From Bacillota bacterium (lineage in GTDB: Bacteria; Bacillota; Clostridia; Peptostreptococcales; Anaerovoracaceae), in contig JAFYYP010000023.1 in the NCBI GenBank assembly GCA_017557505.1, positions 1 to 62,217 on the forward strand: 62,217 bases of DNA, written 5' to 3'. Below are positions 1 to 62,217 of the stretch, piece by piece; the first letter of the stretch is position 1, and every line of letters begins with the position of its first letter. The notes beneath the pieces are model-generated. The model saw nothing but the letters and a program-made list of their open reading frames with translations. It was not told where the DNA came from and searched no databases. A program made the translations under genes and the position numbers.

Positions 1-1884
1 ACGCCGAACATGTCCCGTTCCGCGTACATCTCCGAGGTTGACCCCGAGAAGTGCGTTGCCTGCGGCAAGTGCGTCGAGGTCTACCCGGCAGGCGCCGTCA
101 GGCTCGGCCAGAAGCTGTGCACGAAGCACGGCCCCGTCGAATATCCGAAGGCCGAACTGCCCGACGACAACAACTGGGGCGAAGACAAGTGGAACTGGGA
201 TTACAAGAACGAGAACGGCGTCATCCAGACCTGGCCCACGGGCACGGCTCCGTGCAAGACGGCCTGCCCGCTGCACATCGCCATCCAGGGCTACATCAAG
301 ATGGCCAGCGAAGGCAAATACAGAGAAGCGCTGGAACTCATCAAGCGCGACAATCCGTTCCCGGCGGTCTGCGGCGCGATCTGCCGCAAGTACTGCGAGG
401 ACGAATGCACGAGAGGAACGATCGACGAGGCTCTCGCCATCGATGACATCAAGGAATTCATCGCGGCGCAGGATCTGAACGCGGAATACCGCTACGTGCC
501 GCCCATGATGTCCAGCACGAGAGAACCCATGGATCAGAAGATCGCCATCATCGGCTCCGGCCCGGCAGGGCTGTCCTGCGCGTATTTCCTCGCGATCGCG
601 GGTTACTCCCCGGTCGTGTTCGAAAAGGACGCGGTGCCCGGCGGCATGATGGTCACCGGCATTCCCAACTTCCGTCTGGAAAAGAGCATCGTCAACGCGG
701 AGATCGATATCCTGCGTGAGATGGGTGTCCAGTTCCGCTGCGGCGTGGAAGTCGGCAAGGACGTTACGATCCAGCAGCTGAGAGACGAAGGCTACAAGGG
801 ATTCTACGTAGCGGTCGGTCTGCAGTACGGCGGCAAGCTCGGCATCCCGGGCGAAGACGCGGCAAACGTCATGCCCGGCGTCGACTATATCAAGATGGTC
901 AACGCAGGTACGGCTGCTCCGCTTTCCGGCAAGGTCGTCGTCATCGGCGGCGGCAACATCGGCGCGGACGTGGCCCGTACGGCTATCCGCCAGGGCGCGG
1001 AAAGCGTCGACCTGTACTGCCTCGAGAGTTATGACGAAATGCCGATGGGCGAAGAAGATCAGGAGCTCTGCAAGGCAGACGGCGTCACCATCCACGACGG
1101 CTGGGGCCAGACGGAGATCCGCACGGAAGACGGCAAGTGCGCCGGCATTTCCTTCCGCAAGTGCGTCAGCGTCAAGAACGCCGAAGGCCGCTTCGATCCG
1201 AAGTTCGACGATTCTGAAACCTGCAGCCAGGATTGCACCACGGTTCTGTACTGCATCGGCCAGAAGGTCGACTGGAAAGAACTGCTCGCGGGCACGAAGG
1301 TCGAATTCAACCGCAACGGCACCGCGATCGTCGACCCGGTCACGCACCAGACGGCTGAGCCCGACATCTTCGCCGGCGGCGACGCCGTTTCCGGCCAGAA
1401 GTTCGTCGTAGACGCGCTGGCCATGGGCCGCGAAGGCGCAGTTTCGCTGCACCGCTTCGTCAACGAGGGTCAGTCCCTCACCATCCACCGCAACACCCGC
1501 CACTTCACGGCGCTCGACAAGGACGATATCGTTCTGCCGCCCGAAGCGTTCAAGAAGCCGGCCCGCGCCCGCAAGGGCTTCGACCCGGCCAAGGTCCGCA
1601 CGATGAGCGACGAACGTCTGAACTTCACGGAGGAGCAGATCAAGTCCGAGGCGAGCAGATGCTTGGAGTGCGGACGCAGCGTCGTGGATACCAACAAGTG
1701 CCTGGGCTGCGGTATGTGCACCGTCCAGTGCAAGTTCGACGCCATCCACCTCGTCCGCTCCATGGGAGACGCTTACTCCAAGATGATCCCGGCAGAGGAC
1801 AAGTTCAAGGGCATCGGCGCCTACGCTGCAAAGCGCGCCATCAAGATCATCAAGAAGAAGGCCGGCGGCAAGACCGGAAAGTAG
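1..1884 (+). CDS. Fe-S/FAD NAD(P)-linked oxidoreductase, GltD-like; 5' end probably outside the window
   Basis: This protein resembles the small subunit of glutamate synthase and related flavin oxidoreductases that move electrons between NAD(P)H and Fe-S clusters. Counting from the ATG at 10, a ferredoxin-like cysteine group lies at residues 15-21. A GltD-type N-terminal Fe-S domain follows, starting with CKTACP and containing further cysteines. Two Rossmann folds come next (GSGPAGLSCAY near 180; GGGNIGAD near 315), then a C-terminal ferredoxin motif (CLGCGMCTVQC). The frame stays open to base 1 and no ribosome binding site precedes the ATG at 10, so the true start is probably upstream. At residue 25 a tyrosine stands where the first ferredoxin motif should have its fourth cysteine. 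The substrate cannot be told from the sequence. Confidence 0.85.
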   Translation, partial: TPNMSRSAYISEVDPEKCVACGKCVEVYPAGAVRLGQKLCTKHGPVEYPKAELPDDNNWGEDKWNWDYKNENGVIQTWPTGTAPCKTACPLHIAIQGYIKMASEGKYREALELIKRDNPFPAVCGAICRKYCEDECTRGTIDEALAIDDIKEFIAAQDLNAEYRYVPPMMSSTREPMDQKIAIIGSGPAGLSCAYFLAIAGYSPVVFEKDAVPGGMMVTGIPNFRLEKSIVNAEIDILREMGVQFRCGVEVGKDVTIQQLRDEGYKGFYVAVGLQYGGKLGIPGEDAANVMPGVDYIKMVNAGTAAPLSGKVVVIGGGNIGADVARTAIRQGAESVDLYCLESYDEMPMGEEDQELCKADGVTIHDGWGQTEIRTEDGKCAGISFRKCVSVKNAEGRFDPKFDDSETCSQDCTTVLYCIGQKVDWKELLAGTKVEFNRNGTAIVDPVTHQTAEPDIFAGGDAVSGQKFVVDALAMGREGAVSLHRFVNEGQSLTIHRNTRHFTALDKDDIVLPPEAFKKPARARKGFDPAKVRTMSDERLNFTEEQIKSEASRCLECGRSVVDTNKCLGCGMCTVQCKFDAIHLVRSMGDAYSKMIPAEDKFKGIGAYAAKRAIKIIKKKAGGKTGK

Positions 1885-1897
1885 GAGGGAGCAAATC

Positions 1898-2086
1898 ATG
1901 ACAAATCAGGAAATGCGCCAGATCAGAGACCGGTACAACGTAAGCCTGTTCAAGATCAACTATAAATCGGGCGTCCATTACGGCGTCATTGAGGATTTCT
2001 TCAACGGAAAGACCGAAGATCTCTCCGAAAAGGACCGCGAGCGCATCGAAAAGGTGCTTGCGGCGGAAAAGAAGAAGAATAAGTAG
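1898..2086 (+). CDS. 62-residue conserved-type hypothetical protein
   Basis: This is a short charged protein of 62 residues that I do not recognise. A strong ribosome binding site (AGGAGGG) precedes its ATG, and it sits 13 bases after the oxidoreductase and 12 bases before the ECF S-component, so it is very likely translated from the same mRNA. Residues 4-50 (EMRQIRDRYNV ... GVIEDFFNGK) could form short helices like a small DNA-binding fold, but that is only an impression. It ends in a lysine-rich tail. Confidence 0.6.
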   Translation: MTNQEMRQIRDRYNVSLFKINYKSGVHYGVIEDFFNGKTEDLSEKDRERIEKVLAAEKKKNK

Positions 2087-2098
2087 GGGGTGAGCCAA

Positions 2099-2647
2099 AT
2101 GAAAAATACACCTGTAAAGAGCATCGTGGCCATCGCCATCGGTGCGGCACTGTTCTTTGTTCTGGGACGCTTTGTCGCGATCCCCAGCCCGGTGCCTAAC
2201 ACGAACATCTCCGTGCAGTACGGCCTGCTGGCGCTGATGGGCGCTGCGTTCGGCCCGTTCGTTGCGCTGGTGGCAGGCTTCATCGGCCATGCGCTCATCG
2301 ACTTCAGCTATGGCTGGGGCATCTGGTGGAGCTGGGTCATCGCGTCTGCCGTGTTCGGCTTCATCGTCGGCGTCAGCAAGAACCACGTCAAACTGGCGAC
2401 TGAGAAGTTCGACAGAAGAAAGATCGTGACCTTCAACGTATATCAGGTCATCGGGCATGTCCTCGCATGGATCGTCATCGCGCCGGTGCTCGACATCGTG
2501 ATGTACGCCGAGCCCTGGAATAAAGTATTCCTGCAGGGTGCTGTCGCAGCGATCGCGAACATCGTGACCACCGCCATCGTTGGCACCATCCTGTGCGCTG
2601 CCTACTCCGCGGCCAAGCCCAAGAAGGACAGTCTCGAGAAGAAATAA
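2099..2647 (+). CDS. ECF transporter S component, UPF0397 family
   Basis: This is the substrate-binding membrane subunit of an energy-coupling factor importer for a vitamin or similar micronutrient. The 182-residue protein has about five hydrophobic segments and matches the UPF0397 pattern, including an N-terminal IAIGAALFFVLGRF segment and the central VQYGLLALMGAAFGP. I chose ATG 2099 because AGGGGGTGA lies about six bases upstream; a GTG at 2090 would add three residues but overlaps that ribosome binding site. The next two genes supply the ATPases and the coupling subunit, so the whole transporter is encoded here. The substrate is not evident. Confidence 0.85.
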   Translation: MKNTPVKSIVAIAIGAALFFVLGRFVAIPSPVPNTNISVQYGLLALMGAAFGPFVALVAGFIGHALIDFSYGWGIWWSWVIASAVFGFIVGVSKNHVKLATEKFDRRKIVTFNVYQVIGHVLAWIVIAPVLDIVMYAEPWNKVFLQGAVAAIANIVTTAIVGTILCAAYSAAKPKKDSLEKK

Positions 2648-2653
2648 AGAACG

Positions 2654-4363
2654 TTGGAACCTATCATTTCCTTTAAAAACTTCGGATTCAAGTATACCGT
2701 ACAGAAAGAACCGACGCTGTACGATATCGATCTGGATATCTATCCCGGCCAGAAGGTCCTCATCGCAGGGCCTTCCGGCTGCGGCAAATCGACGCTTGCT
2801 TCGTGCCTCAACGGACTGGCGCCGTTTTCGTATGAGGGTGAATACACCGGCAGCCTGAAGGTCAAGGGCGTCGAGGCCCGCGACAGCGGCATCTTTGCGC
2901 GCTCCAAGGTGATCGGCACGGTGCTGCAGGATTCCGACGCGCAGTTCGTCGGCCTTTCCGTGGCCGAAGACATTGCGTTCGCGCTTGAAAACGACGAAGT
3001 TCCTGTGGACGAGATGAAGCAGAGGGTGCAGGACGTCGCAGAACTCGTCGACGTCAGCGGACATCTGGAGCATGCGCCGTACGAACTGTCCGGCGGACAG
3101 AAGCAGAGAGTGTCGCTCGCAGGCGTACTCGTGGACGACGTGGACGTACTGCTGTTCGACGAGCCGCTGGCCAACCTGGATCCTGCGACAGGCCAAAGCG
3201 CTATCGAACTCATCGACCGCATCTGGAAAGACAACAACAAGACGGTGATCATCATCGAACACCGTCTCGAAGACGTGCTGCACTGCGACGTGGACCGGGT
3301 CATCCTGATGGACGAAGGCCGCATCATCGCGGACGCCACGCCGGAAGAGCTGCTGTGCAGCGACCTGCTGCAGAAGACCGGTATCCGCGAACCGCTGTAT
3401 ATCACAGCGCTGAAATATGCTGGCCTGACCGTATCGCCGGATATGCATCCGGCGCACATCGAAACGCTGACCCTGACGGAGGCCCAGAAGGAGAAGGTAT
3501 GCGAATGGTTCGACCGGGCAGCCCGCCCGGAAAAACCGAAGACCGGAGATCCTCTGCTCGAGGCGGACGGCGTGACGTTTACCTATTCCGGCGGCCACAA
3601 GGCGCTCGAGGACATCTCGTTCACGATCCGTAAGGGCGAGATGACGGCCATCGCGGGGCGCAACGGCGCAGGCAAATCCACGATGTGCAAGCTGATCTGC
3701 GGTTTCGAGACACAGCAGGAAGGCAAGATCCTTCTGAAAGGGGAGAACGCGGCGGATCTGAGCATCAAGGAGCGCGGGGAGCACGTGGGCTACGTGATGC
3801 AGAACCCGAACCAGATGATCTCCAAGGTGTTCATCAAGGACGAAGTCGGTCTGGGGCTCTCGCTGCGCGGCAGACCGCAGGAAGAGATCGACGAGGCGGT
3901 CGACGCGGCGCTGGCGACCTGCAGCCTGTCCCCGTTCGTGGACTGGCCGATCTCCGCCCTGAGCTACGGGCAGAAGAAGCGCGTCACGATCGCGTCCATT
4001 CTGACGCTCAAACCCGACATGATCATGCTGGACGAACCGACCGCGGGCCAGGATTTCCGCCGCTACACGGAGATCATGGAATTCCTGGAGCAGGTCAACC
4101 GCTCCGGGGTCACCGTGCTGCTTATCACGCACGACATGCACCTGATGCTGGAGTACTGTGACCGGGCTCTCGTCTTTTCGGATGGCCGTCTGCTGGCGGA
4201 CGATACGCCGGCGGCCGTGCTGAGCGATCCGGACCTGATCCGGGCAGCCAGCTTAAAGAAAACGTCTTTATACGATCTCGCCGGCCTTTGCGGCATCTCT
4301 GACGCGAAGGAGTTCACGGCGCGCTTTATCGAGTGCGACAGAAAGGCAAGGCGGGGCTTATGA
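2654..4363 (+). CDS. ECF transporter ATP-binding protein with two fused ATPase domains
   Basis: This is the ATP-hydrolysing part of the ECF importer. Two complete ABC domains lie in one chain of 569 residues. The first has its Walker A (GPSGCGKST) at 39-47, signature LSGGQKQR near 145 and Walker B LLFDEP near 167. The second has Walker A (GRNGAGKST) near 335-343, an altered signature LSYGQKKR near 435 and Walker B IMLDEP near 457. It therefore replaces the separate EcfA1 and EcfA2 of many species. The start is a TTG seven bases after the S-component stop, with only a weak ribosome binding site, so coupling to the upstream gene is likely. Its end overlaps the start of the T component by four bases. 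Confidence 0.9.
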   Translation: MEPIISFKNFGFKYTVQKEPTLYDIDLDIYPGQKVLIAGPSGCGKSTLASCLNGLAPFSYEGEYTGSLKVKGVEARDSGIFARSKVIGTVLQDSDAQFVGLSVAEDIAFALENDEVPVDEMKQRVQDVAELVDVSGHLEHAPYELSGGQKQRVSLAGVLVDDVDVLLFDEPLANLDPATGQSAIELIDRIWKDNNKTVIIIEHRLEDVLHCDVDRVILMDEGRIIADATPEELLCSDLLQKTGIREPLYITALKYAGLTVSPDMHPAHIETLTLTEAQKEKVCEWFDRAARPEKPKTGDPLLEADGVTFTYSGGHKALEDISFTIRKGEMTAIAGRNGAGKSTMCKLICGFETQQEGKILLKGENAADLSIKERGEHVGYVMQNPNQMISKVFIKDEVGLGLSLRGRPQEEIDEAVDAALATCSLSPFVDWPISALSYGQKKRVTIASILTLKPDMIMLDEPTAGQDFRRYTEIMEFLEQVNRSGVTVLLITHDMHLMLEYCDRALVFSDGRLLADDTPAAVLSDPDLIRAASLKKTSLYDLAGLCGISDAKEFTARFIECDRKARRGL

Positions 4364-5190
4364 TGAACATTTTCAATTACATCGAAAGAAAGTCCCCCGT
4401 GCACGCCATGACGGGCGCCTCCAAGCTCGTATGCCTGCTGCTGTGGTCGTTCGGCGCGATGTCGAGCTTCGATCCGCGCTACCTGTTCGCGCTGTTCGTG
4501 ATCGCAGTCATCCTGTTCAGGATCTCGAAGATCCGCGTCGCGGACATCCGCTTCATGCTGTGGTTCACGCTCGCGTTCTGCATCCTGAACAACGTGCTGA
4601 TCTTCCTGTTCTCGCCGCAGCACGGCACGGAGATCTACGGCACGTATCACGAGATCGTGCACATCGCAGGCCGCTACACGCTGACGTGGGAGCAGCTGCT
4701 GTATCACCTGAACGTCTTCCTGAAGTATCTGGCGACGATCCCCATCGTGCTATTGTTCGTGACCACGACAGAGCCGAGCGAATTCGCGTCGTCGCTCAAC
4801 CGCATCGGCGTGAATTACAAGATCGCGTATTCTGTTTCGCTGGCGCTGCGCTACATTCCGGATATCCAGCGCGAATACCACGATATCACGCTGTCGCTGC
4901 AGGCGAGGGGTGTCGAGATGTCGAAGAAGGCGTCGCTCGGGTCGCGTCTGAAGACGACTTCGGGTACGCTGGTGCCGCTGATCCTTTCGAGCATGGACCG
5001 CATCGAAGTGATCTCGAACGCCATGGAGCTGCGCAGTTTCGGCAAGAATAAAAAACGCACCTGGTACCGGGACCGCAAGTTTACGGCCTGGGACTTCGGC
5101 GCGATGCTGCTGGGGTTGGCGGTGCTGCTGGTGTCGATCTGGCTGACCTCCTTCGTCAACGGCGGCAGATATTATAATCCTTTTGTGTAA
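4360..5190 (+). CDS. ecfT: ECF transporter transmembrane coupling protein (EcfT)
   Basis: EcfT is the membrane scaffold that links the two ATPase domains to the S component. The protein has several hydrophobic helices and a cytoplasmic coupling region with the family's Ala-Arg-Gly motif (LQARGVEM, near residue 180). The ATG at 4360 forms an ATGA overlap with the stop of the ATPase gene, a sign of translational coupling, with a G-rich ribosome binding site just upstream. A GTG at 4333 would give a longer N-terminus but is less likely. It is the last gene of the operon; a structured repeat follows. Confidence 0.88.
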   Translation: MMNIFNYIERKSPVHAMTGASKLVCLLLWSFGAMSSFDPRYLFALFVIAVILFRISKIRVADIRFMLWFTLAFCILNNVLIFLFSPQHGTEIYGTYHEIVHIAGRYTLTWEQLLYHLNVFLKYLATIPIVLLFVTTTEPSEFASSLNRIGVNYKIAYSVSLALRYIPDIQREYHDITLSLQARGVEMSKKASLGSRLKTTSGTLVPLILSSMDRIEVISNAMELRSFGKNKKRTWYRDRKFTAWDFGAMLLGLAVLLVSIWLTSFVNGGRYYNPFV

Positions 5191-5192
5191 GA

Positions 5193-5298
5193 TACGGGGA
5201 CGGTCTTCGGACCGGGCAAACACGCTCGGCCCGCTCTGTCGCTTCGCTCCGGCGCTTGCAGACGACCTCGCTTAGTTTACCCGGCTCCTCAGCCCGTA
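5193..5298. repeat. Structured repeat, copy A (second copy at 27195-27303)
   Basis: This stretch lies between two convergent genes. It has an outer inverted repeat (TACGGG 5193-5198 with CCCGTA 5293-5298) and an inner stem (CCGGGCAAAC 5212-5221 with GTTTACCCGG 5275-5284, one mismatch). Blocks TCGGACC, ACGCTCG, TCGCTTCGCTC, CCTCGCTTA and GGCTCCTC occur in the same order and at nearly the same spacing in copy B, while the stem arms differ in sequence and remain complementary. It has no T-run and so is not a normal terminator. The function is unknown; a structured RNA or a palindromic repeat family is possible. Confidence 0.75.
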
Positions 5299-5327
5299 CT
5301 TTAAAATATGGGAACTGTTCGCCTGTT

Positions 5328-5972
5328 TTATTCTTTCTTTTTAGCGCCTAAAAGAAGATACAGAATCACAAAGACGGCCAGTAAAACTCCTATGAGGATG
5401 GCGCAGTTGCGGAAAAAGACTTCCGGCATGACCCGGATGATCTGGTCGGTATCGGGGTCGAAGACCCAATTGGTCTTGCCCGGGAAAAAGATCTTGTGAA
5501 AAGCGGTGAAGGCGCGGTCGAAATCGCTCGCCATAAATGCGCCGAAACCGCCGAACAGCGCGATAATGCCTATCGCCGCCCAGAAAGAAGGCCCGCGGCC
5601 TGCCAACGCAGCAGGCTGCGTTTTTTTATGCTTGTACAGAAAAAGCAGGATGAGCAGGGCAATGCCGGTCAATGCGAAGATCCACAGGTCCAGATGGAAC
5701 AGAAATCTGCAGTCCGCGAAGTGGCTTTTTCCGGATTCGGACCAGGCGAGTTCGCCCGTCTTGAATTCCGTGCCTTTCAGCAGGAAGTCCATAACGTCGT
5801 CGAATGCCTCCCGGATCTGTTCGTGCGTCCAACCTGTCTTGCCGGGCATATCCAGCGCATCGATGTGGGCATAGTAAAACGGACGTACGCAGATCGGCGC
5901 GGCGATGGACGCGCTGATCGCGAACAGCGCCAGCAGGATGGCTATGAAAATGGAGAACGGTTTTCTTGTCAT
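5328..5972 (-). CDS. Integral membrane protein, TIGR01906/DUF1461 family
   Basis: This 214-residue membrane protein belongs to the TIGR01906 (DUF1461) family of Gram-positive bacteria, whose cellular role is not established. It has an N-terminal hydrophobic segment (residues about 7-28), a soluble extracytoplasmic part, and three more hydrophobic segments near 95, 130 and 190, ending in a basic tail. It begins two bases after the stop of the lysoplasmalogenase-like gene on the same strand, so the two form an operon. It converges with ecfT across the repeat at 5193-5298. Confidence 0.75.
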   Translation of the reverse strand: MTRKPFSIFIAILLALFAISASIAAPICVRPFYYAHIDALDMPGKTGWTHEQIREAFDDVMDFLLKGTEFKTGELAWSESGKSHFADCRFLFHLDLWIFALTGIALLILLFLYKHKKTQPAALAGRGPSFWAAIGIIALFGGFGAFMASDFDRAFTAFHKIFFPGKTNWVFDPDTDQIIRVMPEVFFRNCAILIGVLLAVFVILYLLLGAKKKE

Positions 5973-5973
5973 A

Positions 5974-6597
5974 TCAGTTTTTCGTATAGGCAGACGTGCG
6001 GATCAACACCTGTCCGGGCAGATAGAAGCCCCACATTGCAACGTTCGCAAAGCGCTGCAGCGCCTCGCCTCCGGCACCGGGCATATTGTGCAGCCCCACA
6101 CAGAGGTCGCAGCAGAAGAACAGGGCAAGGCCGGCGGCAAACAGGATCCATTTGCGCTTCGGGTCGCGCTTTGCACAGCCGACCGCCTGCACGAGATTGC
6201 AGGCGAACAGAGTGATGTAGGCAGCGGCAAGCGCCTCCGTCAGGCCGAAGCCGTAGCTCGTATAGACGGCCAGGCCTGCGGCGATGGGCAGCAGGAACAT
6301 CAGGATCCGGGCCCGGGAACCGTCCTTCACCTGCAGGCGGACGGCGTACAGGATCTGTACGCCCAGAAAGCAGGCGATGCCGGCAACGTACCAACGGTCC
6401 AGCACGAGCAGGAATATGTCCGCGATCATTGTGAGGATCAGCGCGAAGCTGACGGTCTTCTCGCGGAAATCCAGCGCGGACAGGGCCAGCAGCAGGATGG
6501 CGGCGAACTTCACCGGCGTGCTGTTTCCAACGCTGAAAAGGTCCATCCCCATGAAAACCAGGTATAAAACTGTTTCTGCTGCGATCAGCTTCTTCAT
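5974..6597 (-). CDS. Lysoplasmalogenase-like membrane protein, YhhN/TMEM86 family
   Basis: The family includes enzymes that hydrolyse the vinyl-ether bond of lysoplasmalogens, which are abundant in many anaerobic Clostridia. The protein is 207 residues with about seven or eight hydrophobic segments, as expected. I chose the ATG at 6597 because AGAGGATG lies just upstream; an in-frame ATG at 6645 would add 16 residues that overlap the promoter region. It is the first gene of a two-gene - strand unit with the TIGR01906 protein. It is divergent from the LuxC-type reductase, and a possible -10 (TACAAT) on the - strand lies at 6619-6624. Confidence 0.75.
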   Translation of the reverse strand: MKKLIAAETVLYLVFMGMDLFSVGNSTPVKFAAILLLALSALDFREKTVSFALILTMIADIFLLVLDRWYVAGIACFLGVQILYAVRLQVKDGSRARILMFLLPIAAGLAVYTSYGFGLTEALAAAYITLFACNLVQAVGCAKRDPKRKWILFAAGLALFFCCDLCVGLHNMPGAGGEALQRFANVAMWGFYLPGQVLIRTSAYTKN

Positions 6598-6632
6598 CGT
6601 ACATCCTCTGCTGATTTCATTGTAACACAGTT

Positions 6633-6661
6633 TTGCGTACAGCATGATTTTATAGTATAAT
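6633..6661 (+). promoter_or_regulatory. Promoter for the LuxC-type reductase
   Basis: A perfect -10 box TATAAT lies at 6656-6661 with a partial -35 box TTGCGT at 6633-6638, 17 bases apart. The leader runs about 40 bases to a GAGGAGG ribosome binding site and the ATG at 6706. Confidence 0.6.
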
Positions 6662-6705
6662 AACTATAATTAACGAAAACGAACGATCGAGGAGGTTTGT
6701 GATCG

Positions 6706-7923
6706 ATGGATATCATGGAACTGAAGGAACTGCGCAAGAAGCTGCATAAGACGCTGAACGGCCCCGCCCTGCCCGTCAATGTGGTGATCGACGCAGTGGA
6801 CATCCTTGTCCGGGAAATGCAGAGCGGCGTATACGTCGACCTGCTCGGTGACTACGACGTAGGCGCCTATCCCGAACGGCTGTCCCTCACGACAAAACAG
6901 CTGGGCAGCAGAACGCTGATGAAGCGTCTGGAAGACGAACTGCCTCCTCTGGCCGAAACGCCGGAGCTGACCCGTCAGAGAGCGCCTCTGGGCGTGCTCC
7001 TGCACATCGCGGCAGGCAATACGGACGTACTGCCCGTCTTCACCGTGCTGGAAGGCCTCATTACAGGCAACATCAACATCGTCAAACTTCCTTCTCATGA
7101 CGGCGGCCTCACGGAGAAGCTGGTCAACATCCTGATCCATCTCGAGCCCCGTCTGGAAGAGTATATCTATCTGATCAACACCCCGTCCTCCGACGTGGAG
7201 ACGCTGAAGGCGCTGGCCGAGATGTCCAATGCCGTCGTAGTCTGGGGCGGCAACGATGCGGTCCGCGCGATCCGCTGCCTGACAGAACCCGATACGAAGA
7301 TCATCGAGTGGGGCCACAAGCTGAGCTTCGCCTATCTGACCGGCGATTTCCTGCACTGGAACATCGATTCGGAACTCGAAGGCCTGGCGCGCCACATCTT
7401 CCGCACGCAGCAGCTGCTCACGTCCAGCTGCCAGGTCATCTATCTGGATACGGACGACCCCGATCTGCAGCAGCAGTTCTGCGCACGCTTCCTGCCGCTC
7501 ATGGAGAAGGAATTCGAGACGGACCACGTCAACGAGAGCGAGATCACCCGCGACACGCTGAAGCGCTTTGCCGCCAGAAGAGAAGAAAGAGCGACCCTTC
7601 CGACGGAGAAAGAGTACAAAGCCGCGATGTGCCGGATCACCGCCTGCGAAGACCAGGCGCTGGAGACGTCCGACCGCTTCGGCCACGTGCTGGTCAAGCG
7701 CCTGCCCCGCGACGAGATCGTTTCGGTGCTTTCTCCCTACAACGGCTACCTGCATACGGCAGGCGTGCTGCAGGGCGATGCCCGCGTCCGCGAACTGCTG
7801 ATCCGCGCAGGCGTCAACCGCATCACGAAGCTGTCCGACATGTCCAAGTACTTCAACGAGGAAGCGCACGACGGCATGTTCCCGCTCGCGCAATATACCC
7901 GCATCGTAGATATTCAGAAATAG
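6706..7923 (+). CDS. Acyl-CoA reductase, LuxC family
   Basis: LuxC-type enzymes reduce activated fatty acyl groups to aldehydes with NADPH and belong to the aldehyde dehydrogenase superfamily. The 405-residue protein has the family's central pattern (IAAGNTDVLP near 101-110, GNINIVKLPS near 121-130) and a probable catalytic cysteine at 242 in TSSCQV. A GAGGAGG ribosome binding site supports the ATG at 6706. No LuxE, LuxD or luciferase gene is nearby, so this is an orphan reductase as often seen in Clostridia; the natural substrate is unknown. A terminator follows directly. Confidence 0.8.
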   Translation: MDIMELKELRKKLHKTLNGPALPVNVVIDAVDILVREMQSGVYVDLLGDYDVGAYPERLSLTTKQLGSRTLMKRLEDELPPLAETPELTRQRAPLGVLLHIAAGNTDVLPVFTVLEGLITGNINIVKLPSHDGGLTEKLVNILIHLEPRLEEYIYLINTPSSDVETLKALAEMSNAVVVWGGNDAVRAIRCLTEPDTKIIEWGHKLSFAYLTGDFLHWNIDSELEGLARHIFRTQQLLTSSCQVIYLDTDDPDLQQQFCARFLPLMEKEFETDHVNESEITRDTLKRFAARREERATLPTEKEYKAAMCRITACEDQALETSDRFGHVLVKRLPRDEIVSVLSPYNGYLHTAGVLQGDARVRELLIRAGVNRITKLSDMSKYFNEEAHDGMFPLAQYTRIVDIQK

Positions 7924-7930
7924 CCTTTTC

Positions 7931-7957
7931 AGCGGCCCGGTACGGGCCGCTTTTTTT
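7931..7957 (+). terminator. Rho-independent terminator after the LuxC-type gene
   Basis: A 9-bp G+C-rich stem (AGCGGCCCG with CGGGCCGCT, loop GTA) is followed by a run of seven T. The next start codon is at 7962, only four bases beyond the T-run. Confidence 0.85.
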
Positions 7958-7961
7958 GCTT

Positions 7962-10463
7962 ATGGAAACTTATCAGTATAAAGCATTCATTTCCTACCGG
8001 CACACGCCGCCGGACGAGGAGATCGCAAAGAAACTCCATACCGCCATCGAGACGTACTCCGTGCCGAAGGATATCCGCGAAAAACTGGGGATCTCCAGGA
8101 TGGGGCGCGTGTTCCGCGACCAGGAAGAGCTACCCCTTTCCCAGGATCTCGGCGGCGACATCCGCGTTGCGCTCGAACACTCCGAATGGCTGATCGTCAT
8201 CTGTTCGCCCCGCTATCTCGAATCCAAATGGTGCAACGCCGAACTGGACTACTTCATCGAACTGGGCAAGAGAGACCATATCCTGGCGGTCCTGGCAGAA
8301 GGGGAGCCGGATGAGGCTTTCCCGCCGCAGCTTCGTTTTATTGAGGTCGACGGCAGGCAGGTCGAACTCGAGCCTCTGGCGGCAGACGTGCGGGCGGCCA
8401 CGACGGCCGAATCGCTGAAAAAGCTGAAGAATGAAAAACTGCGTATCCTCGCGCCCATGCTCGGGGTCAATTATGACCACCTGCGGCAGCGGGCCAGACG
8501 CCGCAGGAACCGCGTCATCGCCGGGACGGCGGCGGCCTGTTTCGCGCTGCTTTCGGGCTTTCTGGCTTACGCGGTCGTCAAGAACGTGCAGATCACGAAA
8601 CAGAGGAATCTCGCGCTCGACAATCAGATGCAGCTTCTCGTGGAGCAGGCGAACCTGTCGTCCTCCTCGGGCAGCAAACTGCTGGCGACGAGTCAGCTGC
8701 TGGAGGCTGCAGACGTGCGGCAGTTCGTGGGCGACAAAAACGATACGGCTTTCCGCGCCGCGCTGGAATACGCGCTGTACAACGAAGAATTCGAACCTGT
8801 CCTTACGATAGACAACGACAACCGGCAATTCGATTCGCTCGTGTTCTCCCACAACGATAAGTATCTGCTCGGGATCACGAACCTGAATTCCGCCTGCCTG
8901 ATCGACGCGACGACCGGAAAGATCCTGTCCACGGTCTCGCGCAGCGATCTCGGCCAGCTGGACAGCGTGGGCTTCACGGCTGACGACCGGTATTTCTACA
9001 TGGTCGACTCCTGGTACGGGTTCGTTTCGCTGTACGACGTGCAGACCGGCGAACTGGCCGCTCAGTACGACGCTTCCGACGGCACCGCCTGGAACATTGC
9101 GGAGAAAGTATTTCCGCTGTCGGACGGACGCCTGATGATCGTCAAGCGTGACGTGCTGGTACTCTGGGACTATGAAAAGAACAGCGAAGAGGAGATCCTC
9201 GCCTGGGGAGACGGTACGGTCGAAAGTTATACGCAGGGGCTGATCGCCGAGCTTTCTCCGGATGAAAAGCGCGTCGCGATCGGTTCGCACGGCTGGGGCT
9301 CTGGCATGCGCATCGTAACGCTGGACGGAAAAGAAGAGGTCCCTCTGGAGCATGAACCGCAGCGGGGTTACTATGAACTGCGTTTCTCGGGCGACGGCAG
9401 CCGTCTGGCGGCAGTTTCGGGTACGCAGTGCGCGGCCTGGGACGCGAAGATGGGCCGGCTGCTCCTGACGCCGGAACGGGAGGACGACTGGCCGGAACAC
9501 GTCGTGCTGAATGAAGACGGCAGCATCCTGCTGGTAATGACGTCATCCTATCTCGGTGCGCTCGAGGTGGACAGCGGGGCGGTCCTCTGGGAAAAAGAAG
9601 CGGATTCGAACGTCGTGACGGAAGCCTACCTTTCTCCGAACGGCAGGTACGTATGCGCTTCCGGCGGCATCAGCGGTATTTTCGATCTGCAGACGGGTGA
9701 CATGCTCTGCGAAGAGGGCGGCACGGTCTTTTCCAGCGATTCCTCGAAGGTACTCGTGGGCACGTACGGCAGCAGCCCGGTCGTCCTGACGACGCCGGAG
9801 GCCTCCACCGCGACCCTGGAGAAGAGCTTTTCAGAGGAACTGTTCGAGATCCCGCGCTTTACCGAACCGGAAGGTATGATCACGGTCACGCTGCAGCACT
9901 TTGTAGGCGACTACTACACCACGCCGCCGGGCAACGCGAACCGGCAGTCGCAGGCGTTTACGAGCCCGGACTTAAAGTACGCGGCGCAGACGCATTACGA
10001 CGGCTTCATCGAGACGTTCGACATCTCCGATCCGGACAACGTGAAGAATCTGGCGAGCCTGGCCGAGCACTGCTACAATTCGGTCACGGACGTGACGTTT
10101 TACGGCAGCCTGATGGCTTCGTGCGGCGGTTTCGATCCGCGGTGCGTACTGTTTGACCTTGAAAGCGGACAGATCCTGCACGTGCTGATGGGCGAAGGGT
10201 ACTGCTGGGGCTGCGAATTCTCGCCGGACGGATCCAAGATCATCCTGCTGAGCGGGCGGGGCAGGCAGACCGCGTTCGTGTATTCCGTGGAAAGCGGCAA
10301 TCTGCTGTACCGCTTCGACGCGAAAGAAGGCAGTCCGTTCGATACGGTAGGCTTCACGCCGGACGGCCGCAAAGCCGCTGCAGTCATGGAAGACGGAAGC
10401 GCCTGGGTCGGTACGCTGTATCCGACGATAGAAGAACTCGTCGAAGAGGCGAGAGAAAGATAA
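7962..10463 (+). CDS. TIR domain / transmembrane / WD40-like propeller protein
   Basis: The 833-residue protein has three parts. Residues 1-150 form a TIR domain with an opening AFISYRH strand and the motif SKWCNAE. Glu94 of that motif lines up with the catalytic glutamate of NAD-cleaving TIR domains. Residues 176-184 are strongly basic and precede a single hydrophobic helix (about 184-206), which puts the TIR domain inside the cell and the rest outside. From about 275 to the end come roughly twelve WD40-like units (FSxDxRY ... xxDxxTGxxL). There is no ribosome binding site. An upstream in-frame extension exists, but the TIR fold starts at this ATG. It could be a membrane sensor that destroys NAD, or a signalling protein. 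The G+C content is like its neighbours. Confidence 0.8.
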   Translation: METYQYKAFISYRHTPPDEEIAKKLHTAIETYSVPKDIREKLGISRMGRVFRDQEELPLSQDLGGDIRVALEHSEWLIVICSPRYLESKWCNAELDYFIELGKRDHILAVLAEGEPDEAFPPQLRFIEVDGRQVELEPLAADVRAATTAESLKKLKNEKLRILAPMLGVNYDHLRQRARRRRNRVIAGTAAACFALLSGFLAYAVVKNVQITKQRNLALDNQMQLLVEQANLSSSSGSKLLATSQLLEAADVRQFVGDKNDTAFRAALEYALYNEEFEPVLTIDNDNRQFDSLVFSHNDKYLLGITNLNSACLIDATTGKILSTVSRSDLGQLDSVGFTADDRYFYMVDSWYGFVSLYDVQTGELAAQYDASDGTAWNIAEKVFPLSDGRLMIVKRDVLVLWDYEKNSEEEILAWGDGTVESYTQGLIAELSPDEKRVAIGSHGWGSGMRIVTLDGKEEVPLEHEPQRGYYELRFSGDGSRLAAVSGTQCAAWDAKMGRLLLTPEREDDWPEHVVLNEDGSILLVMTSSYLGALEVDSGAVLWEKEADSNVVTEAYLSPNGRYVCASGGISGIFDLQTGDMLCEEGGTVFSSDSSKVLVGTYGSSPVVLTTPEASTATLEKSFSEELFEIPRFTEPEGMITVTLQHFVGDYYTTPPGNANRQSQAFTSPDLKYAAQTHYDGFIETFDISDPDNVKNLASLAEHCYNSVTDVTFYGSLMASCGGFDPRCVLFDLESGQILHVLMGEGYCWGCEFSPDGSKIILLSGRGRQTAFVYSVESGNLLYRFDAKEGSPFDTVGFTPDGRKAAAVMEDGSAWVGTLYPTIEELVEEARER

Positions 10464-10477
10464 AAGGAGGCAAGACC

Positions 10478-11500
10478 ATGGCTGAGATCCTGGTGGAGGT
10501 CACAAGAGGGCCGATCGTGGAGTCCCGTCATTACGGCGACGTAGCCGTATGCAACGGCAGGGGCGAGTTGATCGCATATATGGGAGACCCGGAATTCGTC
10601 ACGTATATCCGGTCCGCCTGCAAACCCGTCCAGGCGCTGAACCGCTTTTGTTCGGGATCTGCGGAAAAGTGGGATTTCACGGAAAAAGAATACGCCATCA
10701 TGTGTTCGTCGCACTACGGTGAACCGATGCATCAAGAGGTTATCCTCGGGCTGCTCGGCAAGATCGGCTGCAAGCTGGACGACCTTCATACGGGGACGCC
10801 GTATTCCATCCGTCCTGCCTATTACGAGCAGCAGCTTAAAGAGCATCACGTGCTGAAGCCGTACAATTCGGACTGTTCGGGCAAGCACTGCGGATTCCTT
10901 TCGGACTGCATCGCGAGCGGATATCCGAAGGAAGGGTATTACCGGCCGGATCATCCGGTGCAGAAAGACGTTCTGAAGATCGTCTCAGAAGTCGCGGACA
11001 TTCCGGCGGAAGAGATCGCGATCGGAATCGACGGCTGCAGCGTGCCGGTCCACGGCATGCCGCTGCGCAACATGGCAAAAGCCTACGCGAGATTTTCGAC
11101 GCCGGAAAATCTCCCCGAAAAGTACCGCAATGGAGCAAAGATCTTCGCGGACGCCATGAACGCGGAACCCGACATGCTCGCGGGACCCGGCGGATTCTGC
11201 ACGGAATTCCTCCGCGCGACACACGGACGGTTCGTAGGCAAGCTCGGCGCGGAAGCGGTCTACTGTATCGGCGTTCGGGGCAAAGACCTCGGCATCGCCG
11301 TCAAGATCGAGGACGGTAACATGATGAGGCCGCTGTATCCGGCTGTGATGAGCGTGCTGGATCAGCTGGGCCTGCTGTCGGATGAGGAAAAAGATGCGCT
11401 GCGGCAGTTCATCGAGCTGCCTGTCATCAACGACCACGGTAACGTGGTCGGAAGCGTCCAGCCGGTATTCCGGCTCAACTTTACAGGCAAAGACTATTAA
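10478..11500 (+). CDS. Asparaginase, LasA/AnsB-like family of Firmicutes
   Basis: This 340-residue protein matches the family annotated as L-asparaginase II in Gram-positive and alpha-proteobacterial genomes, which is unrelated to E. coli AnsA/AnsB and hydrolyses asparagine to aspartate and ammonia. Typical elements are VEVTRG near the N-terminus, RSACKPVQAL near residue 45, CSSHYGEP near 78, NCSGKH-like NSDCSGKHCGF near 130 and GIDGCSVP near 185. An AAAAGGAGG ribosome binding site precedes the ATG, 14 bases after the TIR protein gene, so both may be cotranscribed. A hairpin with a T-run follows. Confidence 0.8.
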   Translation: MAEILVEVTRGPIVESRHYGDVAVCNGRGELIAYMGDPEFVTYIRSACKPVQALNRFCSGSAEKWDFTEKEYAIMCSSHYGEPMHQEVILGLLGKIGCKLDDLHTGTPYSIRPAYYEQQLKEHHVLKPYNSDCSGKHCGFLSDCIASGYPKEGYYRPDHPVQKDVLKIVSEVADIPAEEIAIGIDGCSVPVHGMPLRNMAKAYARFSTPENLPEKYRNGAKIFADAMNAEPDMLAGPGGFCTEFLRATHGRFVGKLGAEAVYCIGVRGKDLGIAVKIEDGNMMRPLYPAVMSVLDQLGLLSDEEKDALRQFIELPVINDHGNVVGSVQPVFRLNFTGKDY

Positions 11501-11515
11501 AAAAGAGCACGAAAA

Positions 11516-11539
11516 ACGACCCGGAATGGGCCGTTTTTT
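11516..11539. terminator. Bidirectional terminator, probably the original tRNA-Ser terminator
   Basis: A 7-bp stem (ACGACCC 11516-11522 with GGGCCGT 11528-11534) has T-runs on both sides. On the + strand one pair is A-C; on the - strand the same position is a G-T wobble, so the stem is complete only when read towards lower coordinates. It lies one base left of the tRNA-derived repeat at 11541. Confidence 0.65.
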
Positions 11540-11540
11540 C

Positions 11541-11554
11541 TTGGCGGACGACAT
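11541..11554. repeat. Distal attachment-site repeat (partial tRNA-Ser 3' end)
   Basis: The bases TTGGCGGACGACAT match the tRNA-Ser 3' end (CCA, discriminator and acceptor arm, read on the - strand). An imperfect inverted repeat (TACCA 11561-11565, TGGTA 11575-11579) lies a few bases inside the island and could be a recombinase arm site; that part is inference. Confidence 0.7.
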
Positions 11555-11583
11555 AGGGCATACCACTTTAAAAATGGTAAATA

Positions 11584-11633
11584 TTGATAATACGCCCATA
11601 ATCTGATATCTTCTCTCCATATTAAGTCTTAAT
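11584..11633 (+). promoter_or_regulatory. Island promoter with an operator-like palindrome
   Basis: A -35 box TTGATA (11584-11589) lies 17 bases before a -10 box TATCTT (11607-11612) extended by TGA. A 13-base palindrome ATTAAGTCTTAAT at 11621-11633 sits just past the expected start of transcription and could bind a repressor. An AAAGGAG ribosome binding site follows at 11641. Confidence 0.55.
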
Positions 11634-11653
11634 GTGTTTGAAAGGAGAAAACT

Positions 11654-12148
11654 ATGGGTTGTTGGTTATCATTTCGGGGGTCATTGACGATTGAGCCTCC
11701 CATCACAAAAGAAGACAAAGAAAGTTATCGAATCTTTTCCAAGGAAGTCAGTTTTCCGGCAAATCCCAAAGCAAATTATATCGATCCCTGGTTCATCAAC
11801 GATGAAGGGCGGTTAGAATGTTATGGGGTCAAATACTTTGAGCATGATCGATGGATGGAGTACATCTTCGAAAAGTTTTTTGAGCCGAAGGGCTATGAAG
11901 TACACGGTTCACTTCTTTATGCAGTGGATGGCAGCCAAACAGAATGGAGCGTTCTGAGATACGATAACGGTAAGGTATTTCATGTCCGTATGGAAGAGAT
12001 TCACGTTGATCTTGACTTTTGGCAGATGGGTGCCAAATATGCGAGAGAACAGATGGCAAAACGATTAGATGTTAACGATGGGTCAATAATACGGTATGAA
12101 AAAGTTGAGTTGACGCCGGAATCGTATGGGGGACTATTTGAAACGTAA
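11654..12148 (+). CDS. Hypothetical protein of the tRNA-Ser micro-island
   Basis: I do not recognise this 164-residue protein. It is soluble, acidic and rich in aromatic residues (for example WMEYIFEKFF and DLDFWQMG), with no signal peptide or membrane segment. The ATG has an AAAGGAG ribosome binding site six bases away. The gene is AT-rich and uses codons such as ATA, TTA and GTA more than its neighbours, which points to transfer. It is the first gene of a two-gene unit under the island promoter. The pairing with a second small gene recalls toxin/immunity or phage accessory pairs, but nothing in the sequence proves that. Confidence 0.65.
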   Translation: MGCWLSFRGSLTIEPPITKEDKESYRIFSKEVSFPANPKANYIDPWFINDEGRLECYGVKYFEHDRWMEYIFEKFFEPKGYEVHGSLLYAVDGSQTEWSVLRYDNGKVFHVRMEEIHVDLDFWQMGAKYAREQMAKRLDVNDGSIIRYEKVELTPESYGGLFET

Positions 12149-12151
12149 GCC

Positions 12152-12682
12152 ATGGATGAGAAAAGCGAAAGAAATGTCAGCATTGCTAATGATATTGACG
12201 GAAGCAGCATCGTTATCATCAACGATATTAGATTCAGGGGAAAGGCCTGGGATGAATGGGATGAGATTGAAGAGTATCCAAAACAATATGTTGGTGAGTG
12301 TTATGAAATTCTTGAAACAAGTGAGGTGATTTATGTTGGAAACGATTTTCCGGATGAATATGTAGGTTCCGAATATACAGCACATCTATGGAAAGAAGAA
12401 AAGCGCGCAAAAGCCAATGCGATACAGGGTATTCCTGAAATAATCAGAATAGCAGGCTGTAAAAAAATCGTTACAAATGAAAAAGACAAGCATTTGAAAG
12501 ATGCTTACCTTGGCTGGGCTATATACAAAACAAAGTTTGCCTTACCAAAATACGTCCAACAATTTGGAGAATATAAACATGTAGGATATAAACTGTATTA
12601 TGCAGATTTGCTTGTAAGAACAGAGAGCAACGGGACATTGTGGTTATATGACATCATCCATATAACAAAAAAGAAAGCATAA
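12152..12682 (+). CDS. Hypothetical protein of the tRNA-Ser micro-island, possibly phage/conjugative-element related
   Basis: This 176-residue protein starts three bases after the previous stop, so the two are probably cotranslated. The C-terminal half (LGWAIYKTKFALP ... ADLLVRTESNGTLWLYDII) resembles, from memory, small domains in the large polyvalent proteins of phages and conjugative elements (the PBECR and LPD classes, some of them nuclease-like). I am not certain of that match. It is AT-rich like its partner. No catalytic residues can be assigned with confidence. Confidence 0.6.
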   Translation: MDEKSERNVSIANDIDGSSIVIINDIRFRGKAWDEWDEIEEYPKQYVGECYEILETSEVIYVGNDFPDEYVGSEYTAHLWKEEKRAKANAIQGIPEIIRIAGCKKIVTNEKDKHLKDAYLGWAIYKTKFALPKYVQQFGEYKHVGYKLYYADLLVRTESNGTLWLYDIIHITKKKA

Positions 12683-12685
12683 AAT

Positions 12686-12750
12686 AAGAGAGAGGCTGCA
12701 CCCCCGCTTAAGCATTCGCCGTACGGTATTCGTGCTCACCTCTCTCTTTT
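12686..12750. terminator. Long-loop hairpin between the island genes and tRNA-Ser
   Basis: Arms AAGAGAGAGG (12686-12695) and CCTCTCTCTT (12739-12748) are perfectly complementary and enclose 43 bases that contain a smaller palindrome CCGTACGG. Short T-runs lie on both sides, so it could end both the island transcript and the tRNA transcript. Confidence 0.55.
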
Positions 12751-12762
12751 GGCGGACGACAT
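12749..12762. repeat. Proximal attachment-site repeat (3' end of intact tRNA-Ser)
   Basis: This is the second copy of TTGGCGGACGACAT. Fourteen of fourteen bases match the copy at 11541-11554; similarity ends on both sides. Confidence 0.7.
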
Positions 12763-12837
12763 GGGACTCGAACCCACGAGGCCTTTCAGCCCTACTCGCT
12801 TTCCAGGCGAGCTCCTTAGCCACTCGGTCAATCGTCC
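12750..12837 (-). tRNA. tRNA-Ser, anticodon GGA
   Basis: Read on the - strand, the acceptor arm GGACGAT pairs with GTCGTCC (the last pair is T-G), followed by discriminator G and an encoded CCA. The anticodon stem CTCGC/GCGAG encloses the loop CTGGAAA, giving anticodon GGA, which reads UCC and UCU. A long variable arm (TAGGGCTGAAAGGCCT region) and the 88-base length fit a class II serine tRNA. The T arm carries GGTTCGAGTCC. It is the integration target of the micro-island. Confidence 0.95.
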
Positions 12838-12876
12838 GTGCTAAACTCTTTGCCCTGATTCAGTTCGCCTGAATAT

Positions 12877-12903
12877 ATTATAACACCGCCCGCCAAAAAG
12901 CAA
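12877..12903 (-). promoter_or_regulatory. Promoter for tRNA-Ser
   Basis: On the - strand a perfect TATAAT (12877-12882) is extended by TGT and preceded by TTGCTT (12898-12903) at 15 bases. The mature tRNA begins about 40 bases downstream. Confidence 0.55.
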
Positions 12904-12930
12904 GCAGTTTATTTTGCTTTCTGTTTGTAG

Positions 12931-12936
12931 TATACT
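12931..12936 (+). promoter_or_regulatory. Probable -10 box for the TSCPD-phosphoribosyltransferase operon
   Basis: TATACT lies 52 bases before the ATG at 12988, with no convincing -35 box. It is divergent from the tRNA-Ser promoter. Confidence 0.4.
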
Positions 12937-12987
12937 TTTTGTGCTGAAAAAGCAGGCAGATTTGAGAGAAGAAAGCGAGAAAAGAGA

Positions 12988-13245
12988 ATGAAGTACACCT
13001 TTAAAACATCCGGTACGTGCTCCACGCAGATCAACTTCGATCTGACGGACGGCATCGTCCGCGACGTATCTTTTGTGCGCGGCTGCGACGGCAATCTGAA
13101 GGCCATCGGCAAGCTCGTGGAGGGTCATGAAGCGCAGGAGATCATCGATATCCTGAAGGGCAACACCTGCGGCTACAAATCCACGTCCTGCGGAGATCAG
13201 CTGGCGATCGCCCTGGAGCAGGCTCTGGCGCATCAGGCGGAGTAG
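12988..13245 (+). CDS. TSCPD domain protein, TIGR03905 family
   Basis: The 85-residue protein matches the small single-domain TIGR03905 family. It is related to the C-terminal TSCPD domain of vitamin B12-dependent ribonucleotide reductases and has conserved cysteines (GTCS, RGCDGN, GNTCGYKSTSCGDQ) that probably bind metal. Its own function is not established. It heads a tight run of genes on the + strand, 16 bases before a phosphoribosyltransferase. Confidence 0.85.
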   Translation: MKYTFKTSGTCSTQINFDLTDGIVRDVSFVRGCDGNLKAIGKLVEGHEAQEIIDILKGNTCGYKSTSCGDQLAIALEQALAHQAE

Positions 13246-13261
13246 GGAAGCGAGGTATCCC

Positions 13262-13822
13262 ATGAAAGAATTCTACGAAATGCAGATCGCAGGCCTCACG
13301 AGGAAGCTGCCCATCTGCAAGCTCACCCAGGATCTGTGCATCGCGGGGTTCGTCATTTTCGGCGATCCTGAACTGACGGTCGCCGCAGCCGGCGAACTGG
13401 TCAAACAGATGCCCGAGCACGATTACATGATCACGGCCGAAGCGAAGGGTATCCCCCTCATCCACGAGATGGCGCGCCAGGCCGGCGAGAAGAAGTACAT
13501 CCTGGCCAGAAAAGCGGAGAAGGTCTACATGAGAGACGTGTTCCACGTGACGGTCAATTCCATCACGACGCGTTTCCAGCAGACGCTGTATCTGGACGGT
13601 GCGGATGCCGCTCTCATGAAGGGCAAGAAGATCCTCGTCGTGGACGACGTCATCTCCACAGGCGAGTCCCTGCGCGCGATCGAAGCGCTGGTCGAGGCGG
13701 CCGGCGGTACGGTCTGCGGCCGCATGACTATCCTGGCTGAAGGCGAAGCTGCCGACAGGGACGACATCATTTATCTGGAAAAGCTGCCCATGTTCGACAG
13801 CGAAGGAGAACCCCTTGACTGA
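13262..13822 (+). CDS. Adenine/xanthine-type phosphoribosyltransferase
   Basis: This is a 186-residue type I phosphoribosyltransferase, an enzyme class that joins a base to PRPP. The PRPP-binding motif is VVDDVISTGES near residues 126-136, and a preceding DYMITAEAKGIPLIHEMA stretch resembles adenine and xanthine phosphoribosyltransferases. The exact base cannot be assigned. It overlaps the next gene by eight bases, with an internal GGAG ribosome binding site for that gene. Confidence 0.8.
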   Translation: MKEFYEMQIAGLTRKLPICKLTQDLCIAGFVIFGDPELTVAAAGELVKQMPEHDYMITAEAKGIPLIHEMARQAGEKKYILARKAEKVYMRDVFHVTVNSITTRFQQTLYLDGADAALMKGKKILVVDDVISTGESLRAIEALVEAAGGTVCGRMTILAEGEAADRDDIIYLEKLPMFDSEGEPLD

Positions 13823-14999
13823 AAAGGGGAGCTCCGGCAACCGGGTCGAACGGCGCGGAGAGCGGGTCATCAAGACGTTCGCCTCCCGCATGGGGTTCGT
13901 CCGGGAGCAGGGCATTTATGAAAAATTAAAAGGAACCGGTCTTGTGCCGACGATGCTGTCGGCGCAGGACGGGGTCATCGAAACGCAGTACGAAGAAGGC
14001 CGGAATTTCTATGAGGTCTTTCAGGAGGCCGGAGCGGATCCGGAAAAGCAGGCTGCGTGTTTTGAGCTGTTCTTTTCCTGGTACCGCCGTTATCGCGAGG
14101 CGACAAACATCTCGATCGGTACGACAAGTTTCCGGGATTTTGTGCTGCAGGGAGAAAAGCTTCTCTGCCTGGATCTGGAACACTGCTGCCCGGGATCCGC
14201 AGAAGAGGACATCGCAAGGATCGCCTGCGAGATTGCCCTGTATCCCAAAGGGTATACTGCGGCGGGCATCGCCAGCGCGAAGCTCTTCATCTGCGTCGGC
14301 GCCAATTTCCTGAACTGGCAGCCGGAGACGCTGGCGAAGGCCGTTCCTCCCGCGGCGAAGGAAGTCGAAGACCGGTACGGATTAAAGAACCATCCCGGCA
14401 TGGCTCTGTACATGGCTGCCTATTTCACGACGGCCGGCGCGGTCCTGGCCGGCGGACAGTCGTCCCGCATGCACCAGGATAAACGTCAGATGGAAGTGGA
14501 CGGGCGCACGATGCTGGAGGCTTCCACAGCCCTTATCGCCGCCATGCCGCAGCGCATGATCTCGATCTCCGCTGACGACAGCGCGGAGTTTCCCGGCTTC
14601 GAGGTGATCCGCGACGAACGCGCGGACGTGGGACCTCTGGAAGGCATCACCCGCTGCCTGCAGGCCAGCCGCCAGCCATGGACGCTGTTCCTGACCTGCG
14701 ACATGCCGCTGCTGACAGACAAGCTGCTGCGCCTGTTCCTGAGCTATCCGAAGGAGGACGCGGACGCGTGCATGTTCGAGTCGGAAGGGCGCCTGCAGAC
14801 GTTCCCGCTGCTGCTGCGGACGGAGAACGCGGTGCGCGCGATGACCGAGGCGGCAGCGCTGGACGAAAGGAAAGTGCAGGACGCTATCGGAAAGCGGCTG
14901 AAGATCAAGGTCATAAAGGCGGAAGACTTCCAGTCCTTTGCCCCGCGTATGCTTTGGAATGTCAATACACCGGAAGATTATAAGGAGATCACGGAATAA
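13815..14999 (+). CDS. Fusion of a kinase-like domain and a MobA-like nucleotidyltransferase
   Basis: Residues 206-394 match MobA-type nucleotidyltransferases, which attach GMP to molybdopterin or act on related substrates: AVLAGGQSSRM near 209-219, TCDMPLL near 300 and NVNTPEDY near the C-terminus. Residues 1-200 look like a small aminoglycoside/RIO-type kinase fold with a possible catalytic segment SFRDFV (Asp108) and a metal-binding-like LDLEHC (Asp120), but the usual His of the catalytic loop is Phe. The start is a TTG with GGAG upstream. No other molybdenum-cofactor gene is in the window, so the substrate may not be molybdopterin. The TAA stop overlaps the ATG of butyrate kinase. Confidence 0.7.
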   Translation: MTEKGSSGNRVERRGERVIKTFASRMGFVREQGIYEKLKGTGLVPTMLSAQDGVIETQYEEGRNFYEVFQEAGADPEKQAACFELFFSWYRRYREATNISIGTTSFRDFVLQGEKLLCLDLEHCCPGSAEEDIARIACEIALYPKGYTAAGIASAKLFICVGANFLNWQPETLAKAVPPAAKEVEDRYGLKNHPGMALYMAAYFTTAGAVLAGGQSSRMHQDKRQMEVDGRTMLEASTALIAAMPQRMISISADDSAEFPGFEVIRDERADVGPLEGITRCLQASRQPWTLFLTCDMPLLTDKLLRLFLSYPKEDADACMFESEGRLQTFPLLLRTENAVRAMTEAAALDERKVQDAIGKRLKIKVIKAEDFQSFAPRMLWNVNTPEDYKEITE

Positions 15000-16063
15000 T
15001 GGAAAAGATCCTTGTCATCAATCCCGGAAGCACCTCGTCGAAGATCGCCGTCTACGAAGGCGAAACGCAGGTCTTTCTGGAGAATATCAGTCATCCGAAC
15101 GAAGAGCTCGCGGTCTATCCGACGACCTACGACCAGCTGCAGTACCGCATCGACGCGATCGCAGAGACCCTGAAAAAGGCCGGCATTCCGGCTGACTCCT
15201 TCGATTGCGTCATGGGAAGAGGCGGCGGCATCGCGCGCCTTGCGACCGGCGGGTATGAGGTGAATCAGGCGCTGATGGATTCCGCGAAGGATCATCCGCT
15301 GTTCGACCACGTGTCCAACATCGGCGCTGCCCTGGCCTATCATTTCGCGCAGGCTTCGGGCTGCAAGGCCTATATCTACGACGCGGTCAGCGCTGAGACG
15401 ATGATTCCGGAAGCGAAGATCCTGGGCATGGATCACATGGAGCGCACCAGCCTGTGCCACGTGCTGAACGCGCGTGCCATGAGCATCAAATACGCGAAGG
15501 AGCAGGGCAAAAAATACGAGGATATGAACCTGATCGTCGCGCACATGGGCGGCGGCATCACCGTGTCGGCCCACTGCCACGGACGTATCATCGACAACGT
15601 CCGCGACGACGAAGGCCCGATGTCTCCGACAAGGAGCGGCGCGGTGAGCGTGCAGAAGGTCGTGGATCTGTGTTTCAGCGGTAAATACAACTACGAAGAG
15701 ATGACGAAAAAGACCCGCGGCGACGCAGGCCTCGTCAATCTGCTCGGTACGCACAACGCGCGCGAAGTCGAACGGCGCATCGGCGAAGGCGACGCCTACG
15801 CGAAGCTCGTGTATGACGCCATGGGCTACCAGGTCGCCAAATACGCGGCCATGATGGCCGGCAGCTTTACCGAGCCGGTGGACGCGGTCATCCTCACCGG
15901 CGGCATCGCCCATTCGAAGATGCTGACCGGGGTCATCCGCGAGCATCTGGAACACACGTTCAACGTCGTGATCATGCCCGGCGAGAACGAAATGGAGGCG
16001 CTCGCGTTCGGCGGTCTGCGCATCCTGCGCGGCGAAGAGGCTGCGAACCCCGCATACGTATAG
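14999..16063 (+). CDS. buk: Butyrate kinase
   Basis: Butyrate kinase makes ATP by transferring phosphate from butyryl phosphate to ADP, the last step of one route of butyrate fermentation. The 354-residue protein carries the ASKHA phosphate loop INPGSTSSKIA at 6-16, MGRGGG near 72-77, HMGGG near 181-185 and LTGGIAHS near 300. Branched-chain kinases in this family accept isobutyrate or isovalerate, so substrate range is open. No phosphotransbutyrylase gene lies next to it. The start codon overlaps the preceding stop (TAATG), with AAGGAG upstream. Confidence 0.92.
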   Translation: MEKILVINPGSTSSKIAVYEGETQVFLENISHPNEELAVYPTTYDQLQYRIDAIAETLKKAGIPADSFDCVMGRGGGIARLATGGYEVNQALMDSAKDHPLFDHVSNIGAALAYHFAQASGCKAYIYDAVSAETMIPEAKILGMDHMERTSLCHVLNARAMSIKYAKEQGKKYEDMNLIVAHMGGGITVSAHCHGRIIDNVRDDEGPMSPTRSGAVSVQKVVDLCFSGKYNYEEMTKKTRGDAGLVNLLGTHNAREVERRIGEGDAYAKLVYDAMGYQVAKYAAMMAGSFTEPVDAVILTGGIAHSKMLTGVIREHLEHTFNVVIMPGENEMEALAFGGLRILRGEEAANPAYV

Positions 16064-16077
16064 CAGGAGGACTGTTC

Positions 16078-17343
16078 ATGGACCGCTGTACTTACGACGC
16101 TTACGTCAAGATCCTGAATGCCGAACTCGTGCCGGCCATGGGCTGCACCGATCCCATCGTCATCGCGTATTGCTGCGCGAAGGCGAAAGAGGCGCTCGGC
16201 TGCATGCCCGAAAAGCTGGACCTGTACGTGAGCGGCAACCTTGTTAAGAATGCGAAATGCGTGGTCGTGCCCGGCACAGGCGGCCTGATCGGCATGAAGG
16301 CTGCGGCGGCGGCAGGCCTCGTGGGCGGCGACCCTTCCGTGGCGCTGGAAGTCCTGTCTTCCCTGACACCTGAGATGCGTCCCGCAATTCTGAATTATAT
16401 GGAAACTGCAGAGATCGACCTTCTGCCGACTGACGGTAAGGAATCTCTGGAGGTCATTGCGGAAGTCTTTGGCGGCGGTCACAGCGCGAAGTGCCGCATC
16501 GCCCGCAGCTATTCCAACGTCGTGCTGCTGGAAAAGGACGGAGCGATCCTGGAAGAGGCGGAACTGTCCGACAGTCCCGGCGGAGGCATCGACAAGAGCG
16601 TCCTGAAGGTCGCGGACATCGTTGAATTCGCGAAAACCGTCGATCTTTCCGAAGTGGAAGACGTCCTGAAACGCCAGGTCGAATACAATATGGCTGCATC
16701 GAAAGCCGGGTTCGAAGGCGACTGGGGCGGCTGCGTCGGCAAGACTATTTTAAAGAGCCGTCCTGCGGATATCCGTACGAAGGCGGTCGCGTCTGCTGCG
16801 GCAGGCATCGACGCCCGCATGGGCGGGTGTACGGTGCCCATCATCATCATTGCGGGCAGCGGCGATCAGGGCCTGACCGCGAGCATCCCCGTCATCACGT
16901 ACGCGAAAGAGCTCGGAAAGAGTGAAGAAGAGATGCTGCGCGCGCTGATCGTCGCAGATCTCGTCGGCATCGAAGAACGTTTTTATACCGGCACGATGAG
17001 CGCCTATTGCGGCTGCCTTTGCGCAGCGTCCGGCGCCGGAGCCGGTATCGCCTTCCTGGAAGGCATGGATGCGGAACAGATCTGCCGCGTCGTCATCAAC
17101 GGCCTGGGCATGCTGCCCGGCATGATCTGCGATGGGGCAAAACCTGCCTGCGCGGGCAAGGCAGCCATGGGCATCGAGTCCATGCTGCTGGCAGTCGATC
17201 TCGTCAAGGCCGGCGCAGGGTTTTCCGGAGGCGACGGCATCCTGTTTGCCGACGCGGACGAAACGATACGCGCCGTCGGCAGAGTCGCGGCAGAGGGCAT
17301 GCGCGAAACGGATAAAGTCATTCAGGATATTATGCTGCAGTAA
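16078..17343 (+). CDS. L-cysteine desulfidase family protein (CyuA/UPF0597)
   Basis: Members of this family break cysteine down to pyruvate, sulfide and ammonia using an Fe-S cluster and are related to the alpha domain of L-serine dehydratase. The 421-residue protein has typical conserved cysteines, including GCTDP near residue 22 and CDGAKPACA near 350. A close variant acting on serine or another amino acid is possible. An AGGAGG ribosome binding site lies in the short gap after butyrate kinase, so it is in the same operon. Confidence 0.85.
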   Translation: MDRCTYDAYVKILNAELVPAMGCTDPIVIAYCCAKAKEALGCMPEKLDLYVSGNLVKNAKCVVVPGTGGLIGMKAAAAAGLVGGDPSVALEVLSSLTPEMRPAILNYMETAEIDLLPTDGKESLEVIAEVFGGGHSAKCRIARSYSNVVLLEKDGAILEEAELSDSPGGGIDKSVLKVADIVEFAKTVDLSEVEDVLKRQVEYNMAASKAGFEGDWGGCVGKTILKSRPADIRTKAVASAAAGIDARMGGCTVPIIIIAGSGDQGLTASIPVITYAKELGKSEEEMLRALIVADLVGIEERFYTGTMSAYCGCLCAASGAGAGIAFLEGMDAEQICRVVINGLGMLPGMICDGAKPACAGKAAMGIESMLLAVDLVKAGAGFSGGDGILFADADETIRAVGRVAAEGMRETDKVIQDIMLQ

Positions 17344-17354
17344 AGGAGGAAGCC

Positions 17355-17882
17355 ATGGAGAACGAAAGCATCAAGACGTTGCTTACCAGAAGAAGCGTCA
17401 GAAAGTATAAGCCGGACCACATCACGGAAGAAGAGATGGAAGCGATCCTTGAAGCGGGAAAGTACGCGCCGACCGGCAAGGGCACGCAGTGCACGAAGTT
17501 CGTCGTCATCCGCAACAAGGCAGTGCGCGATAAGCTGTCTGCCATGAACGCGGAGATCATGGGGTCAAACGGCGATCCGTTCTACGGTGCGCCTGACGTG
17601 ATCGCGGTGTTCGCCAACAGCGCAGCCAGCGGCACCTGGGTCGAAGACGGCGCGCTTGCCATGGGCAACCTGATGAATGCGGCCCATGCGCTCGGCGTGG
17701 CGTCCTGCTGGATCCACAGAGCCCGTCAGACGTTCGACAGCCCCGAAGGCAGGGCGATGGCGACCGCCTGGGGCTTGCCCGAGAGCTACGAGGGTATCGG
17801 CTACTGCATCCTTGGCTATGCGGACGGGGAAGAACCCCAGCCGAAGCCCAGGAAAGAGGATTTCGTCGTCTATGTTGACTAA
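17355..17882 (+). CDS. Nitroreductase family flavoprotein
   Basis: This 175-residue FMN-dependent oxidoreductase of the nitroreductase family starts with the typical LLTRRSVRKYKPD and ITEEEMEAILEAGKYAPTG elements, followed by a central region where FMN contacts are expected and a C-terminal ILGYADGE. Such enzymes reduce nitro compounds, quinones or flavins with NAD(P)H; the natural substrate is unknown. It follows the cysteine desulfidase-like gene by 11 bases with AAAGGAGG upstream and ends the operon at a clear terminator. Confidence 0.88.
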   Translation: MENESIKTLLTRRSVRKYKPDHITEEEMEAILEAGKYAPTGKGTQCTKFVVIRNKAVRDKLSAMNAEIMGSNGDPFYGAPDVIAVFANSAASGTWVEDGALAMGNLMNAAHALGVASCWIHRARQTFDSPEGRAMATAWGLPESYEGIGYCILGYADGEEPQPKPRKEDFVVYVD

Positions 17883-17910
17883 CGTGTGACGGGATTGTTA
17901 ATTTTGTGTG

Positions 17911-17938
17911 ACAGGCCCTGCAGGGCCTGTTTTTTTTG
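17911..17938 (+). terminator. Rho-independent terminator
   Basis: A perfect 20-base palindrome built on ACAGGCCCTG and its complement is followed by seven T. The promoter and ATG of the next gene follow within 24 bases. Confidence 0.85.
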
Positions 17939-17946
17939 TCCGGGTA

Positions 17947-17955
17947 TGGTACAAT
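17947..17955 (+). promoter_or_regulatory. Extended -10 promoter directly before a start codon
   Basis: TGGTACAAT is an extended -10 element. Its last base is six bases before the ATG at 17962, and no ribosome binding site fits between, so the transcript would begin at or next to the start codon. Confidence 0.55.
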
Positions 17956-17961
17956 TACGCC

Positions 17962-18954
17962 ATGAAGAAGATTATGATTTTCAGCCTCTGCCTCGCGCTC
18001 ATCGTCGCGCTGGCATGCGGCTGCACAAAACCCGATAACGGCGCCTCCGAAGAGCCCGTTCCGCAGGAAGAGACCGATCCCGAAGACGAGGTCGTATCCA
18101 TTACGCTCGGACAGCTCAAGGAATTCGCCAATACCGATTCTTCCATGTGGGAACTGCTGCAGGATATGTTGCCGAATCTGATCGTATACCGCTCTGCGGG
18201 AGGCGTGTTCCAGTATGCGCCGATCGACCGCAGTCTGCCCCAATCCGATTACGATTGGAACAATCTGGTGGAGGTGAACGAATCACCCCGCGAGGTGAAA
18301 TATGTCGTGGACGGAGAAACGGTCTCCATCAAGGGGATCGACGTATCCACGTACCAGGGCGACATCGAATGGGACAAAGTGGCCGCTTCCGGCGTCAAGT
18401 TCGTTTTCATCCGGCTCGGTTACCGCGGCTATGAGAGCGGACTGCTCGTCCGCGACGACCGCTTCGAGCAGAACATCCAGGGCGCGCTCAGCAACAACAT
18501 CGCGGTCGGCGTCTACTTCGTGACCCAGGCCGTCAGCGTGGAGGAAGCAGTGGAAGAAGCGCAGTTCGTCATGGAGAACATCCGTCCGTACAACGTCACG
18601 TGGCCCATCGTGCTCGACATCGAAGACGCGGCCAGCGCGACGGCCAGAACGGCGGACCTGACCCAGCAGCAGCGCACCGACCACGCCATCGCCTTCTGCG
18701 AGACAATCAAGGAGAACGGCTACACGCCCATGCTGTACTGCAACATCCGCTGGTTCATCGAGAAACTCGATATCTCGCGGATCACGGAGTACGACAAGTG
18801 GTTTGCCCAGTACTTCCACAAGCCGTTCTTCCCGTACGCGTTCCAGATCTGGCAGTACAGCAGCACCGGGGAGATCGAGGGCATCAAGGGGAACGTCGAT
18901 TACGACATCAGTTTCATCGATTACGGCAACCGTACGGAAGAGGCGGGGGAGTAA
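17962..18954 (+). CDS. GH25 family lysozyme, lipoprotein
   Basis: This 330-residue protein is a probable secreted muramidase that cuts peptidoglycan. A lipoprotein signal peptide (residues 1-17, lipobox LACGC, Cys 16 or 18) is followed by an acidic linker, a poorly conserved region to about 115, and a GH25 domain with the opening GIDVSTYQGDIEW, the catalytic-type acidic cluster VLDIEDA, and YTPMLYCN. The ATG at 17962 was chosen because the lipoprotein signal begins there; an ORF start at 17908 lies in the terminator. There is no ribosome binding site, which suggests a leaderless mRNA. Confidence 0.85.
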   Translation: MKKIMIFSLCLALIVALACGCTKPDNGASEEPVPQEETDPEDEVVSITLGQLKEFANTDSSMWELLQDMLPNLIVYRSAGGVFQYAPIDRSLPQSDYDWNNLVEVNESPREVKYVVDGETVSIKGIDVSTYQGDIEWDKVAASGVKFVFIRLGYRGYESGLLVRDDRFEQNIQGALSNNIAVGVYFVTQAVSVEEAVEEAQFVMENIRPYNVTWPIVLDIEDAASATARTADLTQQQRTDHAIAFCETIKENGYTPMLYCNIRWFIEKLDISRITEYDKWFAQYFHKPFFPYAFQIWQYSSTGEIEGIKGNVDYDISFIDYGNRTEEAGE

Positions 18955-18992
18955 GCCGTATCAATATTTAAAAGGGAAAGAAAGGATTGGAA

Positions 18993-19754
18993 ATGGAGTA
19001 CAAAAGACTTTACAAGTCCTCTACGGACAAAGCGATCTTCGGCGTATGCGGGGGCATCGCCGAGTATTTCGGGATCGATTCTCTGATCGTCCGGCTCGTG
19101 CTGGTCCTGTTTACGCTGGCATTCGGCGCAGGACTGCTGTTTTACATCATTGCGGCACTGATCATGCCCAAACGGCCGGAAGACGGCGGTCCCCAGGTTT
19201 ACGAACAGCCTGCCCAGCCCGGCGCCTATAACGCAGGCGGCACGACGTACGTCAACCGTGCGTCTTATCAGGAACCCATGCCGCAGGAAGTCACCCGCAG
19301 CGCGGTGCCGCAGGAAGTGCCTGCAGCGGAGCCGGCCGCGGAACCGGTCGAAGCGGCAGAGCCGGCTGACCCTGTCAGCGCAGCCTGGGCAAGGGAACGC
19401 GAAACGCAGGAAACGCGCGGCGCAGCAGCCGGAGCCCTGAAGGAAGAACCCAAAGCAGAGCCGAAGGCGGAACCCAAGACCGAGCCGAAAGCCGCACCTG
19501 CGCCCGGGGAGCCTCAGGCGAAAAGGTCCTATCAGGCCTATGAAACCTATCAGCAGCCCCGTCAGAACGCGCAGAAAGTCAGCGGCCAGACGTCCGGAAA
19601 CGGCGATCATACGCGTACGGTATTGGGTCTCATCCTGATCCTGATCGGCATCTTCGTGCTCATCAGAGTCTTTCTGCCATACTTCGATGTGCGCATCCTG
19701 TTTGCTGTCTGCGTCATCGTTGCAGGAGGCCTCCTGATCGCGAAAAAGAAATAA
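18993..19754 (+). CDS. PspC domain protein with a charged repeat linker
   Basis: Residues 3-63 form a PspC domain (KSSTDKAIFGVCGGIAEYFG then a hydrophobic helix ending in LIMPKRPE). Such domains occur in envelope-stress regulators and membrane anchors. A long Pro/Glu/Ala/Lys-rich linker follows, with a tandem EPKAEPKAEPK-type repeat near residues 150-170. Two closely spaced hydrophobic segments near the C-terminus (about 203-250) resemble the membrane part of LiaF-like proteins. I chose ATG 18993 rather than TTG 18987 because the spacing to GAAAGGA is better. It lies 38 bases after the lysozyme gene. Confidence 0.75.
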   Translation: MEYKRLYKSSTDKAIFGVCGGIAEYFGIDSLIVRLVLVLFTLAFGAGLLFYIIAALIMPKRPEDGGPQVYEQPAQPGAYNAGGTTYVNRASYQEPMPQEVTRSAVPQEVPAAEPAAEPVEAAEPADPVSAAWARERETQETRGAAAGALKEEPKAEPKAEPKTEPKAAPAPGEPQAKRSYQAYETYQQPRQNAQKVSGQTSGNGDHTRTVLGLILILIGIFVLIRVFLPYFDVRILFAVCVIVAGGLLIAKKK

Positions 19755-19763
19755 TATCACTTT

Positions 19764-21185
19764 ATGGAGACCGGAAAGAAGGATCTGAGAACAAAACTGT
19801 GCTACGGGGCAGGCTATCTGCCGGACCCGTGCTTTTACCAATTCATCGCAACGTTCCAGATCGTCTTTCTGACCGGCGTCGTGGGATTGACCCCTGCGGC
19901 AGCCGGTACGATCTCTTCGCTCACGATCATGGCGGACGCCGTGTTCAGTCTTTTTGTGGGCAAATGGTCCGACAATTTAAGGAGCCGCTTCGGCAGGAGG
20001 CGGCCCTTTTTGCTTGCCGTTTCCTTCGTAATGCCCCTGGCGTTCGCGATGATGTTCCGCACGGCAGGCGGCAGCGATACCGCGAAGTTCTGGTATTACA
20101 TGCTGTGGGGTTTCGTGTTCTGGATCGGGTATGCGGTCTTTTTCGTGTGCTACGTGGCGCTCGGTGCGGACGTGGCGACGGACTATGAAGACCGTATCCT
20201 GCTGAACAGTTATACCAGACTGTTCACCTTGGGCGGCGCGGTGCTTGGTACGGCGCTCCCGCTGACGGCCATAGGCGCGCTGACGGCTCGCGGCATGGAA
20301 GATAAAAACGCCTGGGCGCTGTTTGCGGCGCTTCTGGCGGCGCTCGTCATGGCGTGCAGCCTATTATGCTGGCGCGCGACAAGAGGCTGTGAACGGCCGG
20401 TCTTCGAAGAGCCGGAATCCCAGGGGCTGAAAGGCTTTTTAACGGACTGCCGCCAGCTGCTGACGCTCAGTCCGTACCGCAAGATCATCGCGTCCAAGAT
20501 CGCGAGCGGCCTCGCGTACGCGTTCTTTACGGGCACGCTCATCTTCTACATGCAGTACGTGCTGCAGATCGATACTCGTTTCTCGTCTGTCATCTATCTG
20601 CTTTCCAACATACTGAGCCTCGTTCTGCTGCCGTTTATCGCCGGCATGAGTTTGAAGATCGGCAAGCGCAAGTACATGGCTTATGCGGAATTCGTCACGG
20701 CAGTCTTGAGCGTGCTGCTGGCGCTCACCGGCGTCCGTTCCAGAACGCTGCTCATTCTGTACGTCGTTGTATACATTTTCGGACAGGCGAGTTTCTGGCA
20801 GATCTGCAACACGAATCTGTACGACATCTCCGACCTGGACGAATACCGCTTCGGCGTGCGCCGCGAGGGCAACATCATGGCGCTGCAGAGCTTTATCAAT
20901 ACCTGCTTCACGTCGCTCGACCTGAAGATCCTGAGCATCCTGCTGACCGTCTCCGGCTTTTCCGCTACGGCAGCCGTGCAGAGCGAAACGGCGCTGCGCA
21001 TGCTGAAGGTCATGTTCCTGTGGCTCCCCGCAGCCGGTGCGCTGATGGCAGGAGTGTTCATGCTCCTGTACCGGGTCAATAAAGAAGATTTCATCCTGCT
21101 GAAGGAGGCGCTGTACCGGCGTCATCAGGGCATGGAAGAGATGACGGAAGAGGAAACGGCAAGGATCGAGGGCATGTTCCGGTAA
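19764..21185 (+). CDS. MFS transporter, GPH sugar:cation symporter family (first of two)
   Basis: The 473-residue protein has about twelve hydrophobic helices and the family's features: an N-terminal KLCYGAGYLPDPCFYQFI, GKWSDNLRSRFGRRRPFLL between helices 2 and 3, and a late cytoplasmic loop with DLDEYRFGVRREGNI. GPH symporters import glycosides, pentosides or hexuronides with sodium or protons. A short C-terminal helix extends beyond the last membrane segment. Its stop overlaps the start of the second copy (TAATG). Confidence 0.82.
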   Translation: METGKKDLRTKLCYGAGYLPDPCFYQFIATFQIVFLTGVVGLTPAAAGTISSLTIMADAVFSLFVGKWSDNLRSRFGRRRPFLLAVSFVMPLAFAMMFRTAGGSDTAKFWYYMLWGFVFWIGYAVFFVCYVALGADVATDYEDRILLNSYTRLFTLGGAVLGTALPLTAIGALTARGMEDKNAWALFAALLAALVMACSLLCWRATRGCERPVFEEPESQGLKGFLTDCRQLLTLSPYRKIIASKIASGLAYAFFTGTLIFYMQYVLQIDTRFSSVIYLLSNILSLVLLPFIAGMSLKIGKRKYMAYAEFVTAVLSVLLALTGVRSRTLLILYVVVYIFGQASFWQICNTNLYDISDLDEYRFGVRREGNIMALQSFINTCFTSLDLKILSILLTVSGFSATAAVQSETALRMLKVMFLWLPAAGALMAGVFMLLYRVNKEDFILLKEALYRRHQGMEEMTEEETARIEGMFR

Positions 21186-22615
21186 TGGCAGAACAGAAGA
21201 AGACAAGCGCCCTGCGCAGATATATTTCATACGGAACGGGTTTCCTGGGAGACGCGCTGTATTATCAGTTCATCACCACGTATCTGCTCGTCTTTCTCAC
21301 CGGTCCGGCAGGCCTGAGTCCGAAAGACGCCGGGACCATCGGCAGCATCATCGTGCTGGCGGACGCCGTCGGCTCTCTTTTCGTCGGCCGCATTACGGAC
21401 GGACTGAAATGCAGATACGGCAGAAGACGCCCCGTCCTGCTGTTTTCGGCCTTTGTCCTGCCGCTCATCTTTTTCCTGCTGTTCCTCACAGTCGGCGGCA
21501 GCGACGGGCAGAAAGTCGTCTATTACACGGCCATGGGGCTGCTGTTCTATTCTTTCTTCATTCTGTATTACGTGTCCCAGACCGCTTTCGGCGCGGATAT
21601 CTCGGAAGGATACGACGATTCCATCAAGATGAATTCCGTCGTATCGTTCATCACGAATCTCGGCACGTTCGCCTGTCTTGCCATGCCTCTGCCCGTCATC
21701 AAGTGGCTGCAGAGCCGCGGCATGACACCGTCCCATTCCTGGTCCGCTTTTGCGGCCGGCATGAGCACGATCGTGTTCTGCGGCATCCTGTTCTGCTGGA
21801 ATGAGACGCGCGGCAGGGAAAAGCTCGGCGTCGTCGACACGAAGTCCCAGAGCTGGCGCGAGATGCTCAGCGACTATAAGGAACTGCTGCACATCAAACC
21901 TTACCGCCGGCTGATCGAGACGAAATTCACCCTGAATTTCTGCTACACGATCTATTCCAGCTCCATGGTGTTCTTCATCACGTACTGCATCGGCGGCAAT
22001 CACGAGGCGGTCACGAGTCTGGCCTATACGTTCAATACGATCCTGGGATTTGCCGTCATTCCCGTGGTCACAGGCATCGCTCTGAAGTTCGGCAAACGCA
22101 ACATGACGATGATGACGTCGGTCGTCTACGGGATCGCCGGCATCGTACTGTATCTGATCGGTATCCGCAGCGTGCCTCTGCTGCTGCTCTACGTGCTCGC
22201 GCATTCCATCGGCACGCACGGTTTCTGGCAGCTGTTCTCCACGAATCTGTACGACGTGGCGGATCTCGACGAATACTGCAGCGGCAGGAGGCGGGAAGGC
22301 AACATCGTCGGCCTGCAGAGCTTCCTGTGCGGCATCTCGGTCTCGCTCACCGTGCGCGTCCTGACTCTGCTTTTAGACAGCACGGGTTTCGACGGCAGCG
22401 CGGCTGTGCAGAACGATGCATCGCTGAAAATGCTTGCAATCTGCTTCGTCCTGCTGCCCGGCATCGTCAGCATCCTGGGCGCGCTGTGCATGTCCCTGTA
22501 TAAGGTCGACCGGAAGGGTCACAAGCTAGTACGGGAAGCGCTGAGCCGCAGAAGGCTGGGAGACGCTCCGCTGTCGGAAGAGGAGACAGAAATTATTGAA
22601 GCCATGCTGCGCTGA
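21185..22615 (+). CDS. MFS transporter, GPH sugar:cation symporter family (second of two)
   Basis: This is a paralogue of the preceding gene, with 476 residues and the same landmarks: RYISYGTGFLGDALYYQFI, GRITDGLKCRYGRRRPVLL and DLDEYCSGRRREGNIVGLQSF. Both copies share the ending pattern EAL-RRR-EEE-EAMLR. The one-base overlap indicates translational coupling, so the two may act together or as a heterodimer, or may simply reflect recent duplication and divergence. The substrate is unknown. Confidence 0.82.
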   Translation: MAEQKKTSALRRYISYGTGFLGDALYYQFITTYLLVFLTGPAGLSPKDAGTIGSIIVLADAVGSLFVGRITDGLKCRYGRRRPVLLFSAFVLPLIFFLLFLTVGGSDGQKVVYYTAMGLLFYSFFILYYVSQTAFGADISEGYDDSIKMNSVVSFITNLGTFACLAMPLPVIKWLQSRGMTPSHSWSAFAAGMSTIVFCGILFCWNETRGREKLGVVDTKSQSWREMLSDYKELLHIKPYRRLIETKFTLNFCYTIYSSSMVFFITYCIGGNHEAVTSLAYTFNTILGFAVIPVVTGIALKFGKRNMTMMTSVVYGIAGIVLYLIGIRSVPLLLLYVLAHSIGTHGFWQLFSTNLYDVADLDEYCSGRRREGNIVGLQSFLCGISVSLTVRVLTLLLDSTGFDGSAAVQNDASLKMLAICFVLLPGIVSILGALCMSLYKVDRKGHKLVREALSRRRLGDAPLSEEETEIIEAMLR

Positions 22616-22650
22616 ATATTGTTAAATGGAAAACAATTCCGCGGCAGATG

Positions 22651-22659
22651 TGATATACT
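22651..22659 (+). promoter_or_regulatory. Extended -10 promoter of the aminotransferase gene
   Basis: TGATATACT is an extended -10 element about 55 bases before the ATG at 22714; no good -35 box is visible. Confidence 0.5.
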
Positions 22660-22679
22660 ATATCCAAATGGATGATATG

Positions 22680-22695
22680 CCGCGCAGCTGCGCGG
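22680..22695. promoter_or_regulatory. Perfect 16-bp palindrome in the aminotransferase leader
   Basis: CCGCGCAGCTGCGCGG is a perfect palindrome between the promoter and the GAGGAGG ribosome binding site. It could be an operator or a hairpin in the mRNA; there is no T-run, so it is not a terminator. Confidence 0.5.
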
Positions 22696-22713
22696 AGTTT
22701 GAGGAGGACGAAT

Positions 22714-23904
22714 ATGAAATTTTCCAGCAAGATCCAGAGATGCGGTCTTTCCCCGATCCGCAAGTTCTATCCGTACCAGGTAGAATGCCAGAAGAAGGGA
22801 ATCAAGATCTATCATCTGAACATCGGCCAGCCCGACATCAAGACCCCCGAGTCTTATTTCGAGACGGTCCGCAACTTCAGCGCACCCGTTCTGGAGTACG
22901 CACCTTCCCCGGGTATCCCTGTGACCATCAAGAAGGTCGAGGATTACTACAGAAGCATCGGCATGCAGATCGATCCCGGCGACGTGGTCATCACGGCCGG
23001 CGGCAGCGAAGCCATTACTTTCTCGATGGAAGTTATCCTGGATGACGGCGACGAGATCCTGATCCCGGAACCCTTCTATCCCAACTACAAGACCTTTATC
23101 TACAATACCGGCGCAGATATCGTAGCCATCCCGACCACCGCGGAAGAAGGCTATCACTATGCGGATCTGGACCGCCTCGAAGCGGCAGTTACCCCGAATA
23201 CCCGCGCCATCATGTTCACGAACCCCGGCAACCCGACCGGCGTCGTTCTGACCGCGGATGAGCGCAGACTGATCGCTGACTTCGCAAAGAAGCACGATCT
23301 GTGGATCATCGCCGACGAAGTTTACAGAGAATTCACCTACAACGGCGAGGCGCTGGCTACCATGGGCACCATGGAGGACATCTGGGACAGACTGATCATC
23401 ATCGACTCCGTCTCCAAGAGATTCTCCGCCTGCGGCGCAAGAGTCGGTTCCGTCGTCTGCAAGAACAAGGAATTCCAGGCCGAATTCATGAAGCTCCTGC
23501 AGGCCAGACTGTCCGTTCCCACGCTGGACCAGCTGGCATCCGCTTCCCTGTACGACGTCGATCCGCAGTACTTCAAGGACGTCAACGAAGAGTACAAGAA
23601 GAGAAGAGACACCGTTTACTCCGAACTGATGAAGATCCCCGGCATCGTCTGCAAAGAACCGCAGGGCGCGTTCTATATGATGGTCAAGATGCCCGTCGAC
23701 GATTCGGAGAAGTTCCTGATCTGGCTGCTGACCGAGTTCAACGACAACAACGAGACGGTCATGTACGCTCCGGCCGGCGGCTTCTACAAGACCCCGGGCG
23801 CAGGCATCGACGAGATGCGTATCGCGTACATCCTGAACTGCGACGACCTGAAGAGAGCGATCCAGCTGCTCGGCATGGGCATCGCGAAGTACAACGCGAG
23901 ATAA
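22714..23904 (+). CDS. Class I/II aminotransferase, aspartate aminotransferase-like
   Basis: This 396-residue pyridoxal phosphate enzyme of fold type I transfers amino groups between amino acids and keto acids. Landmarks are LNIGQPDIKTP near the N-terminus, EPFYPNY near 116, the FTNPGNPTG motif near 168-176, DEVYREF near 204, and the cofactor-binding lysine 235 in SVSKRFSACG. The ATG at 22714 follows GAGGAGG; an earlier ATG at 22672 overlaps the leader palindrome. The usual substrate could be aspartate or another amino acid. Confidence 0.85.
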   Translation: MKFSSKIQRCGLSPIRKFYPYQVECQKKGIKIYHLNIGQPDIKTPESYFETVRNFSAPVLEYAPSPGIPVTIKKVEDYYRSIGMQIDPGDVVITAGGSEAITFSMEVILDDGDEILIPEPFYPNYKTFIYNTGADIVAIPTTAEEGYHYADLDRLEAAVTPNTRAIMFTNPGNPTGVVLTADERRLIADFAKKHDLWIIADEVYREFTYNGEALATMGTMEDIWDRLIIIDSVSKRFSACGARVGSVVCKNKEFQAEFMKLLQARLSVPTLDQLASASLYDVDPQYFKDVNEEYKKRRDTVYSELMKIPGIVCKEPQGAFYMMVKMPVDDSEKFLIWLLTEFNDNNETVMYAPAGGFYKTPGAGIDEMRIAYILNCDDLKRAIQLLGMGIAKYNAR

Positions 23905-23920
23905 AAAGCAGATTCCCCGA

Positions 23921-23952
23921 AAGGCCGAAGCCTTGCGCTTCGGCCTTTTTTT
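23921..23952 (+). terminator. Rho-independent terminator
   Basis: Arms AAGGCCGAAG and CTTCGGCCTT enclose a 7-base loop and are followed by a T-run. The next ATG is at 23968. Confidence 0.88.
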
Positions 23953-23955
23953 GTT

Positions 23956-23961
23956 TATCAT
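23956..23961 (+). promoter_or_regulatory. Possible -10 box directly before a start codon
   Basis: TATCAT ends seven bases before the ATG at 23968, with a TG two bases in front. No ribosome binding site fits between it and the start. Confidence 0.4.
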
Positions 23962-23967
23962 AAAACC

Positions 23968-24684
23968 ATGAAGGATCTGTTTCAGGAAAAATTCAAGGAA
24001 TACCGGACTTTAGGGCCGGTCGTTCCCGAGGCGCGCAAATGGCTGGAGGACTCCAATCTCTGGATGCTTCTCTATACCGTGCTGTGCCAGCGGGGCGTCC
24101 GTATCGAAAAAAAGACGCTCGTGAACATCCTGTCCGGACAGATCCTCGAAAACGTCAACATCGATCTGTACGGGTTCTGTTTCCGTCTGAGAGACGTGTA
24201 TCGCGATATGATCAGCTGCGTCGAGATGCAGGCGACGCTGAACACAAGGATGCTGGACGGCTGGTATCAGGACCTGCTGGAACCGGACGGACCCGTCCAC
24301 AGAAAGGATAATGCCGTCGTGTACGACATCGGCTTTATCCCCTGCCATTTCAACGAGATCTCCGAACGCATGGACCGCCTGCTCAAGGCGATGGATACCG
24401 TGCAGGACGGCGCGCTGAAGGCCGCAGAGCTGCAGATGGGCATCATCAATATCTATGCGTACGGCCAGGATTCCATCACGATGGCGCTGCTGGCGGCTGC
24501 ATACGCGCTGCTGGAAGCGGGCATTCCTCTGCCTTCGTATCCGGTGAGCGAGGACGAATACCGCAGGCTGATGTCTTCCTGCATCAATGACGGCAACGAA
24601 GAGCCGTTCTGCAGCATGCATTACCGCAGCCTGGTCAACCGGCTGGAGACCGTCATCCAGGTGTACCGCGAGGCTGAAGAATGA
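23968..24684 (+). CDS. Fic-like protein lacking the catalytic motif (putative pseudo-Fic)
   Basis: The 238-residue protein lines up with Fic (AMP-transferase) domains: a GPVHRKDN strand-like segment near 108, an FIPCHFNEISERMDRLLKAM helix region near 123-142, then NIYAYGQDSITMALL followed by LLEAGIPLPSYPVSEDEY. In active Fic enzymes this last region reads HPFxDGNGRxxR. Here the His, Asn and Arg positions (about 163, 169 and 171) are Tyr, Ser and Thr, so AMP transfer is unlikely. The match is by eye and could be wrong. The gene overlaps murB by four bases (ATGA) and has no ribosome binding site. Confidence 0.5.
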   Translation: MKDLFQEKFKEYRTLGPVVPEARKWLEDSNLWMLLYTVLCQRGVRIEKKTLVNILSGQILENVNIDLYGFCFRLRDVYRDMISCVEMQATLNTRMLDGWYQDLLEPDGPVHRKDNAVVYDIGFIPCHFNEISERMDRLLKAMDTVQDGALKAAELQMGIINIYAYGQDSITMALLAAAYALLEAGIPLPSYPVSEDEYRRLMSSCINDGNEEPFCSMHYRSLVNRLETVIQVYREAEE

Positions 24685-25592
24685 ATATCCCTGAGATCAA
24701 AGATCTTTTACTGAACTATACCGACGAAGACCGCGTGTTCGAATACGAACCCATGGATCTTCATACGAGTTTCCGCTGCGGTGGCGCAGCGGACCTTTTT
24801 GTGACCCCGGGCAGTCTGGGCGAACTCATGAACGTGCTCGATCTGGTGCGTTCGCAAGGCGTGCCGTTCATGCTTCTTGGCAACGGCAGCAACGTGCTGT
24901 TTAAAGACGGCGGCTATCACGGCGTCGTCATCCGCATCGGGGAGGGTCTGGACCGCGTGCGTTTCGAGGGTCAGACCGTGTTCGCGGAGCCCGGCATCAG
25001 CCTGGCGAAACTGTCGAAGATGGCGGCGGCGGAAGGGCTTTCCGGCCTTGAATTCGCCTGCGGCATCCCCGGATCGCTGGGCGGCGCGGTCTTCATGAAC
25101 GCAGGCGCTTACGGCGGAGAGATGAAGGACGTGCTGCTGTCCGTGGCGTCCGTTAACGGACACGGCATGATGAAGGACCGCAAGGCGGAAGACTGCGGCC
25201 TTGGTTACCGGCACAGCATCTTTATGGAAAACGGCGAGACGATCCTGGGGGTAAAATTATTCTTGAGGCCGGGCCTTCGCAGCGAGATCGAGGAGACGAT
25301 GCGCGACTATAACCAGAGGCGCAACAGCAAACAGCCGGTGCACCTGCCCTCTGCGGGCAGCTTTTTCAAGCGCCCGGAAGGGTATTTTGCCGGCAAGCTG
25401 ATCGAAGACGCGGGCTTGAAAGGCCTGCAGGTCGGCGGAGCTCAGGTAAGTCCCATGCACGCGGGCTTCCTCGTGAATAACGGCGGCGCGACGGCGTCCG
25501 ACGTCATCGACCTGATGCGCGTCGTACAGGAAACGGTGATGGACAAGTTCGGCGTGATGCTCGAACCGGAGGTAAGGATCGTTGGAGAGTAA
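24681..25592 (+). CDS. murB: UDP-N-acetylenolpyruvoylglucosamine reductase
   Basis: MurB reduces UDP-GlcNAc-enolpyruvate to UDP-MurNAc in the cytoplasm, an early step of peptidoglycan synthesis, using FAD and NADPH. The 303-residue protein shows TSFRCGGAADLFV near 30, LGNGSNVLFKDGG near 73, GIPGSLGGAVFMNAGAYGGE near 125 (FAD site), the catalytic Ser in LPSAGSFFKRPEG and EPEVRIVG at the C-terminus. The start lies in an ATGA overlap with the Fic-like gene. It begins the murB-PHP-rapZ run typical of Clostridia. Confidence 0.95.
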   Translation: MNIPEIKDLLLNYTDEDRVFEYEPMDLHTSFRCGGAADLFVTPGSLGELMNVLDLVRSQGVPFMLLGNGSNVLFKDGGYHGVVIRIGEGLDRVRFEGQTVFAEPGISLAKLSKMAAAEGLSGLEFACGIPGSLGGAVFMNAGAYGGEMKDVLLSVASVNGHGMMKDRKAEDCGLGYRHSIFMENGETILGVKLFLRPGLRSEIEETMRDYNQRRNSKQPVHLPSAGSFFKRPEGYFAGKLIEDAGLKGLQVGGAQVSPMHAGFLVNNGGATASDVIDLMRVVQETVMDKFGVMLEPEVRIVGE

Positions 25593-26331
25593 ACTGCGCT
25601 TCGATCTGCATACGCATACCGTGTACAGCCACGGCAAAGGAGACATCGAGGATAACTGGGTGGCGGCCAAGGCGGCAGGCCTCGAGACGCTCGGCATCTC
25701 CGATCACGGGCCGGGTCACATCGGCTTCGGCCTGAAACCGGAGAAGATCCCCGAAATGAAACTGAAAGCGCGGGCGCTGGCGATGCGCGCCTCGAAAGAA
25801 GGCGGGCCGGCCGTGCTCATCGGCGTGGAAGCGAACATCATCAACCCGGACGGGCAGCTCGACATGACCTCTGAGCAGCTCGCGGAGCTGGATTTCGTCA
25901 TCGCGGGTTATCATTTCGGCACGATCGGCAAAGCACCGGTGCGGGCAGGATTGATGCACGCGACAGGTTTCGTGTTCAGCCACACGGGTCTTTCTGCCGC
26001 GCGGCAGCGGGATTACAACACGATGCTTGTGGTAAAAGCCCTGGAAAACAACAAGATCCGCATTTTGAGCCATCCCGGTGCGAAAGCGGATTTCGATATC
26101 CCCGCCATCGCGAAAGCCTGCGAAAAGAGCGGCACATGGATGGAGATCAACAACCGCCACGGCTGCCTGACGGTCGAGGGTATCAAGCAGGCGGCGAAAT
26201 ACGACGTTACGTTCATCATCGGCAGCGACGCGCACGTGCCGGGAGACGTCGGTAAATACGAAGAGGCGCTGCGCAGAGCCGTCGAAGCAGGGCTCGATCT
26301 GAAACGCATCGTGAATCTGAGACAGGAGTAG
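25582..26331 (+). CDS. PHP domain metal-dependent phosphoesterase, YcdX/HisK-like
   Basis: This 249-residue PHP-domain protein probably hydrolyses phosphate esters with a metal cluster. Metal ligands appear in DLHTHTVYSHGKGDIED (residues 8-24), SDHGPGHIG, GVEANI, YHFG, HPG and SDAHV. The TTG start at 25582 overlaps the murB stop by 11 bases, with GGAGGTAAGG just upstream. It lies between murB and rapZ, a linkage seen in other Clostridia, although no shared pathway is known. Confidence 0.85.
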   Translation: MESKLRFDLHTHTVYSHGKGDIEDNWVAAKAAGLETLGISDHGPGHIGFGLKPEKIPEMKLKARALAMRASKEGGPAVLIGVEANIINPDGQLDMTSEQLAELDFVIAGYHFGTIGKAPVRAGLMHATGFVFSHTGLSAARQRDYNTMLVVKALENNKIRILSHPGAKADFDIPAIAKACEKSGTWMEINNRHGCLTVEGIKQAAKYDVTFIIGSDAHVPGDVGKYEEALRRAVEAGLDLKRIVNLRQE

Positions 26332-26334
26332 GGC

Positions 26335-27180
26335 ATGGAAGTCATCATCATCACAGGATTATCCGGCGCAGGCAAATCCCAGGCAGTCAACTGCATGGAA
26401 GACCTGGGCTACTACTGCATCGACAACATGCCGCCGCGGCTGATCCGCGAATTTCTGAGCCTCGCGGAAAACGGTTCCGCAGACATCGACAAGGCCGCGT
26501 TCGTCGTGGATATCCGTCAGAGGAACTTCTTCGAGGACCTGAAGGATTGTCTGGAAAATCTGCGCAAAGAGGGGACGGAATACAAGATCATGTTCCTGGA
26601 AGCCTCGGACCGTACGCTCGTGCGCCGCTACAAGGAGACGCGCCGCAGCCACCCGATGGACAAGACAAACATCCAGAAGGGCATCCAGAGCGAACGTGAA
26701 AAGCTGGCCGACATCCGCAAGCAGGCGTCGTACATCATCGATACGTCCAGCTTCAAAACGGCCGATCTGAACGAGGAGATCAAGCAGCTGCTGAACCCCG
26801 GCGAGCGCGTGGACAGCTTCGCGATCACGGTAGAGAGCTTCGGCTTCAAGCACGGCATCCCGCAGGAAGCGGACTGGGTGCTCGACGCGCGTTTCCTGCC
26901 GAACCCGTTCTATCTGGCCAGTCTGAAAAAGCTTACCGGCAACAACCAGAAAGTGCGCAACTACGTCATGAAGAACGAACTGGCGAAGGACTTCGTGGCC
27001 CGTGTCGTCGGCCTCGCGATCGACACGATCCCCGGCTACACGAAGGAAGGCAAATACAGCCTGACCATCGCGATCGGCTGCACGGGCGGCCAGCACAGGA
27101 GCGTTGCATGCGTCAACGAAGTAGCAGAACACTTCCGCGAACTGGGCAAACACGTGATGGTCATCCATCGCGATCTGTGA
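26335..27180 (+). CDS. rapZ: RNase adapter protein RapZ (YvcJ)
   Basis: RapZ/YvcJ is a nucleotide-binding regulator; in enteric bacteria it steers small-RNA decay for glucosamine-6-phosphate synthase, while in Firmicutes its role is less clear. The 281-residue protein has a Walker A motif (GLSGAGKS, 8-15), DDMP-like CIDNMPPRLI near 27, and the C-terminal GCTGGQHRSV. It starts three bases after the PHP gene. In most Firmicutes yvcK and whiA follow directly; here yvcK is absent and 3.6 kb of other genes separate rapZ from whiA. Confidence 0.95.
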   Translation: MEVIIITGLSGAGKSQAVNCMEDLGYYCIDNMPPRLIREFLSLAENGSADIDKAAFVVDIRQRNFFEDLKDCLENLRKEGTEYKIMFLEASDRTLVRRYKETRRSHPMDKTNIQKGIQSEREKLADIRKQASYIIDTSSFKTADLNEEIKQLLNPGERVDSFAITVESFGFKHGIPQEADWVLDARFLPNPFYLASLKKLTGNNQKVRNYVMKNELAKDFVARVVGLAIDTIPGYTKEGKYSLTIAIGCTGGQHRSVACVNEVAEHFRELGKHVMVIHRDL

Positions 27181-27194
27181 TAAAATTAGATTTA

Positions 27195-27303
27195 GTGAGT
27201 TAGTGCTCGGACCAATATTCAACGCTCGTCAACACTTTGTTCGCTTCGCTCACGCGTTAGCGATTTCCTCGCTTATGAATATTGGCTCCTCGCATTTACT
27301 GAC
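27195..27303. repeat. Structured repeat, copy B (first copy at 5193-5298)
   Basis: The inner arms CCAATATTCA (27212-27221) and TGAATATTGG (27276-27285) are perfectly complementary. Outer flanks (GTGAGTTAGTGC with GCATTTACTGAC) extend the stem imperfectly. The enclosed blocks ACGCTCG (27222-27228), TCGCTTCGCTC (27241-27251) and CCTCGCTTA (27267-27275) match copy A, as do TCGGACC and GGCTCCTC at the stem base. Only the eight variable arm positions differ, and they differ in a compensating way. It lies at the exact point where the rapZ-whiA neighbourhood is interrupted. Confidence 0.75.
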
Positions 27304-27308
27304 ATAAT
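27300..27308 (+). promoter_or_regulatory. Possible extended -10 promoter of the BKACE gene
   Basis: TGACATAAT overlaps the right edge of repeat copy B; TTGGCT 15 bases upstream could serve as a -35 box. An AAAAAGGAG ribosome binding site lies before the ATG at 27356. Confidence 0.35.
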
Positions 27309-27355
27309 TTCTATCATTGTTCTATTTATCTATGATATAAAAAGGAGTAAAAACT

Positions 27356-28186
27356 ATGGACAAACTGATCATCTCCTGCTGCATCTGCGGCGCGGAAGTC
27401 ACCAAGGAGAACAATCCTGCCGTTCCTTACACCGTAGAAGAGATCGCCCGCGAAGCGAAGTCCGCCTATGACGCCGGCGCAGCCCTCATCCATCTGCACG
27501 TCAGATGGGACGACGGCACCCCGACCCAGGACAAGGGTAGATTCCAGGAATGCGTCGACGCCATCCGCAAGGTATGCCCCGACGTCATCATCCAGCCCTC
27601 CACCGGCGGCGCTGTCGGTATGACCGACCTCGAAAGACTGCAGTCCACCGAGATCGTTCCGACCCCGGAAATGGCCACGCTTGACTGCGGTACCTGCAAC
27701 TTCGGCGGAGACGAGATCTTCATCAATACCGATAACACCATCAACAACTTCGGTGACATCATGAAGGAAAGAGGCATCAAGCCCGAGTGTGAAGTCTTCG
27801 ACAAGGGCATGATCGACCTGGCTCTGAAGGCCGCAAAGAAGGGTCACATCGACTATCCGATCCACTTCGATTTCGTTCTGGGCGTTCAGATGACCGCTAC
27901 CGTCCGCGACCTGGTCTTCATGGCCACGTCCATTCCCGCAGGCTGCACCTGGACCGCGACCGGCATCGGCCGCACCTCCTGGGACATCGCCGCTGCCACC
28001 ATCGCGATGGGCGGCCACGTCAGAGTCGGTTTCGAGGACAACGTCTATATGTCCAAGGGCGTCCTGGCCAAGTCCAACGGCGAGATGGTCGAAAGAGTCG
28101 TCCAGATGGCCAAGCTGATGAACCGCGAAGTCGCCACCCCGGCAGAAGCCAGAGAGATCCTCGGCCTGAAGCCGCTGGAAGCGTAA
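27356..28186 (+). CDS. 3-keto-5-aminohexanoate cleavage enzyme family protein (Kce/BKACE)
   Basis: BKACE enzymes condense a beta-keto acid with acetyl-CoA to give acetoacetate and a new CoA thioester. The founding member Kce acts in lysine fermentation. The 276-residue protein has the TIM-barrel family pattern: AGAALIHLHVR near 40-50 with metal-binding His residues, QPSTGGAVGMT near 80, ATLDCGTCNFG, and GGHVRVGFEDNVY near 222-235. Substrate varies widely in this family and cannot be fixed here because no other lysine-fermentation gene is present. An amino-acid ABC transporter follows, which fits an amino-acid-derived substrate. Confidence 0.85.
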   Translation: MDKLIISCCICGAEVTKENNPAVPYTVEEIAREAKSAYDAGAALIHLHVRWDDGTPTQDKGRFQECVDAIRKVCPDVIIQPSTGGAVGMTDLERLQSTEIVPTPEMATLDCGTCNFGGDEIFINTDNTINNFGDIMKERGIKPECEVFDKGMIDLALKAAKKGHIDYPIHFDFVLGVQMTATVRDLVFMATSIPAGCTWTATGIGRTSWDIAAATIAMGGHVRVGFEDNVYMSKGVLAKSNGEMVERVVQMAKLMNREVATPAEAREILGLKPLEA

Positions 28187-28211
28187 GCATACAGTTTCAT
28201 AAGACATGATG

Positions 28212-28242
28212 CCCCGGAGGATCTCCTCCGGGGTTTTCTTTC
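28212..28242 (+). terminator. Rho-independent terminator after the BKACE gene
   Basis: Arms CCCCGGAGG and CCTCCGGGG with loop ATCT are followed by TTTTCTTTC. Confidence 0.88.
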
Positions 28243-28250
28243 GCTTGTGA

Positions 28251-28334
28251 TTGCATAAAAACTTTGCAAAAACGCCAAAAAATACGAAATTATGCAAATC
28301 AACCCCTTGACTATTCATTTTTATGCATTATAAT
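28251..28334 (+). promoter_or_regulatory. Promoter and possible operator of the amino-acid transporter
   Basis: TTGACT (28307-28312) and TATAAT (28329-28334) are 16 bases apart, a near-consensus promoter. Upstream, TTGCATAA (28251-28258) and TTATGCAA (28290-28297) form a perfect inverted repeat, and a third TTATGCAT lies inside the promoter at 28321-28328. The three TATGCA half-sites could bind a regulator; an ArgR-like site was considered but the spacing is off. Confidence 0.6.
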
Positions 28335-28403
28335 ATACACATCAGCTGAAGAAAAACACCTATTACACAGAAGGAAAACAAATCGTATAGAAGGAGAAAT
28401 AAA

Positions 28404-29264
28404 ATGAAAAAATTTGCAGCGATCGTAATGGTAGTACTTCTCATGTTCTCACTGGCAGCCTGCTCTTCCGGCAGCGGTGGCGGCGGTGGCGAAGAAGCAG
28501 GTGAAGCATCCCTCACACTGACCCCGGGCAAGCTGTCCGTGGCCATCTCCCCGGACTTTGCGCCGATGGAATTCGTCGACACCTCGAAATCCGGTCAGGA
28601 ACAGTACGTAGGTTTCGACGTCATGCTGGCGAAGTTCATCGCGGAAGAGATGGAATGCGAGCTGGTCATCGAACCCATGAGCTTCGACGCCTGCCAGGCG
28701 GCAGTCCAGACGCACTCCGTCGACATGTCCATCTCCGGCTTCTCCTACACGGACGAGCGTGCTGAGAACTTCGCGCTGTCCGATTACTACTACGCCGGCG
28801 ACAATGAGACCGAACAGACCATCATCGTTCTGGCCGAGAATGCGGGCAAGTGGACAAAGGCCGAAGATTACAGCGGCAAGAAGGTCGCAGCGCAGAGCGC
28901 GTCCCTGCAGTATAACCTGTGCACGTCCCAGCTGCCCTCCGATACGGAGATCGTCGTTTATTCCGATCTGGGCACCGCAGTCGAATCGCTGCGTGCCGGC
29001 ATCGTAGACGCAGTCGCGGTCGCATACGGCAACGGCGAAGCGATCATCGCCAACAACAGCGCAGTCGCCATGAGCGGCTTCGAATTCGAAGTCTCGGAAG
29101 AGGCCGAAAACAACGTCATCATGATGACCAAGGGCAACGACGCGCTGCTCGAAAAGGTCAACGAGATCCTGGCCAAGGCTTACGACGCGGGCTACTACGG
29201 CGAGTGGTATGCCGAAGCGGAAGCGCTCGCAGGCATCGATACGGCTGAGGAAGTCAGCTACTAA
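28404..29264 (+). CDS. Amino-acid ABC transporter substrate-binding lipoprotein
   Basis: This is an extracytoplasmic solute-binding protein of family 3. It has a lipoprotein signal (lipobox LAAC, Cys 21), a Ser/Gly-rich linker, and the family-3 fold with VAISPDFAPMEF, VGFDVMLAKFIAEEM and the second-lobe strand GKKVAAQSASLQYN. It probably binds a polar or basic amino acid at the cell surface and hands it to the permease encoded next. The promoter at 28307 and an AGAAGGAG ribosome binding site support the start. A hairpin follows the stop, which often lets binding proteins be made in excess of the membrane parts. Confidence 0.92.
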   Translation: MKKFAAIVMVVLLMFSLAACSSGSGGGGGEEAGEASLTLTPGKLSVAISPDFAPMEFVDTSKSGQEQYVGFDVMLAKFIAEEMECELVIEPMSFDACQAAVQTHSVDMSISGFSYTDERAENFALSDYYYAGDNETEQTIIVLAENAGKWTKAEDYSGKKVAAQSASLQYNLCTSQLPSDTEIVVYSDLGTAVESLRAGIVDAVAVAYGNGEAIIANNSAVAMSGFEFEVSEEAENNVIMMTKGNDALLEKVNEILAKAYDAGYYGEWYAEAEALAGIDTAEEVSY

Positions 29265-29301
29265 GCTTATCCATCCCAACAAACTGAACCTTAATCAACG
29301 G

Positions 29302-29338
29302 GCGGGCTGCCTCCTCCTCAAGCAGCCCGCTTCTCTTC
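29302..29338 (+). terminator. Intra-operon hairpin after the binding-protein gene
   Basis: Arms GCGGGCTGC (29302-29310) and GCAGCCCGC (29322-29330) are followed by the pyrimidine tract TTCTCTTC. It is weaker than a full terminator and probably allows partial read-through or stabilises the upstream mRNA. Confidence 0.7.
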
Positions 29339-29365
29339 GGTAAAGAACAATTCAGGAGTAGATCA

Positions 29366-30034
29366 GTGGAATTTTTCTCGAACGTTGCTAAGATCATGGC
29401 CAAGTACTGGAAGGTGTTCCTCGTCAAGGGAGTCGGCTACACGCTGATTCTGACGACGATCACCGTCTTTTTCGGCGCCATTCTGGGCGTATTCATCTGT
29501 CTTGCCCGTATGTCAAAAAGCAAGGTCTTAAACGCCATCTCCCTCAATCTGACTGAGATCATCCGCGGCACACCCATGCTGCTGCAGCTGTACGTATTCT
29601 ATTTCGGGCTTCCGCGGCTCTTCCCGTCCATCCCGACGTTCGTCAGCGTACTGATCGGTTTTACGATCAACAGCGCCTGCTACGTGTCGGAGGTGTTCCG
29701 TTCGGGCATCCAGGCGGTCGATAAGGGGCAGACAGAGGCTGCCAGAAGTCTTGGCCTGAACGGCCGTCAGACCATGATGAAGATCGTCCTGCCGCAGGCC
29801 ATCAAGAACATCCTGCCGGCGCTGGGCAACGAGTTCATCACGATCACGAAGGACACGTCTCTGGCGTCCACGTTCTTTGTCGGCGAGGTCATGACGAGCT
29901 ATCTGATCGTCAAGGGCAACACGTTCCTGACCATGGAGTGCCTTTTCATCGTCGCCGTGATATACTATGTGATGACCGTGATCCTCAACCGTCTGGTCGG
30001 CCGCATGGAGAGGAGGCTGCGCACCAGTGATTAA
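29366..30034 (+). CDS. Amino-acid ABC transporter permease
   Basis: This 222-residue polar amino-acid permease of the HisM/GlnP type has about five membrane helices. The EAA-type coupling loop reads [22 protein letters not shown] (residues about 126-147, partly quoted), where it contacts the ATPase. The start is GTG, with CAGGAG a few bases before. It is followed by the ATPase gene with an eight-base overlap. Confidence 0.92.
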
Positions 30035-30770
30035 GACCGTAGATCTGCATAAGAGCTTTATCATAGAAGGGCAGGCGGAGCCGCTGCACGTGCTCAAAGG
30101 CGTAAGCGAGCACATCAAAAAAGGTGAAGTCGTGTCCATCATCGGCCCGTCCGGCGGCGGTAAGAGCACGTTCCTGCGCTGCCTGAACATGCTGGAGATC
30201 CCTGAAAAAGGACACATCTATTTCGAAGGCGTGGACATCACGGCCGAAGACGTGGATATCAACCTGCACCGCCAGAAGATGGGCATGGTGTTCCAGCACT
30301 TCAACGTGTTTCCTCACCTCTCTGTAGCGGAAAACATCACATTAGCGCCTGTACTGACCAAAAAGAGGACGCAGGCGGAGGCAGACGAACTGGCCAAAGA
30401 GCTGCTGCAGCGCGTTGGATTGTACGACAAGTGGAGCGAGCATCCGGGCAGGCTGTCCGGCGGCCAGAAGCAGAGGCTTGCCATCGTGCGCGCGCTGGCT
30501 ATGGAACCCGACGTGATGCTGTTCGACGAACCGACGTCCGCGCTCGACCCCGAGATGGTCGGCGAAGTGCTCGATGTCATCAAGGGGCTCGTGAAGTCCG
30601 GCATGACGTCCGTCATCGTGACCCACGAGATGGGTTTCTGCCGCGAAGTGTCCGACAGAGTGCTGTTCATGGACGGCGGCATCATCGCGGAGGAGGGGAC
30701 GCCGGAGGAAGTCTTCAACCACCCTCAGAACCCCAGAACCGCGGAATTCCTGAGCAAGGTATTGTATTAG
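30027..30770 (+). CDS. Amino-acid ABC transporter ATP-binding protein
   Basis: This 247-residue ATPase powers the transporter. It has Walker [10 protein letters not shown] near 39-47, signature LSGGQKQR near 145, Walker [14 protein letters not shown] near 163-175 and the switch His in VTHEMGF. The GTG start overlaps the permease gene, with AGAGGAGG upstream. The set (binding protein, permease, ATPase) is complete. A short terminator follows immediately after the stop codon. Confidence 0.93.
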
Positions 30771-30795
30771 AAAGGCGCATAAAGCGCCTTTCTTT
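30771..30795 (+). terminator. Rho-independent terminator
   Basis: AAAGGCGC pairs with GCGCCTTT across a 5-base loop and a short T-rich tract follows. The stem begins at the base after the ATPase stop codon. Confidence 0.75.
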
Positions 30796-30796
30796 A

Positions 30797-30805
30797 TGCT
30801 ATAAT
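30797..30805 (+). promoter_or_regulatory. Extended -10 promoter directly before whiA
   Basis: TGCTATAAT is a perfect extended -10 element. Its last base is six bases before the ATG at 30812 and there is no ribosome binding site, so whiA is probably transcribed as a leaderless mRNA. Confidence 0.65.
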
Positions 30806-30811
30806 CCTAGT

Positions 30812-31777
30812 ATGTCTTTCGCTTCCGATATCAAAAATGAATTGACGAGAACAGTGCCGGAGAAGAAGTGCTGCCAGCTGGCGGAGATCGCCGGCTTTTT
30901 GCGTTTCGCAGGGAGCATCAAGCTGGTCAGCGGACGGATGGCCATCAAGGTGACGACGGACAACGCCGCGGCGGCCCGTCTGTTCATCCGTCTCATCAAG
31001 GAGTATTTCGGAGCGAAGACCGCGCTTTCCCTTGGCGAACCGACGCCGCTGGCGAAGGGCCGCATCTATGAGCTCACCGTTACTCCGGATATGAATTCCG
31101 AGCAGATCCTGCGCGAAGTGGGCATCCTCGGCGTCAAAGAGGGCAGCAACTATATCACGGATGGGTTCGACGCCGGCATCGTGCGCAGGCGCTGCTGCAA
31201 AAAGTCTGCGCTGCGCGGCGCGTTTCTGGCCTGCGGCTCCGTTTCGGATCCGCGCAAGGGCTACCACATGGAGCTCGTCTGCGGGTCGGAATACATGGCG
31301 CAGGACGTGCGGCGCACAGTCAACAGCTTCGGCCTGCGCAGCAAGATCAGCAAGCGGCGCAACAAATACATCGTTTACCTGAAGGAAAGCGAACAGATCG
31401 GCGATTTTCTGAACGTCATCGGCGCGACGTCTTCGTACTTTGCGTTCCAGGAAGTGCGCCTCATGAAGGAGAATTTGAATAAGACGAACCGCATCGCGAA
31501 CTGCGAGAGCGCGAACGTCGACAAACAGGTCAGCGCGGCGCAGAAGCAATTGGCCGATATCCGGGTCATTGAGGAGACGAAGGGACTTGGGGCTCTGCCT
31601 GCCCACCTGCAGGAGACTGCCCTGATGAGAAAACAGCATCCTGAGCTGTCGCTGGCAGACCTCGCTGAACTGTTCGAACCGCCTTTAAAAAAGTCCGGCC
31701 TCAACCACCGCTTCGCGAAGCTGGCAGAAGAAGCCAACAAGATGAGAGACTACCGCTCGGAGGAGTTCCGCCTATGA
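30812..31777 (+). CDS. whiA: DNA-binding protein WhiA
   Basis: WhiA is a conserved regulator of Gram-positive bacteria, tied to cell division and chromosome segregation in Bacillus and to sporulation in Streptomyces. The 321-residue protein begins with the typical SFASDIKNELTR. It has a degenerate homing-endonuclease-like domain (RRCCKKSALRGAFLACGSVSDP near 125) and a C-terminal helix-turn-helix (ELSLADLAELFEPPLKKSGLNHRF near 278, partly). The frame is open far upstream, but homology fixes the start at 30812. A four-base overlap joins it to the next gene. Confidence 0.95.
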   Translation: MSFASDIKNELTRTVPEKKCCQLAEIAGFLRFAGSIKLVSGRMAIKVTTDNAAAARLFIRLIKEYFGAKTALSLGEPTPLAKGRIYELTVTPDMNSEQILREVGILGVKEGSNYITDGFDAGIVRRRCCKKSALRGAFLACGSVSDPRKGYHMELVCGSEYMAQDVRRTVNSFGLRSKISKRRNKYIVYLKESEQIGDFLNVIGATSSYFAFQEVRLMKENLNKTNRIANCESANVDKQVSAAQKQLADIRVIEETKGLGALPAHLQETALMRKQHPELSLADLAELFEPPLKKSGLNHRFAKLAEEANKMRDYRSEEFRL

Positions 31778-32637
31778 CAGAAAAGAAGTTCAACCGCGGC
31801 ACGCTTTACGTCTTTCTGTGCGGCCTTCTGTTTTCCGTCGGCGGCCTGTGCCTGAAGACCGTGCCCTGGGGTTCTCTGGCCATCAACAGCTTCCGTTGCC
31901 TGCTTTCCGGCCTGACGATCTATGCGTTCATGCGCCTGACGCACCGCAAGATCCACGTGAATAAACACATCCTGATCACGTCCGCCGCCATGATCGCAAC
32001 GACGACGATTTATGCGCTTGCAGTCAAGCTGACGACGGCAGGAGCCGCCATCGTCATGCAGTTCACCGTACCTATCTGGACGATGATCTTCGGCGTTTTG
32101 CTGTTCCATAAAAAGCCGAGGCGCGGCGATATTATCGCCTGTCTTGTCGTATTTGCGGGTATCGGCATCTGCTTCTACGAAGGGCTGGCGGGCGGCCGTA
32201 CGCTGGGCAATGTGCTGGGACTGCTCTCCGGCGTCACGTACAGCGGCGTGTTCATGGGCAATTCCCATGAGGATTCCGACCCGATGAGTTCCGCTGTGAT
32301 CGGACAGCTTGCCTCGGGCGTTTTCGAACTTCCCTGGCTGCTGAAGGCGGATTTTTCCATCCTGGACACGAAGTCCTGGGCCGCGTTGATCGTGCTCGGC
32401 GTGTTCCAGATGGGCCTTGCCTATATCTTCCTGTCCATCGGCCTGCTGACGACATCTCCGGTCACGGCAAGTCTGCTGACCGGCATAGAACCGGTGATGA
32501 ATCCCGTCTGGGTAGCGCTGTTCTACGGCGAGATGATCACGCCCCTGTTTGCGCTGGGCGGCATCATCGTACTCGTTTCCGTGACCCTGTACGGCATCTG
32601 GAACTCCAAACAGGAGGCGAAAGGAGCACCCGGATGA
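31774..32637 (+). CDS. DMT superfamily transporter, EamA type
   Basis: This 287-residue membrane protein has about ten hydrophobic helices in two EamA repeats (first starting at residue 8, second near 148). Members export or import amino acids, nucleotide sugars or other metabolites; the substrate here is unknown. It overlaps whiA by four bases (ATGA) and the YgjP-type gene by four, which points to one transcript. Confidence 0.85.
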   Translation: MTEKKFNRGTLYVFLCGLLFSVGGLCLKTVPWGSLAINSFRCLLSGLTIYAFMRLTHRKIHVNKHILITSAAMIATTTIYALAVKLTTAGAAIVMQFTVPIWTMIFGVLLFHKKPRRGDIIACLVVFAGIGICFYEGLAGGRTLGNVLGLLSGVTYSGVFMGNSHEDSDPMSSAVIGQLASGVFELPWLLKADFSILDTKSWAALIVLGVFQMGLAYIFLSIGLLTTSPVTASLLTGIEPVMNPVWVALFYGEMITPLFALGGIIVLVSVTLYGIWNSKQEAKGAPG

Positions 32638-33185
32638 AGCCGAGGGAAAGCGTGCTGACCGTGGACGGGCGGACTGTCCTCGTGCAGCGCAAGAGCATCA
32701 AGAATATGTACCTGCGCGTCGATCAGCAGACCGGTTGGCTGAAGGTCTCGGCGCCCCGCTTTACGTCCGACCTTGCGATCGTTGGCTTCGTACGCGGACG
32801 GGAGGCATGGATCGAAAAGGCTCTGGCGAATGAGAAGCAGAAGGCTTCTCAGCCTGTGCGGACGTTTTCCGCGGCGGATCGCAGAGCGTTCCGGGCCAAA
32901 TGCGCGGCATCGCTCGAGCGCTGGCAGCCCTTGGTCGGCAGGCGCGCGAGCGGCTTTTCCGTCCGCGACATGAAGACGCGCTGGGGCTCGTGCAACACGC
33001 GGACCGGCCACCTGAACTTCAATCTGAAATTATTGGATCTGCCGCAAGAGTGTCTGGATTACGTCGTCGTCCACGAGCTGTGCCACTTATGGGTGAACGG
33101 CCACAGCAAGGCGTTCTGGACGCACGTGGAGCGCGTATATCCGGACTGGCGGAGAGTAAGAAAAGAATTGAGAAAAAGACAATAA
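32634..33185 (+). CDS. YgjP-like zinc metallopeptidase (DUF45)
   Basis: This 183-residue protein of the YgjP/WSS1-like class has the zinc motif HELCH (near residue 148) followed by the third ligand region NGHSKAFW, and the family signature RWGSCNTRTGHLNFN near 120. Related proteins cut DNA-linked or other proteins, but the target of bacterial YgjP is not known. It ends the whiA transcript at a bidirectional terminator. Confidence 0.85.
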   Translation: MKPRESVLTVDGRTVLVQRKSIKNMYLRVDQQTGWLKVSAPRFTSDLAIVGFVRGREAWIEKALANEKQKASQPVRTFSAADRRAFRAKCAASLERWQPLVGRRASGFSVRDMKTRWGSCNTRTGHLNFNLKLLDLPQECLDYVVVHELCHLWVNGHSKAFWTHVERVYPDWRRVRKELRKRQ

Positions 33186-33188
33186 AAA

Positions 33189-33214
33189 AACGGAGGCATT
33201 TGCCTCCGTTCTTC
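33189..33214. terminator. Bidirectional terminator between convergent genes
   Basis: AACGGAGGCA pairs with TGCCTCCGTT across TT; A-rich on the left and T-rich on the right, so it can serve both the YgjP-type gene and the flavin reductase gene. Confidence 0.85.
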
Positions 33215-33218
33215 TATT

Positions 33219-33779
33219 CTACTTGTTCAGTTCGAACCCCGCTTCGAACGCGTTGCCGACGACTTCGCCCACTATGCGGTACTTGCCGTGCACCTGGTCG
33301 AACGCGATCAGGCCCATCTTGTCCGGGTCGGGCTTATCGTCCGTCAGAACGGATTCGTCGACCGACACGTTGACGATCTTGCCGTACATGTACGCATACT
33401 GTTCATCGTACTCTCTCATCCTGCATTCCAGCGTCATCGGGAGTTCCTTGAAGAGCGGCGCGTTCACATTCTCCGCCTTTTCGACCGTCCAGCCGGTCTT
33501 GGCGATCTTGTCCGGGTCATCGTTGCCGGAAACGACGCCGACGAAATCGCTCGCCACGAGCTGATCCTTTGTAGCGAAACTGACGGTAAAGTCTTTATTT
33601 GCGAGAATATTCTTCGTCGTCTTGTGACCCGCGGAAATGCACATCACGATCTCGTCGTCGCATCCCATGCCGCACCAGGCTGCGTTCATGGCGTCGGGTA
33701 CGCCGTTTTCGTCATAGGAACCGATGATAAACACGACCTGGGGGAAAGTCCAGGGCTGCATGCCGAAATTCTTTCTCAT
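33219..33779 (-). CDS. Flavin reductase family protein
   Basis: This 186-residue FMN-binding split-barrel protein of the flavin reductase-like group of anaerobes is often annotated as flavoredoxin-like. The opening PWTFPQVVFIIGSYDENG and the DEIVMCISAGHKTTKNI segment form the flavin site in relatives. Such proteins pass electrons from NAD(P)H or ferredoxin to flavins or small carriers. AAAAGGAGG precedes the ATG. It is divergent from a group of oxygen-defence genes, with overlapping promoter regions. Confidence 0.85.
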   Translation of the reverse strand: MRKNFGMQPWTFPQVVFIIGSYDENGVPDAMNAAWCGMGCDDEIVMCISAGHKTTKNILANKDFTVSFATKDQLVASDFVGVVSGNDDPDKIAKTGWTVEKAENVNAPLFKELPMTLECRMREYDEQYAYMYGKIVNVSVDESVLTDDKPDPDKMGLIAFDQVHGKYRIVGEVVGNAFEAGFELNK

Positions 33780-33806
33780 ATCTGATAGCCTCCTTTTTGC
33801 TTAATG

Positions 33807-33836
33807 TTGGTACAAATACATTTTATCCGATATAAT
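33807..33836 (+). promoter_or_regulatory. Promoter of the PNPOx-rubrerythrin-desulfoferrodoxin operon
   Basis: TTGGTA (33807-33812) and a perfect TATAAT (33831-33836) are 18 bases apart. AAGGAGG follows before the ATG at 33862. The same 80 bases must also hold the - strand promoter of the flavin reductase gene. Confidence 0.6.
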
Positions 33837-33861
33837 AGAAGCAGGCAAGGAGGTACGAGAT

Positions 33862-34341
33862 ATGTTCAGACCTATGGCAAAACCCAGGGCAAAGCAGCAG
33901 ATCTCCGAAGAAGAATGCATCCGCATCCTGAAGGAGCAAAAGCGCGGCATCCTTTGCGTCCTGGGCGATGACGATTACCCCTACGGTACGCCGACGAACC
34001 ACTATTACTGCGAAGAAGACGGCAAACTGTACTTCCACAGCAACAAGAGCGGCCATAAAGTGGACGCCATGAAGAAACACGATAAGGTCTGTTTCGTTTG
34101 CTACGACGAAGGCTTTGTCAAGGAAGGCGACTGGGCGCTCAACATCAAGAGCGTCGTCGTGTTCGGCAAGGTGGAGTTCATCGAGGATACGGATACCATC
34201 GTCCGCATCATGACCGATCTGTCCCACAAGTTCACGGACGACGAGGCCTATATCGCCAAAGAAATGAAGGCTGCGGGCGGCACGCTGCTGTTCGCGGTCA
34301 AACCCGAGCATATGACCGGCAAGCTGGTCAACGAGTCGTAA
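33862..34341 (+). CDS. Pyridoxamine 5'-phosphate oxidase family flavoprotein, NimA-like
   Basis: This 159-residue split-barrel flavin-binding protein has EEECIRILKEQKRGILCVLGDDDYPYGTP near the N-terminus (partly quoted) and YFHSNKSGHKVDAMKKHDKVCF, as in the nitroimidazole-resistance-like branch of the PNPOx family. It probably reduces small molecules with bound flavin. Pyridoxal phosphate synthesis is unlikely for this short form. It is the first gene of an operon with rubrerythrin and desulfoferrodoxin. Confidence 0.85.
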   Translation: MFRPMAKPRAKQQISEEECIRILKEQKRGILCVLGDDDYPYGTPTNHYYCEEDGKLYFHSNKSGHKVDAMKKHDKVCFVCYDEGFVKEGDWALNIKSVVVFGKVEFIEDTDTIVRIMTDLSHKFTDDEAYIAKEMKAAGGTLLFAVKPEHMTGKLVNES

Positions 34342-34353
34342 AGGAGGCATACA

Positions 34354-34902
34354 ATGAGCGGCAAGAACAATCCCTATTCCGGCAGCAAGACCGAGCAGAA
34401 TCTGTTGGCAGCGTTCGCGGGAGAATCCCAGGCGAGAAATAAGTATACGTACTACGCGTCGAAGGCCAAGAAAGAGGGCTTCGAGCAGATCTCCGCGCTG
34501 TTCCTGAAGACGGCGGAGAACGAGAAAGAGCATGCGAAGCTCTGGTTCAAGGAACTGAACGGTATCGGATCTACAGCAGAAAATCTGGCGGACGCAGCCG
34601 ACGGCGAGAACTACGAATGGACCGACATGTACGAAGGCTTCGCGAAGGTGGCGGAGGAAGAAGGCTTTGCCGAACTGGCAGCTAAATTCCGCGGCGTGGC
34701 AGCTATCGAAAAGCATCACGAAGAGCGCTACAGAGCGCTGCTGAAGAACGTGGAGACAAAGCAGGTCTTCGAAAAGAGCAGCGTCAAGGTGTGGGAGTGC
34801 AGAAACTGCGGCCACATCATGGTGGGCGAGAAGGCTCCGGAAGTCTGCCCCGTCTGCGCGCATCCGCAGGCGTATTTCGAAGTCAATTGTGAGAACTATT
34901 AG
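34354..34902 (+). CDS. rbr: Rubrerythrin
   Basis: Rubrerythrin reduces hydrogen peroxide to water in anaerobes. The 182-residue protein has a four-helix diiron domain (ligand Glu residues in [18 protein letters not shown] and [10 protein letters not shown]) and a C-terminal rubredoxin-like iron site with CRNCG near 149 and CPVCAHP near 166. An AAAGGAGG ribosome binding site precedes it, 12 bases after the PNPOx gene; desulfoferrodoxin follows by nine bases. Confidence 0.95.
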
Positions 34903-34911
34903 GAGGGTATC

Positions 34912-35286
34912 ATGAGCAAATTCTATAAGTGCAGCGTATGCGGCAACATCATCGGCAAGATCCATGACAGCGGCGTGCCCGTGGTCTGCTGCGGCAAACC
35001 CATGGATCATCTGGAAGCCAACACGGTCGAGGCCAGCTTCGAGAAGCATATCCCCGACGTTACAGTCGAGGAAGATATCGTCAAGGTCCAGGTCGGCAGC
35101 GTGATCCATCCCATGGCAGAAGAACACTACATCGAATGGGTCTATCTGGAAACCGATAAGGGCGGCGCGCGCATTGCGTTCAAGCCCGGCGACGAACCGA
35201 AAGCATGCTTTGCCCTCTGCGGCGCCAAGCCCGTCGCGGTCTACGCGTACTGCAATCTCCACGGACTGTGGAAGAAAGAACTGTAG
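34912..35286 (+). CDS. dfx: Desulfoferrodoxin (superoxide reductase)
   Basis: This enzyme reduces superoxide to hydrogen peroxide without making oxygen; the peroxide can then be handled by the rubrerythrin encoded next to it. The 124-residue protein has an N-terminal desulforedoxin iron site (CSVCG near 6-10 and CCGKPM near 26) and a C-terminal superoxide reductase iron site (EKHIPD, IHPMAEEHYIEW and CNLHGLW). TAGGAGGG precedes the ATG. Confidence 0.95.
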   Translation: MSKFYKCSVCGNIIGKIHDSGVPVVCCGKPMDHLEANTVEASFEKHIPDVTVEEDIVKVQVGSVIHPMAEEHYIEWVYLETDKGGARIAFKPGDEPKACFALCGAKPVAVYAYCNLHGLWKKEL

Positions 35287-35301
35287 AAACAGGGGGATAC
35301 T

Positions 35302-35883
35302 ATGAAAAAACTGCTCGTAGTTTTACTGTCTCTGCTGCTCGCTATCAGTCTGCTGACTGCCTGCTCGTCCGGCGGCGCTTCCAACGAACCGCAACAGCCC
35401 GAGGAGACCATTAAGGAACCTGTGGACGGCGGCGTTTTCGACGGACGGATCGGTGAGACGATCAGAACTTACTTCTATGATTTCAAGATCACAGAAGCGT
35501 ATCTGTGTCCGGATTATTACGGGTATACGCCGGAGGACGGCAACGAACTGCTCGTGGTCAAGATCGATCTCAAGAACAGCATGAACAGCACCATCCCCAT
35601 GAGTGACCTGGACTTCCAGGCGCAGTGGGGCGACGATGCGGACGATGCCTTTGCCTGGCCGATCACCTGTGACCCCGACACATACGAAGACCGTGGCACG
35701 CTCTGCGACGAACAGCTGCCGTATGAGTACGAACTCAAAGTCGGTGAGAAGAGAAGCGGCGAACTCGTCTACGAAGTGCCGGAAGGTTACCAGGACTTTT
35801 CCATCTCCGCGATCGACGATTTCGCGGATGAGACCGAAGAAGGGAACACGTATTTCGTGTACTTTACGGCGGGACACATGTAA
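35302..35883 (+). CDS. Secreted lipoprotein of unknown function
   Basis: This 193-residue protein has a lipoprotein signal peptide (lipobox LTAC, Cys 21) and a Pro/Glu linker, then a beta-rich domain (IRTYFYDFKITEAYL ... NELLVVKIDLKN). The domain resembles the immunoglobulin-like DUF4352 group of Gram-positive extracytoplasmic proteins. It is probably anchored to the outer face of the membrane. AGGGGGAT precedes the ATG, 15 bases after desulfoferrodoxin, so it may belong to the same operon. Confidence 0.75.
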   Translation: MKKLLVVLLSLLLAISLLTACSSGGASNEPQQPEETIKEPVDGGVFDGRIGETIRTYFYDFKITEAYLCPDYYGYTPEDGNELLVVKIDLKNSMNSTIPMSDLDFQAQWGDDADDAFAWPITCDPDTYEDRGTLCDEQLPYEYELKVGEKRSGELVYEVPEGYQDFSISAIDDFADETEEGNTYFVYFTAGHM

Positions 35884-35901
35884 AGATTCTTTCTGCACGC
35901 A

Positions 35902-35930
35902 AAAAGACGGCCGGAGGACGGCCGTCTTTT
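35902..35930. terminator. Bidirectional terminator between convergent genes
   Basis: AAAAGACGGCC pairs with GGCCGTCTTTT across a 7-base loop. It serves the lipoprotein gene and the - strand PNPOx-family gene. Confidence 0.88.
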
Positions 35931-35940
35931 ATTGTACGCT

Positions 35941-36333
35941 TTAGAATTCGACCGTTTTGGGCGGAGCGGTGAACGACGCGAACGTCGCCTTCGCTTCTGT
36001 GATCTTAAAGACCGTCGCGTTGCCGTCTCCCGGCGCATACATCGCTCTCAGGTGGGGATAGCTGTTCAGCATGTGGTCGACGGCTTCGATGCTGTCGTCC
36101 AGGACCGCTTTGCCGGACAGGCGCAGCCAGGCGTCTCCGTCGAACGCACAGATCTCGATCTTCGGATTGGCTTCCATCTGCTTGGAAACGTCCTTACTCT
36201 TGCCGGTCTGGATGGTCAGGTAGCCATCGAAAATATCCACGGTACCGAACGGGCGTACGCGGGGCTGATCGCCGTCCATGGTCGCCAGGTAATAGGTGCC
36301 ACACTTCTTCAGGAATTCATAGACTTCGTTCAT
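35941..36333 (-). CDS. Pyridoxamine 5'-phosphate oxidase family protein
   Basis: This 130-residue flavin-binding split-barrel protein has YYLATMDGDQPRVRPFGTV near the N-terminus and LTIQTGKSKDVSKQMEANPKIEI, typical of small general-stress or unassigned PNPOx relatives. The ATG at 36333 follows AAAGGAG; an upstream ATG at 36390 would extend into the promoter. A second, different PNPOx-family gene lies at 33862. It is divergent from rarA. Confidence 0.82.
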   Translation of the reverse strand: MNEVYEFLKKCGTYYLATMDGDQPRVRPFGTVDIFDGYLTIQTGKSKDVSKQMEANPKIEICAFDGDAWLRLSGKAVLDDSIEAVDHMLNSYPHLRAMYAPGDGNATVFKITEAKATFASFTAPPKTVEF

Positions 36334-36361
36334 TGCCGTATCTCCTTTCTCTGCTGTCTTC

Positions 36362-36390
36362 AGTTTGACCCTTCGCGCCGCGTTTGTCAA
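36362..36390 (-). promoter_or_regulatory. Probable promoter of the - strand PNPOx-family gene
   Basis: On the - strand a perfect -35 box TTGACA (36385-36390) is followed after 17 bases by a weak -10 box CAAACT (36362-36367). Confidence 0.4.
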
Positions 36391-36399
36391 TTGCAGTGA

Positions 36400-36428
36400 T
36401 TGAATTACGGCGCCGGATGTGGTATGAT
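36400..36428 (+). promoter_or_regulatory. Promoter of rarA
   Basis: TTGAAT (36400-36405) and TATGAT (36423-36428), 17 bases apart, with TGG making the -10 extended. Confidence 0.6.
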
Positions 36429-36433
36429 ATTAC

Positions 36434-36447
36434 AGAACAATTGTTCT
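36434..36447. promoter_or_regulatory. LexA-like (SOS) operator at the rarA start of transcription
   Basis: AGAACAATTGTTCT is a perfect 14-base palindrome that contains GAAC-N4-GTTC, the core of the Gram-positive LexA (DinR) box. It lies just past the -10 element, where a bound repressor would block transcription. Confidence 0.55.
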
Positions 36448-36466
36448 TATCTGCAAGGTGCTTTTC

Positions 36467-37810
36467 ATGAACAAAGACCAGCTGACTTTATTTGAAAACG
36501 ACCTGCCACAGCCGCTGCCGGCAAGAATGCGGCCGCAGACGATCGACGAGATCGTCGGGCAGCAGCATCTGCTCGGCGAAGGCAGGGTGCTGCGCCGCAT
36601 CATCGAACAGGACGCCGTGTCGTCCATGATCTTCTGGGGCCCGCCGGGCGTCGGCAAGACGACGCTGGCGAACGTGATCGCGAACCATACGAAGGCGAGA
36701 TTCGTCAACTATTCCGCGGTCACGAGCGGCATTCGCGAGATCAAGGAAGTGATGAAAGCCGCGGACGAAAGCCGCCGCTTCGGCGAGAAGACCATCCTGT
36801 TCGTCGATGAGATCCACCGCTTCAACAAAGCGCAGCAGGACGCATTTCTGCCGTTCGTCGAGAAGGGTTCCATCATCCTGATCGGCGCGACGACGGAGAA
36901 CCCCTCGTTCGAAGTGAACGGGGCTATTCTGTCGCGCTGTAAGGTGTTCGTGCTGAAGGCCCTCACGGAAGACGATATGGTGACTCTGCTGCAGCGTGCG
37001 CTCGACAGTCCGAAGGGCTTCGGCAACCAGAAGGTCGAGGTCGAAGAAGGCATCCTGAACCTGATCGCGAAGTTCTCGAACGGAGATGCCCGCACCGCGC
37101 TGTCCACGCTGGAGATGGCCGTGCTGAACGGCGAACCCGCCGGGACCGACGAGCACCCGGAGGCTGTCAGGGTCACGAAGGAGGTGCTGGAGCAGTGCAC
37201 GTCGCGCAAGTCGCTGCTGTACGATAAATCCGGCGAGGAACACTACAACCTGATCTCCGCGCTGCACAAATCCATGCGCAATTCCGATCCGGACGCGGCC
37301 GTCTACTGGCTGGCCCGTATGCTGGAATCCGGCGAGGATCCGCTGTACATCGCTCGCCGCGTCGTGCGTTTCGCGAGCGAAGATGTCGGCCTGGCGGACC
37401 CGAGAGCGCTCGAACTCGCCGTAGCTGCCTATCAGGCCTGCCACTTTATCGGCATGCCTGAATGCAGCGTGCATCTGACGGAAGCGGTGGTCTATCTGTC
37501 CATCGTGCCGAAGTCGAACGCGATAGATGTCGCCTACATGGAAGCGAAGCAGGACGCGCTGTCGCAGATCGACGAGCCCGTGCCGCTGCAGATCCGCAAC
37601 GCGCCCACGAAGCTGATGAAGGAACTGGACTACGGAAAAGGCTACATGTATGCGCACGATTATGAAGACCGCCTGACGACGCTGCAGTGCCTGCCCGATT
37701 CGCTGGTGGGCCGCGAGTATTACCGGCCGACCGAACAGGGCAATGAAGGGCGTTTCAAGGAGCGCCTGCAGCAGATCAAGGATTGGAAGAAAGAACACGG
37801 GGGAGAATAG
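36467..37810 (+). CDS. rarA: Replication-associated recombination protein A (RarA/MgsA)
   Basis: RarA is an AAA+ ATPase that acts at stalled replication forks. The 447-residue protein has RPQTIDEIVGQQHLL near the N-terminus, Walker A GPPGVGKTT near 63, Walker B LFVDEIHRFNK near 110 with sensor motif GATTENPSF near 140, and the C-terminal oligomerisation region including PKSNAIDVAY near 350. I chose the ATG at 36467, six bases after AAGGTG, rather than the GTG at 36458. The promoter carries a LexA-like box, so damage induction is likely. Confidence 0.93.
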   Translation: MNKDQLTLFENDLPQPLPARMRPQTIDEIVGQQHLLGEGRVLRRIIEQDAVSSMIFWGPPGVGKTTLANVIANHTKARFVNYSAVTSGIREIKEVMKAADESRRFGEKTILFVDEIHRFNKAQQDAFLPFVEKGSIILIGATTENPSFEVNGAILSRCKVFVLKALTEDDMVTLLQRALDSPKGFGNQKVEVEEGILNLIAKFSNGDARTALSTLEMAVLNGEPAGTDEHPEAVRVTKEVLEQCTSRKSLLYDKSGEEHYNLISALHKSMRNSDPDAAVYWLARMLESGEDPLYIARRVVRFASEDVGLADPRALELAVAAYQACHFIGMPECSVHLTEAVVYLSIVPKSNAIDVAYMEAKQDALSQIDEPVPLQIRNAPTKLMKELDYGKGYMYAHDYEDRLTTLQCLPDSLVGREYYRPTEQGNEGRFKERLQQIKDWKKEHGGE

Positions 37811-37834
37811 CCCGGGAGAACCTGATACATAAAG

Positions 37835-37867
37835 AAAAACAGACGGACCCGATCCGTCTGTTTTTTT
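37835..37867. terminator. Bidirectional terminator between rarA and tRNA-Glu
   Basis: CAGACGGA pairs with TCCGTCTG across CCCGA, with an A-rich tract on the left and seven T on the right, so it can end both rarA and the - strand tRNA transcript. Confidence 0.85.
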
Positions 37868-37869
37868 GT

Positions 37870-37944
37870 TGGTAGTGCCTAGGGGAGTCGAACCCCTGAT
37901 TCCAGCGTGAGAGGCTAGCGTCTTGACCACTTGACCAAGGCACC
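37870..37944 (-). tRNA. tRNA-Glu, anticodon CTC
   Basis: Read on the - strand, the acceptor arm GGTGCCT pairs with AGGCACT (first pair G-T), followed by A and an encoded CCA. The anticodon stem CTAGC/GCTGG encloses CTCTCAC, giving anticodon CTC (codon GAG). The T arm carries GGTTCGACTCC. At 75 bases it has the usual class I size. It lies divergently next to the glutamyl-tRNA synthetase gene. Confidence 0.95.
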
Positions 37945-37967
37945 GTATTCAATTGAGAACAGAAAAC

Positions 37968-37997
37968 ATTATACACAGGATCTCTGTTCTTGTCCAA
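37968..37997 (-). promoter_or_regulatory. Promoter of tRNA-Glu
   Basis: On the - strand TTGGAC (37992-37997) and a perfect TATAAT (37968-37973) are 18 bases apart. An 8-bp inverted repeat AGAACAGA / TCTGTTCT (37956-37963 and 37983-37990) flanks the -10 box. Confidence 0.6.
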
Positions 37998-38031
37998 CAT
38001 TTTTTGAAACTTTTTTCAGAGAGTTGCATAG

Positions 38032-38059
38032 TTACAAACGCCTTTTTTTTTGATAAAAT
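38032..38059 (+). promoter_or_regulatory. Promoter of gltX
   Basis: TTACAA (38032-38037) and TAAAAT (38054-38059, extended by TGA) are 16 bases apart; the leader is about 35 bases with GAAAGG before the ATG. Confidence 0.5.
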
Positions 38060-38098
38060 AAATTGGTTAAGTATGAACTGCAGAAAGGTTTGAAAACG

Positions 38099-39754
38099 AT
38101 GGACTATCCCAAGCTGGCGGAACTGCTGTTCCCCGACATTCATACAACGGCGGAAGAACTCGAGGCGAAATATCCCGCGAGAGATCTTCCCGAAGGCGCA
38201 AAAGTGACCCGTATGGGTCCCAGCCCGACCGGATTCATCCACCTGGGCAATCTGTACGGCGCGCTCACGGACGAACGCCTGGCACACCGCAGCGGCGGCG
38301 TGTGCTTCCTGCGCATCGAAGACACGGACGACAAGCGCGAAGTTGAAGGCGCTGTCCCCATGCTGATCGACGCGCTGGACTATTTCGGCATCCGCTTCGA
38401 CGAAGGCGCGACGGAAGACGGCGAGAAGGGCGATTACGGTCCCTACTGGCAGAGCGACCGCAGCGCGATCTACAAGACCTTCGTCAAGAAGCTCATCTCC
38501 GAGGGCAAGGCGTATCCCTGCTTCATGAGCGAAGAGGAGATCGCCGAGATCCGCGCCTATCAGGAAGCGAACAAACTGAATCCGGGCATCTACGGCGAAT
38601 ACGCAAAGCACCGCGACCTGTCCTACGAGGAGGTCGAAGCGAGACTGGCGGCAGGCGAAGAGCCTGTGTTCCGCCTGCGCTCCACCGGCGATCCTTCGAA
38701 GTATTTCCACGTGTTCGACGCCATCCGCGGCGACATCTCCATGCCCGAGAACGAGCAGGACGTGGTCATCCTGAAGAAGACCGGCCTGCCGACATATCAT
38801 TTTGCGCACGTCGTGGACGATCACCTGATGCGCACGACGCACGTGGTGAGAGGCGAGGAATGGATCGGGTCGCTGCCCATCCACGTCGAGCTGTTCGACA
38901 AGCTTGGCTGGGAGCTGCCCGTCTATTGTCACAACACCGTGCTGATGAAGGTCGACGAGACGACCGGCACGAAGCGCAAGCTGTCCAAGCGCAAGGATCC
39001 CGAGCTCGGCCTCGGCTACTATAAAGAACTGGGCTACTTCCCCGAAGCGGTGCGCGAGTATCTGATGACCATCCTGAATTCCGACTACGAGGAATGGCGC
39101 ATGGCCAATCCGGACGCGGCGCTCGAGGACTTCCCGTTCGAAGCGTCCAAGATGAGCAGTTCCGGCACGCTGTTCGACCTCAGCAAGCTGAACGATATCT
39201 CTAAAGACGTTCTGGCAAAAAAGAGTGCGCAGGAGATCTACGATTTCGAGTTGGCGTGGGCGAACGAATTCGCGCCGGAAAAGGCGGCGCTGCTGTCTGC
39301 TGATCCCGAAAAGACAAAGAAGATCTTCGACATCGACCGCGGCGGCGAAAAGCCGAGAAAAGACCTGATCTTCGCGCAGCAGATCTTCCAGTTCATCAGC
39401 TATTTCTTCGACGCGACGTTCGTTCCCGAGGCAGAAATGCCTGCGGAATGCAGCGCGGACGATATCCGTGAGATCTTCAGAAGATACAAGGAAGGCTACA
39501 GCGAAGAAGACGACAATTCCGCGTGGTTCGAGAAGATCCGCACCATCACGGCAGATCTCGGCTATGCGGTCAAACCCAAGGATTACAAGAAGAATCCGGA
39601 GGCGTACAAGGGTCACGTCGGACACGTGTCCAACTGCATCCGCATCGCGCTCACCGGCAGAAGCAACAGCCCCGATCTGTGGACCATCCAGCAGATCATG
39701 GGTAAGGAGCAGGTATTTGCAAGACTCGACAGAGCGGAAGCCGCGCTGGAGTAG
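38099..39754 (+). CDS. gltX: Glutamyl-tRNA synthetase
   Basis: This enzyme charges tRNA-Glu with glutamate. The 551-residue protein is the clostridial long form: the HIGH-type motif PSPTGFIHLGN near 40-50, IEDTDDKREVEGA near 78, and a KMSKS-type motif KRKLSKRKDP near 300. An extended C-terminal anticodon-binding part follows (KPRKDLIFAQQIFQFISYFF near 417, then VKPKDYKKNPEAYKGH). The ATG at 38099 follows GAAAGG; an earlier in-frame GTG is less likely. Whether it also charges tRNA-Gln, as many Gram-positive enzymes do, cannot be told here. Confidence 0.94.
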   Translation: MDYPKLAELLFPDIHTTAEELEAKYPARDLPEGAKVTRMGPSPTGFIHLGNLYGALTDERLAHRSGGVCFLRIEDTDDKREVEGAVPMLIDALDYFGIRFDEGATEDGEKGDYGPYWQSDRSAIYKTFVKKLISEGKAYPCFMSEEEIAEIRAYQEANKLNPGIYGEYAKHRDLSYEEVEARLAAGEEPVFRLRSTGDPSKYFHVFDAIRGDISMPENEQDVVILKKTGLPTYHFAHVVDDHLMRTTHVVRGEEWIGSLPIHVELFDKLGWELPVYCHNTVLMKVDETTGTKRKLSKRKDPELGLGYYKELGYFPEAVREYLMTILNSDYEEWRMANPDAALEDFPFEASKMSSSGTLFDLSKLNDISKDVLAKKSAQEIYDFELAWANEFAPEKAALLSADPEKTKKIFDIDRGGEKPRKDLIFAQQIFQFISYFFDATFVPEAEMPAECSADDIREIFRRYKEGYSEEDDNSAWFEKIRTITADLGYAVKPKDYKKNPEAYKGHVGHVSNCIRIALTGRSNSPDLWTIQQIMGKEQVFARLDRAEAALE

Positions 39755-39774
39755 AACAGACAGAGGAGGCACAA

Positions 39775-41259
39775 ATGATTTTCAAGAGTACGAGAGGACA
39801 GGCCCCGGAGAAGAATCTTTCCGGCGCCGTCATCCAGGGCATCGCGTCCGATAAGGGACTGTACGTGCCCATAGAATTCCCGCAGCTGGACAAGTCCTGG
39901 GCGGAATATGCCGCCATGGACTACAAGACGCTGGCGACAGAAGTGCTGCGGCCGTATCTGGGCGAGTTCACCGAAGAAGAGCTGAAAGCCTGCATCGACG
40001 GCGCCTATACGGACAAGTTCGAAGCGGACGACGTGGTTCCCCTGGTGCACGCCGGCGGCGCGGATTTCCTGGAACTGTATCACGGACCGACGGCAGCCTT
40101 CAAAGATATGGCGCTGGCGCTGATGCCCTACCTGATGACGACGGCGCTGGCCAAGGAACACGAAGACAAGACCGTCTGCATCCTGGTCTCCACATCCGGC
40201 GACACGGGCATGGCGGCGCTGAAGGGCTTCGAAGACGTGCCCGGCACCTGCATCATCGTGTTCTTCCCGGATCATGCGGTCAGCCCGGTGCAGGAACAGC
40301 AGATGCGCACCGCGACCGGCTCCAACACCTATGTGACGAGCATTTTCGGCAACTTCGACGACGCGCAGACGACGCAGAAGGCCATCCTGAACGACAAGCC
40401 GTTCGGCGAGGAGATGGGTGCCATCGGTTACCGCTTCTCCGCGGCAAACTCCATGAACGTCGGCCGTCTGCTGCCGCAGGTCGCCTACTACGTCTGGGCT
40501 TATGCGCAGATGGTGAAGAAGGGCAGAGTCGAAGCAGGAAAGCCCATCAATATCTGCGTGCCGTCCGGCAACTTCGGCAACATCCTGAGCGCCTATTATG
40601 CGAAGCAGATGGGCGTGCCCGTCAATAAGCTGATCTGCGGGTCCAACAAGAACAACGTGCTGACGGACTTCTTCAAGACCGGCGTGTACGACGCGCGCAG
40701 AGCGTTCTACGTGACGAATTCCCCGTCCATGGACATCATCATCTCCAGCAATCTGGAACGGCTGCTGTACCATCTGGGCGGCTGCGACGACGCGGCGGTG
40801 CGCGGCATGATGGACAAGCTGGCGGCGGACAAGTGTTACGAGGCGACAGATGCCATCAAGGCAGGCCTGTCGGAGTTTGCGGCGGGCTTTGCGACCGAAG
40901 AAGAGATCCTCGAGGCCATCGGCGACATCTACAAGTCAGACCATTATCTGATGGATACGCACACAGCGGTCGGTTACAAGGTCTGGCGCGACTACGTGAA
41001 GGAGACCGACGACGATACGCCTGCGGTCATCGCTTCCACGGCCAGCCCGTACAAGTTCGCCGCAGCGGTCAGCGGCGCGATCGGCCTTCCGGCAGCGGAA
41101 GACGAGTTTGCGGCCATCGACGCGCTCAGCAAAGCCAGCGGCGTCAGGGTCCCCTACGGTCTGAAGGACCTGCGGAGCAGACCCATCCTGCACAGCGGCG
41201 CCATCGCCAGAGAAGATATGAAAGACTTTGTGCGCGAAACGATTCGCGGTAGAAAATAG
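39775..41259 (+). CDS. thrC: Threonine synthase
   Basis: Threonine synthase converts O-phosphohomoserine to threonine with pyridoxal phosphate. The 494-residue protein is of the long bacterial class: FKSTRGQAPEKNLSGAVIQGIASDKGLYVP at the N-terminus (partly quoted), the cofactor lysine in HGPTAAFKDMAL near 107, STSGDTGMAAL near 144 and SGNFGNILSAYYAK near 265. GAGGAGG precedes the ATG, 20 bases after gltX. The ThrH gene at 48167 could supply the phosphohomoserine substrate. Confidence 0.95.
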   Translation: MIFKSTRGQAPEKNLSGAVIQGIASDKGLYVPIEFPQLDKSWAEYAAMDYKTLATEVLRPYLGEFTEEELKACIDGAYTDKFEADDVVPLVHAGGADFLELYHGPTAAFKDMALALMPYLMTTALAKEHEDKTVCILVSTSGDTGMAALKGFEDVPGTCIIVFFPDHAVSPVQEQQMRTATGSNTYVTSIFGNFDDAQTTQKAILNDKPFGEEMGAIGYRFSAANSMNVGRLLPQVAYYVWAYAQMVKKGRVEAGKPINICVPSGNFGNILSAYYAKQMGVPVNKLICGSNKNNVLTDFFKTGVYDARRAFYVTNSPSMDIIISSNLERLLYHLGGCDDAAVRGMMDKLAADKCYEATDAIKAGLSEFAAGFATEEEILEAIGDIYKSDHYLMDTHTAVGYKVWRDYVKETDDDTPAVIASTASPYKFAAAVSGAIGLPAAEDEFAAIDALSKASGVRVPYGLKDLRSRPILHSGAIAREDMKDFVRETIRGRK

Positions 41260-41292
41260 AACAGTTCGAACAAGAAGATCGGAGAAAGAACA

Positions 41293-42678
41293 ATGGATCT
41301 GAAGAACTATAAGCACGTGCATTGCGTCGGCATCGGCGGCATCGGCCTGTCCGGGATCGCGGAGATCCTGCTGAGCAGGGGTTACCGGGTATCCGGTTCC
41401 GACATGAAAGAGAGCGCTGTGACGGAGATGCTGGAACAGCAGGGCGCTCAGGTGTTCATCGGCCATAACGCCGACAACCTGGGCGATACGGACCTGCTCG
41501 TGTTTTCTGCGGCAGTCTCCATGGAGAACCCCGAACTGGCGGAAGCCAGACGGCGCGGCATCCCCATCATCAGCCGGGCAGAGGCGCTCGGCGCCATCAT
41601 GGCGGACTACGAGATCTCCGTAGCCGTTTCCGGTACGCACGGAAAGACGACGACCACGTCCATGGTCAGCCTGATCCTCGAAGCAGCCAACTATTCGCCG
41701 ACGGTCCTGGTCGGGGGTATCCTCAACCAGTTCCACGGCAACGTCAAGGTCGGTACGAGCGAATACTTTGTGACGGAAGCCTGCGAATACATGGACAGCT
41801 TCCTGTCGCTGCGGCCCTGGGTCGAGATCATCCTGAACATCGATTCCGATCACCTCGATTACTTCAAGGATATCAACCACATCACGGAGTCCTTCGGCAA
41901 GTTTGCGGAGAAGGTTCCTGAAAACGGCTTCGTCGTCGCGTTCGACGCCAACCCCTTTGTCAAATCCGTCACGGAGAACCTGCCGTGCCGGGTCATCACG
42001 TTCGGCTTCAACGAGGCGAGCGATTACTACGCCAAGGCCATCAGGTTCAACGATTTCGGCATGCCGAGCTACGACCTGTACCACAAGGGCGAGTTCCTGC
42101 GCCGCATGGAGCTGGCGGTGCCCGGCGAGCACAACGTGGCGAACAGCCTTGCTGCGACGGCGACCTGCATGACGCTGGGCGTCGATCTCGACGTCATCGA
42201 GCAGACGCTCGAGAACTTCACCGGTACGAAGCGCCGCTTCGACGTCATCGGCAAGACGGCTGACGGGGTCACCGTGATCGACGACTACGCCCATCACCCG
42301 GCTGAGATCCGCGCGACGCTGGCGGCGGCCAGAAACCTGTCGCACAAGAAGACGTGGTGCCTGTTCCAGCCGCATACGTACACCCGCACGATGGCGCTGT
42401 TCGACCAGTTCGCGGACGCGTTCGAGAACGCGGACGTCATCATCCTGGCGGAGATCTACGCGGCCAGAGAGAAGAACATCTACAAGATGTCCTCGAAGAA
42501 ACTCATGGATGAGATCAAGATCAAGCATCCGGACAAAGACGTCTATTTCCTGCCCGATTTCGACGCGATGGCCGAATTCGTGTGCAACAATACGAGCCCC
42601 GGAGACATCGTCATCACCATGGGTGCCGGCGATATCTACAAGGTCGGCGAGCTGATTCTTGAAAAAGCAGGAAAGTAG
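41293..42678 (+). CDS. murC: UDP-N-acetylmuramate--L-alanine ligase
   Basis: MurC adds L-alanine to UDP-MurNAc in the cytoplasm, the first peptide step of peptidoglycan synthesis. The 461-residue protein has the N-terminal nucleotide-sugar fold (HCVGIGGIGLSGIAEIL), the ATP loop SGTHGKTTT near 116, TEACEYMDSFL near 163, and DDYAHHPAEI near 330. It starts 33 bases after thrC. The spoVG promoter lies inside its last codons. Confidence 0.95.
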   Translation: MDLKNYKHVHCVGIGGIGLSGIAEILLSRGYRVSGSDMKESAVTEMLEQQGAQVFIGHNADNLGDTDLLVFSAAVSMENPELAEARRRGIPIISRAEALGAIMADYEISVAVSGTHGKTTTTSMVSLILEAANYSPTVLVGGILNQFHGNVKVGTSEYFVTEACEYMDSFLSLRPWVEIILNIDSDHLDYFKDINHITESFGKFAEKVPENGFVVAFDANPFVKSVTENLPCRVITFGFNEASDYYAKAIRFNDFGMPSYDLYHKGEFLRRMELAVPGEHNVANSLAATATCMTLGVDLDVIEQTLENFTGTKRRFDVIGKTADGVTVIDDYAHHPAEIRATLAAARNLSHKKTWCLFQPHTYTRTMALFDQFADAFENADVIILAEIYAAREKNIYKMSSKKLMDEIKIKHPDKDVYFLPDFDAMAEFVCNNTSPGDIVITMGAGDIYKVGELILEKAGK

Positions 42679-42687
42679 TCGTATAAT
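42659..42687 (+). promoter_or_regulatory. Promoter of spoVG inside the end of murC
   Basis: TTGAAA (42659-42664) and a perfect TATAAT (42682-42687) are exactly 17 bases apart. The leader of about 70 bases contains a small hairpin (GCCCG 42696 region with CGGGC before 42718). Confidence 0.75.
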
Positions 42688-42762
42688 AGGGTTGTGCCCG
42701 GACCCAAAGGACGGGCTTGTGTATTCAATTCAGAACTTATAACAGGAAAGGTTGGTGTGTGT

Positions 42763-43056
42763 ATGCAGATCACAGATGTACGCATCCGCACGATGGACAA
42801 CGGCGGCAAGATGAAGGCCGTTGCTTCCGTTACATTCGACGACGAATTCGTCGTCCACGACATCAAGATCGTCGAAGGCGACAAGGGATATTTCGTAGCC
42901 ATGCCGAACAAAAAGGTCGGCGAAGTCTATAAAGACGTCGCGCATCCCCTGAAGGCCGAGACGAGAAAGCGCATCTCCGATGCGATCTTCGCGAAGTACG
43001 AAGAAGTGGCAGGCGAGATCCCGGCGAAAGAGCCGGAAGAAACGCCGGCGTTCTAA
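42763..43056 (+). CDS. spoVG: Regulator SpoVG
   Basis: SpoVG is a small nucleic-acid-binding regulator of Gram-positive bacteria that affects cell division, virulence and sporulation where that exists. The 97-residue protein has the conserved start [21 protein letters not shown] and core [23 protein letters not shown], with a Glu/Pro-rich tail. The start was set at ATG 42763 by homology; AGGAAAGG is somewhat distant. Its presence alone does not prove sporulation. Confidence 0.93.
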
Positions 43057-43075
43057 AAAAGGACCCATCAAAGAT

Positions 43076-43104
43076 AAAACGGCATTCGTGCCGTTTTTCT
43101 TTTT
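43076..43104 (+). terminator. Rho-independent terminator after spoVG
   Basis: AAACGGCA pairs with TGCCGTTT across the tetraloop TTCG, followed by a T-rich tract. Confidence 0.88.
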
Positions 43105-43131
43105 GTTCATCTTTTCTCGGCGCACGCGGAA

Positions 43132-43140
43132 TGATATACT
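43132..43140 (+). promoter_or_regulatory. Extended -10 promoter of prs
   Basis: TGATATACT is an extended -10 element about 50 bases before the ATG at 43192; the leader has AGAAAGGA as ribosome binding site. Confidence 0.55.
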
Positions 43141-43191
43141 TACTGTGTATGATTATGAACAACGGCAACCGCCGCCAGAAAGGACCACAAG

Positions 43192-44151
43192 ATGAATAAC
43201 GGAGTATTCGCTGATTACAAGATCTTCGCGGGCAACGGCAACCCGGCGCTGGCAGAAGAGATCGCGGGCATCATGGGAAGAACGCCCGGCAAAGCAGAGG
43301 TCACCACGTTCGCCGACGGCGAAGTGTACGTCAACCTTCAGGAGACCGTCCGCGGCCTGGACGTCTACATCATCCAACCGACCTGCAACCCGGTCAACAA
43401 CAACCTGATGGAGCTGTGCATCATGATCGACGCCATGAGGAGAGCGTCCGCCGGCCGCATCAACGCGGTCATCCCGTACTATGGCTACGCCCGTCAGGAC
43501 CGCAAGGCCAAGCCCAGAGATCCCATCACTGCCAAGCTCGTCGCCGACATCATCACGGCTGCCGGCGCGGACCGCGTCGTCACGATGGACCTGCACGCCG
43601 CGCAGATCCAGGGTTACTTCAATATCCCCGTGGATCATCTGATCGGCAAGCCCATCCTCACCCGTTACTTCCAGGAGAAGTACGAGGGCAAGTGGGACGA
43701 CGTCGTCGTGGTTTCTCCGGATCACGGCTCCGTGACCCGCGCCAGAAGCTTCGCGAAACCTTTCGACGCGCCGATCGCCATCATCGATAAGAGACGACCC
43801 AAAGCGAACGAGTCCGAGATCATGAACATCATCGGCGACGTCGCCGGCAAGCACGCCATCCTCGTCGACGACATGGTCGATACCGCCGGCACGATCTGCA
43901 ACGCCGCGAACGCCATCAAGAAGATGGGCGCTCTGAGCGTGCAGGCCTGTGCGACCCACGCCGTGCTGTCCGGCCCCGCCATCCAGCGCATCCAGGATTC
44001 CGCGATCGAGGAAATGGTCTTCCTGAACACCATTCCCCTTCCGCCGGAAAAGCGGATCCCGAAGATCAAGCAGCTGTCTGTGGCGCCGCTGCTTGCCGAG
44101 ACCATCATCCGCATCTTTACGAATAATCCGCTTTCCAATCTTTCCGTATAG
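43192..44151 (+). CDS. prs: Ribose-phosphate pyrophosphokinase
   Basis: This enzyme makes PRPP from ribose 5-phosphate and ATP, feeding nucleotide, NAD and amino-acid synthesis. The 319-residue protein has NPALAEEIAGIMG, FADGEVYVNLQETVRG, the metal-binding DLHAAQIQGYF near 130 and the PRPP loop ILVDDMVDTAGT near 223-234. The order spoVG-prs-pth-mfd is the usual Firmicutes one, here without glmU and ctc. Confidence 0.96.
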   Translation: MNNGVFADYKIFAGNGNPALAEEIAGIMGRTPGKAEVTTFADGEVYVNLQETVRGLDVYIIQPTCNPVNNNLMELCIMIDAMRRASAGRINAVIPYYGYARQDRKAKPRDPITAKLVADIITAAGADRVVTMDLHAAQIQGYFNIPVDHLIGKPILTRYFQEKYEGKWDDVVVVSPDHGSVTRARSFAKPFDAPIAIIDKRRPKANESEIMNIIGDVAGKHAILVDDMVDTAGTICNAANAIKKMGALSVQACATHAVLSGPAIQRIQDSAIEEMVFLNTIPLPPEKRIPKIKQLSVAPLLAETIIRIFTNNPLSNLSV

Positions 44152-44154
44152 AAT

Positions 44155-44811
44155 ATGTACATCATTTGCGGCCTGGGCAATCCGGGAAAAGAATACGCGC
44201 AGACGCGGCACAACATGGGCTTCCTGACGATGGACGTGCTGGCTTATAAACTCGGCATCGACATCCGCAAGCTGAAGTTCCGTTCGCTGCTGGGCGAAGG
44301 GCGCATCGGCACCGAGAAGGTGATCCTGGTCAAGCCGCAGACTTACATGAACAACTCCGGCGAAGCGCTGCGGGAGATCGTCGCGTATTACGGCGTCGAC
44401 CCGCAGCACCTCATCGTGGTCTACGACGATATCGACCTGCCGGTGGGCGACCTGCGCCTGCGGGAAAAGGGCAGCGCCGGCACACATAACGGCATGCGCA
44501 GCATCATCTATCAGCTGCAGTTCGACGACTTCCCCCGCGTCCGCATCGGTACGGGCAAGAGCGATATCATTCCGCTCGTGTCTTACGTGACGGGCAAGCC
44601 TGCGGAGGACGAGCAGAAACCGCTGGCCGACGCTATCGATAAGGCGGCCGACGCCATCATCTGCTGGGTGGAGAACGGGCCGCTCGAGGCGATGCAGAAA
44701 TACAATCACAAACCGAAGAAAAAGAAGAAGCAGAAGACAGAGGAGGCCGATGGGCAGACGCATCAACCTGACGGGGATCTCGGAGATCCGGATCGCCCCG
44801 CTGGCTGCTAA
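44155..44811 (+). CDS. pth: Peptidyl-tRNA hydrolase
   Basis: Pth releases tRNA from peptidyl-tRNA that drops off ribosomes. The 218-residue protein starts with the family pattern MYIICGLGNPGKEYAQTRHN (catalytic His in TRHNMGF) and contains KPQTYMNNSGEA and YDDIDLPVGDLRLR. A lysine-rich stretch near 190-197 is followed by about 20 residues that are encoded inside the start of mfd; this makes it longer than usual. It begins four bases after prs. Confidence 0.95.
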   Translation: MYIICGLGNPGKEYAQTRHNMGFLTMDVLAYKLGIDIRKLKFRSLLGEGRIGTEKVILVKPQTYMNNSGEALREIVAYYGVDPQHLIVVYDDIDLPVGDLRLREKGSAGTHNGMRSIIYQLQFDDFPRVRIGTGKSDIIPLVSYVTGKPAEDEQKPLADAIDKAADAIICWVENGPLEAMQKYNHKPKKKKKQKTEEADGQTHQPDGDLGDPDRPAGC

Positions 44812-47800
44812 CTTCATACAGGAACGAAACGGACAGGGTCTGATCCTGACGACGTCCGCCAGCCGGGCGAAGCGGATCGCTTCAGACCTGTCCTTTTTTA
44901 CCGACGCACGCATCCTGGTGCTCCCCGACGTGGAGAGCGCCTCTTTCCGTTATGAGGCGAAATCCACGGCACAGCTGCAGGAAGAGATCGCCGGTCTTGC
45001 CGCGCTGGGCAGCGACGAAAAGGCGATCGTCGTGGCGCCCGTTCTTGGCTCGCTGAAAAAGCTGCCGCCTCCGGACGTGTTCTTCGCCGACAGCCTCGTG
45101 TTAATGACCGGAGGGTCCTTCAGCCGCGACGAACTGATCGCAAGACTGGCGCGCATGGGTTACGAAAGGGAGACTGCTGCGGAAACAGCCGGCCAGTTTG
45201 CTGTACGCGGCGATATCGTAGATGTATTCATCCCGGGTCAGGAAGACCCGGTCCGTATCGAATTCTTCGACACCGACGTCGATTCCATCCGCTCATACGA
45301 TGCCATGACCCAGCGTTCGAAGCAGGTGCTGGAGCAGATCCGCATCTGGCCGGCGCAGGTGATGGTGCGCAACGAAGAAGCGTTTGCCCGCGGACTGAAG
45401 AACATCACGGCCGCTTACGCGCGTTCCATGCGCAGACCGCTTTCCCAGGAGCAGCTCGACAAGCTGAGGGAGCGGCGCGACTATTTGATCGAATGCGTCG
45501 AAGAGGGCATGAACTACCAGTACTTAGAGGGGTTCATCTCTTATTTTTACGAACAGCCCGGCCTCGCCTGGGATTACATGAAAGATCCTGCTTTCCTGTT
45601 CGTAGACGATCCTTCGCGCATGGAGGAGATCCTGGACTTTTACGACAAGGAAGAGGAGGAGAACCGGCGCACGGTGCTGGAACGCTGTTTCGGCGTGCCC
45701 GAGGATTTCCGCTCGCTGCCTGACCGCGGCGATCTGAAGAAGACAGCCGTGATGGCAGAACGCTGCGACGTGTATTACTGCACGCCGTTCACGCAGCAGA
45801 TCCGTTATACGGACCGCCTGGACGAGGTCATCTCTTATACGACGAAGCAGGCGCCCGTGTTCAACGGGCACATGGAACTGCTGGAGCAGGAGCTGAAGCG
45901 CTACGCGAAGAACGGCTACCGCATCGTGATCGCGTGTTCTTCAGAAGAACGCATCAGCAACCTGAAGGACTTCCTGGGCCGGGCCGGCCTCGACGGCAAA
46001 GTCGAGCTCCGTTACGGCAGGCTGTCTCAGGGCACGGAGTTCTTCGACGATAAAATCCTCTATTTAAGCGAAGCAGACATCTTTGTCCATACAAAATCCC
46101 AAGCGCGCCGCAAAAAGTCCAAGGGAAGGGAAATAAAGGCCTTCACGGACATCAAAAAAGGCGACTATGTCGTGCACGAGGCGCACGGGGTCGGCCGGTT
46201 CACCGGTATCGAGAAGCTGACGGTAGACGGCAGCCAGCGCGACTACCTGAAGATCCGCTACGCGGGCGAAGACGTGCTGTACGTGCCTGTGGACCAGATG
46301 GATTCCATCCAGAAGTACGTGGGCAGCGAGGCGACGGCGCCGAAGATCAACCGCCTGTCGGGCGGTGACTGGCAGAAGACGAAAGCCAGGGCGAAGGCCG
46401 CCATCCGCGATATGGCCGAGGATTTCCTGAAGCTGTCCGCGCAGCGCCAGATGACCCCCGGATTCGCGTTCGGTCCCGATTCCGCGTGGCAGAAAGAGTT
46501 CGAGGACGCATTCCCTTACGAGGAGACCGCAGATCAACTGCGTGCCGCCGAGGAGATCAAGAAGGACATGCAGGCTCCTGCCGCCATGGACCGCCTGCTG
46601 TGCGGCGACGTTGGCTACGGCAAGACGGAAGTCGCGGCCCGCGCGATCTTCAAGTGCCTGGAGGAAGGCAAGCAGGCCGCCGTGCTCGTCCCGACGACGA
46701 TCCTCGCGAACCAGCACTATCATACGTTCCTGGAGCGTTTCAAAGATTATCCGTTCAACGTCGAGATGCTGTCGCGCTTCCGCACGGAAAAGCAGCAGGA
46801 GCAGGTCCTGAAAGGCCTGACGACCGGCGACGTCGACCTCGTGGTCGGCACGCACCGGCTGCTGTCGGGCGACGTCAGATTCAAGGATCTCGGTTTACTC
46901 GTCGTGGACGAGGAACAGCGCTTCGGCGTCGAGCACAAGGACGCGATCAAGAAGCTGAAGACGAACGTGGACGTGCTGACCCTCTCCGCGACGCCCATCC
47001 CCAGGACGCTGCACATGTCCCTGATCGGCGTGCGCGACATGTCCGTGCTCGAGGAGCCGCCCGAGGACCGCTATCCCGTGCAGACCTACGTCATGGAGCA
47101 GGACGACCTGATGATCGCCGACGCCATCCGCAGGGAACTGGGCAGAGGCGGACAGGTGTACGTCGTGTTCAACCGGGTCAGCGGCATCCAGACGGCCGCG
47201 AGGAAGATCCGCGAACTCGTGCCGGAAGCCAGCGTCGTCGTGGGTCACGGACAGATGGGCGAGCGAGAGCTCGAGGACGTGATGATGAAGTTCCTCGACG
47301 GCGAATACAACGTGCTCGTCGCGACGACCATCATCGAATCCGGCCTGGACATCCCGAACGTCAACACCATGATCATCCTGGACGCAGACCGTTTCGGCCT
47401 GTCGCAGCTGTACCAGCTGCGCGGCAGGGTCGGACGCTCGAACCGCATGGCGTACGCGTACCTGGTGTATAAAAAAGATAAAGTGCTGTCGGAAGTTGCG
47501 GAAAAGCGCCTGCGGGCCATCCGTGAATTCACAGAGTTCGGCGCGGGCTTCCGCGTGGCCATGAGGGACCTCGAGCTGCGCGGCGCGGGCAACATCCTCG
47601 GCGTCGAGCAGTCCGGCCACATGCTGTCCGTCGGTTACGAATTGTACTGCAAGCTGGTCGAAGAGACCGTGCGCGAACTGCAGGGCGGCGCTCCGGAGGA
47701 GATCCAGCCCGAGGCTGATACGAGCGTGGAACTCGGTATCCCGGCGTTCCTTCCCGAGACGTACGTGGCGGACGAGCTTACGAGGCTTTCGATGTACAAG

Positions 47801-48166
47801 CGCATCGCGGCGGTCACGTCGGAAGAGGAGAAGTACGAAGTTACGGACGAGCTGCTCGACCGCTTCGGCGATCTGCCGCGTCCTGCGGAAAATCTGCTGG
47901 ACATCGCGCTCATCCGCTCCATGGCGAGCCGCTGCGGCATCTCCAAGGTTGCGCTGCAGCATAAAAAACTGGTATTATTATTCGAAGAGAACAACTGCCT
48001 GAACCCGGAGCTGTTCGCGGCGCTGATGGACGACTACGGTCTGCGCCTGACGATCTACGGCGGCGTTGAGCCGCGCATCGCGCTTGTGCTGGACAAGACG
48101 CCTGCGGCCCGGGAGGCAGAGACCATGCTGACGACAATGCTGGCATTCAGAGAGGAGGCATCATAG
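44750..48166 (+). CDS. mfd: Transcription-repair coupling factor
   Basis: Mfd removes RNA polymerase stalled at DNA damage and recruits UvrA. The 1138-residue protein has the UvrB-like N-terminal region and the polymerase-interacting domain ([23 protein letters not shown] near 465, partly). Helicase motifs follow: Walker [13 protein letters not shown] near 617-628, [11 protein letters not shown] near 718, and [13 protein letters not shown] near 865. A C-terminal TRCF domain ends the protein. GAGGAGG precedes the ATG at 44750, which lies 62 bases inside pth. uvrB, uvrA and ung also lie in this window. Confidence 0.96.
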
Positions 48167-48766
48167 ATGAATATCGTTTGTTTGGATATGGAAGGGGTCG
48201 TCGTACCCGAGATCTGGATCGCGTTTTCCGAAGCGAGCGGCATCCCCGAACTGCGCAGGACCACGCGCGACGAGCCGGATTACGACAAGCTGATGCGCTG
48301 GCGCATCGGCATCCTGAAGGAACACGGTCTCGGACTGAAGGAGATCCGCGAGACCATCGCGAAGATCGAGCCGCTGGAAGGCGCGAGAGAATTCCTGGAA
48401 GAACTGCGCCAGATCGTTCCGACGGTCATCCTCAGCGACACGTTCGAACAGTTCGGCTTCCCCCTGATGGAGAAGCTCGGACGTCCTCTCCTGCTGTGCA
48501 ACACGCTGGAAGTCGCGCCGGACGGAGAGATCACCGGTTTCAACATGCGCTGTGAGCAGAGCAAGCTGACGAGCGTCAAGGCGTTCCAGTCCATGGGCTA
48601 TGAGACCATCGCCTGCGGCGATTCGTACAACGATCTCGGCATGATCCGTGCGAGCAAGGCGGGCTTCCTGTTCCGCGCGCCGGACAACGTCAAGGTCGAG
48701 AATCCCGATCTTCCGACCTGCGAAACGTACGAAGAACTGCTGCAGTTGATCAAAGCAGCGCTGTAA
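48167..48766 (+). CDS. thrH: Phosphoserine phosphatase / homoserine phosphotransferase ThrH
   Basis: ThrH is a HAD-superfamily enzyme that dephosphorylates phosphoserine and can move the phosphate to homoserine. The 199-residue protein has motif I as CLDMEGVVVPE (the nucleophile position Asp7; ThrH proteins carry DMEG where most HADs have DxDG), motif II LSDTFEQF near 89, and motif III/IV GDSYNDLGMI near 150. It starts one base after the mfd stop with GAGGAGG inside mfd, an unusual neighbour. Together with thrC it can complete threonine synthesis without a ThrB kinase. Confidence 0.88.
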   Translation: MNIVCLDMEGVVVPEIWIAFSEASGIPELRRTTRDEPDYDKLMRWRIGILKEHGLGLKEIRETIAKIEPLEGAREFLEELRQIVPTVILSDTFEQFGFPLMEKLGRPLLLCNTLEVAPDGEITGFNMRCEQSKLTSVKAFQSMGYETIACGDSYNDLGMIRASKAGFLFRAPDNVKVENPDLPTCETYEELLQLIKAAL

Positions 48767-48771
48767 AATGC

Positions 48772-48800
48772 AAAGAAGGGCGGTCACCGCCCTTTCTTTT
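48772..48800 (+). terminator. Rho-independent terminator after thrH
   Basis: AAGGGCGG pairs with CCGCCCTT across TCA; T-rich sequence follows. The next promoter begins two bases later. Confidence 0.85.
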
Positions 48801-48801
48801 G

Positions 48802-48810
48802 TGTTATACT
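48802..48810 (+). promoter_or_regulatory. Extended -10 promoter directly before the flippase gene
   Basis: TGTTATACT is an extended -10 element ending eight bases before the ATG at 48819; no ribosome binding site fits, so the mRNA is probably leaderless. Confidence 0.6.
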
Positions 48811-48818
48811 AAATTGTT

Positions 48819-50432
48819 ATGGATCAGTCGAACAGTAAAAATAAAAGCTTTCTGAAAGGAGCCGTCATCCTCGGTCTCGCCGGCATCGTCATCAAGGTGC
48901 TCGGGGCCTTTTTCCGTATTCCGCTCACGAATATCATCACGGACGACGGAATGGGATACTATCAGACGGCTTACCCGATCTATAACCTGTTCCTGACTCT
49001 CGCCATCGCAGGCATCCCGACGGCCATCGCGCGCATGGTGGCCGAACGCACCGCGCTGGACCGTCGTTACGAGGCACACCGCGTGTTCAAGGTATCGTTT
49101 TGGCTGCTGCTCATCACGGGCGTCGTCACAAGCTCCATCCTGTTCTTCGGGGCAGGGGCGATCACGAGGGCCATCAAGGAGCCCGGAGCGATCTACTGCA
49201 TGCAGGCCATTGCGCCAGCGCTGTTCTTCTGTCCGCTCATGAGCTCGTTCCGCGGCTATTTCCAGGGCCTGCAGGACATGACCCCCACAGCGGTCTCCCA
49301 GGTCGTGGAGCAGGCGTTCCGCGTCGCGATCGGTCTGGGCCTGGCCATCGTGCTGCTGCCCAGAGGTCTGAACATCGCGGCTGCCGGCGCTTCATTCGGT
49401 GCTACGGCCGGCGCGTTCTTCGGTTTCGTGGGCATCGGGCTCCTCTACCTGCACCGCAGAAAGAGCATCCTTGCGGAAGTAGGTAAAGAAGTGCCCGCAG
49501 ACGTGGAGAGCGTCCGCAGCATTTTCCGTGATATCCTCATCATCGCGGTGCCCATCACGATCGGGTCCGCAGTTCTGCCGGTCATCAATACGATCGATAC
49601 GGCCATCGTCAAGACGCGCCTCATCTCCATCGGCTTTGATTCCGACATGGCCAGGGCGCTGTACGGCCAGCTCACCGGTATGGCGGCCCCGCTGCTGAAC
49701 TTCCCGCAGGTGCTGCTGCAGGCGGTGTCCATGAGCATCGTGCCCGTCGTCGCCTCCGCGTTCAAGCGCAGAGAGATGGGCTTCATGCACGACAACATCA
49801 ATCTGGCGCTGCGGTATTCGGCCATCCTCAGCATTCCCTGCGCCGTGGGCATGAGCGTCATGTCCCGCCCGATCATGGAGCTGTTCTACCCCAGAGTAAA
49901 GGAAAGCGCCGCTTCCGCAGGCGGCTGCCTGGAGATCCTGGCCTATGGGGTCATCTTCCTGGGCATGGCGCACGCGCTGAACGGCATCCTGCAGGGCATC
50001 GGCAAGCAGATGATCCCGGTCAGAAATCTGTGCATCGGCGCGCTCGTCAAGATCGTGCTCACGTTTGTGCTCGTCGGCATTCCGTCGCTGAACGTGCGCG
50101 GCGCCGCCATCAGTACGGTCGCGGCTTACTTTACCGCGGCGTTCCTGGACTTCCGCGCCATGAAGAAATATACGGGCACGGAAGTGGATTACAAGCTGAC
50201 GTTCGTCAAACCGGCCGTTTGCGCGCTCATCATGGGGCTTGCGGTGCGTGTCGTGTACCGGCTGCTGTATCTGCGCGTCGGCGGAGCGGTGAATACGCTC
50301 ATCTCTGTCTGTGCCGGCATCGTCGTATACTTCGTCCTGGTCCTTGCGATCAAGGCCATCACCGTCGAAGAGATAGAAAGGCTGCCCAAAGGCAGGAAGA
50401 TCGCAGCGCTGCTGCGGCGTTTTGTGAAATAA
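48819..50432 (+). CDS. Polysaccharide/lipid II flippase family protein, SpoVB/YabM-like
   Basis: This 537-residue membrane protein of the MOP exporter superfamily has about fourteen hydrophobic helices. The N-terminal GAVILGLAGIVIKVLGAFFRIPL and MSSFRGYFQGLQDMTPTAVSQ match the SpoVB/YtgP/YabM group, which moves lipid-linked cell-wall precursors across the membrane. Gene order (mfd ... flippase-mazG ... rqcP) parallels Bacillus yabM-yabN-yabO. The exact substrate is unknown. The start lacks a ribosome binding site. Confidence 0.87.
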   Translation: MDQSNSKNKSFLKGAVILGLAGIVIKVLGAFFRIPLTNIITDDGMGYYQTAYPIYNLFLTLAIAGIPTAIARMVAERTALDRRYEAHRVFKVSFWLLLITGVVTSSILFFGAGAITRAIKEPGAIYCMQAIAPALFFCPLMSSFRGYFQGLQDMTPTAVSQVVEQAFRVAIGLGLAIVLLPRGLNIAAAGASFGATAGAFFGFVGIGLLYLHRRKSILAEVGKEVPADVESVRSIFRDILIIAVPITIGSAVLPVINTIDTAIVKTRLISIGFDSDMARALYGQLTGMAAPLLNFPQVLLQAVSMSIVPVVASAFKRREMGFMHDNINLALRYSAILSIPCAVGMSVMSRPIMELFYPRVKESAASAGGCLEILAYGVIFLGMAHALNGILQGIGKQMIPVRNLCIGALVKIVLTFVLVGIPSLNVRGAAISTVAAYFTAAFLDFRAMKKYTGTEVDYKLTFVKPAVCALIMGLAVRVVYRLLYLRVGGAVNTLISVCAGIVVYFVLVLAIKAITVEEIERLPKGRKIAALLRRFVK

Positions 50433-51263
50433 ATGTACGAAGAACTGTTCAACACTGCGCAGACCGACCTCGAGGCATTCGAGCGGCTGCAGAAGATCAT
50501 CGAGGTCCTGCGGGCGCCGGGCGGCTGCCCCTGGGACCGTGCCCAGACCCACGAGAGCCTCACCCGCGGCATGGTGGAAGAGGCTTACGAAGTCGTGCAG
50601 GCCATCGAGAATCACGACCGCGACAATCTGATTGAAGAGCTCGGCGACGTGCTGCTGCAGGTCGTGATGCACGCGCAGATCGCAGCGGAATCGGGTAATT
50701 TCGGCATTCGCGACATCTGCAACCGCGAAGCGGACAAGATGATCAGCCGCCACCCGCACGTTTTCGGTCCGAAGCTTGAAAATTCAAAGGATTCTGCAGG
50801 TTTAAGCGTTGACAACGTATTAGACTTGTGGGAAAATATCAAAGAGGTCGAGAAGTCCGAGACCTCAACGACTGCAAGTATGCAGAAGATCCCCCGCCAT
50901 CTGCCTGCGCTGCTGCGGAGCGAAAAGGTGCAGAAGAAGGCAGCAAGGGTCGGGTTCGATTGGCCGGATGTCGGCGGCGCGTTCCAGAAGATGGACGAAG
51001 AGAGCGCCGAACTGAAGGAAGCATACGAGCAGGGCGATCAGGCGCACATCAAGGAGGAACTGGGCGATCTGCTGTTCGCGATCACCAACATCTCCCGTTT
51101 TCTGGGGATCGACCCCGAAGACGCCCTGAACGCCACGTCGAATAAGTTTATCCAACGCTTCGCTTACGTCGAGTCTTCCGCGAAGGTGCTCGGGCGCCGT
51201 CTGGAAGACATGACCCTGTCAGAGATGGATACTCTGTGGGAAGAAGCGAAAACAAAACTGTAA
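50433..51263 (+). CDS. mazG: Nucleoside triphosphate pyrophosphohydrolase MazG
   Basis: MazG hydrolyses nucleoside triphosphates to monophosphates, clearing damaged or excess nucleotides. The 276-residue protein has two MazG domains. The first has GGCPWDRAQTHESL near 29 and metal ligands EEAYEVVQAIE ... EELGDVLLQVVMH near 48-80. The second has EESAELKEA and EELGDLLFAITNISRF. The N-terminal methylase-like domain of Bacillus YabN is missing. It starts directly after the flippase stop codon. Confidence 0.92.
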   Translation: MYEELFNTAQTDLEAFERLQKIIEVLRAPGGCPWDRAQTHESLTRGMVEEAYEVVQAIENHDRDNLIEELGDVLLQVVMHAQIAAESGNFGIRDICNREADKMISRHPHVFGPKLENSKDSAGLSVDNVLDLWENIKEVEKSETSTTASMQKIPRHLPALLRSEKVQKKAARVGFDWPDVGGAFQKMDEESAELKEAYEQGDQAHIKEELGDLLFAITNISRFLGIDPEDALNATSNKFIQRFAYVESSAKVLGRRLEDMTLSEMDTLWEEAKTKL

Positions 51264-51294
51264 CTTATAGCTCAAAAGAATCAGGAGGACAAAA

Positions 51295-51579
51295 ATGAAC
51301 AAGTCTCAGTTAGTAGAAGCAGTCGCAAAGGAAACAAAGTGCACCAAGAAGGATACGGAAGCTACCGTTAACGCTTTCATCAAGGTCGTTGAAAAGGAAC
51401 TCTCCAAGAAGAACGGCAAGGTCCAGCTGATCGGCTTCGGCACCTTCGAAACCAGAAAGAGAAAGGCCAGAACCGGCCGCAACCCGCAGAAGCCCGGCGA
51501 AACCGTTAAGATTCCCGCTTCCAACGCTCCCGTTTTCAAGGCTGGCAAGGCTTTCAAGGACGCTGTCAACAAGAAATAA
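51295..51579 (+). CDS. hup: HU family DNA-binding protein
   Basis: HU is a small dimeric protein that bends and compacts DNA. The 94-residue protein has the full family pattern: MNKSQLVEAVAKETKC at the N-terminus, IGFGTFETRKRKARTGRNPQ near 46-65 in the DNA-binding arm, and PVFKAGKAFKDAVN at the end. Its codons are more uniform than those of its neighbours, as expected for a highly expressed gene. AGGAGG precedes the ATG. Confidence 0.96.
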   Translation: MNKSQLVEAVAKETKCTKKDTEATVNAFIKVVEKELSKKNGKVQLIGFGTFETRKRKARTGRNPQKPGETVKIPASNAPVFKAGKAFKDAVNKK

Positions 51580-51600
51580 GTCTGAAACAAGGTTCATTGC

Positions 51601-51629
51601 AGGGGCAACGGCAAGTTGCCCCTTTTTTT
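51601..51629 (+). terminator. Rho-independent terminator after hup
   Basis: AGGGGCAAC pairs with GTTGCCCCT across GGCAA, followed by seven T. The ATG of rqcP lies eight bases later. Confidence 0.88.
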
Positions 51630-51636
51630 ATCAACG

Positions 51637-51879
51637 ATGAGGATAGACAAATACCTGAAAATTTCAAGGCTGATCAAGCGGCGCACGGTCGCGCATGACG
51701 CCGCGCAGGAGGAACGCATCTTCCTGAACGGCAAGGCGGCCAAGCCTTCCGCGCAGGTCAAGCCGGGCGACGAGATCCTGATCCGTTTCGGCAATTCCGA
51801 AATGAAGGTCCGCGTGCTCGAAACGCCCGAATACGTGACGAAGGACGGCGCGGCCATGATCTACGAGGTCATCGGCTAG
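51637..51879 (+). CDS. rqcP: S4 domain RNA-binding protein RqcP (YabO)
   Basis: RqcP binds 50S subunits and helps RqcH add alanine tails to stalled nascent peptides. The 80-residue protein is a single S4 domain: MRIDKYLKISRLIKRRTVA at the start, RIFLNGKAAKPSAQVKPGDEI in the middle. I chose the ATG at 51637 by homology; an upstream in-frame ATG at 51616 is inside the terminator. There is no ribosome binding site before the start. The mazG-hup-rqcP order is conserved in Firmicutes. Confidence 0.92.
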   Translation: MRIDKYLKISRLIKRRTVAHDAAQEERIFLNGKAAKPSAQVKPGDEILIRFGNSEMKVRVLETPEYVTKDGAAMIYEVIG

Positions 51880-51891
51880 GAGGGTCATCTC

Positions 51892-53880
51892 ATGAGCATG
51901 GAAGACCAGAGATTTCATCTGAAGGCGCCGTTCGGCATGACGGGAGACCAGCCCGAAGCTGTCAGAAAACTCGTAGACGGCCTGAACGCCGGCAAGCGCT
52001 ACCAGACGCTGCTCGGGGTCACCGGATCGGGCAAGACCTTTACGATCGCGAACGTGATCCAGCAGGTGCAGCGGCCTACGCTGGTGATCTCACACAACAA
52101 GACGCTCGCTGCGCAGCTCTGCGGAGAATTCAAGGAATTCTTCCCGGACAACGCGGTGGAGTATTTTATTTCCTATTACGACTATTACCAGCCGGAGGCT
52201 TACGTGCCTTCGACGGATACCTATATCGAAAAAGACTCGGACGTGAACGAAGAGATCGACCGTCTGCGCTACTCGGCCACGGCTTCGCTCGTGGAACGGC
52301 GCGACGTCATCATCGTGGCGTCCGTTTCGTGCATTTACGGCTTAGGCAGCCCGTTCGACTACAAGAACCAGATGCTCTCGCTGCGTCCGGGACAGACGAA
52401 GAGCCGTACGGACATCCTGCGCAAGCTGACGGACATCCAGTATACGCGCAACGACCTCGGCTTCGAGCGCGGCACGTTCCGCGTGCGGGGCGACATCATC
52501 GACATCATCCCGGCGGGCAGCGAATCGGCCGTCCGCATCGAACTGTTCGGCGACGAAGTCGAATCCATCAAGGAGATGAACCCGGTGACCGGCGAGATCA
52601 CAGGGCTTCGCAACCACATCGCGATTTTTCCGGCATCGCACTACGCGACGTCCAAGGAGAACATGGACCGCGCACTCGTGACCATCGAGGAGGAGCTCGA
52701 AGAACGTCTCGTCTGGCTGCGCGACCGCGGCAAGCTGCTGGAGGCGCAGCGCCTGGAGCAGCGCACGCGCTACGACCTGGAGATGATGCGCGAGATCGGT
52801 ACGTGCAAGGGCATCGAGAACTATTCGCGCCACATCGTCGGCAATCCGCCCGGGGCAAAGCCATACACGCTGATCGACTATTTCCCGAAGGACTTCCTCG
52901 TAGTCATCGACGAGAGCCACGTCATGCTGCCGCAGCTGCGCGCCATGGCGCACGGCGACCGGTCGAGAAAGACAGCGCTCGTGGACTACGGTTTCCGCCT
53001 GCCATCCGCTCTCGACAACCGTCCGCTGCGCTTCGAAGAGTTCGATTCGATGCTGAATCAGGCGATCTTCATCTCGGCGACGCCGGCGGCTTACGAGAGG
53101 GAAGTGTCCGGCGGTATTTCCGCGGAACAGGTCATCCGCCCGACCGGCCTGCTCGACCCGCCCATCGAAGTCGTGCCGACGGAAGGGCAGATCGACCACC
53201 TGATCGGCGAGATCCACAAAGAAGTGGACAAGGGGCACCGCGTGCTCGTGACGACGCTGACGAAGAAGATGGCCGAGAATCTGACGGATTACCTGAAGAA
53301 AGCCGGTCTGAAGGTGCGCTACATGCACTCGGAAGTCGATACGCTCGAACGCAACGAGATCCTGCGCGACCTGCGCCTCGGCGTGTTCGATACGCTCGTA
53401 GGCATCAACCTGCTGAGAGAGGGCCTCGACCTGCCGGAAGTGGCCCTCGTGGCCATCCTGGACGCGGATAAAGAGGGGTTCCTGCGTACGGAGACTTCGC
53501 TGATCCAGACCATCGGCCGCGCCGCGCGGAACGCGGAAGGCCGGGTCATCATGTACGCGGACACCATCTCTCCTGCCATGCGGACCGCCCTGGACGAGAC
53601 GGACCGCCGCCGCAGCATTCAGCAGAAATACAACGACGAGCACGGCATCACGCCGGAGACGATCAGGAAGGCGGTGCGCGACGTCATCGAGGTCACGACG
53701 AAGGTCGAGGAAGACTTCGACACGTTCGCGGGCAAGAGCGTGCTGGAGCTGACGAAGAAGGAGCTCATGAACTACGCGAAGATGCTCGAAAAGGAAATGA
53801 AGGCCGCCGCCAAGGACCTGCAGTTCGAACGCGCGGCCATCCTGCGCGACAAGCTGCTCGAAGTGCGCGCGAAACTGTAG
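51892..53880 (+). CDS. uvrB: Excinuclease ABC subunit B
   Basis: UvrB is the damage-verifying helicase of nucleotide excision repair and loads UvrC. The 662-residue protein has Walker [10 protein letters not shown] near 42-50, the beta-hairpin region [12 protein letters not shown] near 96-107, VIDESH near 338, helicase motifs GLDLPEV and QTIGRAARN near 505-550, and a C-terminal UVR motif near 625-660. GGAGGG precedes the ATG, 12 bases after rqcP. No clear LexA box precedes it; the closest match (GAAACAAGGTTC, 51584-51595) is imperfect. Confidence 0.96.
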
Positions 53881-53892
53881 AAAGGCATTGCC

Positions 53893-54531
53893 ATGAAGAC
53901 GATCCTCTGTTACGGAGATTCGAATACGTACGGATACGATCCCTCGAACGGATTCCGCTACCCGAAGAACGTGCGCTGGACAGGCGTGCTGGCTGAATTG
54001 CTCGGGCCGGAGTTCACGGTGATCGAAGAGGGCTGCAACGGCCGCACGACGGTGTTCGACGATCCTCTGGAAGGCTGGAAGAACGGCCTTGATTACCTGA
54101 AGCCCTGCCTGAACTCGCACAAGCCCATCGACCTCGTCATCCTGATGCTCGGCAGCAACGACCTGAAGGATATCTTCCACGCGTCCGCCGCGCAGATCGC
54201 GGACGGGGCAGGGGTGCTCGTGAAGACCATCCAGGAGTTCACGCAGCTGAAGCAGGGCTATGTGCCGCAGATCGTGCTGGTCTCCCCGCCGGTCATCGGG
54301 CCGGGCATCGAAAACTCGCCGTTTTCCTATGCGTTCGACGAGTCGGCCATTGCGCGTTCCCATCAGTTCGCGGAAGAATACCGCAGGGTCGCGGACAAGC
54401 TCGGCTGCCAGTTTTTCGACGCGGCTCCCGTAGCGCCGGCCAGCAGGCTCGACAGCCTGCACCTGATGCCCGAGGCGCATAAGTCCCTGGGTGAAGCGTT
54501 GGCAGAAACGGTAAAGAAGACTATAATATAA
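53893..54531 (+). CDS. SGNH/GDSL-type hydrolase (acylhydrolase or esterase)
   Basis: This 212-residue SGNH-fold hydrolase has block [12 protein letters not shown] (nucleophile Ser in GDSN, near residue 9), block [12 protein letters not shown] near 92-100 (Asn) and a C-terminal [10 protein letters not shown] with the Asp-His pair. There is no signal peptide, so it acts in the cytoplasm. Relatives include esterases and sugar deacetylases. It lies between uvrB (12 bases) and uvrA (two bases) and is surely cotranscribed with them, though no role in repair is known. Confidence 0.85.
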
Positions 54532-54533
54532 GC

Positions 54534-57371
54534 ATGCAGAAAGACTTAGTCATCCGGGGCGCCCGCGCCCATAACTTAAAGAATCTCAACCTCACCATCC
54601 CGCGCGACAAGATGGTCGTGGTCACAGGGCTTTCCGGCAGCGGAAAGTCCTCTTTGGCGTTCGACACGATCTACGCGGAGGGGCAGAGACGCTACGTGGA
54701 AAGCCTATCGGCCTATGCCCGGCAGTTCCTCGGCCAGGTGGACAAGCCGGACGTAGACTCCATCGAAGGCCTGTCTCCTGCTATTTCCATCGATCAGAAG
54801 ACCACGTCCAAGAACCCCCGTTCGACCGTCGGCACGGTCACAGAGGTCTACGATTATCTGCGTCTTCTGTATGCCCGCATCGGCATTCCGCACTGCCCGG
54901 TCTGCGGCAAGGAGATCACGAGCCAGAGCGTCGACCAGATCGTCGAGCAGCTCATGGCTTACGGCGAAGGCGCGCGCCTGACCCTGCTCGCGCCGGTCAT
55001 CCGTGAAAAGAAAGGCCAGCACGAGAAGGTGCTTGACCGCATCAAGCGCGAAGGCTTCATCCGCGTGCGCGTGGACGGAGAGATCAAGAACCTCAACGAA
55101 GACGAGATCAAGCTCGAGAAGACGTTCAAGCATTCCATCGACATCGTCGCGGACCGCATCGTCGTGCGCGAAGGCCAGGAGAGCCGCATCGCCGAATCCA
55201 CGGAGCTGTGCGTCTCCCAGGGCGACGGCCTCGTAGGCGCGATCATCCAGACCGCAGATAAGACAGAAGAGCGGCTGTTTTCCACGAAGCTGGCCTGTCC
55301 GGATCACGGTATCTCCGTCGGGGAGCTCGAACCGCGCAGCTTCTCGTTCAATTCGCCGTTCGGCGCCTGTCCGAAATGCAAGGGACTCGGCTTTATCCAC
55401 TTCGTCGACCCCGACCTCGTCGTGGAAAATCCCGAACTGTCCATCGACGACGGCGCGCTCAAGAACGCCTATGCCATGGTCGAATTTCCGGGCATCTACA
55501 AGGCCATGCATCGCCAGCTGGCGAAGAATTACGGCAGCGACACGTCCGTGCCGTACAAGGATATGCCGGAGAAGTTCAAGGACGAGATCTGGCACGGCAC
55601 GAACGGACGCAAGTTCGAATACGACTACAAGCGCTGGGACGGCACGATCTCGCACCGCAGCGACTCGCTGTCCGGCCTGTGCCACAATATCGAAAACCGC
55701 CTGGGCTACACCCAGACCGAGACGATACGCCAGCGCATCGAAAGCTTCATGTCCATCAACCTCTGCGACGAATGCAAGGGCAAGCGTCTCAAGCCTGAAA
55801 TGCTTGCAGTCACCGTGGGGGATATCAATATCATCGACTTTACGGAGATGTCCATCCGCGACGCGCTCGCGTTCACGGAGAAGCTGCCGGAGAAGCTGAC
55901 CGAAAAGCAGTATTCCATCGCGCGGCTCATCCTGAAGGAGATCAAGGCGCGGCTGTCGTTCCTGATCGAGGTCGGTCTCGATTACCTGACGCTGGCGCGG
56001 GCTTCGGCCACGCTGTCCGGCGGCGAATCGCAGCGCATCCGCCTCGCGACCCAGATAGGGTCGTCGCTGGTCGGGGTCATGTACATCCTGGACGAGCCTT
56101 CCATCGGCCTGCACCAGAAGGACAACGGCAAACTGCTGGACGCCCTGCGCGATCTGACGGATCTCGGCAACACCCTGATCGTCGTCGAGCACGACCAGGA
56201 GACCATGGAACGGGCGGACCAGATCATCGACATCGGCCCGGGTGCCGGCGTGGCGGGAGGTTATCTCGTCGTGCAGGGCAGCCTCGAGGACGTCAAGAAC
56301 TGCGAGGAATCCATCACGGGCCAGTATCTGTCCGGCAAGAGGCAGATCAAGGTACCCAAGGAGAGGCGGCCCGGCAGCGGCAACAGGATCACCGTGAAAG
56401 GCGCTGCGGCCAACAATCTGAAAAACATCGACGTCGATATCCCGCTCGGCACGTTCACCTGCGTCACAGGCGTATCCGGCAGCGGCAAGTCCTCCCTGAT
56501 CAACGAGATCCTGTACAAGGCTCTTGCGGAGAAGATGTACAAGGCGAAGGATAAGCCCGGCAAGCATAAGGAAGTCCTGGGCATCGAATACATCGACAAG
56601 GTCATCGACATCGACCAGTCGCCCATCGGCAGGACCCCGCGGTCCAACCCCGCGACGTACACCGGCGTGTTCACCCCCATCCGCAGCCTGTTCGCGCAGA
56701 CGAACGAGGCGAAGATGCGCGGCTACCAGCCCGGAAGATTTTCTTTCAACGTCAAGGGCGGACGCTGTGAAGCCTGCCAGGGAGATGGTATAATCAAGAT
56801 AGAGATGAACTTCCTGCCCGACGTCTACGTGCCCTGCGAAGTCTGCCACGGCAGGCGCTACAACCGCGAGACGCTGGAAGTCAAATACAAGGGCAAGAAC
56901 ATCTACGAAGTGCTGGATATGAGCGTGGACGAGGCGCTGGATTTCTTCAAGAACATCCCGGGCATCAACCGCTACATCCGCACGCTGCACGAGGTCGGGC
57001 TCGGCTACATCAAGCTCGGCCAGCCTTCCACCCAGCTGTCCGGCGGCGAAGCGCAGCGCATCAAGCTCGCGACGGAGCTGTCGCGCAGGAGCACGGGCAG
57101 CACGCTCTACATCCTCGACGAGCCCACGACGGGCCTGCATTTCGCGGACGTGGAGAAGCTGATCGACGTGCTGCAGGCCCTGGTGGATCAGGGCAACACC
57201 GTAGTGGTCATCGAACACAACCTGGACGTCATCAAAACTGCGGACTATATCATAGATCTGGGACCCGACGGGGGAGAGCGCGGCGGCCGCATCGTGGCCA
57301 AAGGCACGCCCGAAGAGGTCGCGAAAGTGGCGGGTTCGTATACCGGCCAGTATCTGAAGAAAATGCTTTAG
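54534..57371 (+). CDS. uvrA: Excinuclease ABC subunit A
   Basis: UvrA is the damage-recognition ATPase of nucleotide excision repair. The 945-residue protein has two ABC ATPase modules: the first Walker [10 protein letters not shown] near 32-40 with signature LSGGESQR near 488, the second GVSGSGKSS near 645 with LSGGEAQR near 835. Zinc-binding cysteines appear in CPVCGKE, CPDHG/CPKCKG and [14 protein letters not shown]. It starts two bases after the SGNH hydrolase stop, with little room for a ribosome binding site. Confidence 0.96.
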
Positions 57372-57380
57372 GAGGACCTT

Positions 57381-58808
57381 ATGGACAAGCAGAACCTCAC
57401 CATGCTCACCGACTTTTACGAGCTGACCATGGCAAACGGCTATTTCCTGGAAGGGATGGGCGATCAGATCGTGTACTTCGATCTGTTTTACCGCAGAAAT
57501 CCCGAGAACGGCGGCTACGTCGTCGCGGCAGGCCTCGAATCCCTGATCGACTATCTGAAGAACATCAAGTTCACGGAAGACGACCTGGCCTTCCTGAAGA
57601 AGAAGGGCTTCGACGACGGCTTCCTCGACTATCTGCGCCACTTCGAATTCGCCTGCGACGTCTGGGCGGTCCCCGAAGGCACGCCGGTGTTCCCGTACGA
57701 ACCCATCGTCGTGGTCCGCGGACCCGCGATCCAGGCGCAGTTCATCGAGACCATGGCGCTGCTGCTCATCTCGCACCAGAGCCTCATCGCCACGAAGGCG
57801 AACCGCATCGTGCGCGCGGCGGAAGGCAGAGCCATCATGGAGTTCGGTTCCCGCAGAGCCCACGGCGCGGATGCGGCCATCCTCGGCGCCCGGTCCGCCT
57901 ACATCGGCGGCTGCGCGGGTACGGCCTGCGCGATCTGTGAACCCGAGTACGGCATCCCCGCTCTCGGCACCATGGCGCACTCCTGGGTGCAGCTGTTCGA
58001 CACCGAATACGAGGCGTTCACCGCGTATGCGAAGCACTATCCCGACAACTGCACGCTGCTGGTCGATACCTACGACGTGCTGAAGAGCGGCGTTCCCAAC
58101 GCCATCCGCATCTTCGACGAGCTCAAACCCAACAAGAAGGGCATCCGCATCGACTCCGGCGACATCGCCTACCTGACGAAGAAGGCCAGAAAGATGCTGG
58201 ACGACGCGGGCCATCCCGACGCGAAGATCGTCATTTCGAACTCCCTGGACGAGTACATCATCGACGACGTGCTGCGCCAGGGCGCGTTCATCGACAGTTT
58301 CGGCGTCGGCGAGCGGCTGATCACGTCCAAGGCGGAACCCGTGCTGGGCGGCGTGTACAAGCTGGCGGCCGTCGAGAAGAAGGGCAGGATCATCCCGAAG
58401 ATCAAGGTGTCCGAGAACGTCGAAAAGGTGACGAACCCGGGCTACAAGCGCGTGTACCGTCTGTTCGACAAGACGGACAACACCGCGTTCGCGGACGTCA
58501 TCACGCTGGCGGACGAACCGGCGCCGACCCCGGGCAGCTATACCGTGGTCGATCCGCAGTCGCCGCGCATGATCAAATATCTGGACAGCGACTTCGACGT
58601 TAAGGAACTTCTCGTTCCCATTTTCAAGGGCGGCAAGCTGGTCTACGATGTTCCGGAACTGAAGGACGTCAAGGCGCACTGCGCCGACAGCGTCGCCCAC
58701 GTCTGGGAGGAAGTCCTGCGTTTCGAGAACCCGCACAGATACTACGTCGACCTGTCCCCGAAACTTTGGGAACTGAAGAACAAGCTGCTGGAGGAGTATG
58801 ATATCTGA
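57381..58808 (+). CDS. pncB: Nicotinate phosphoribosyltransferase
   Basis: This enzyme joins nicotinate to PRPP, with ATP, to make nicotinate mononucleotide in NAD salvage. The 475-residue protein has MLTDFYELTMANGYF near the N-terminus, EFGSRRAHGADAAI near 155, GTMAHSWVQ near 195, and DSGDIAYL near 257. AGGAGG precedes the ATG, ten bases after uvrA. The stop overlaps the next start by one base. Confidence 0.94.
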   Translation: MDKQNLTMLTDFYELTMANGYFLEGMGDQIVYFDLFYRRNPENGGYVVAAGLESLIDYLKNIKFTEDDLAFLKKKGFDDGFLDYLRHFEFACDVWAVPEGTPVFPYEPIVVVRGPAIQAQFIETMALLLISHQSLIATKANRIVRAAEGRAIMEFGSRRAHGADAAILGARSAYIGGCAGTACAICEPEYGIPALGTMAHSWVQLFDTEYEAFTAYAKHYPDNCTLLVDTYDVLKSGVPNAIRIFDELKPNKKGIRIDSGDIAYLTKKARKMLDDAGHPDAKIVISNSLDEYIIDDVLRQGAFIDSFGVGERLITSKAEPVLGGVYKLAAVEKKGRIIPKIKVSENVEKVTNPGYKRVYRLFDKTDNTAFADVITLADEPAPTPGSYTVVDPQSPRMIKYLDSDFDVKELLVPIFKGGKLVYDVPELKDVKAHCADSVAHVWEEVLRFENPHRYYVDLSPKLWELKNKLLEEYDI

Positions 58809-59788
58809 TGGAAAACTACAGTTTTAAGAGTTCTGACAAGCAAAGCACCATCCAGTATTATATCTGGAGACCCGAAGCGGCAGAATATAAGGAAAAGCCT
58901 GTCGCGATCCTGCAGATCATCCACGGCATGAGCGAATACGTCGGCCGTTACGGCGGTTTCGCGCAGTGGCTGGCGGACCAGGGCATCCTCGTCGTCGGCG
59001 ACGACCACATCGGTCACGGCACGAGCGCGGATCCCAAGGATTACGGCTATTTCGGCCACACCGACGGCTGGAAGCATCTCGTGGACGACGAAGAGAAGCT
59101 GCGCAATCTGATGCGCGAGCAGTTCCCGGATACGCCTTACGTCATCCTGGGCCACAGCATGGGTTCGTTCATCCTGCGTGCCTGGCTGGCCATGTACGCG
59201 AAGGCTGCGGACGTGGACGGCTGCATCGTCATGGGCACGTGCGGCACGAACAAGGCGCTCGGCGCGGGCGCAGGGCTCACGAGCCTCCTGCTCGGCATCA
59301 AGGGCGAAAAGAAGACGAGCAACCTGATCACCGGCCTTGCGATGGGTCCGTACGCGAAGCCGTTCGCGGCGGAAAAGAGTCCGGTCGCCTGGCTTTCCCG
59401 CGACAAGGAACTGTACCGCGCTTACGAAAAGGACCCGATGTGCGGCTTCCCGTTCACGCTGGGCGGCTACCTGGATCTGTTCGCGCTCATCCGCTACATC
59501 ACGGCGGACAGCTGGTACGGGAAGGTGCCCAAGGATCAGACTCTGCTGATCACGTCCGGCGCCTGCGACCCCGTGGGCGACATGGGCAAGGGACCCGCGG
59601 AGACCTACGAAAAGCTGCAGGCAGCCGGCTGCACGGACGTCAACCTGCTGCTGTACGAAGACATGCGCCACGAGATCCTGAACGAGATCGGAAAAGAAAA
59701 GGTCTGGGAAGACATGCGCGACTTCATTCTCGACATGGCGGAAGAACACGGTCTGCCGGCGGAGCAGAGAGGCCTCCCCGAGGAGTAG
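58808..59788 (+). CDS. Alpha/beta hydrolase, monoacylglycerol lipase/lysophospholipase-like
   Basis: This 326-residue serine hydrolase of the Hydrolase_4 group has IIHGMSEYVGRYGGFAQWL near 37-55, DHIGHG near 66, the nucleophile Ser117 in GHSMGS, a C-terminal GACDPVGDMG with the acid residue near 255, and a late His in MRHEILNE near 290. Relatives release fatty acids from lysophospholipids or monoglycerides. There is no signal peptide. The ATG overlaps the pncB stop (TGATG). Confidence 0.85.
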   Translation: MENYSFKSSDKQSTIQYYIWRPEAAEYKEKPVAILQIIHGMSEYVGRYGGFAQWLADQGILVVGDDHIGHGTSADPKDYGYFGHTDGWKHLVDDEEKLRNLMREQFPDTPYVILGHSMGSFILRAWLAMYAKAADVDGCIVMGTCGTNKALGAGAGLTSLLLGIKGEKKTSNLITGLAMGPYAKPFAAEKSPVAWLSRDKELYRAYEKDPMCGFPFTLGGYLDLFALIRYITADSWYGKVPKDQTLLITSGACDPVGDMGKGPAETYEKLQAAGCTDVNLLLYEDMRHEILNEIGKEKVWEDMRDFILDMAEEHGLPAEQRGLPEE

Positions 59789-59791
59789 TCC

Positions 59792-60454
59792 ATGGTCCAT
59801 ATCGGCAATTCGTGGGACGAAAAACTGAAAGACGAATTCACGAAGGACTATTACCTGCAGCTGCGCGAATTCCTGAAAACAGAGTATTCGACGCGGGTCA
59901 TCTATCCGGACATGCACGACATCTTCAACGCTCTGAAGGCGACGGCCTACGAAGACGTGAAGATCGTCATTCTCGGGCAGGATCCGTATCATGAACCCGG
60001 GCAGGCGCACGGCATGTGCTTTTCGGTCAAGCCCGGCGTGCCGGTGCCCCCGTCCCTGCAGAACATGTATAAGGAGATCGCCGCGGAGTATCCCGGCTGG
60101 CCCATCCCCGAAGACGGCTATCTGCAGAAGTGGGCAGAGCAGGGCGTGCTGCTGCTGAACGCGGTGCTCACCGTGCGTGCGCACGCTGCGAATTCGCATA
60201 AAGGCAAGGGCTGGGAGATCCTGACGGACAGGGTCATCGAACTGCTGAACGAAAGGGAAGACCCCGTCATTTTCCTGCTGTGGGGCCGCAATGCGAGAGA
60301 TAAGGCTGCTCTTATCACGAACCCGCAGCATACCTGCCTGCAGGCGGCGCACCCGAGCCCGCTGTCGGCATATAACGGATTCTTCGGCTGCGGTCATTTC
60401 CGGCAGGCGAACGACCTGCTGCGGCAGGCCGGTAAGACGCCTATTCGCTGGTAA
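59792..60454 (+). CDS. ung: Uracil-DNA glycosylase (family 1)
   Basis: Ung removes uracil from DNA. The 220-residue protein has all key motifs: [18 protein letters not shown] near 60-77 (catalytic Asp in GQDPYH), [22 protein letters not shown] (partly) near 120, and the DNA-insertion loop [13 protein letters not shown] near 190. GAGGAG precedes the ATG, three bases after the hydrolase. The terminator that would serve it lies inside the next reading frame. Confidence 0.96.
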
Positions 60455-60465
60455 GGAGATAACAT

Positions 60466-62217
60466 ATGCTGCGTTTTGAACGGAAATACAAAACGAAAAG
60501 CATGCAAAGGCACGTTTTAGCGTGCCTTTTTTGCTTGTTTTTGATCGTTTCGGCGGCAGCGCCGGCTTTCGCGATCAGCTACACGACCGACAGCTACCAC
60601 ACGACGCTGGACGTGCAGGAGAATTCTTCGATGCACGTGACGGAGACCATAAAGGTCAACTTCCTGACGGAGGCCCACGGTATCTACCGCGATATCTGGA
60701 CGCTCGACAAGTGCTGGTTCGTCAAGGACGGCGAACTGGTCGAAACGGATATGCTGTACAAGCTGAAGCATTTCAAATGCGAGGGCGAGGAGATCAAGAA
60801 ATCGACCGAGACGGACTACGTTTCCATCCGCATCGGCTCTGCCGACGTCACGTATACAGGTCCGCACACGTACAAGCTGGAATATGACGTCATTATGTAC
60901 GCGGACAGCCTCGACTACATGGATCAGCTGTACTGGAACATCATGCCCATGTACTGGCAGACGGACGTAGAGGATTTCTCCTTTACTATCAATATGCCCA
61001 AAGCGTTCGATGGGAGCGAAGTCGAGATCATCGCGGGAGCCATCGCATCAGGCGATACGTCGCGGGCGGTCTATACGGTGACAGGCAATACGGTCGAGGG
61101 TCATATGACTGGGCCCATCGAATCCGGCGAAGGCGTGACCGCGCGCATCAAACTGCCGCAGGGCTACTGGAAGGGCGCCAAGAGCGATGCGCCGTGGATC
61201 TACGGCCTCATGGCGGCCATCGGCGCCGGTACGTTCGCGGTCATCTCCCTGTTCCTGCGCTACGGCAGAGATCCTCGTCCTGTCAAAACCGTGGAATTCT
61301 ACCCGCCGGACGGCATGTCTTCAGCGGAAGTCGGCTATCTGTACGATAAAAAACTGCAGAAAAAGGACATGGTCTCGCTCGTGATGTGGTTCGCGAGCCA
61401 GGGCTGGCTGAAGATCCGCGCGGTCGAGAACGAAGATGCGAAGACGCGCGGCAAGGACCCGTACAAGATCACGCTGTACAAGCTGCAGGACGTGCCCGAC
61501 GGCGCGCCGACGTACCAGAAGACGTTCTTTGACGGCATCTTTAAGGGCGGAGACAAGGTGCATCTCGAAAGCATGCCCAGCTCGTTCGGCACGGCCTATA
61601 TGGAGGCCGAAGAAGAATTGCAGGACTACTTTACCGGCGATAAGGACTTCATCGATCCGGAAAGCGAGACCGCAAAGCGCACGGGCTGTCTGATCGGCCT
61701 CGTACTCTTCCTCGTGACCGTCTTCAGTTTCGGCCTGTTCAAGATCACGGATAGCCTGGCTGACAGCCTGGGCGGGGAGTTCTTGCTCTGCGCACTCGTC
61801 ATCTTCCTCTGCGTTAAGTTCATGCTGCGGCCGTCCGATTACCGCGTCGACAGGATGGGCAAGCTCAAAGGATTCCGCTCGTTCATCAAGAAGGCGGAGC
61901 TGGACCGCATCGAAAAACTCGTCGAGGACGACCCTGACTATTTCTATAAGATCCTGCCGTATGCCTACGTGTTCGGCTTGACGGACCGTTGGGCGAGGAA
62001 CTTCGAAGTGCTCGGCATCGAGGCGCCCGGATGGTTCGAGGGTTCGACTGGCTATTTCTATTCGCCCCAGACGTTCTGCAATGACTTCAACAGGTCTGTG
62101 TCCGAAGGGATCAGCCATGCGATGCCGAAGACGACCTCTTCCAGTTTCTCCGGCAGCGGGGGCGGCTGGTCTTCGGGCGGCGGAGGCGGTTCTTCCGGCG
62201 GCGGCTTCTCCGGAGGC
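60466..62217 (+). CDS. DUF2207 family membrane protein, cut by the right edge of the window
   Basis: The frame is open to the last base, so the 3' end is missing; 584 codons are present. A basic N-terminus and a hydrophobic segment (about 17-36) form a signal peptide or anchor. An extracytoplasmic beta domain with the DUF2207 pattern follows (SYTTDSYHTTLDVQENSS, GIYRDI), then a membrane helix near 243-262, a cytoplasmic region, two more helices near 405-450, and a Ser/Gly-rich tail. AAGGAGAT sits six bases before the ATG. The role of the family is unknown; it is placed at the cell surface. A terminator-like hairpin lies within the signal-peptide codons. Confidence 0.85.
   Translation, partial: MLRFERKYKTKSMQRHVLACLFCLFLIVSAAAPAFAISYTTDSYHTTLDVQENSSMHVTETIKVNFLTEAHGIYRDIWTLDKCWFVKDGELVETDMLYKLKHFKCEGEEIKKSTETDYVSIRIGSADVTYTGPHTYKLEYDVIMYADSLDYMDQLYWNIMPMYWQTDVEDFSFTINMPKAFDGSEVEIIAGAIASGDTSRAVYTVTGNTVEGHMTGPIESGEGVTARIKLPQGYWKGAKSDAPWIYGLMAAIGAGTFAVISLFLRYGRDPRPVKTVEFYPPDGMSSAEVGYLYDKKLQKKDMVSLVMWFASQGWLKIRAVENEDAKTRGKDPYKITLYKLQDVPDGAPTYQKTFFDGIFKGGDKVHLESMPSSFGTAYMEAEEELQDYFTGDKDFIDPESETAKRTGCLIGLVLFLVTVFSFGLFKITDSLADSLGGEFLLCALVIFLCVKFMLRPSDYRVDRMGKLKGFRSFIKKAELDRIEKLVEDDPDYFYKILPYAYVFGLTDRWARNFEVLGIEAPGWFEGSTGYFYSPQTFCNDFNRSVSEGISHAMPKTTSSSFSGSGGGWSSGGGGGSSGGGFSGG
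60506..60532 (+). terminator. Terminator-like hairpin inside the 5' coding region of the DUF2207 gene
   Basis: AAAGGCACG pairs with CGTGCCTTT across TTTTAG, followed by further T. It has the form of a rho-independent terminator for ung but lies 40 bases inside the next coding sequence. Confidence 0.7.

Follow-up and report, generated by a model that had tools for sequence, protein, structure and literature searches.

A probable REP-like palindromic DNA element with changing, complementary arms in a genus of ruminant-gut Clostridia

The closest described systems are the GTAG- and CGTC-tagged REPs, which are palindromic, intergenic, multi-copy repeats of 20-40 bp, some of them moved by RAYT transposases, and which, where genes are tandem or convergent, lie near the upstream gene's 3' end, according to the accessible text of one study (PMC3733652). 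The same text describes REP sub-families with alternative complementary stem residues and G.T pairs, and the TIR families of TIRYT genes, which are partly self-complementary repeats linked to Y1 transposases (PMC3733652). We analysed a stretch of 62,217 nt (the window) from an Anaerovoracaceae genome, G000, together with seven other genomes of the same genus (G001-G007). The window holds two copies, A and B, of a hairpin family that we call family I.

Family I resembles the REPs of the accessible text (PMC3733652) in being palindromic and multi-copy, in its placement after 3' ends and stop codons, in its complementary stem variants and in its G.T pairs. Thirty-eight of 39 aligned copies could be placed relative to genes, the one left out (L007) being cut at a contig end; 28 of them are in tandem, 7 in convergent and 3 in divergent settings, and a stop codon lies within 20 nt of the element in 33. 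Thirty distinct arm pairs occur among 38 copies. Family I differs from the REPs in size, since its full-length model matches span 76-123 nt against 20-40 bp in that text (PMC3733652), and in its ends, no constant GTAG or CGTC being seen by eye in the 39 aligned rows; the foot seen most often is GAGGAG / TCCGA, and 20 of 38 copies have its G.A part. Also unlike REPs, it has a tandem G.A loop and a bulged G and is strongly oriented relative to the upstream gene, and the search for a Y1 gene linked to it found none.

The first-pass annotation had reported two copies sharing five blocks in the same order. The blocks indeed start at 5207 and 27207 on the plus strand, with no third place in the window and none on the minus strand. 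Pairing reaches past the end blocks, where 8 extra nucleotides per side pair in part in both copies, and the spans given by the model are those of Table 1.

Table 1. Parts of the two family I copies of the window and their neighbouring genes (window coordinates; R2, second covariance model)
Feature	Position	Strand	Details
Copy A, whole element (outer helix, arms, centre)	5199..5298	- (folding strand)	R2 93.9 bits, E 1.5e-24; copy A among rows used to build the model
Copy A, neighbouring genes			CbiQ gene (+) and Lit gene (-), convergent; basis Pfam
Copy A, outer helix, left side	5199..5206		GACGGTCT; pairs in part with 5291-5298
Copy A, block TCGGACC	5207..5213		folding strand GGTCCGA, half of the outer tandem G.A loop
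Copy A, left arm	5214..5221		GGGCAAAC
Copy A, centre	5222..5274		ACGCTCG ... TCGCTTCGCTC ... CCTCGCTTA; inner tandem G.A loop and tip
Copy A, right arm	5275..5282		GTTTACCC
Copy A, block GGCTCCTC	5283..5290		folding strand GAGGAGCC; bulged G and outer tandem G.A loop
Copy A, outer helix, right side	5291..5298		AGCCCGTA
Copy B, whole element	27199..27299	-	R2 88.3 bits, E 6e-23; copy B among rows used to build the model
Copy B, neighbouring genes			RapZ gene (+) and BKACE gene (+), tandem; basis Pfam
Copy B, block TCGGACC	27207..27213		
Copy B, left arm	27214..27221		AATATTCA
Copy B, centre	27222..27275		
Copy B, right arm	27276..27283		TGAATATT
Copy B, block GGCTCCTC	27284..27291		

From the outside inwards, the minus-strand fold of copy A consists of the outer helix, a tandem G.A/G.A loop, three pairs (GGA/TCC), a bulged G and a ten-pair arm helix. 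Further in come a loop containing AA, two more pairs, the second tandem G.A/G.A loop and the tip, which in our own reading is made of TCGC/GCGA and CGC/GCG helices. On both sides of the outer tandem G.A loop the GA is preceded by a pyrimidine and followed by a purine; G.A pairs in such a setting would be of the sheared kind. Of 38 distinct copies, 37 retain the inner tandem G.A loop, 36 the bulged G and 20 the outer tandem G.A loop, which the other copies have paired, altered or missing. Copies of a short form (76-79 nt, for example L041-L047) have a simpler tip, and the tip of L059, L063 and L068 is longer and still paired.

A search by DNA similarity to copy A gave 12 matches in the source genome, copy A included. 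Two covariance models were built, R1 from nine copies and R2 from 39 matches. The R2 search of the genus found 43 family I matches in six of the eight genomes, the source genome included (20 in G000, 2 in G001, 6 in G002, 3 in G003, 2 in G004 and 10 in G005), and none in G006 and G007. Such a search had been proposed in the first-pass annotation, and the 20 matches of the source genome and those of its relatives have arms that pair, apart from the truncated copies L022 and L023 of G000, whose right half is gone so that the arms cannot pair. The R1 search of 61 genomes (the source genome and relatives) found family I in six genomes and in one of 49 genera. The R2 search of the taxonomic family found it in 6 of 296 genomes and in one of 92 genera, all belonging to this genus; this search was coarse, with 13 candidates scored for each genome listed and 11 of the 20 G000 matches recovered, and weak relatives may be missed by it.

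Scanning of a wider contig collection with the exact pattern, in which the source genome was possibly absent, gave 15 matches, 12 of them in contigs of G001-G005 already counted. The match in L079 (Myxococcales) was rejected, as the model gave a chance-level match elsewhere only, and so was that in L071 (Phycisphaerales), which had no model match. A weak model match (20.6 bits, E 0.004) at 426-520 of L082, from a sheep-rumen Clostridia MAG, is either a distant relative or chance. The first-pass annotation knew of no described family that fits, and this agrees with the Rfam searches. At the gathering threshold only two tRNAs were matched in the whole window and family I was not, and a permissive search (E up to 5) of four family I loci gave BjrC68 as the best overlap, whose 17.1 bits fall short of the threshold of 39. 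No description of family I was found in the accessible part of the open-access literature.

The arms of copies A and B each pair with their own partner, as had been claimed. We examined this covariation in an alignment of 39 of the 43 R2 matches, the other four having no locus or turning up later, in which an identical row was counted once to give 38 distinct copies. Of 1153 cells, 90.8% were paired, compared with 29-41% when the 3' partner was slid by 1-3 columns, which upholds the claim that arm structure and not arm sequence is kept. Changes on both sides were seen in 22 of 32 pairs, and the doubly changed cells numbered 257 against a shuffled mean of 86, with none of 500 shuffles as high; this alignment was fitted to the covariance model, and related copies inflate the pair-change counts. 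Nine source-genome copies aligned without the model had 91.7% of their cells paired and two-sided changes in 14 of 32 pairs. The covariation of family I is real and strong.

The arms had also been described as completely different and unrelated in the two copies, which does not hold, since intermediates exist. On the folding strand the distinct arm pairs form series, one running through GTTATTCA, GATATTCA, GATATCCA and GGTATTCA to AATATTCA of copy B and another through GGGCAAAC, GGACAAAC, GGTCAAAC and GGGTAAAC of the A type. B-like arms (GGTTTTCA) are joined to an A-like centre in L038 and L049; the arms of L020/L038, on contig C17 of G000, are GGTTTTCA/TGAAAACC around an A-type centre, and those of L049 in G003 are similar. 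Because of these series and intermediates, A and B are the ends of a range and not two independent inventions.

Copy A has a single imperfect pair, which reads C.A on the plus strand and G.T on the minus strand, as first reported. Over the arm and inner pairs of the family, the minus strand carries 26 G.U and 3 A.C wobbles, a count that includes copies sharing one event (by eye, about 13 events against 3). The wobbles of the outer helix, 8 G.U and 15 A.C, show no skew to G.U. Single folds of the minus strand were more stable in eight of nine copies, copy B being the exception by 1.1 kcal/mol. Judged from these comparisons and from the tandem G.A loop that 37 of 38 copies keep, the minus strand is the strand that folds.

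The orientation of this strand was compared with that of the neighbouring genes, which were called by codon usage with a caller trained on 12 hand-picked tiled ORFs of the window, a few calls resting on small ORFs (for example one of 36 aa beside L068). In tandem settings the folding strand was antisense to the upstream gene in 25 copies and sense in 3, or 22 and 3 without three orthologous duplicates (p 1.6e-4), so that host mRNA would mostly carry the other strand. The wobble had been taken as a hint of the strand that is transcribed; the hint holds for the strand that folds and not for transcription, which is spoken against by this antisense placement, by the flanks outside the outer helix, in which no common sequence was seen by eye, and by the promoter consensus scan, which found none at copy A and no minus-strand match at A or B. 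The scan gave one weak plus-strand match near copy B, with 0.6 expected by chance.

We queried seven source-genome sites in the relatives, of which L033 gave no alignment. At the other six (A, B, L031, L034, L036 and L038) the element is missing from the aligned orthologous sites, and thus it comes, or goes, as a unit. Some of these empty sites, such as those of L034 and copy A, hold other hairpins. In the closer pair G002 and G005, eight of nine queried copies were compared, L068 being left out and L064 compared twice. Sites without the element were found for L058, L062 and L066, L063 was filled in both genomes, L055, L064 and L065 faced other hairpins, and the left side of L060 was not alignable.

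The L066/L123 site is the clearest filled/empty pair. G002 has AAGGGCGGCCCTT, divided into TTGCAAGGGCG and GCCCTTCGAC, and G005 has AAGGGCG-element-GCCCTT with the directly adjoining DNA the same, the element splitting the palindrome. At this gene end G000 has no hairpin by eye and G001, G003 and G004 have other hairpins; given these varied states, the L066/L123 difference is an insertion or a loss. A CCCTGAGCCTGTCGAAGGG palindrome, which we take to be a widespread bacterial repeat, adjoins the split palindrome at both L123 and L066. Opposite L065, G005 has a plain terminator-like palindrome that matches the left arm and, less well, the right side. Splitting of a palindrome is not general, because the empty sites of L058/L122 and L062/L124 are also without the outer helix and the L034 site in G001 has no palindrome.

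Identity among seven A-type copies (of the 20 source-genome matches) was 0.97 for the centre, 0.895 for the arm helix and 0.88 for the inner outer-helix positions together with the G.A bases. It fell to 0.33 in the outermost 5+5 positions, a drop that places the edge of the unit. These outermost positions pair in 52 of 68 cells among 17 G000 copies (shuffled 47%) and in 103 of 147 cells among all 38 copies (shuffled 44%), with none of 5000 shuffles as high in either case. An energy test with 12-nt flanks, from which L007 was also left out, gave a weak result (own -2.7, shuffled -1.8, best shuffled -3.0), and the outer helix of L038 hardly pairs. The outer pairing of family I is probably real, just a few pairs long.

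A second family, family II, is the palindrome found at a G002 site that we take to be ackA-rpmF-like and at the site orthologous to L064. Its centre of about 91 nt has 38 matches in seven of the eight genus genomes and none in G003; among the copies are L168, L175, L181, L187 and L191 in G002 and L170, L177, L183, L188 and L194 in G001. Family II resembles family I in its TCGGAC ... TCCTC ends (in most copies), its conserved centre, its copy-specific complementary arms and a wobble skew of the same sign. It differs in the centre itself, in its arms of about 20 nt, in having no clear orientation bias (10:7, one convergent) and in its distribution, with partial matches in the two genomes that lack family I (G006 and G007) and none in G003, where family I is present. 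At five sites, one species has a family I copy and another species a family II copy. On contig C37 of G001, the family I copy L048 and the family II copy L188 lie about 50 nt apart.

The arms of family II were tested on copies extracted by BLAST, 30 of the 38 matches being fetched and 18 of these having the full centre. In all 18, the 20 nt outside TCGGAC ... TCCTCG paired best with their own partner, with a mean energy of -29.1 against -11.8 when shuffled and -18.2 for the best shuffle; a gapless pair count agreed (11.4 vs 9.2). Of 351 aligned pairs 335 were Watson-Crick, and the wobbles were G.U in 8 and A.C in 1 (p 0.04). The orthologous copies L177 and L184, whose flanks are 89% and 85% identical, differ in two arm pairs, clearly in one (C-G to T-A) and probably in the other (G-C to T-A, beside an alignment gap); in addition, one innermost pair of L184 is no longer Watson-Crick. 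The two paired changes, one clear and the other probable, point to arms changing in situ.

We searched the element-bearing genomes for a mobiliser. Y1_Tnp (PF01797, E up to 0.001) was absent from four of the six (G000, G003, G004 and G005) and present in G001 and G002. All six genomes are incomplete, G000 being 87% complete, so a Y1 gene may be missing from them and its absence is not final; G005 holds ten copies yet no PF01797. Four Y1 stretches of G001 and G002 were examined, three of which have clear hairpins, all of them other than family I. As in the TIR/TIRYT systems, repeats of a self-complementary kind are here found with Y1 genes; these hairpins have GGGGAC-type loops and differing arms, do not resemble the family I blocks and have, by eye, no tandem G.A loop. 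An origin of the RAYT type, with a cognate Y1/HUH gene flanked by the repeat, is not supported, given PF01797 in two of six genomes and other hairpins there. At L164 (contig C55 of G002) and at L165 and L166 (G001), hairpins near Y1_Tnp have a loop similar to GAACCGTCCCC and arms that differ, and L156 has a longer, nested hairpin inside the arms known from L166.

We favour, with a probability of about 0.6, the reading that family I is a REP-like, non-autonomous palindromic DNA element in a new form, so far found in one genus of ruminant-gut Clostridia. The folded single-stranded DNA would be what a trans-acting enzyme recognises, and since the loop and tip are fixed and the arms drift by paired changes, this enzyme may read the loop and tip and merely measure the arms. 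The paired drift of the arms would possibly be helped by template switching within the hairpin. The element may be able to settle at the centre of a palindrome, and part of the outermost helix may be its target, as the one clean filled/empty pair suggests. The arms could instead be kept complementary by mutation alone, template switching at replication copying one arm onto the other without selection on structure. Template switching has been reported to create and maintain hairpin stems, and is a known source of compensated ones, in the accessible text of PMC8794818. The nearly perfect, copy-specific arms of family II (335/351 Watson-Crick; 18/18) and the outer helix of family I, in which G.U is not preferred, fit such upkeep. 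We nevertheless hold upkeep alone to be unlikely, as template switching by itself does not predict the one-strand G.U skew of families I and II (26:3 and 8:1, counts weakened by shared events) and the inner tandem G.A loop is kept in nearly all copies while the arms change. Folded-strand selection or template switching would account for arms that remain complementary, and both may act together.

The first-pass annotation had left the choice between a structured RNA and a palindromic mobile repeat. The latter agrees with the DNA element that we favour; a structured RNA, either a small RNA or a UTR element made from the folding strand, seems very improbable to us, even though covariation, tandem G.A motifs and a G.U skew are typical of structured RNAs. 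Single-stranded DNA is preferred over RNA chiefly on account of the antisense placement, and the absence of a common flank, of a minus-strand promoter match at A or B, of an Rfam match and of the element itself at orthologous sites also speaks against RNA, as does family II, which has the same wobble skew and no clear orientation preference. An intrinsic, often bidirectional, terminator or a stabiliser of mRNA 3' ends would suit the stop codons close to most copies, the 7 of 38 copies between convergent genes, the gene-sense T-runs at some copies (for example L046, L047, L054, L057, L062 and L068) and the plain terminator-like palindrome of G005 at the L065 site. This function is equally doubtful, since a GC-rich hairpin followed by a sense T-run is not the general pattern: T is only mildly raised in the 10 nt after the element (0.38, with A at 0.31, in 39 copies), and the terminator scan found none at copies A and B, in line with the T-run reported as lacking there. 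A terminator does not need the conserved G.A loop, the tip or the orientation either.

Arms that change in step are normally taken as proof of a functional RNA. Family I gives the same covariation signal, yet it differs between species like mobile DNA and lies mostly antisense to its neighbours. RNA-like covariation from a mobile-type element thus calls for caution when covariation is used to discover RNAs in gut metagenomes. Family I also offers a natural test of two questions: whether hairpin complementarity comes from folded-strand selection or from template switching, and whether hairpin tips are places where some elements settle. We tentatively suggest a wider class of hairpins with renewable arms, in which a conserved centre might settle at palindrome or hairpin tips and the arms might be taken from, or rebuilt at, each site, so that each copy would have an inverted repeat matched to itself alone. 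The rule would hold for families I and II at the least and for the GAACCGTCCCC-loop hairpins close to Y1 genes of this genus, all of which would nest in one another and swap places at the same gene ends. A third repeat of about 116 nt was seen 16-48 nt from four element copies in G002 and G005, and also elsewhere; its places include the left flank of L060, positions 58940-59055 of contig C9 and 61250-61365 of contig C7 in G005, and positions 12491-12606 of contig C75 in G002.
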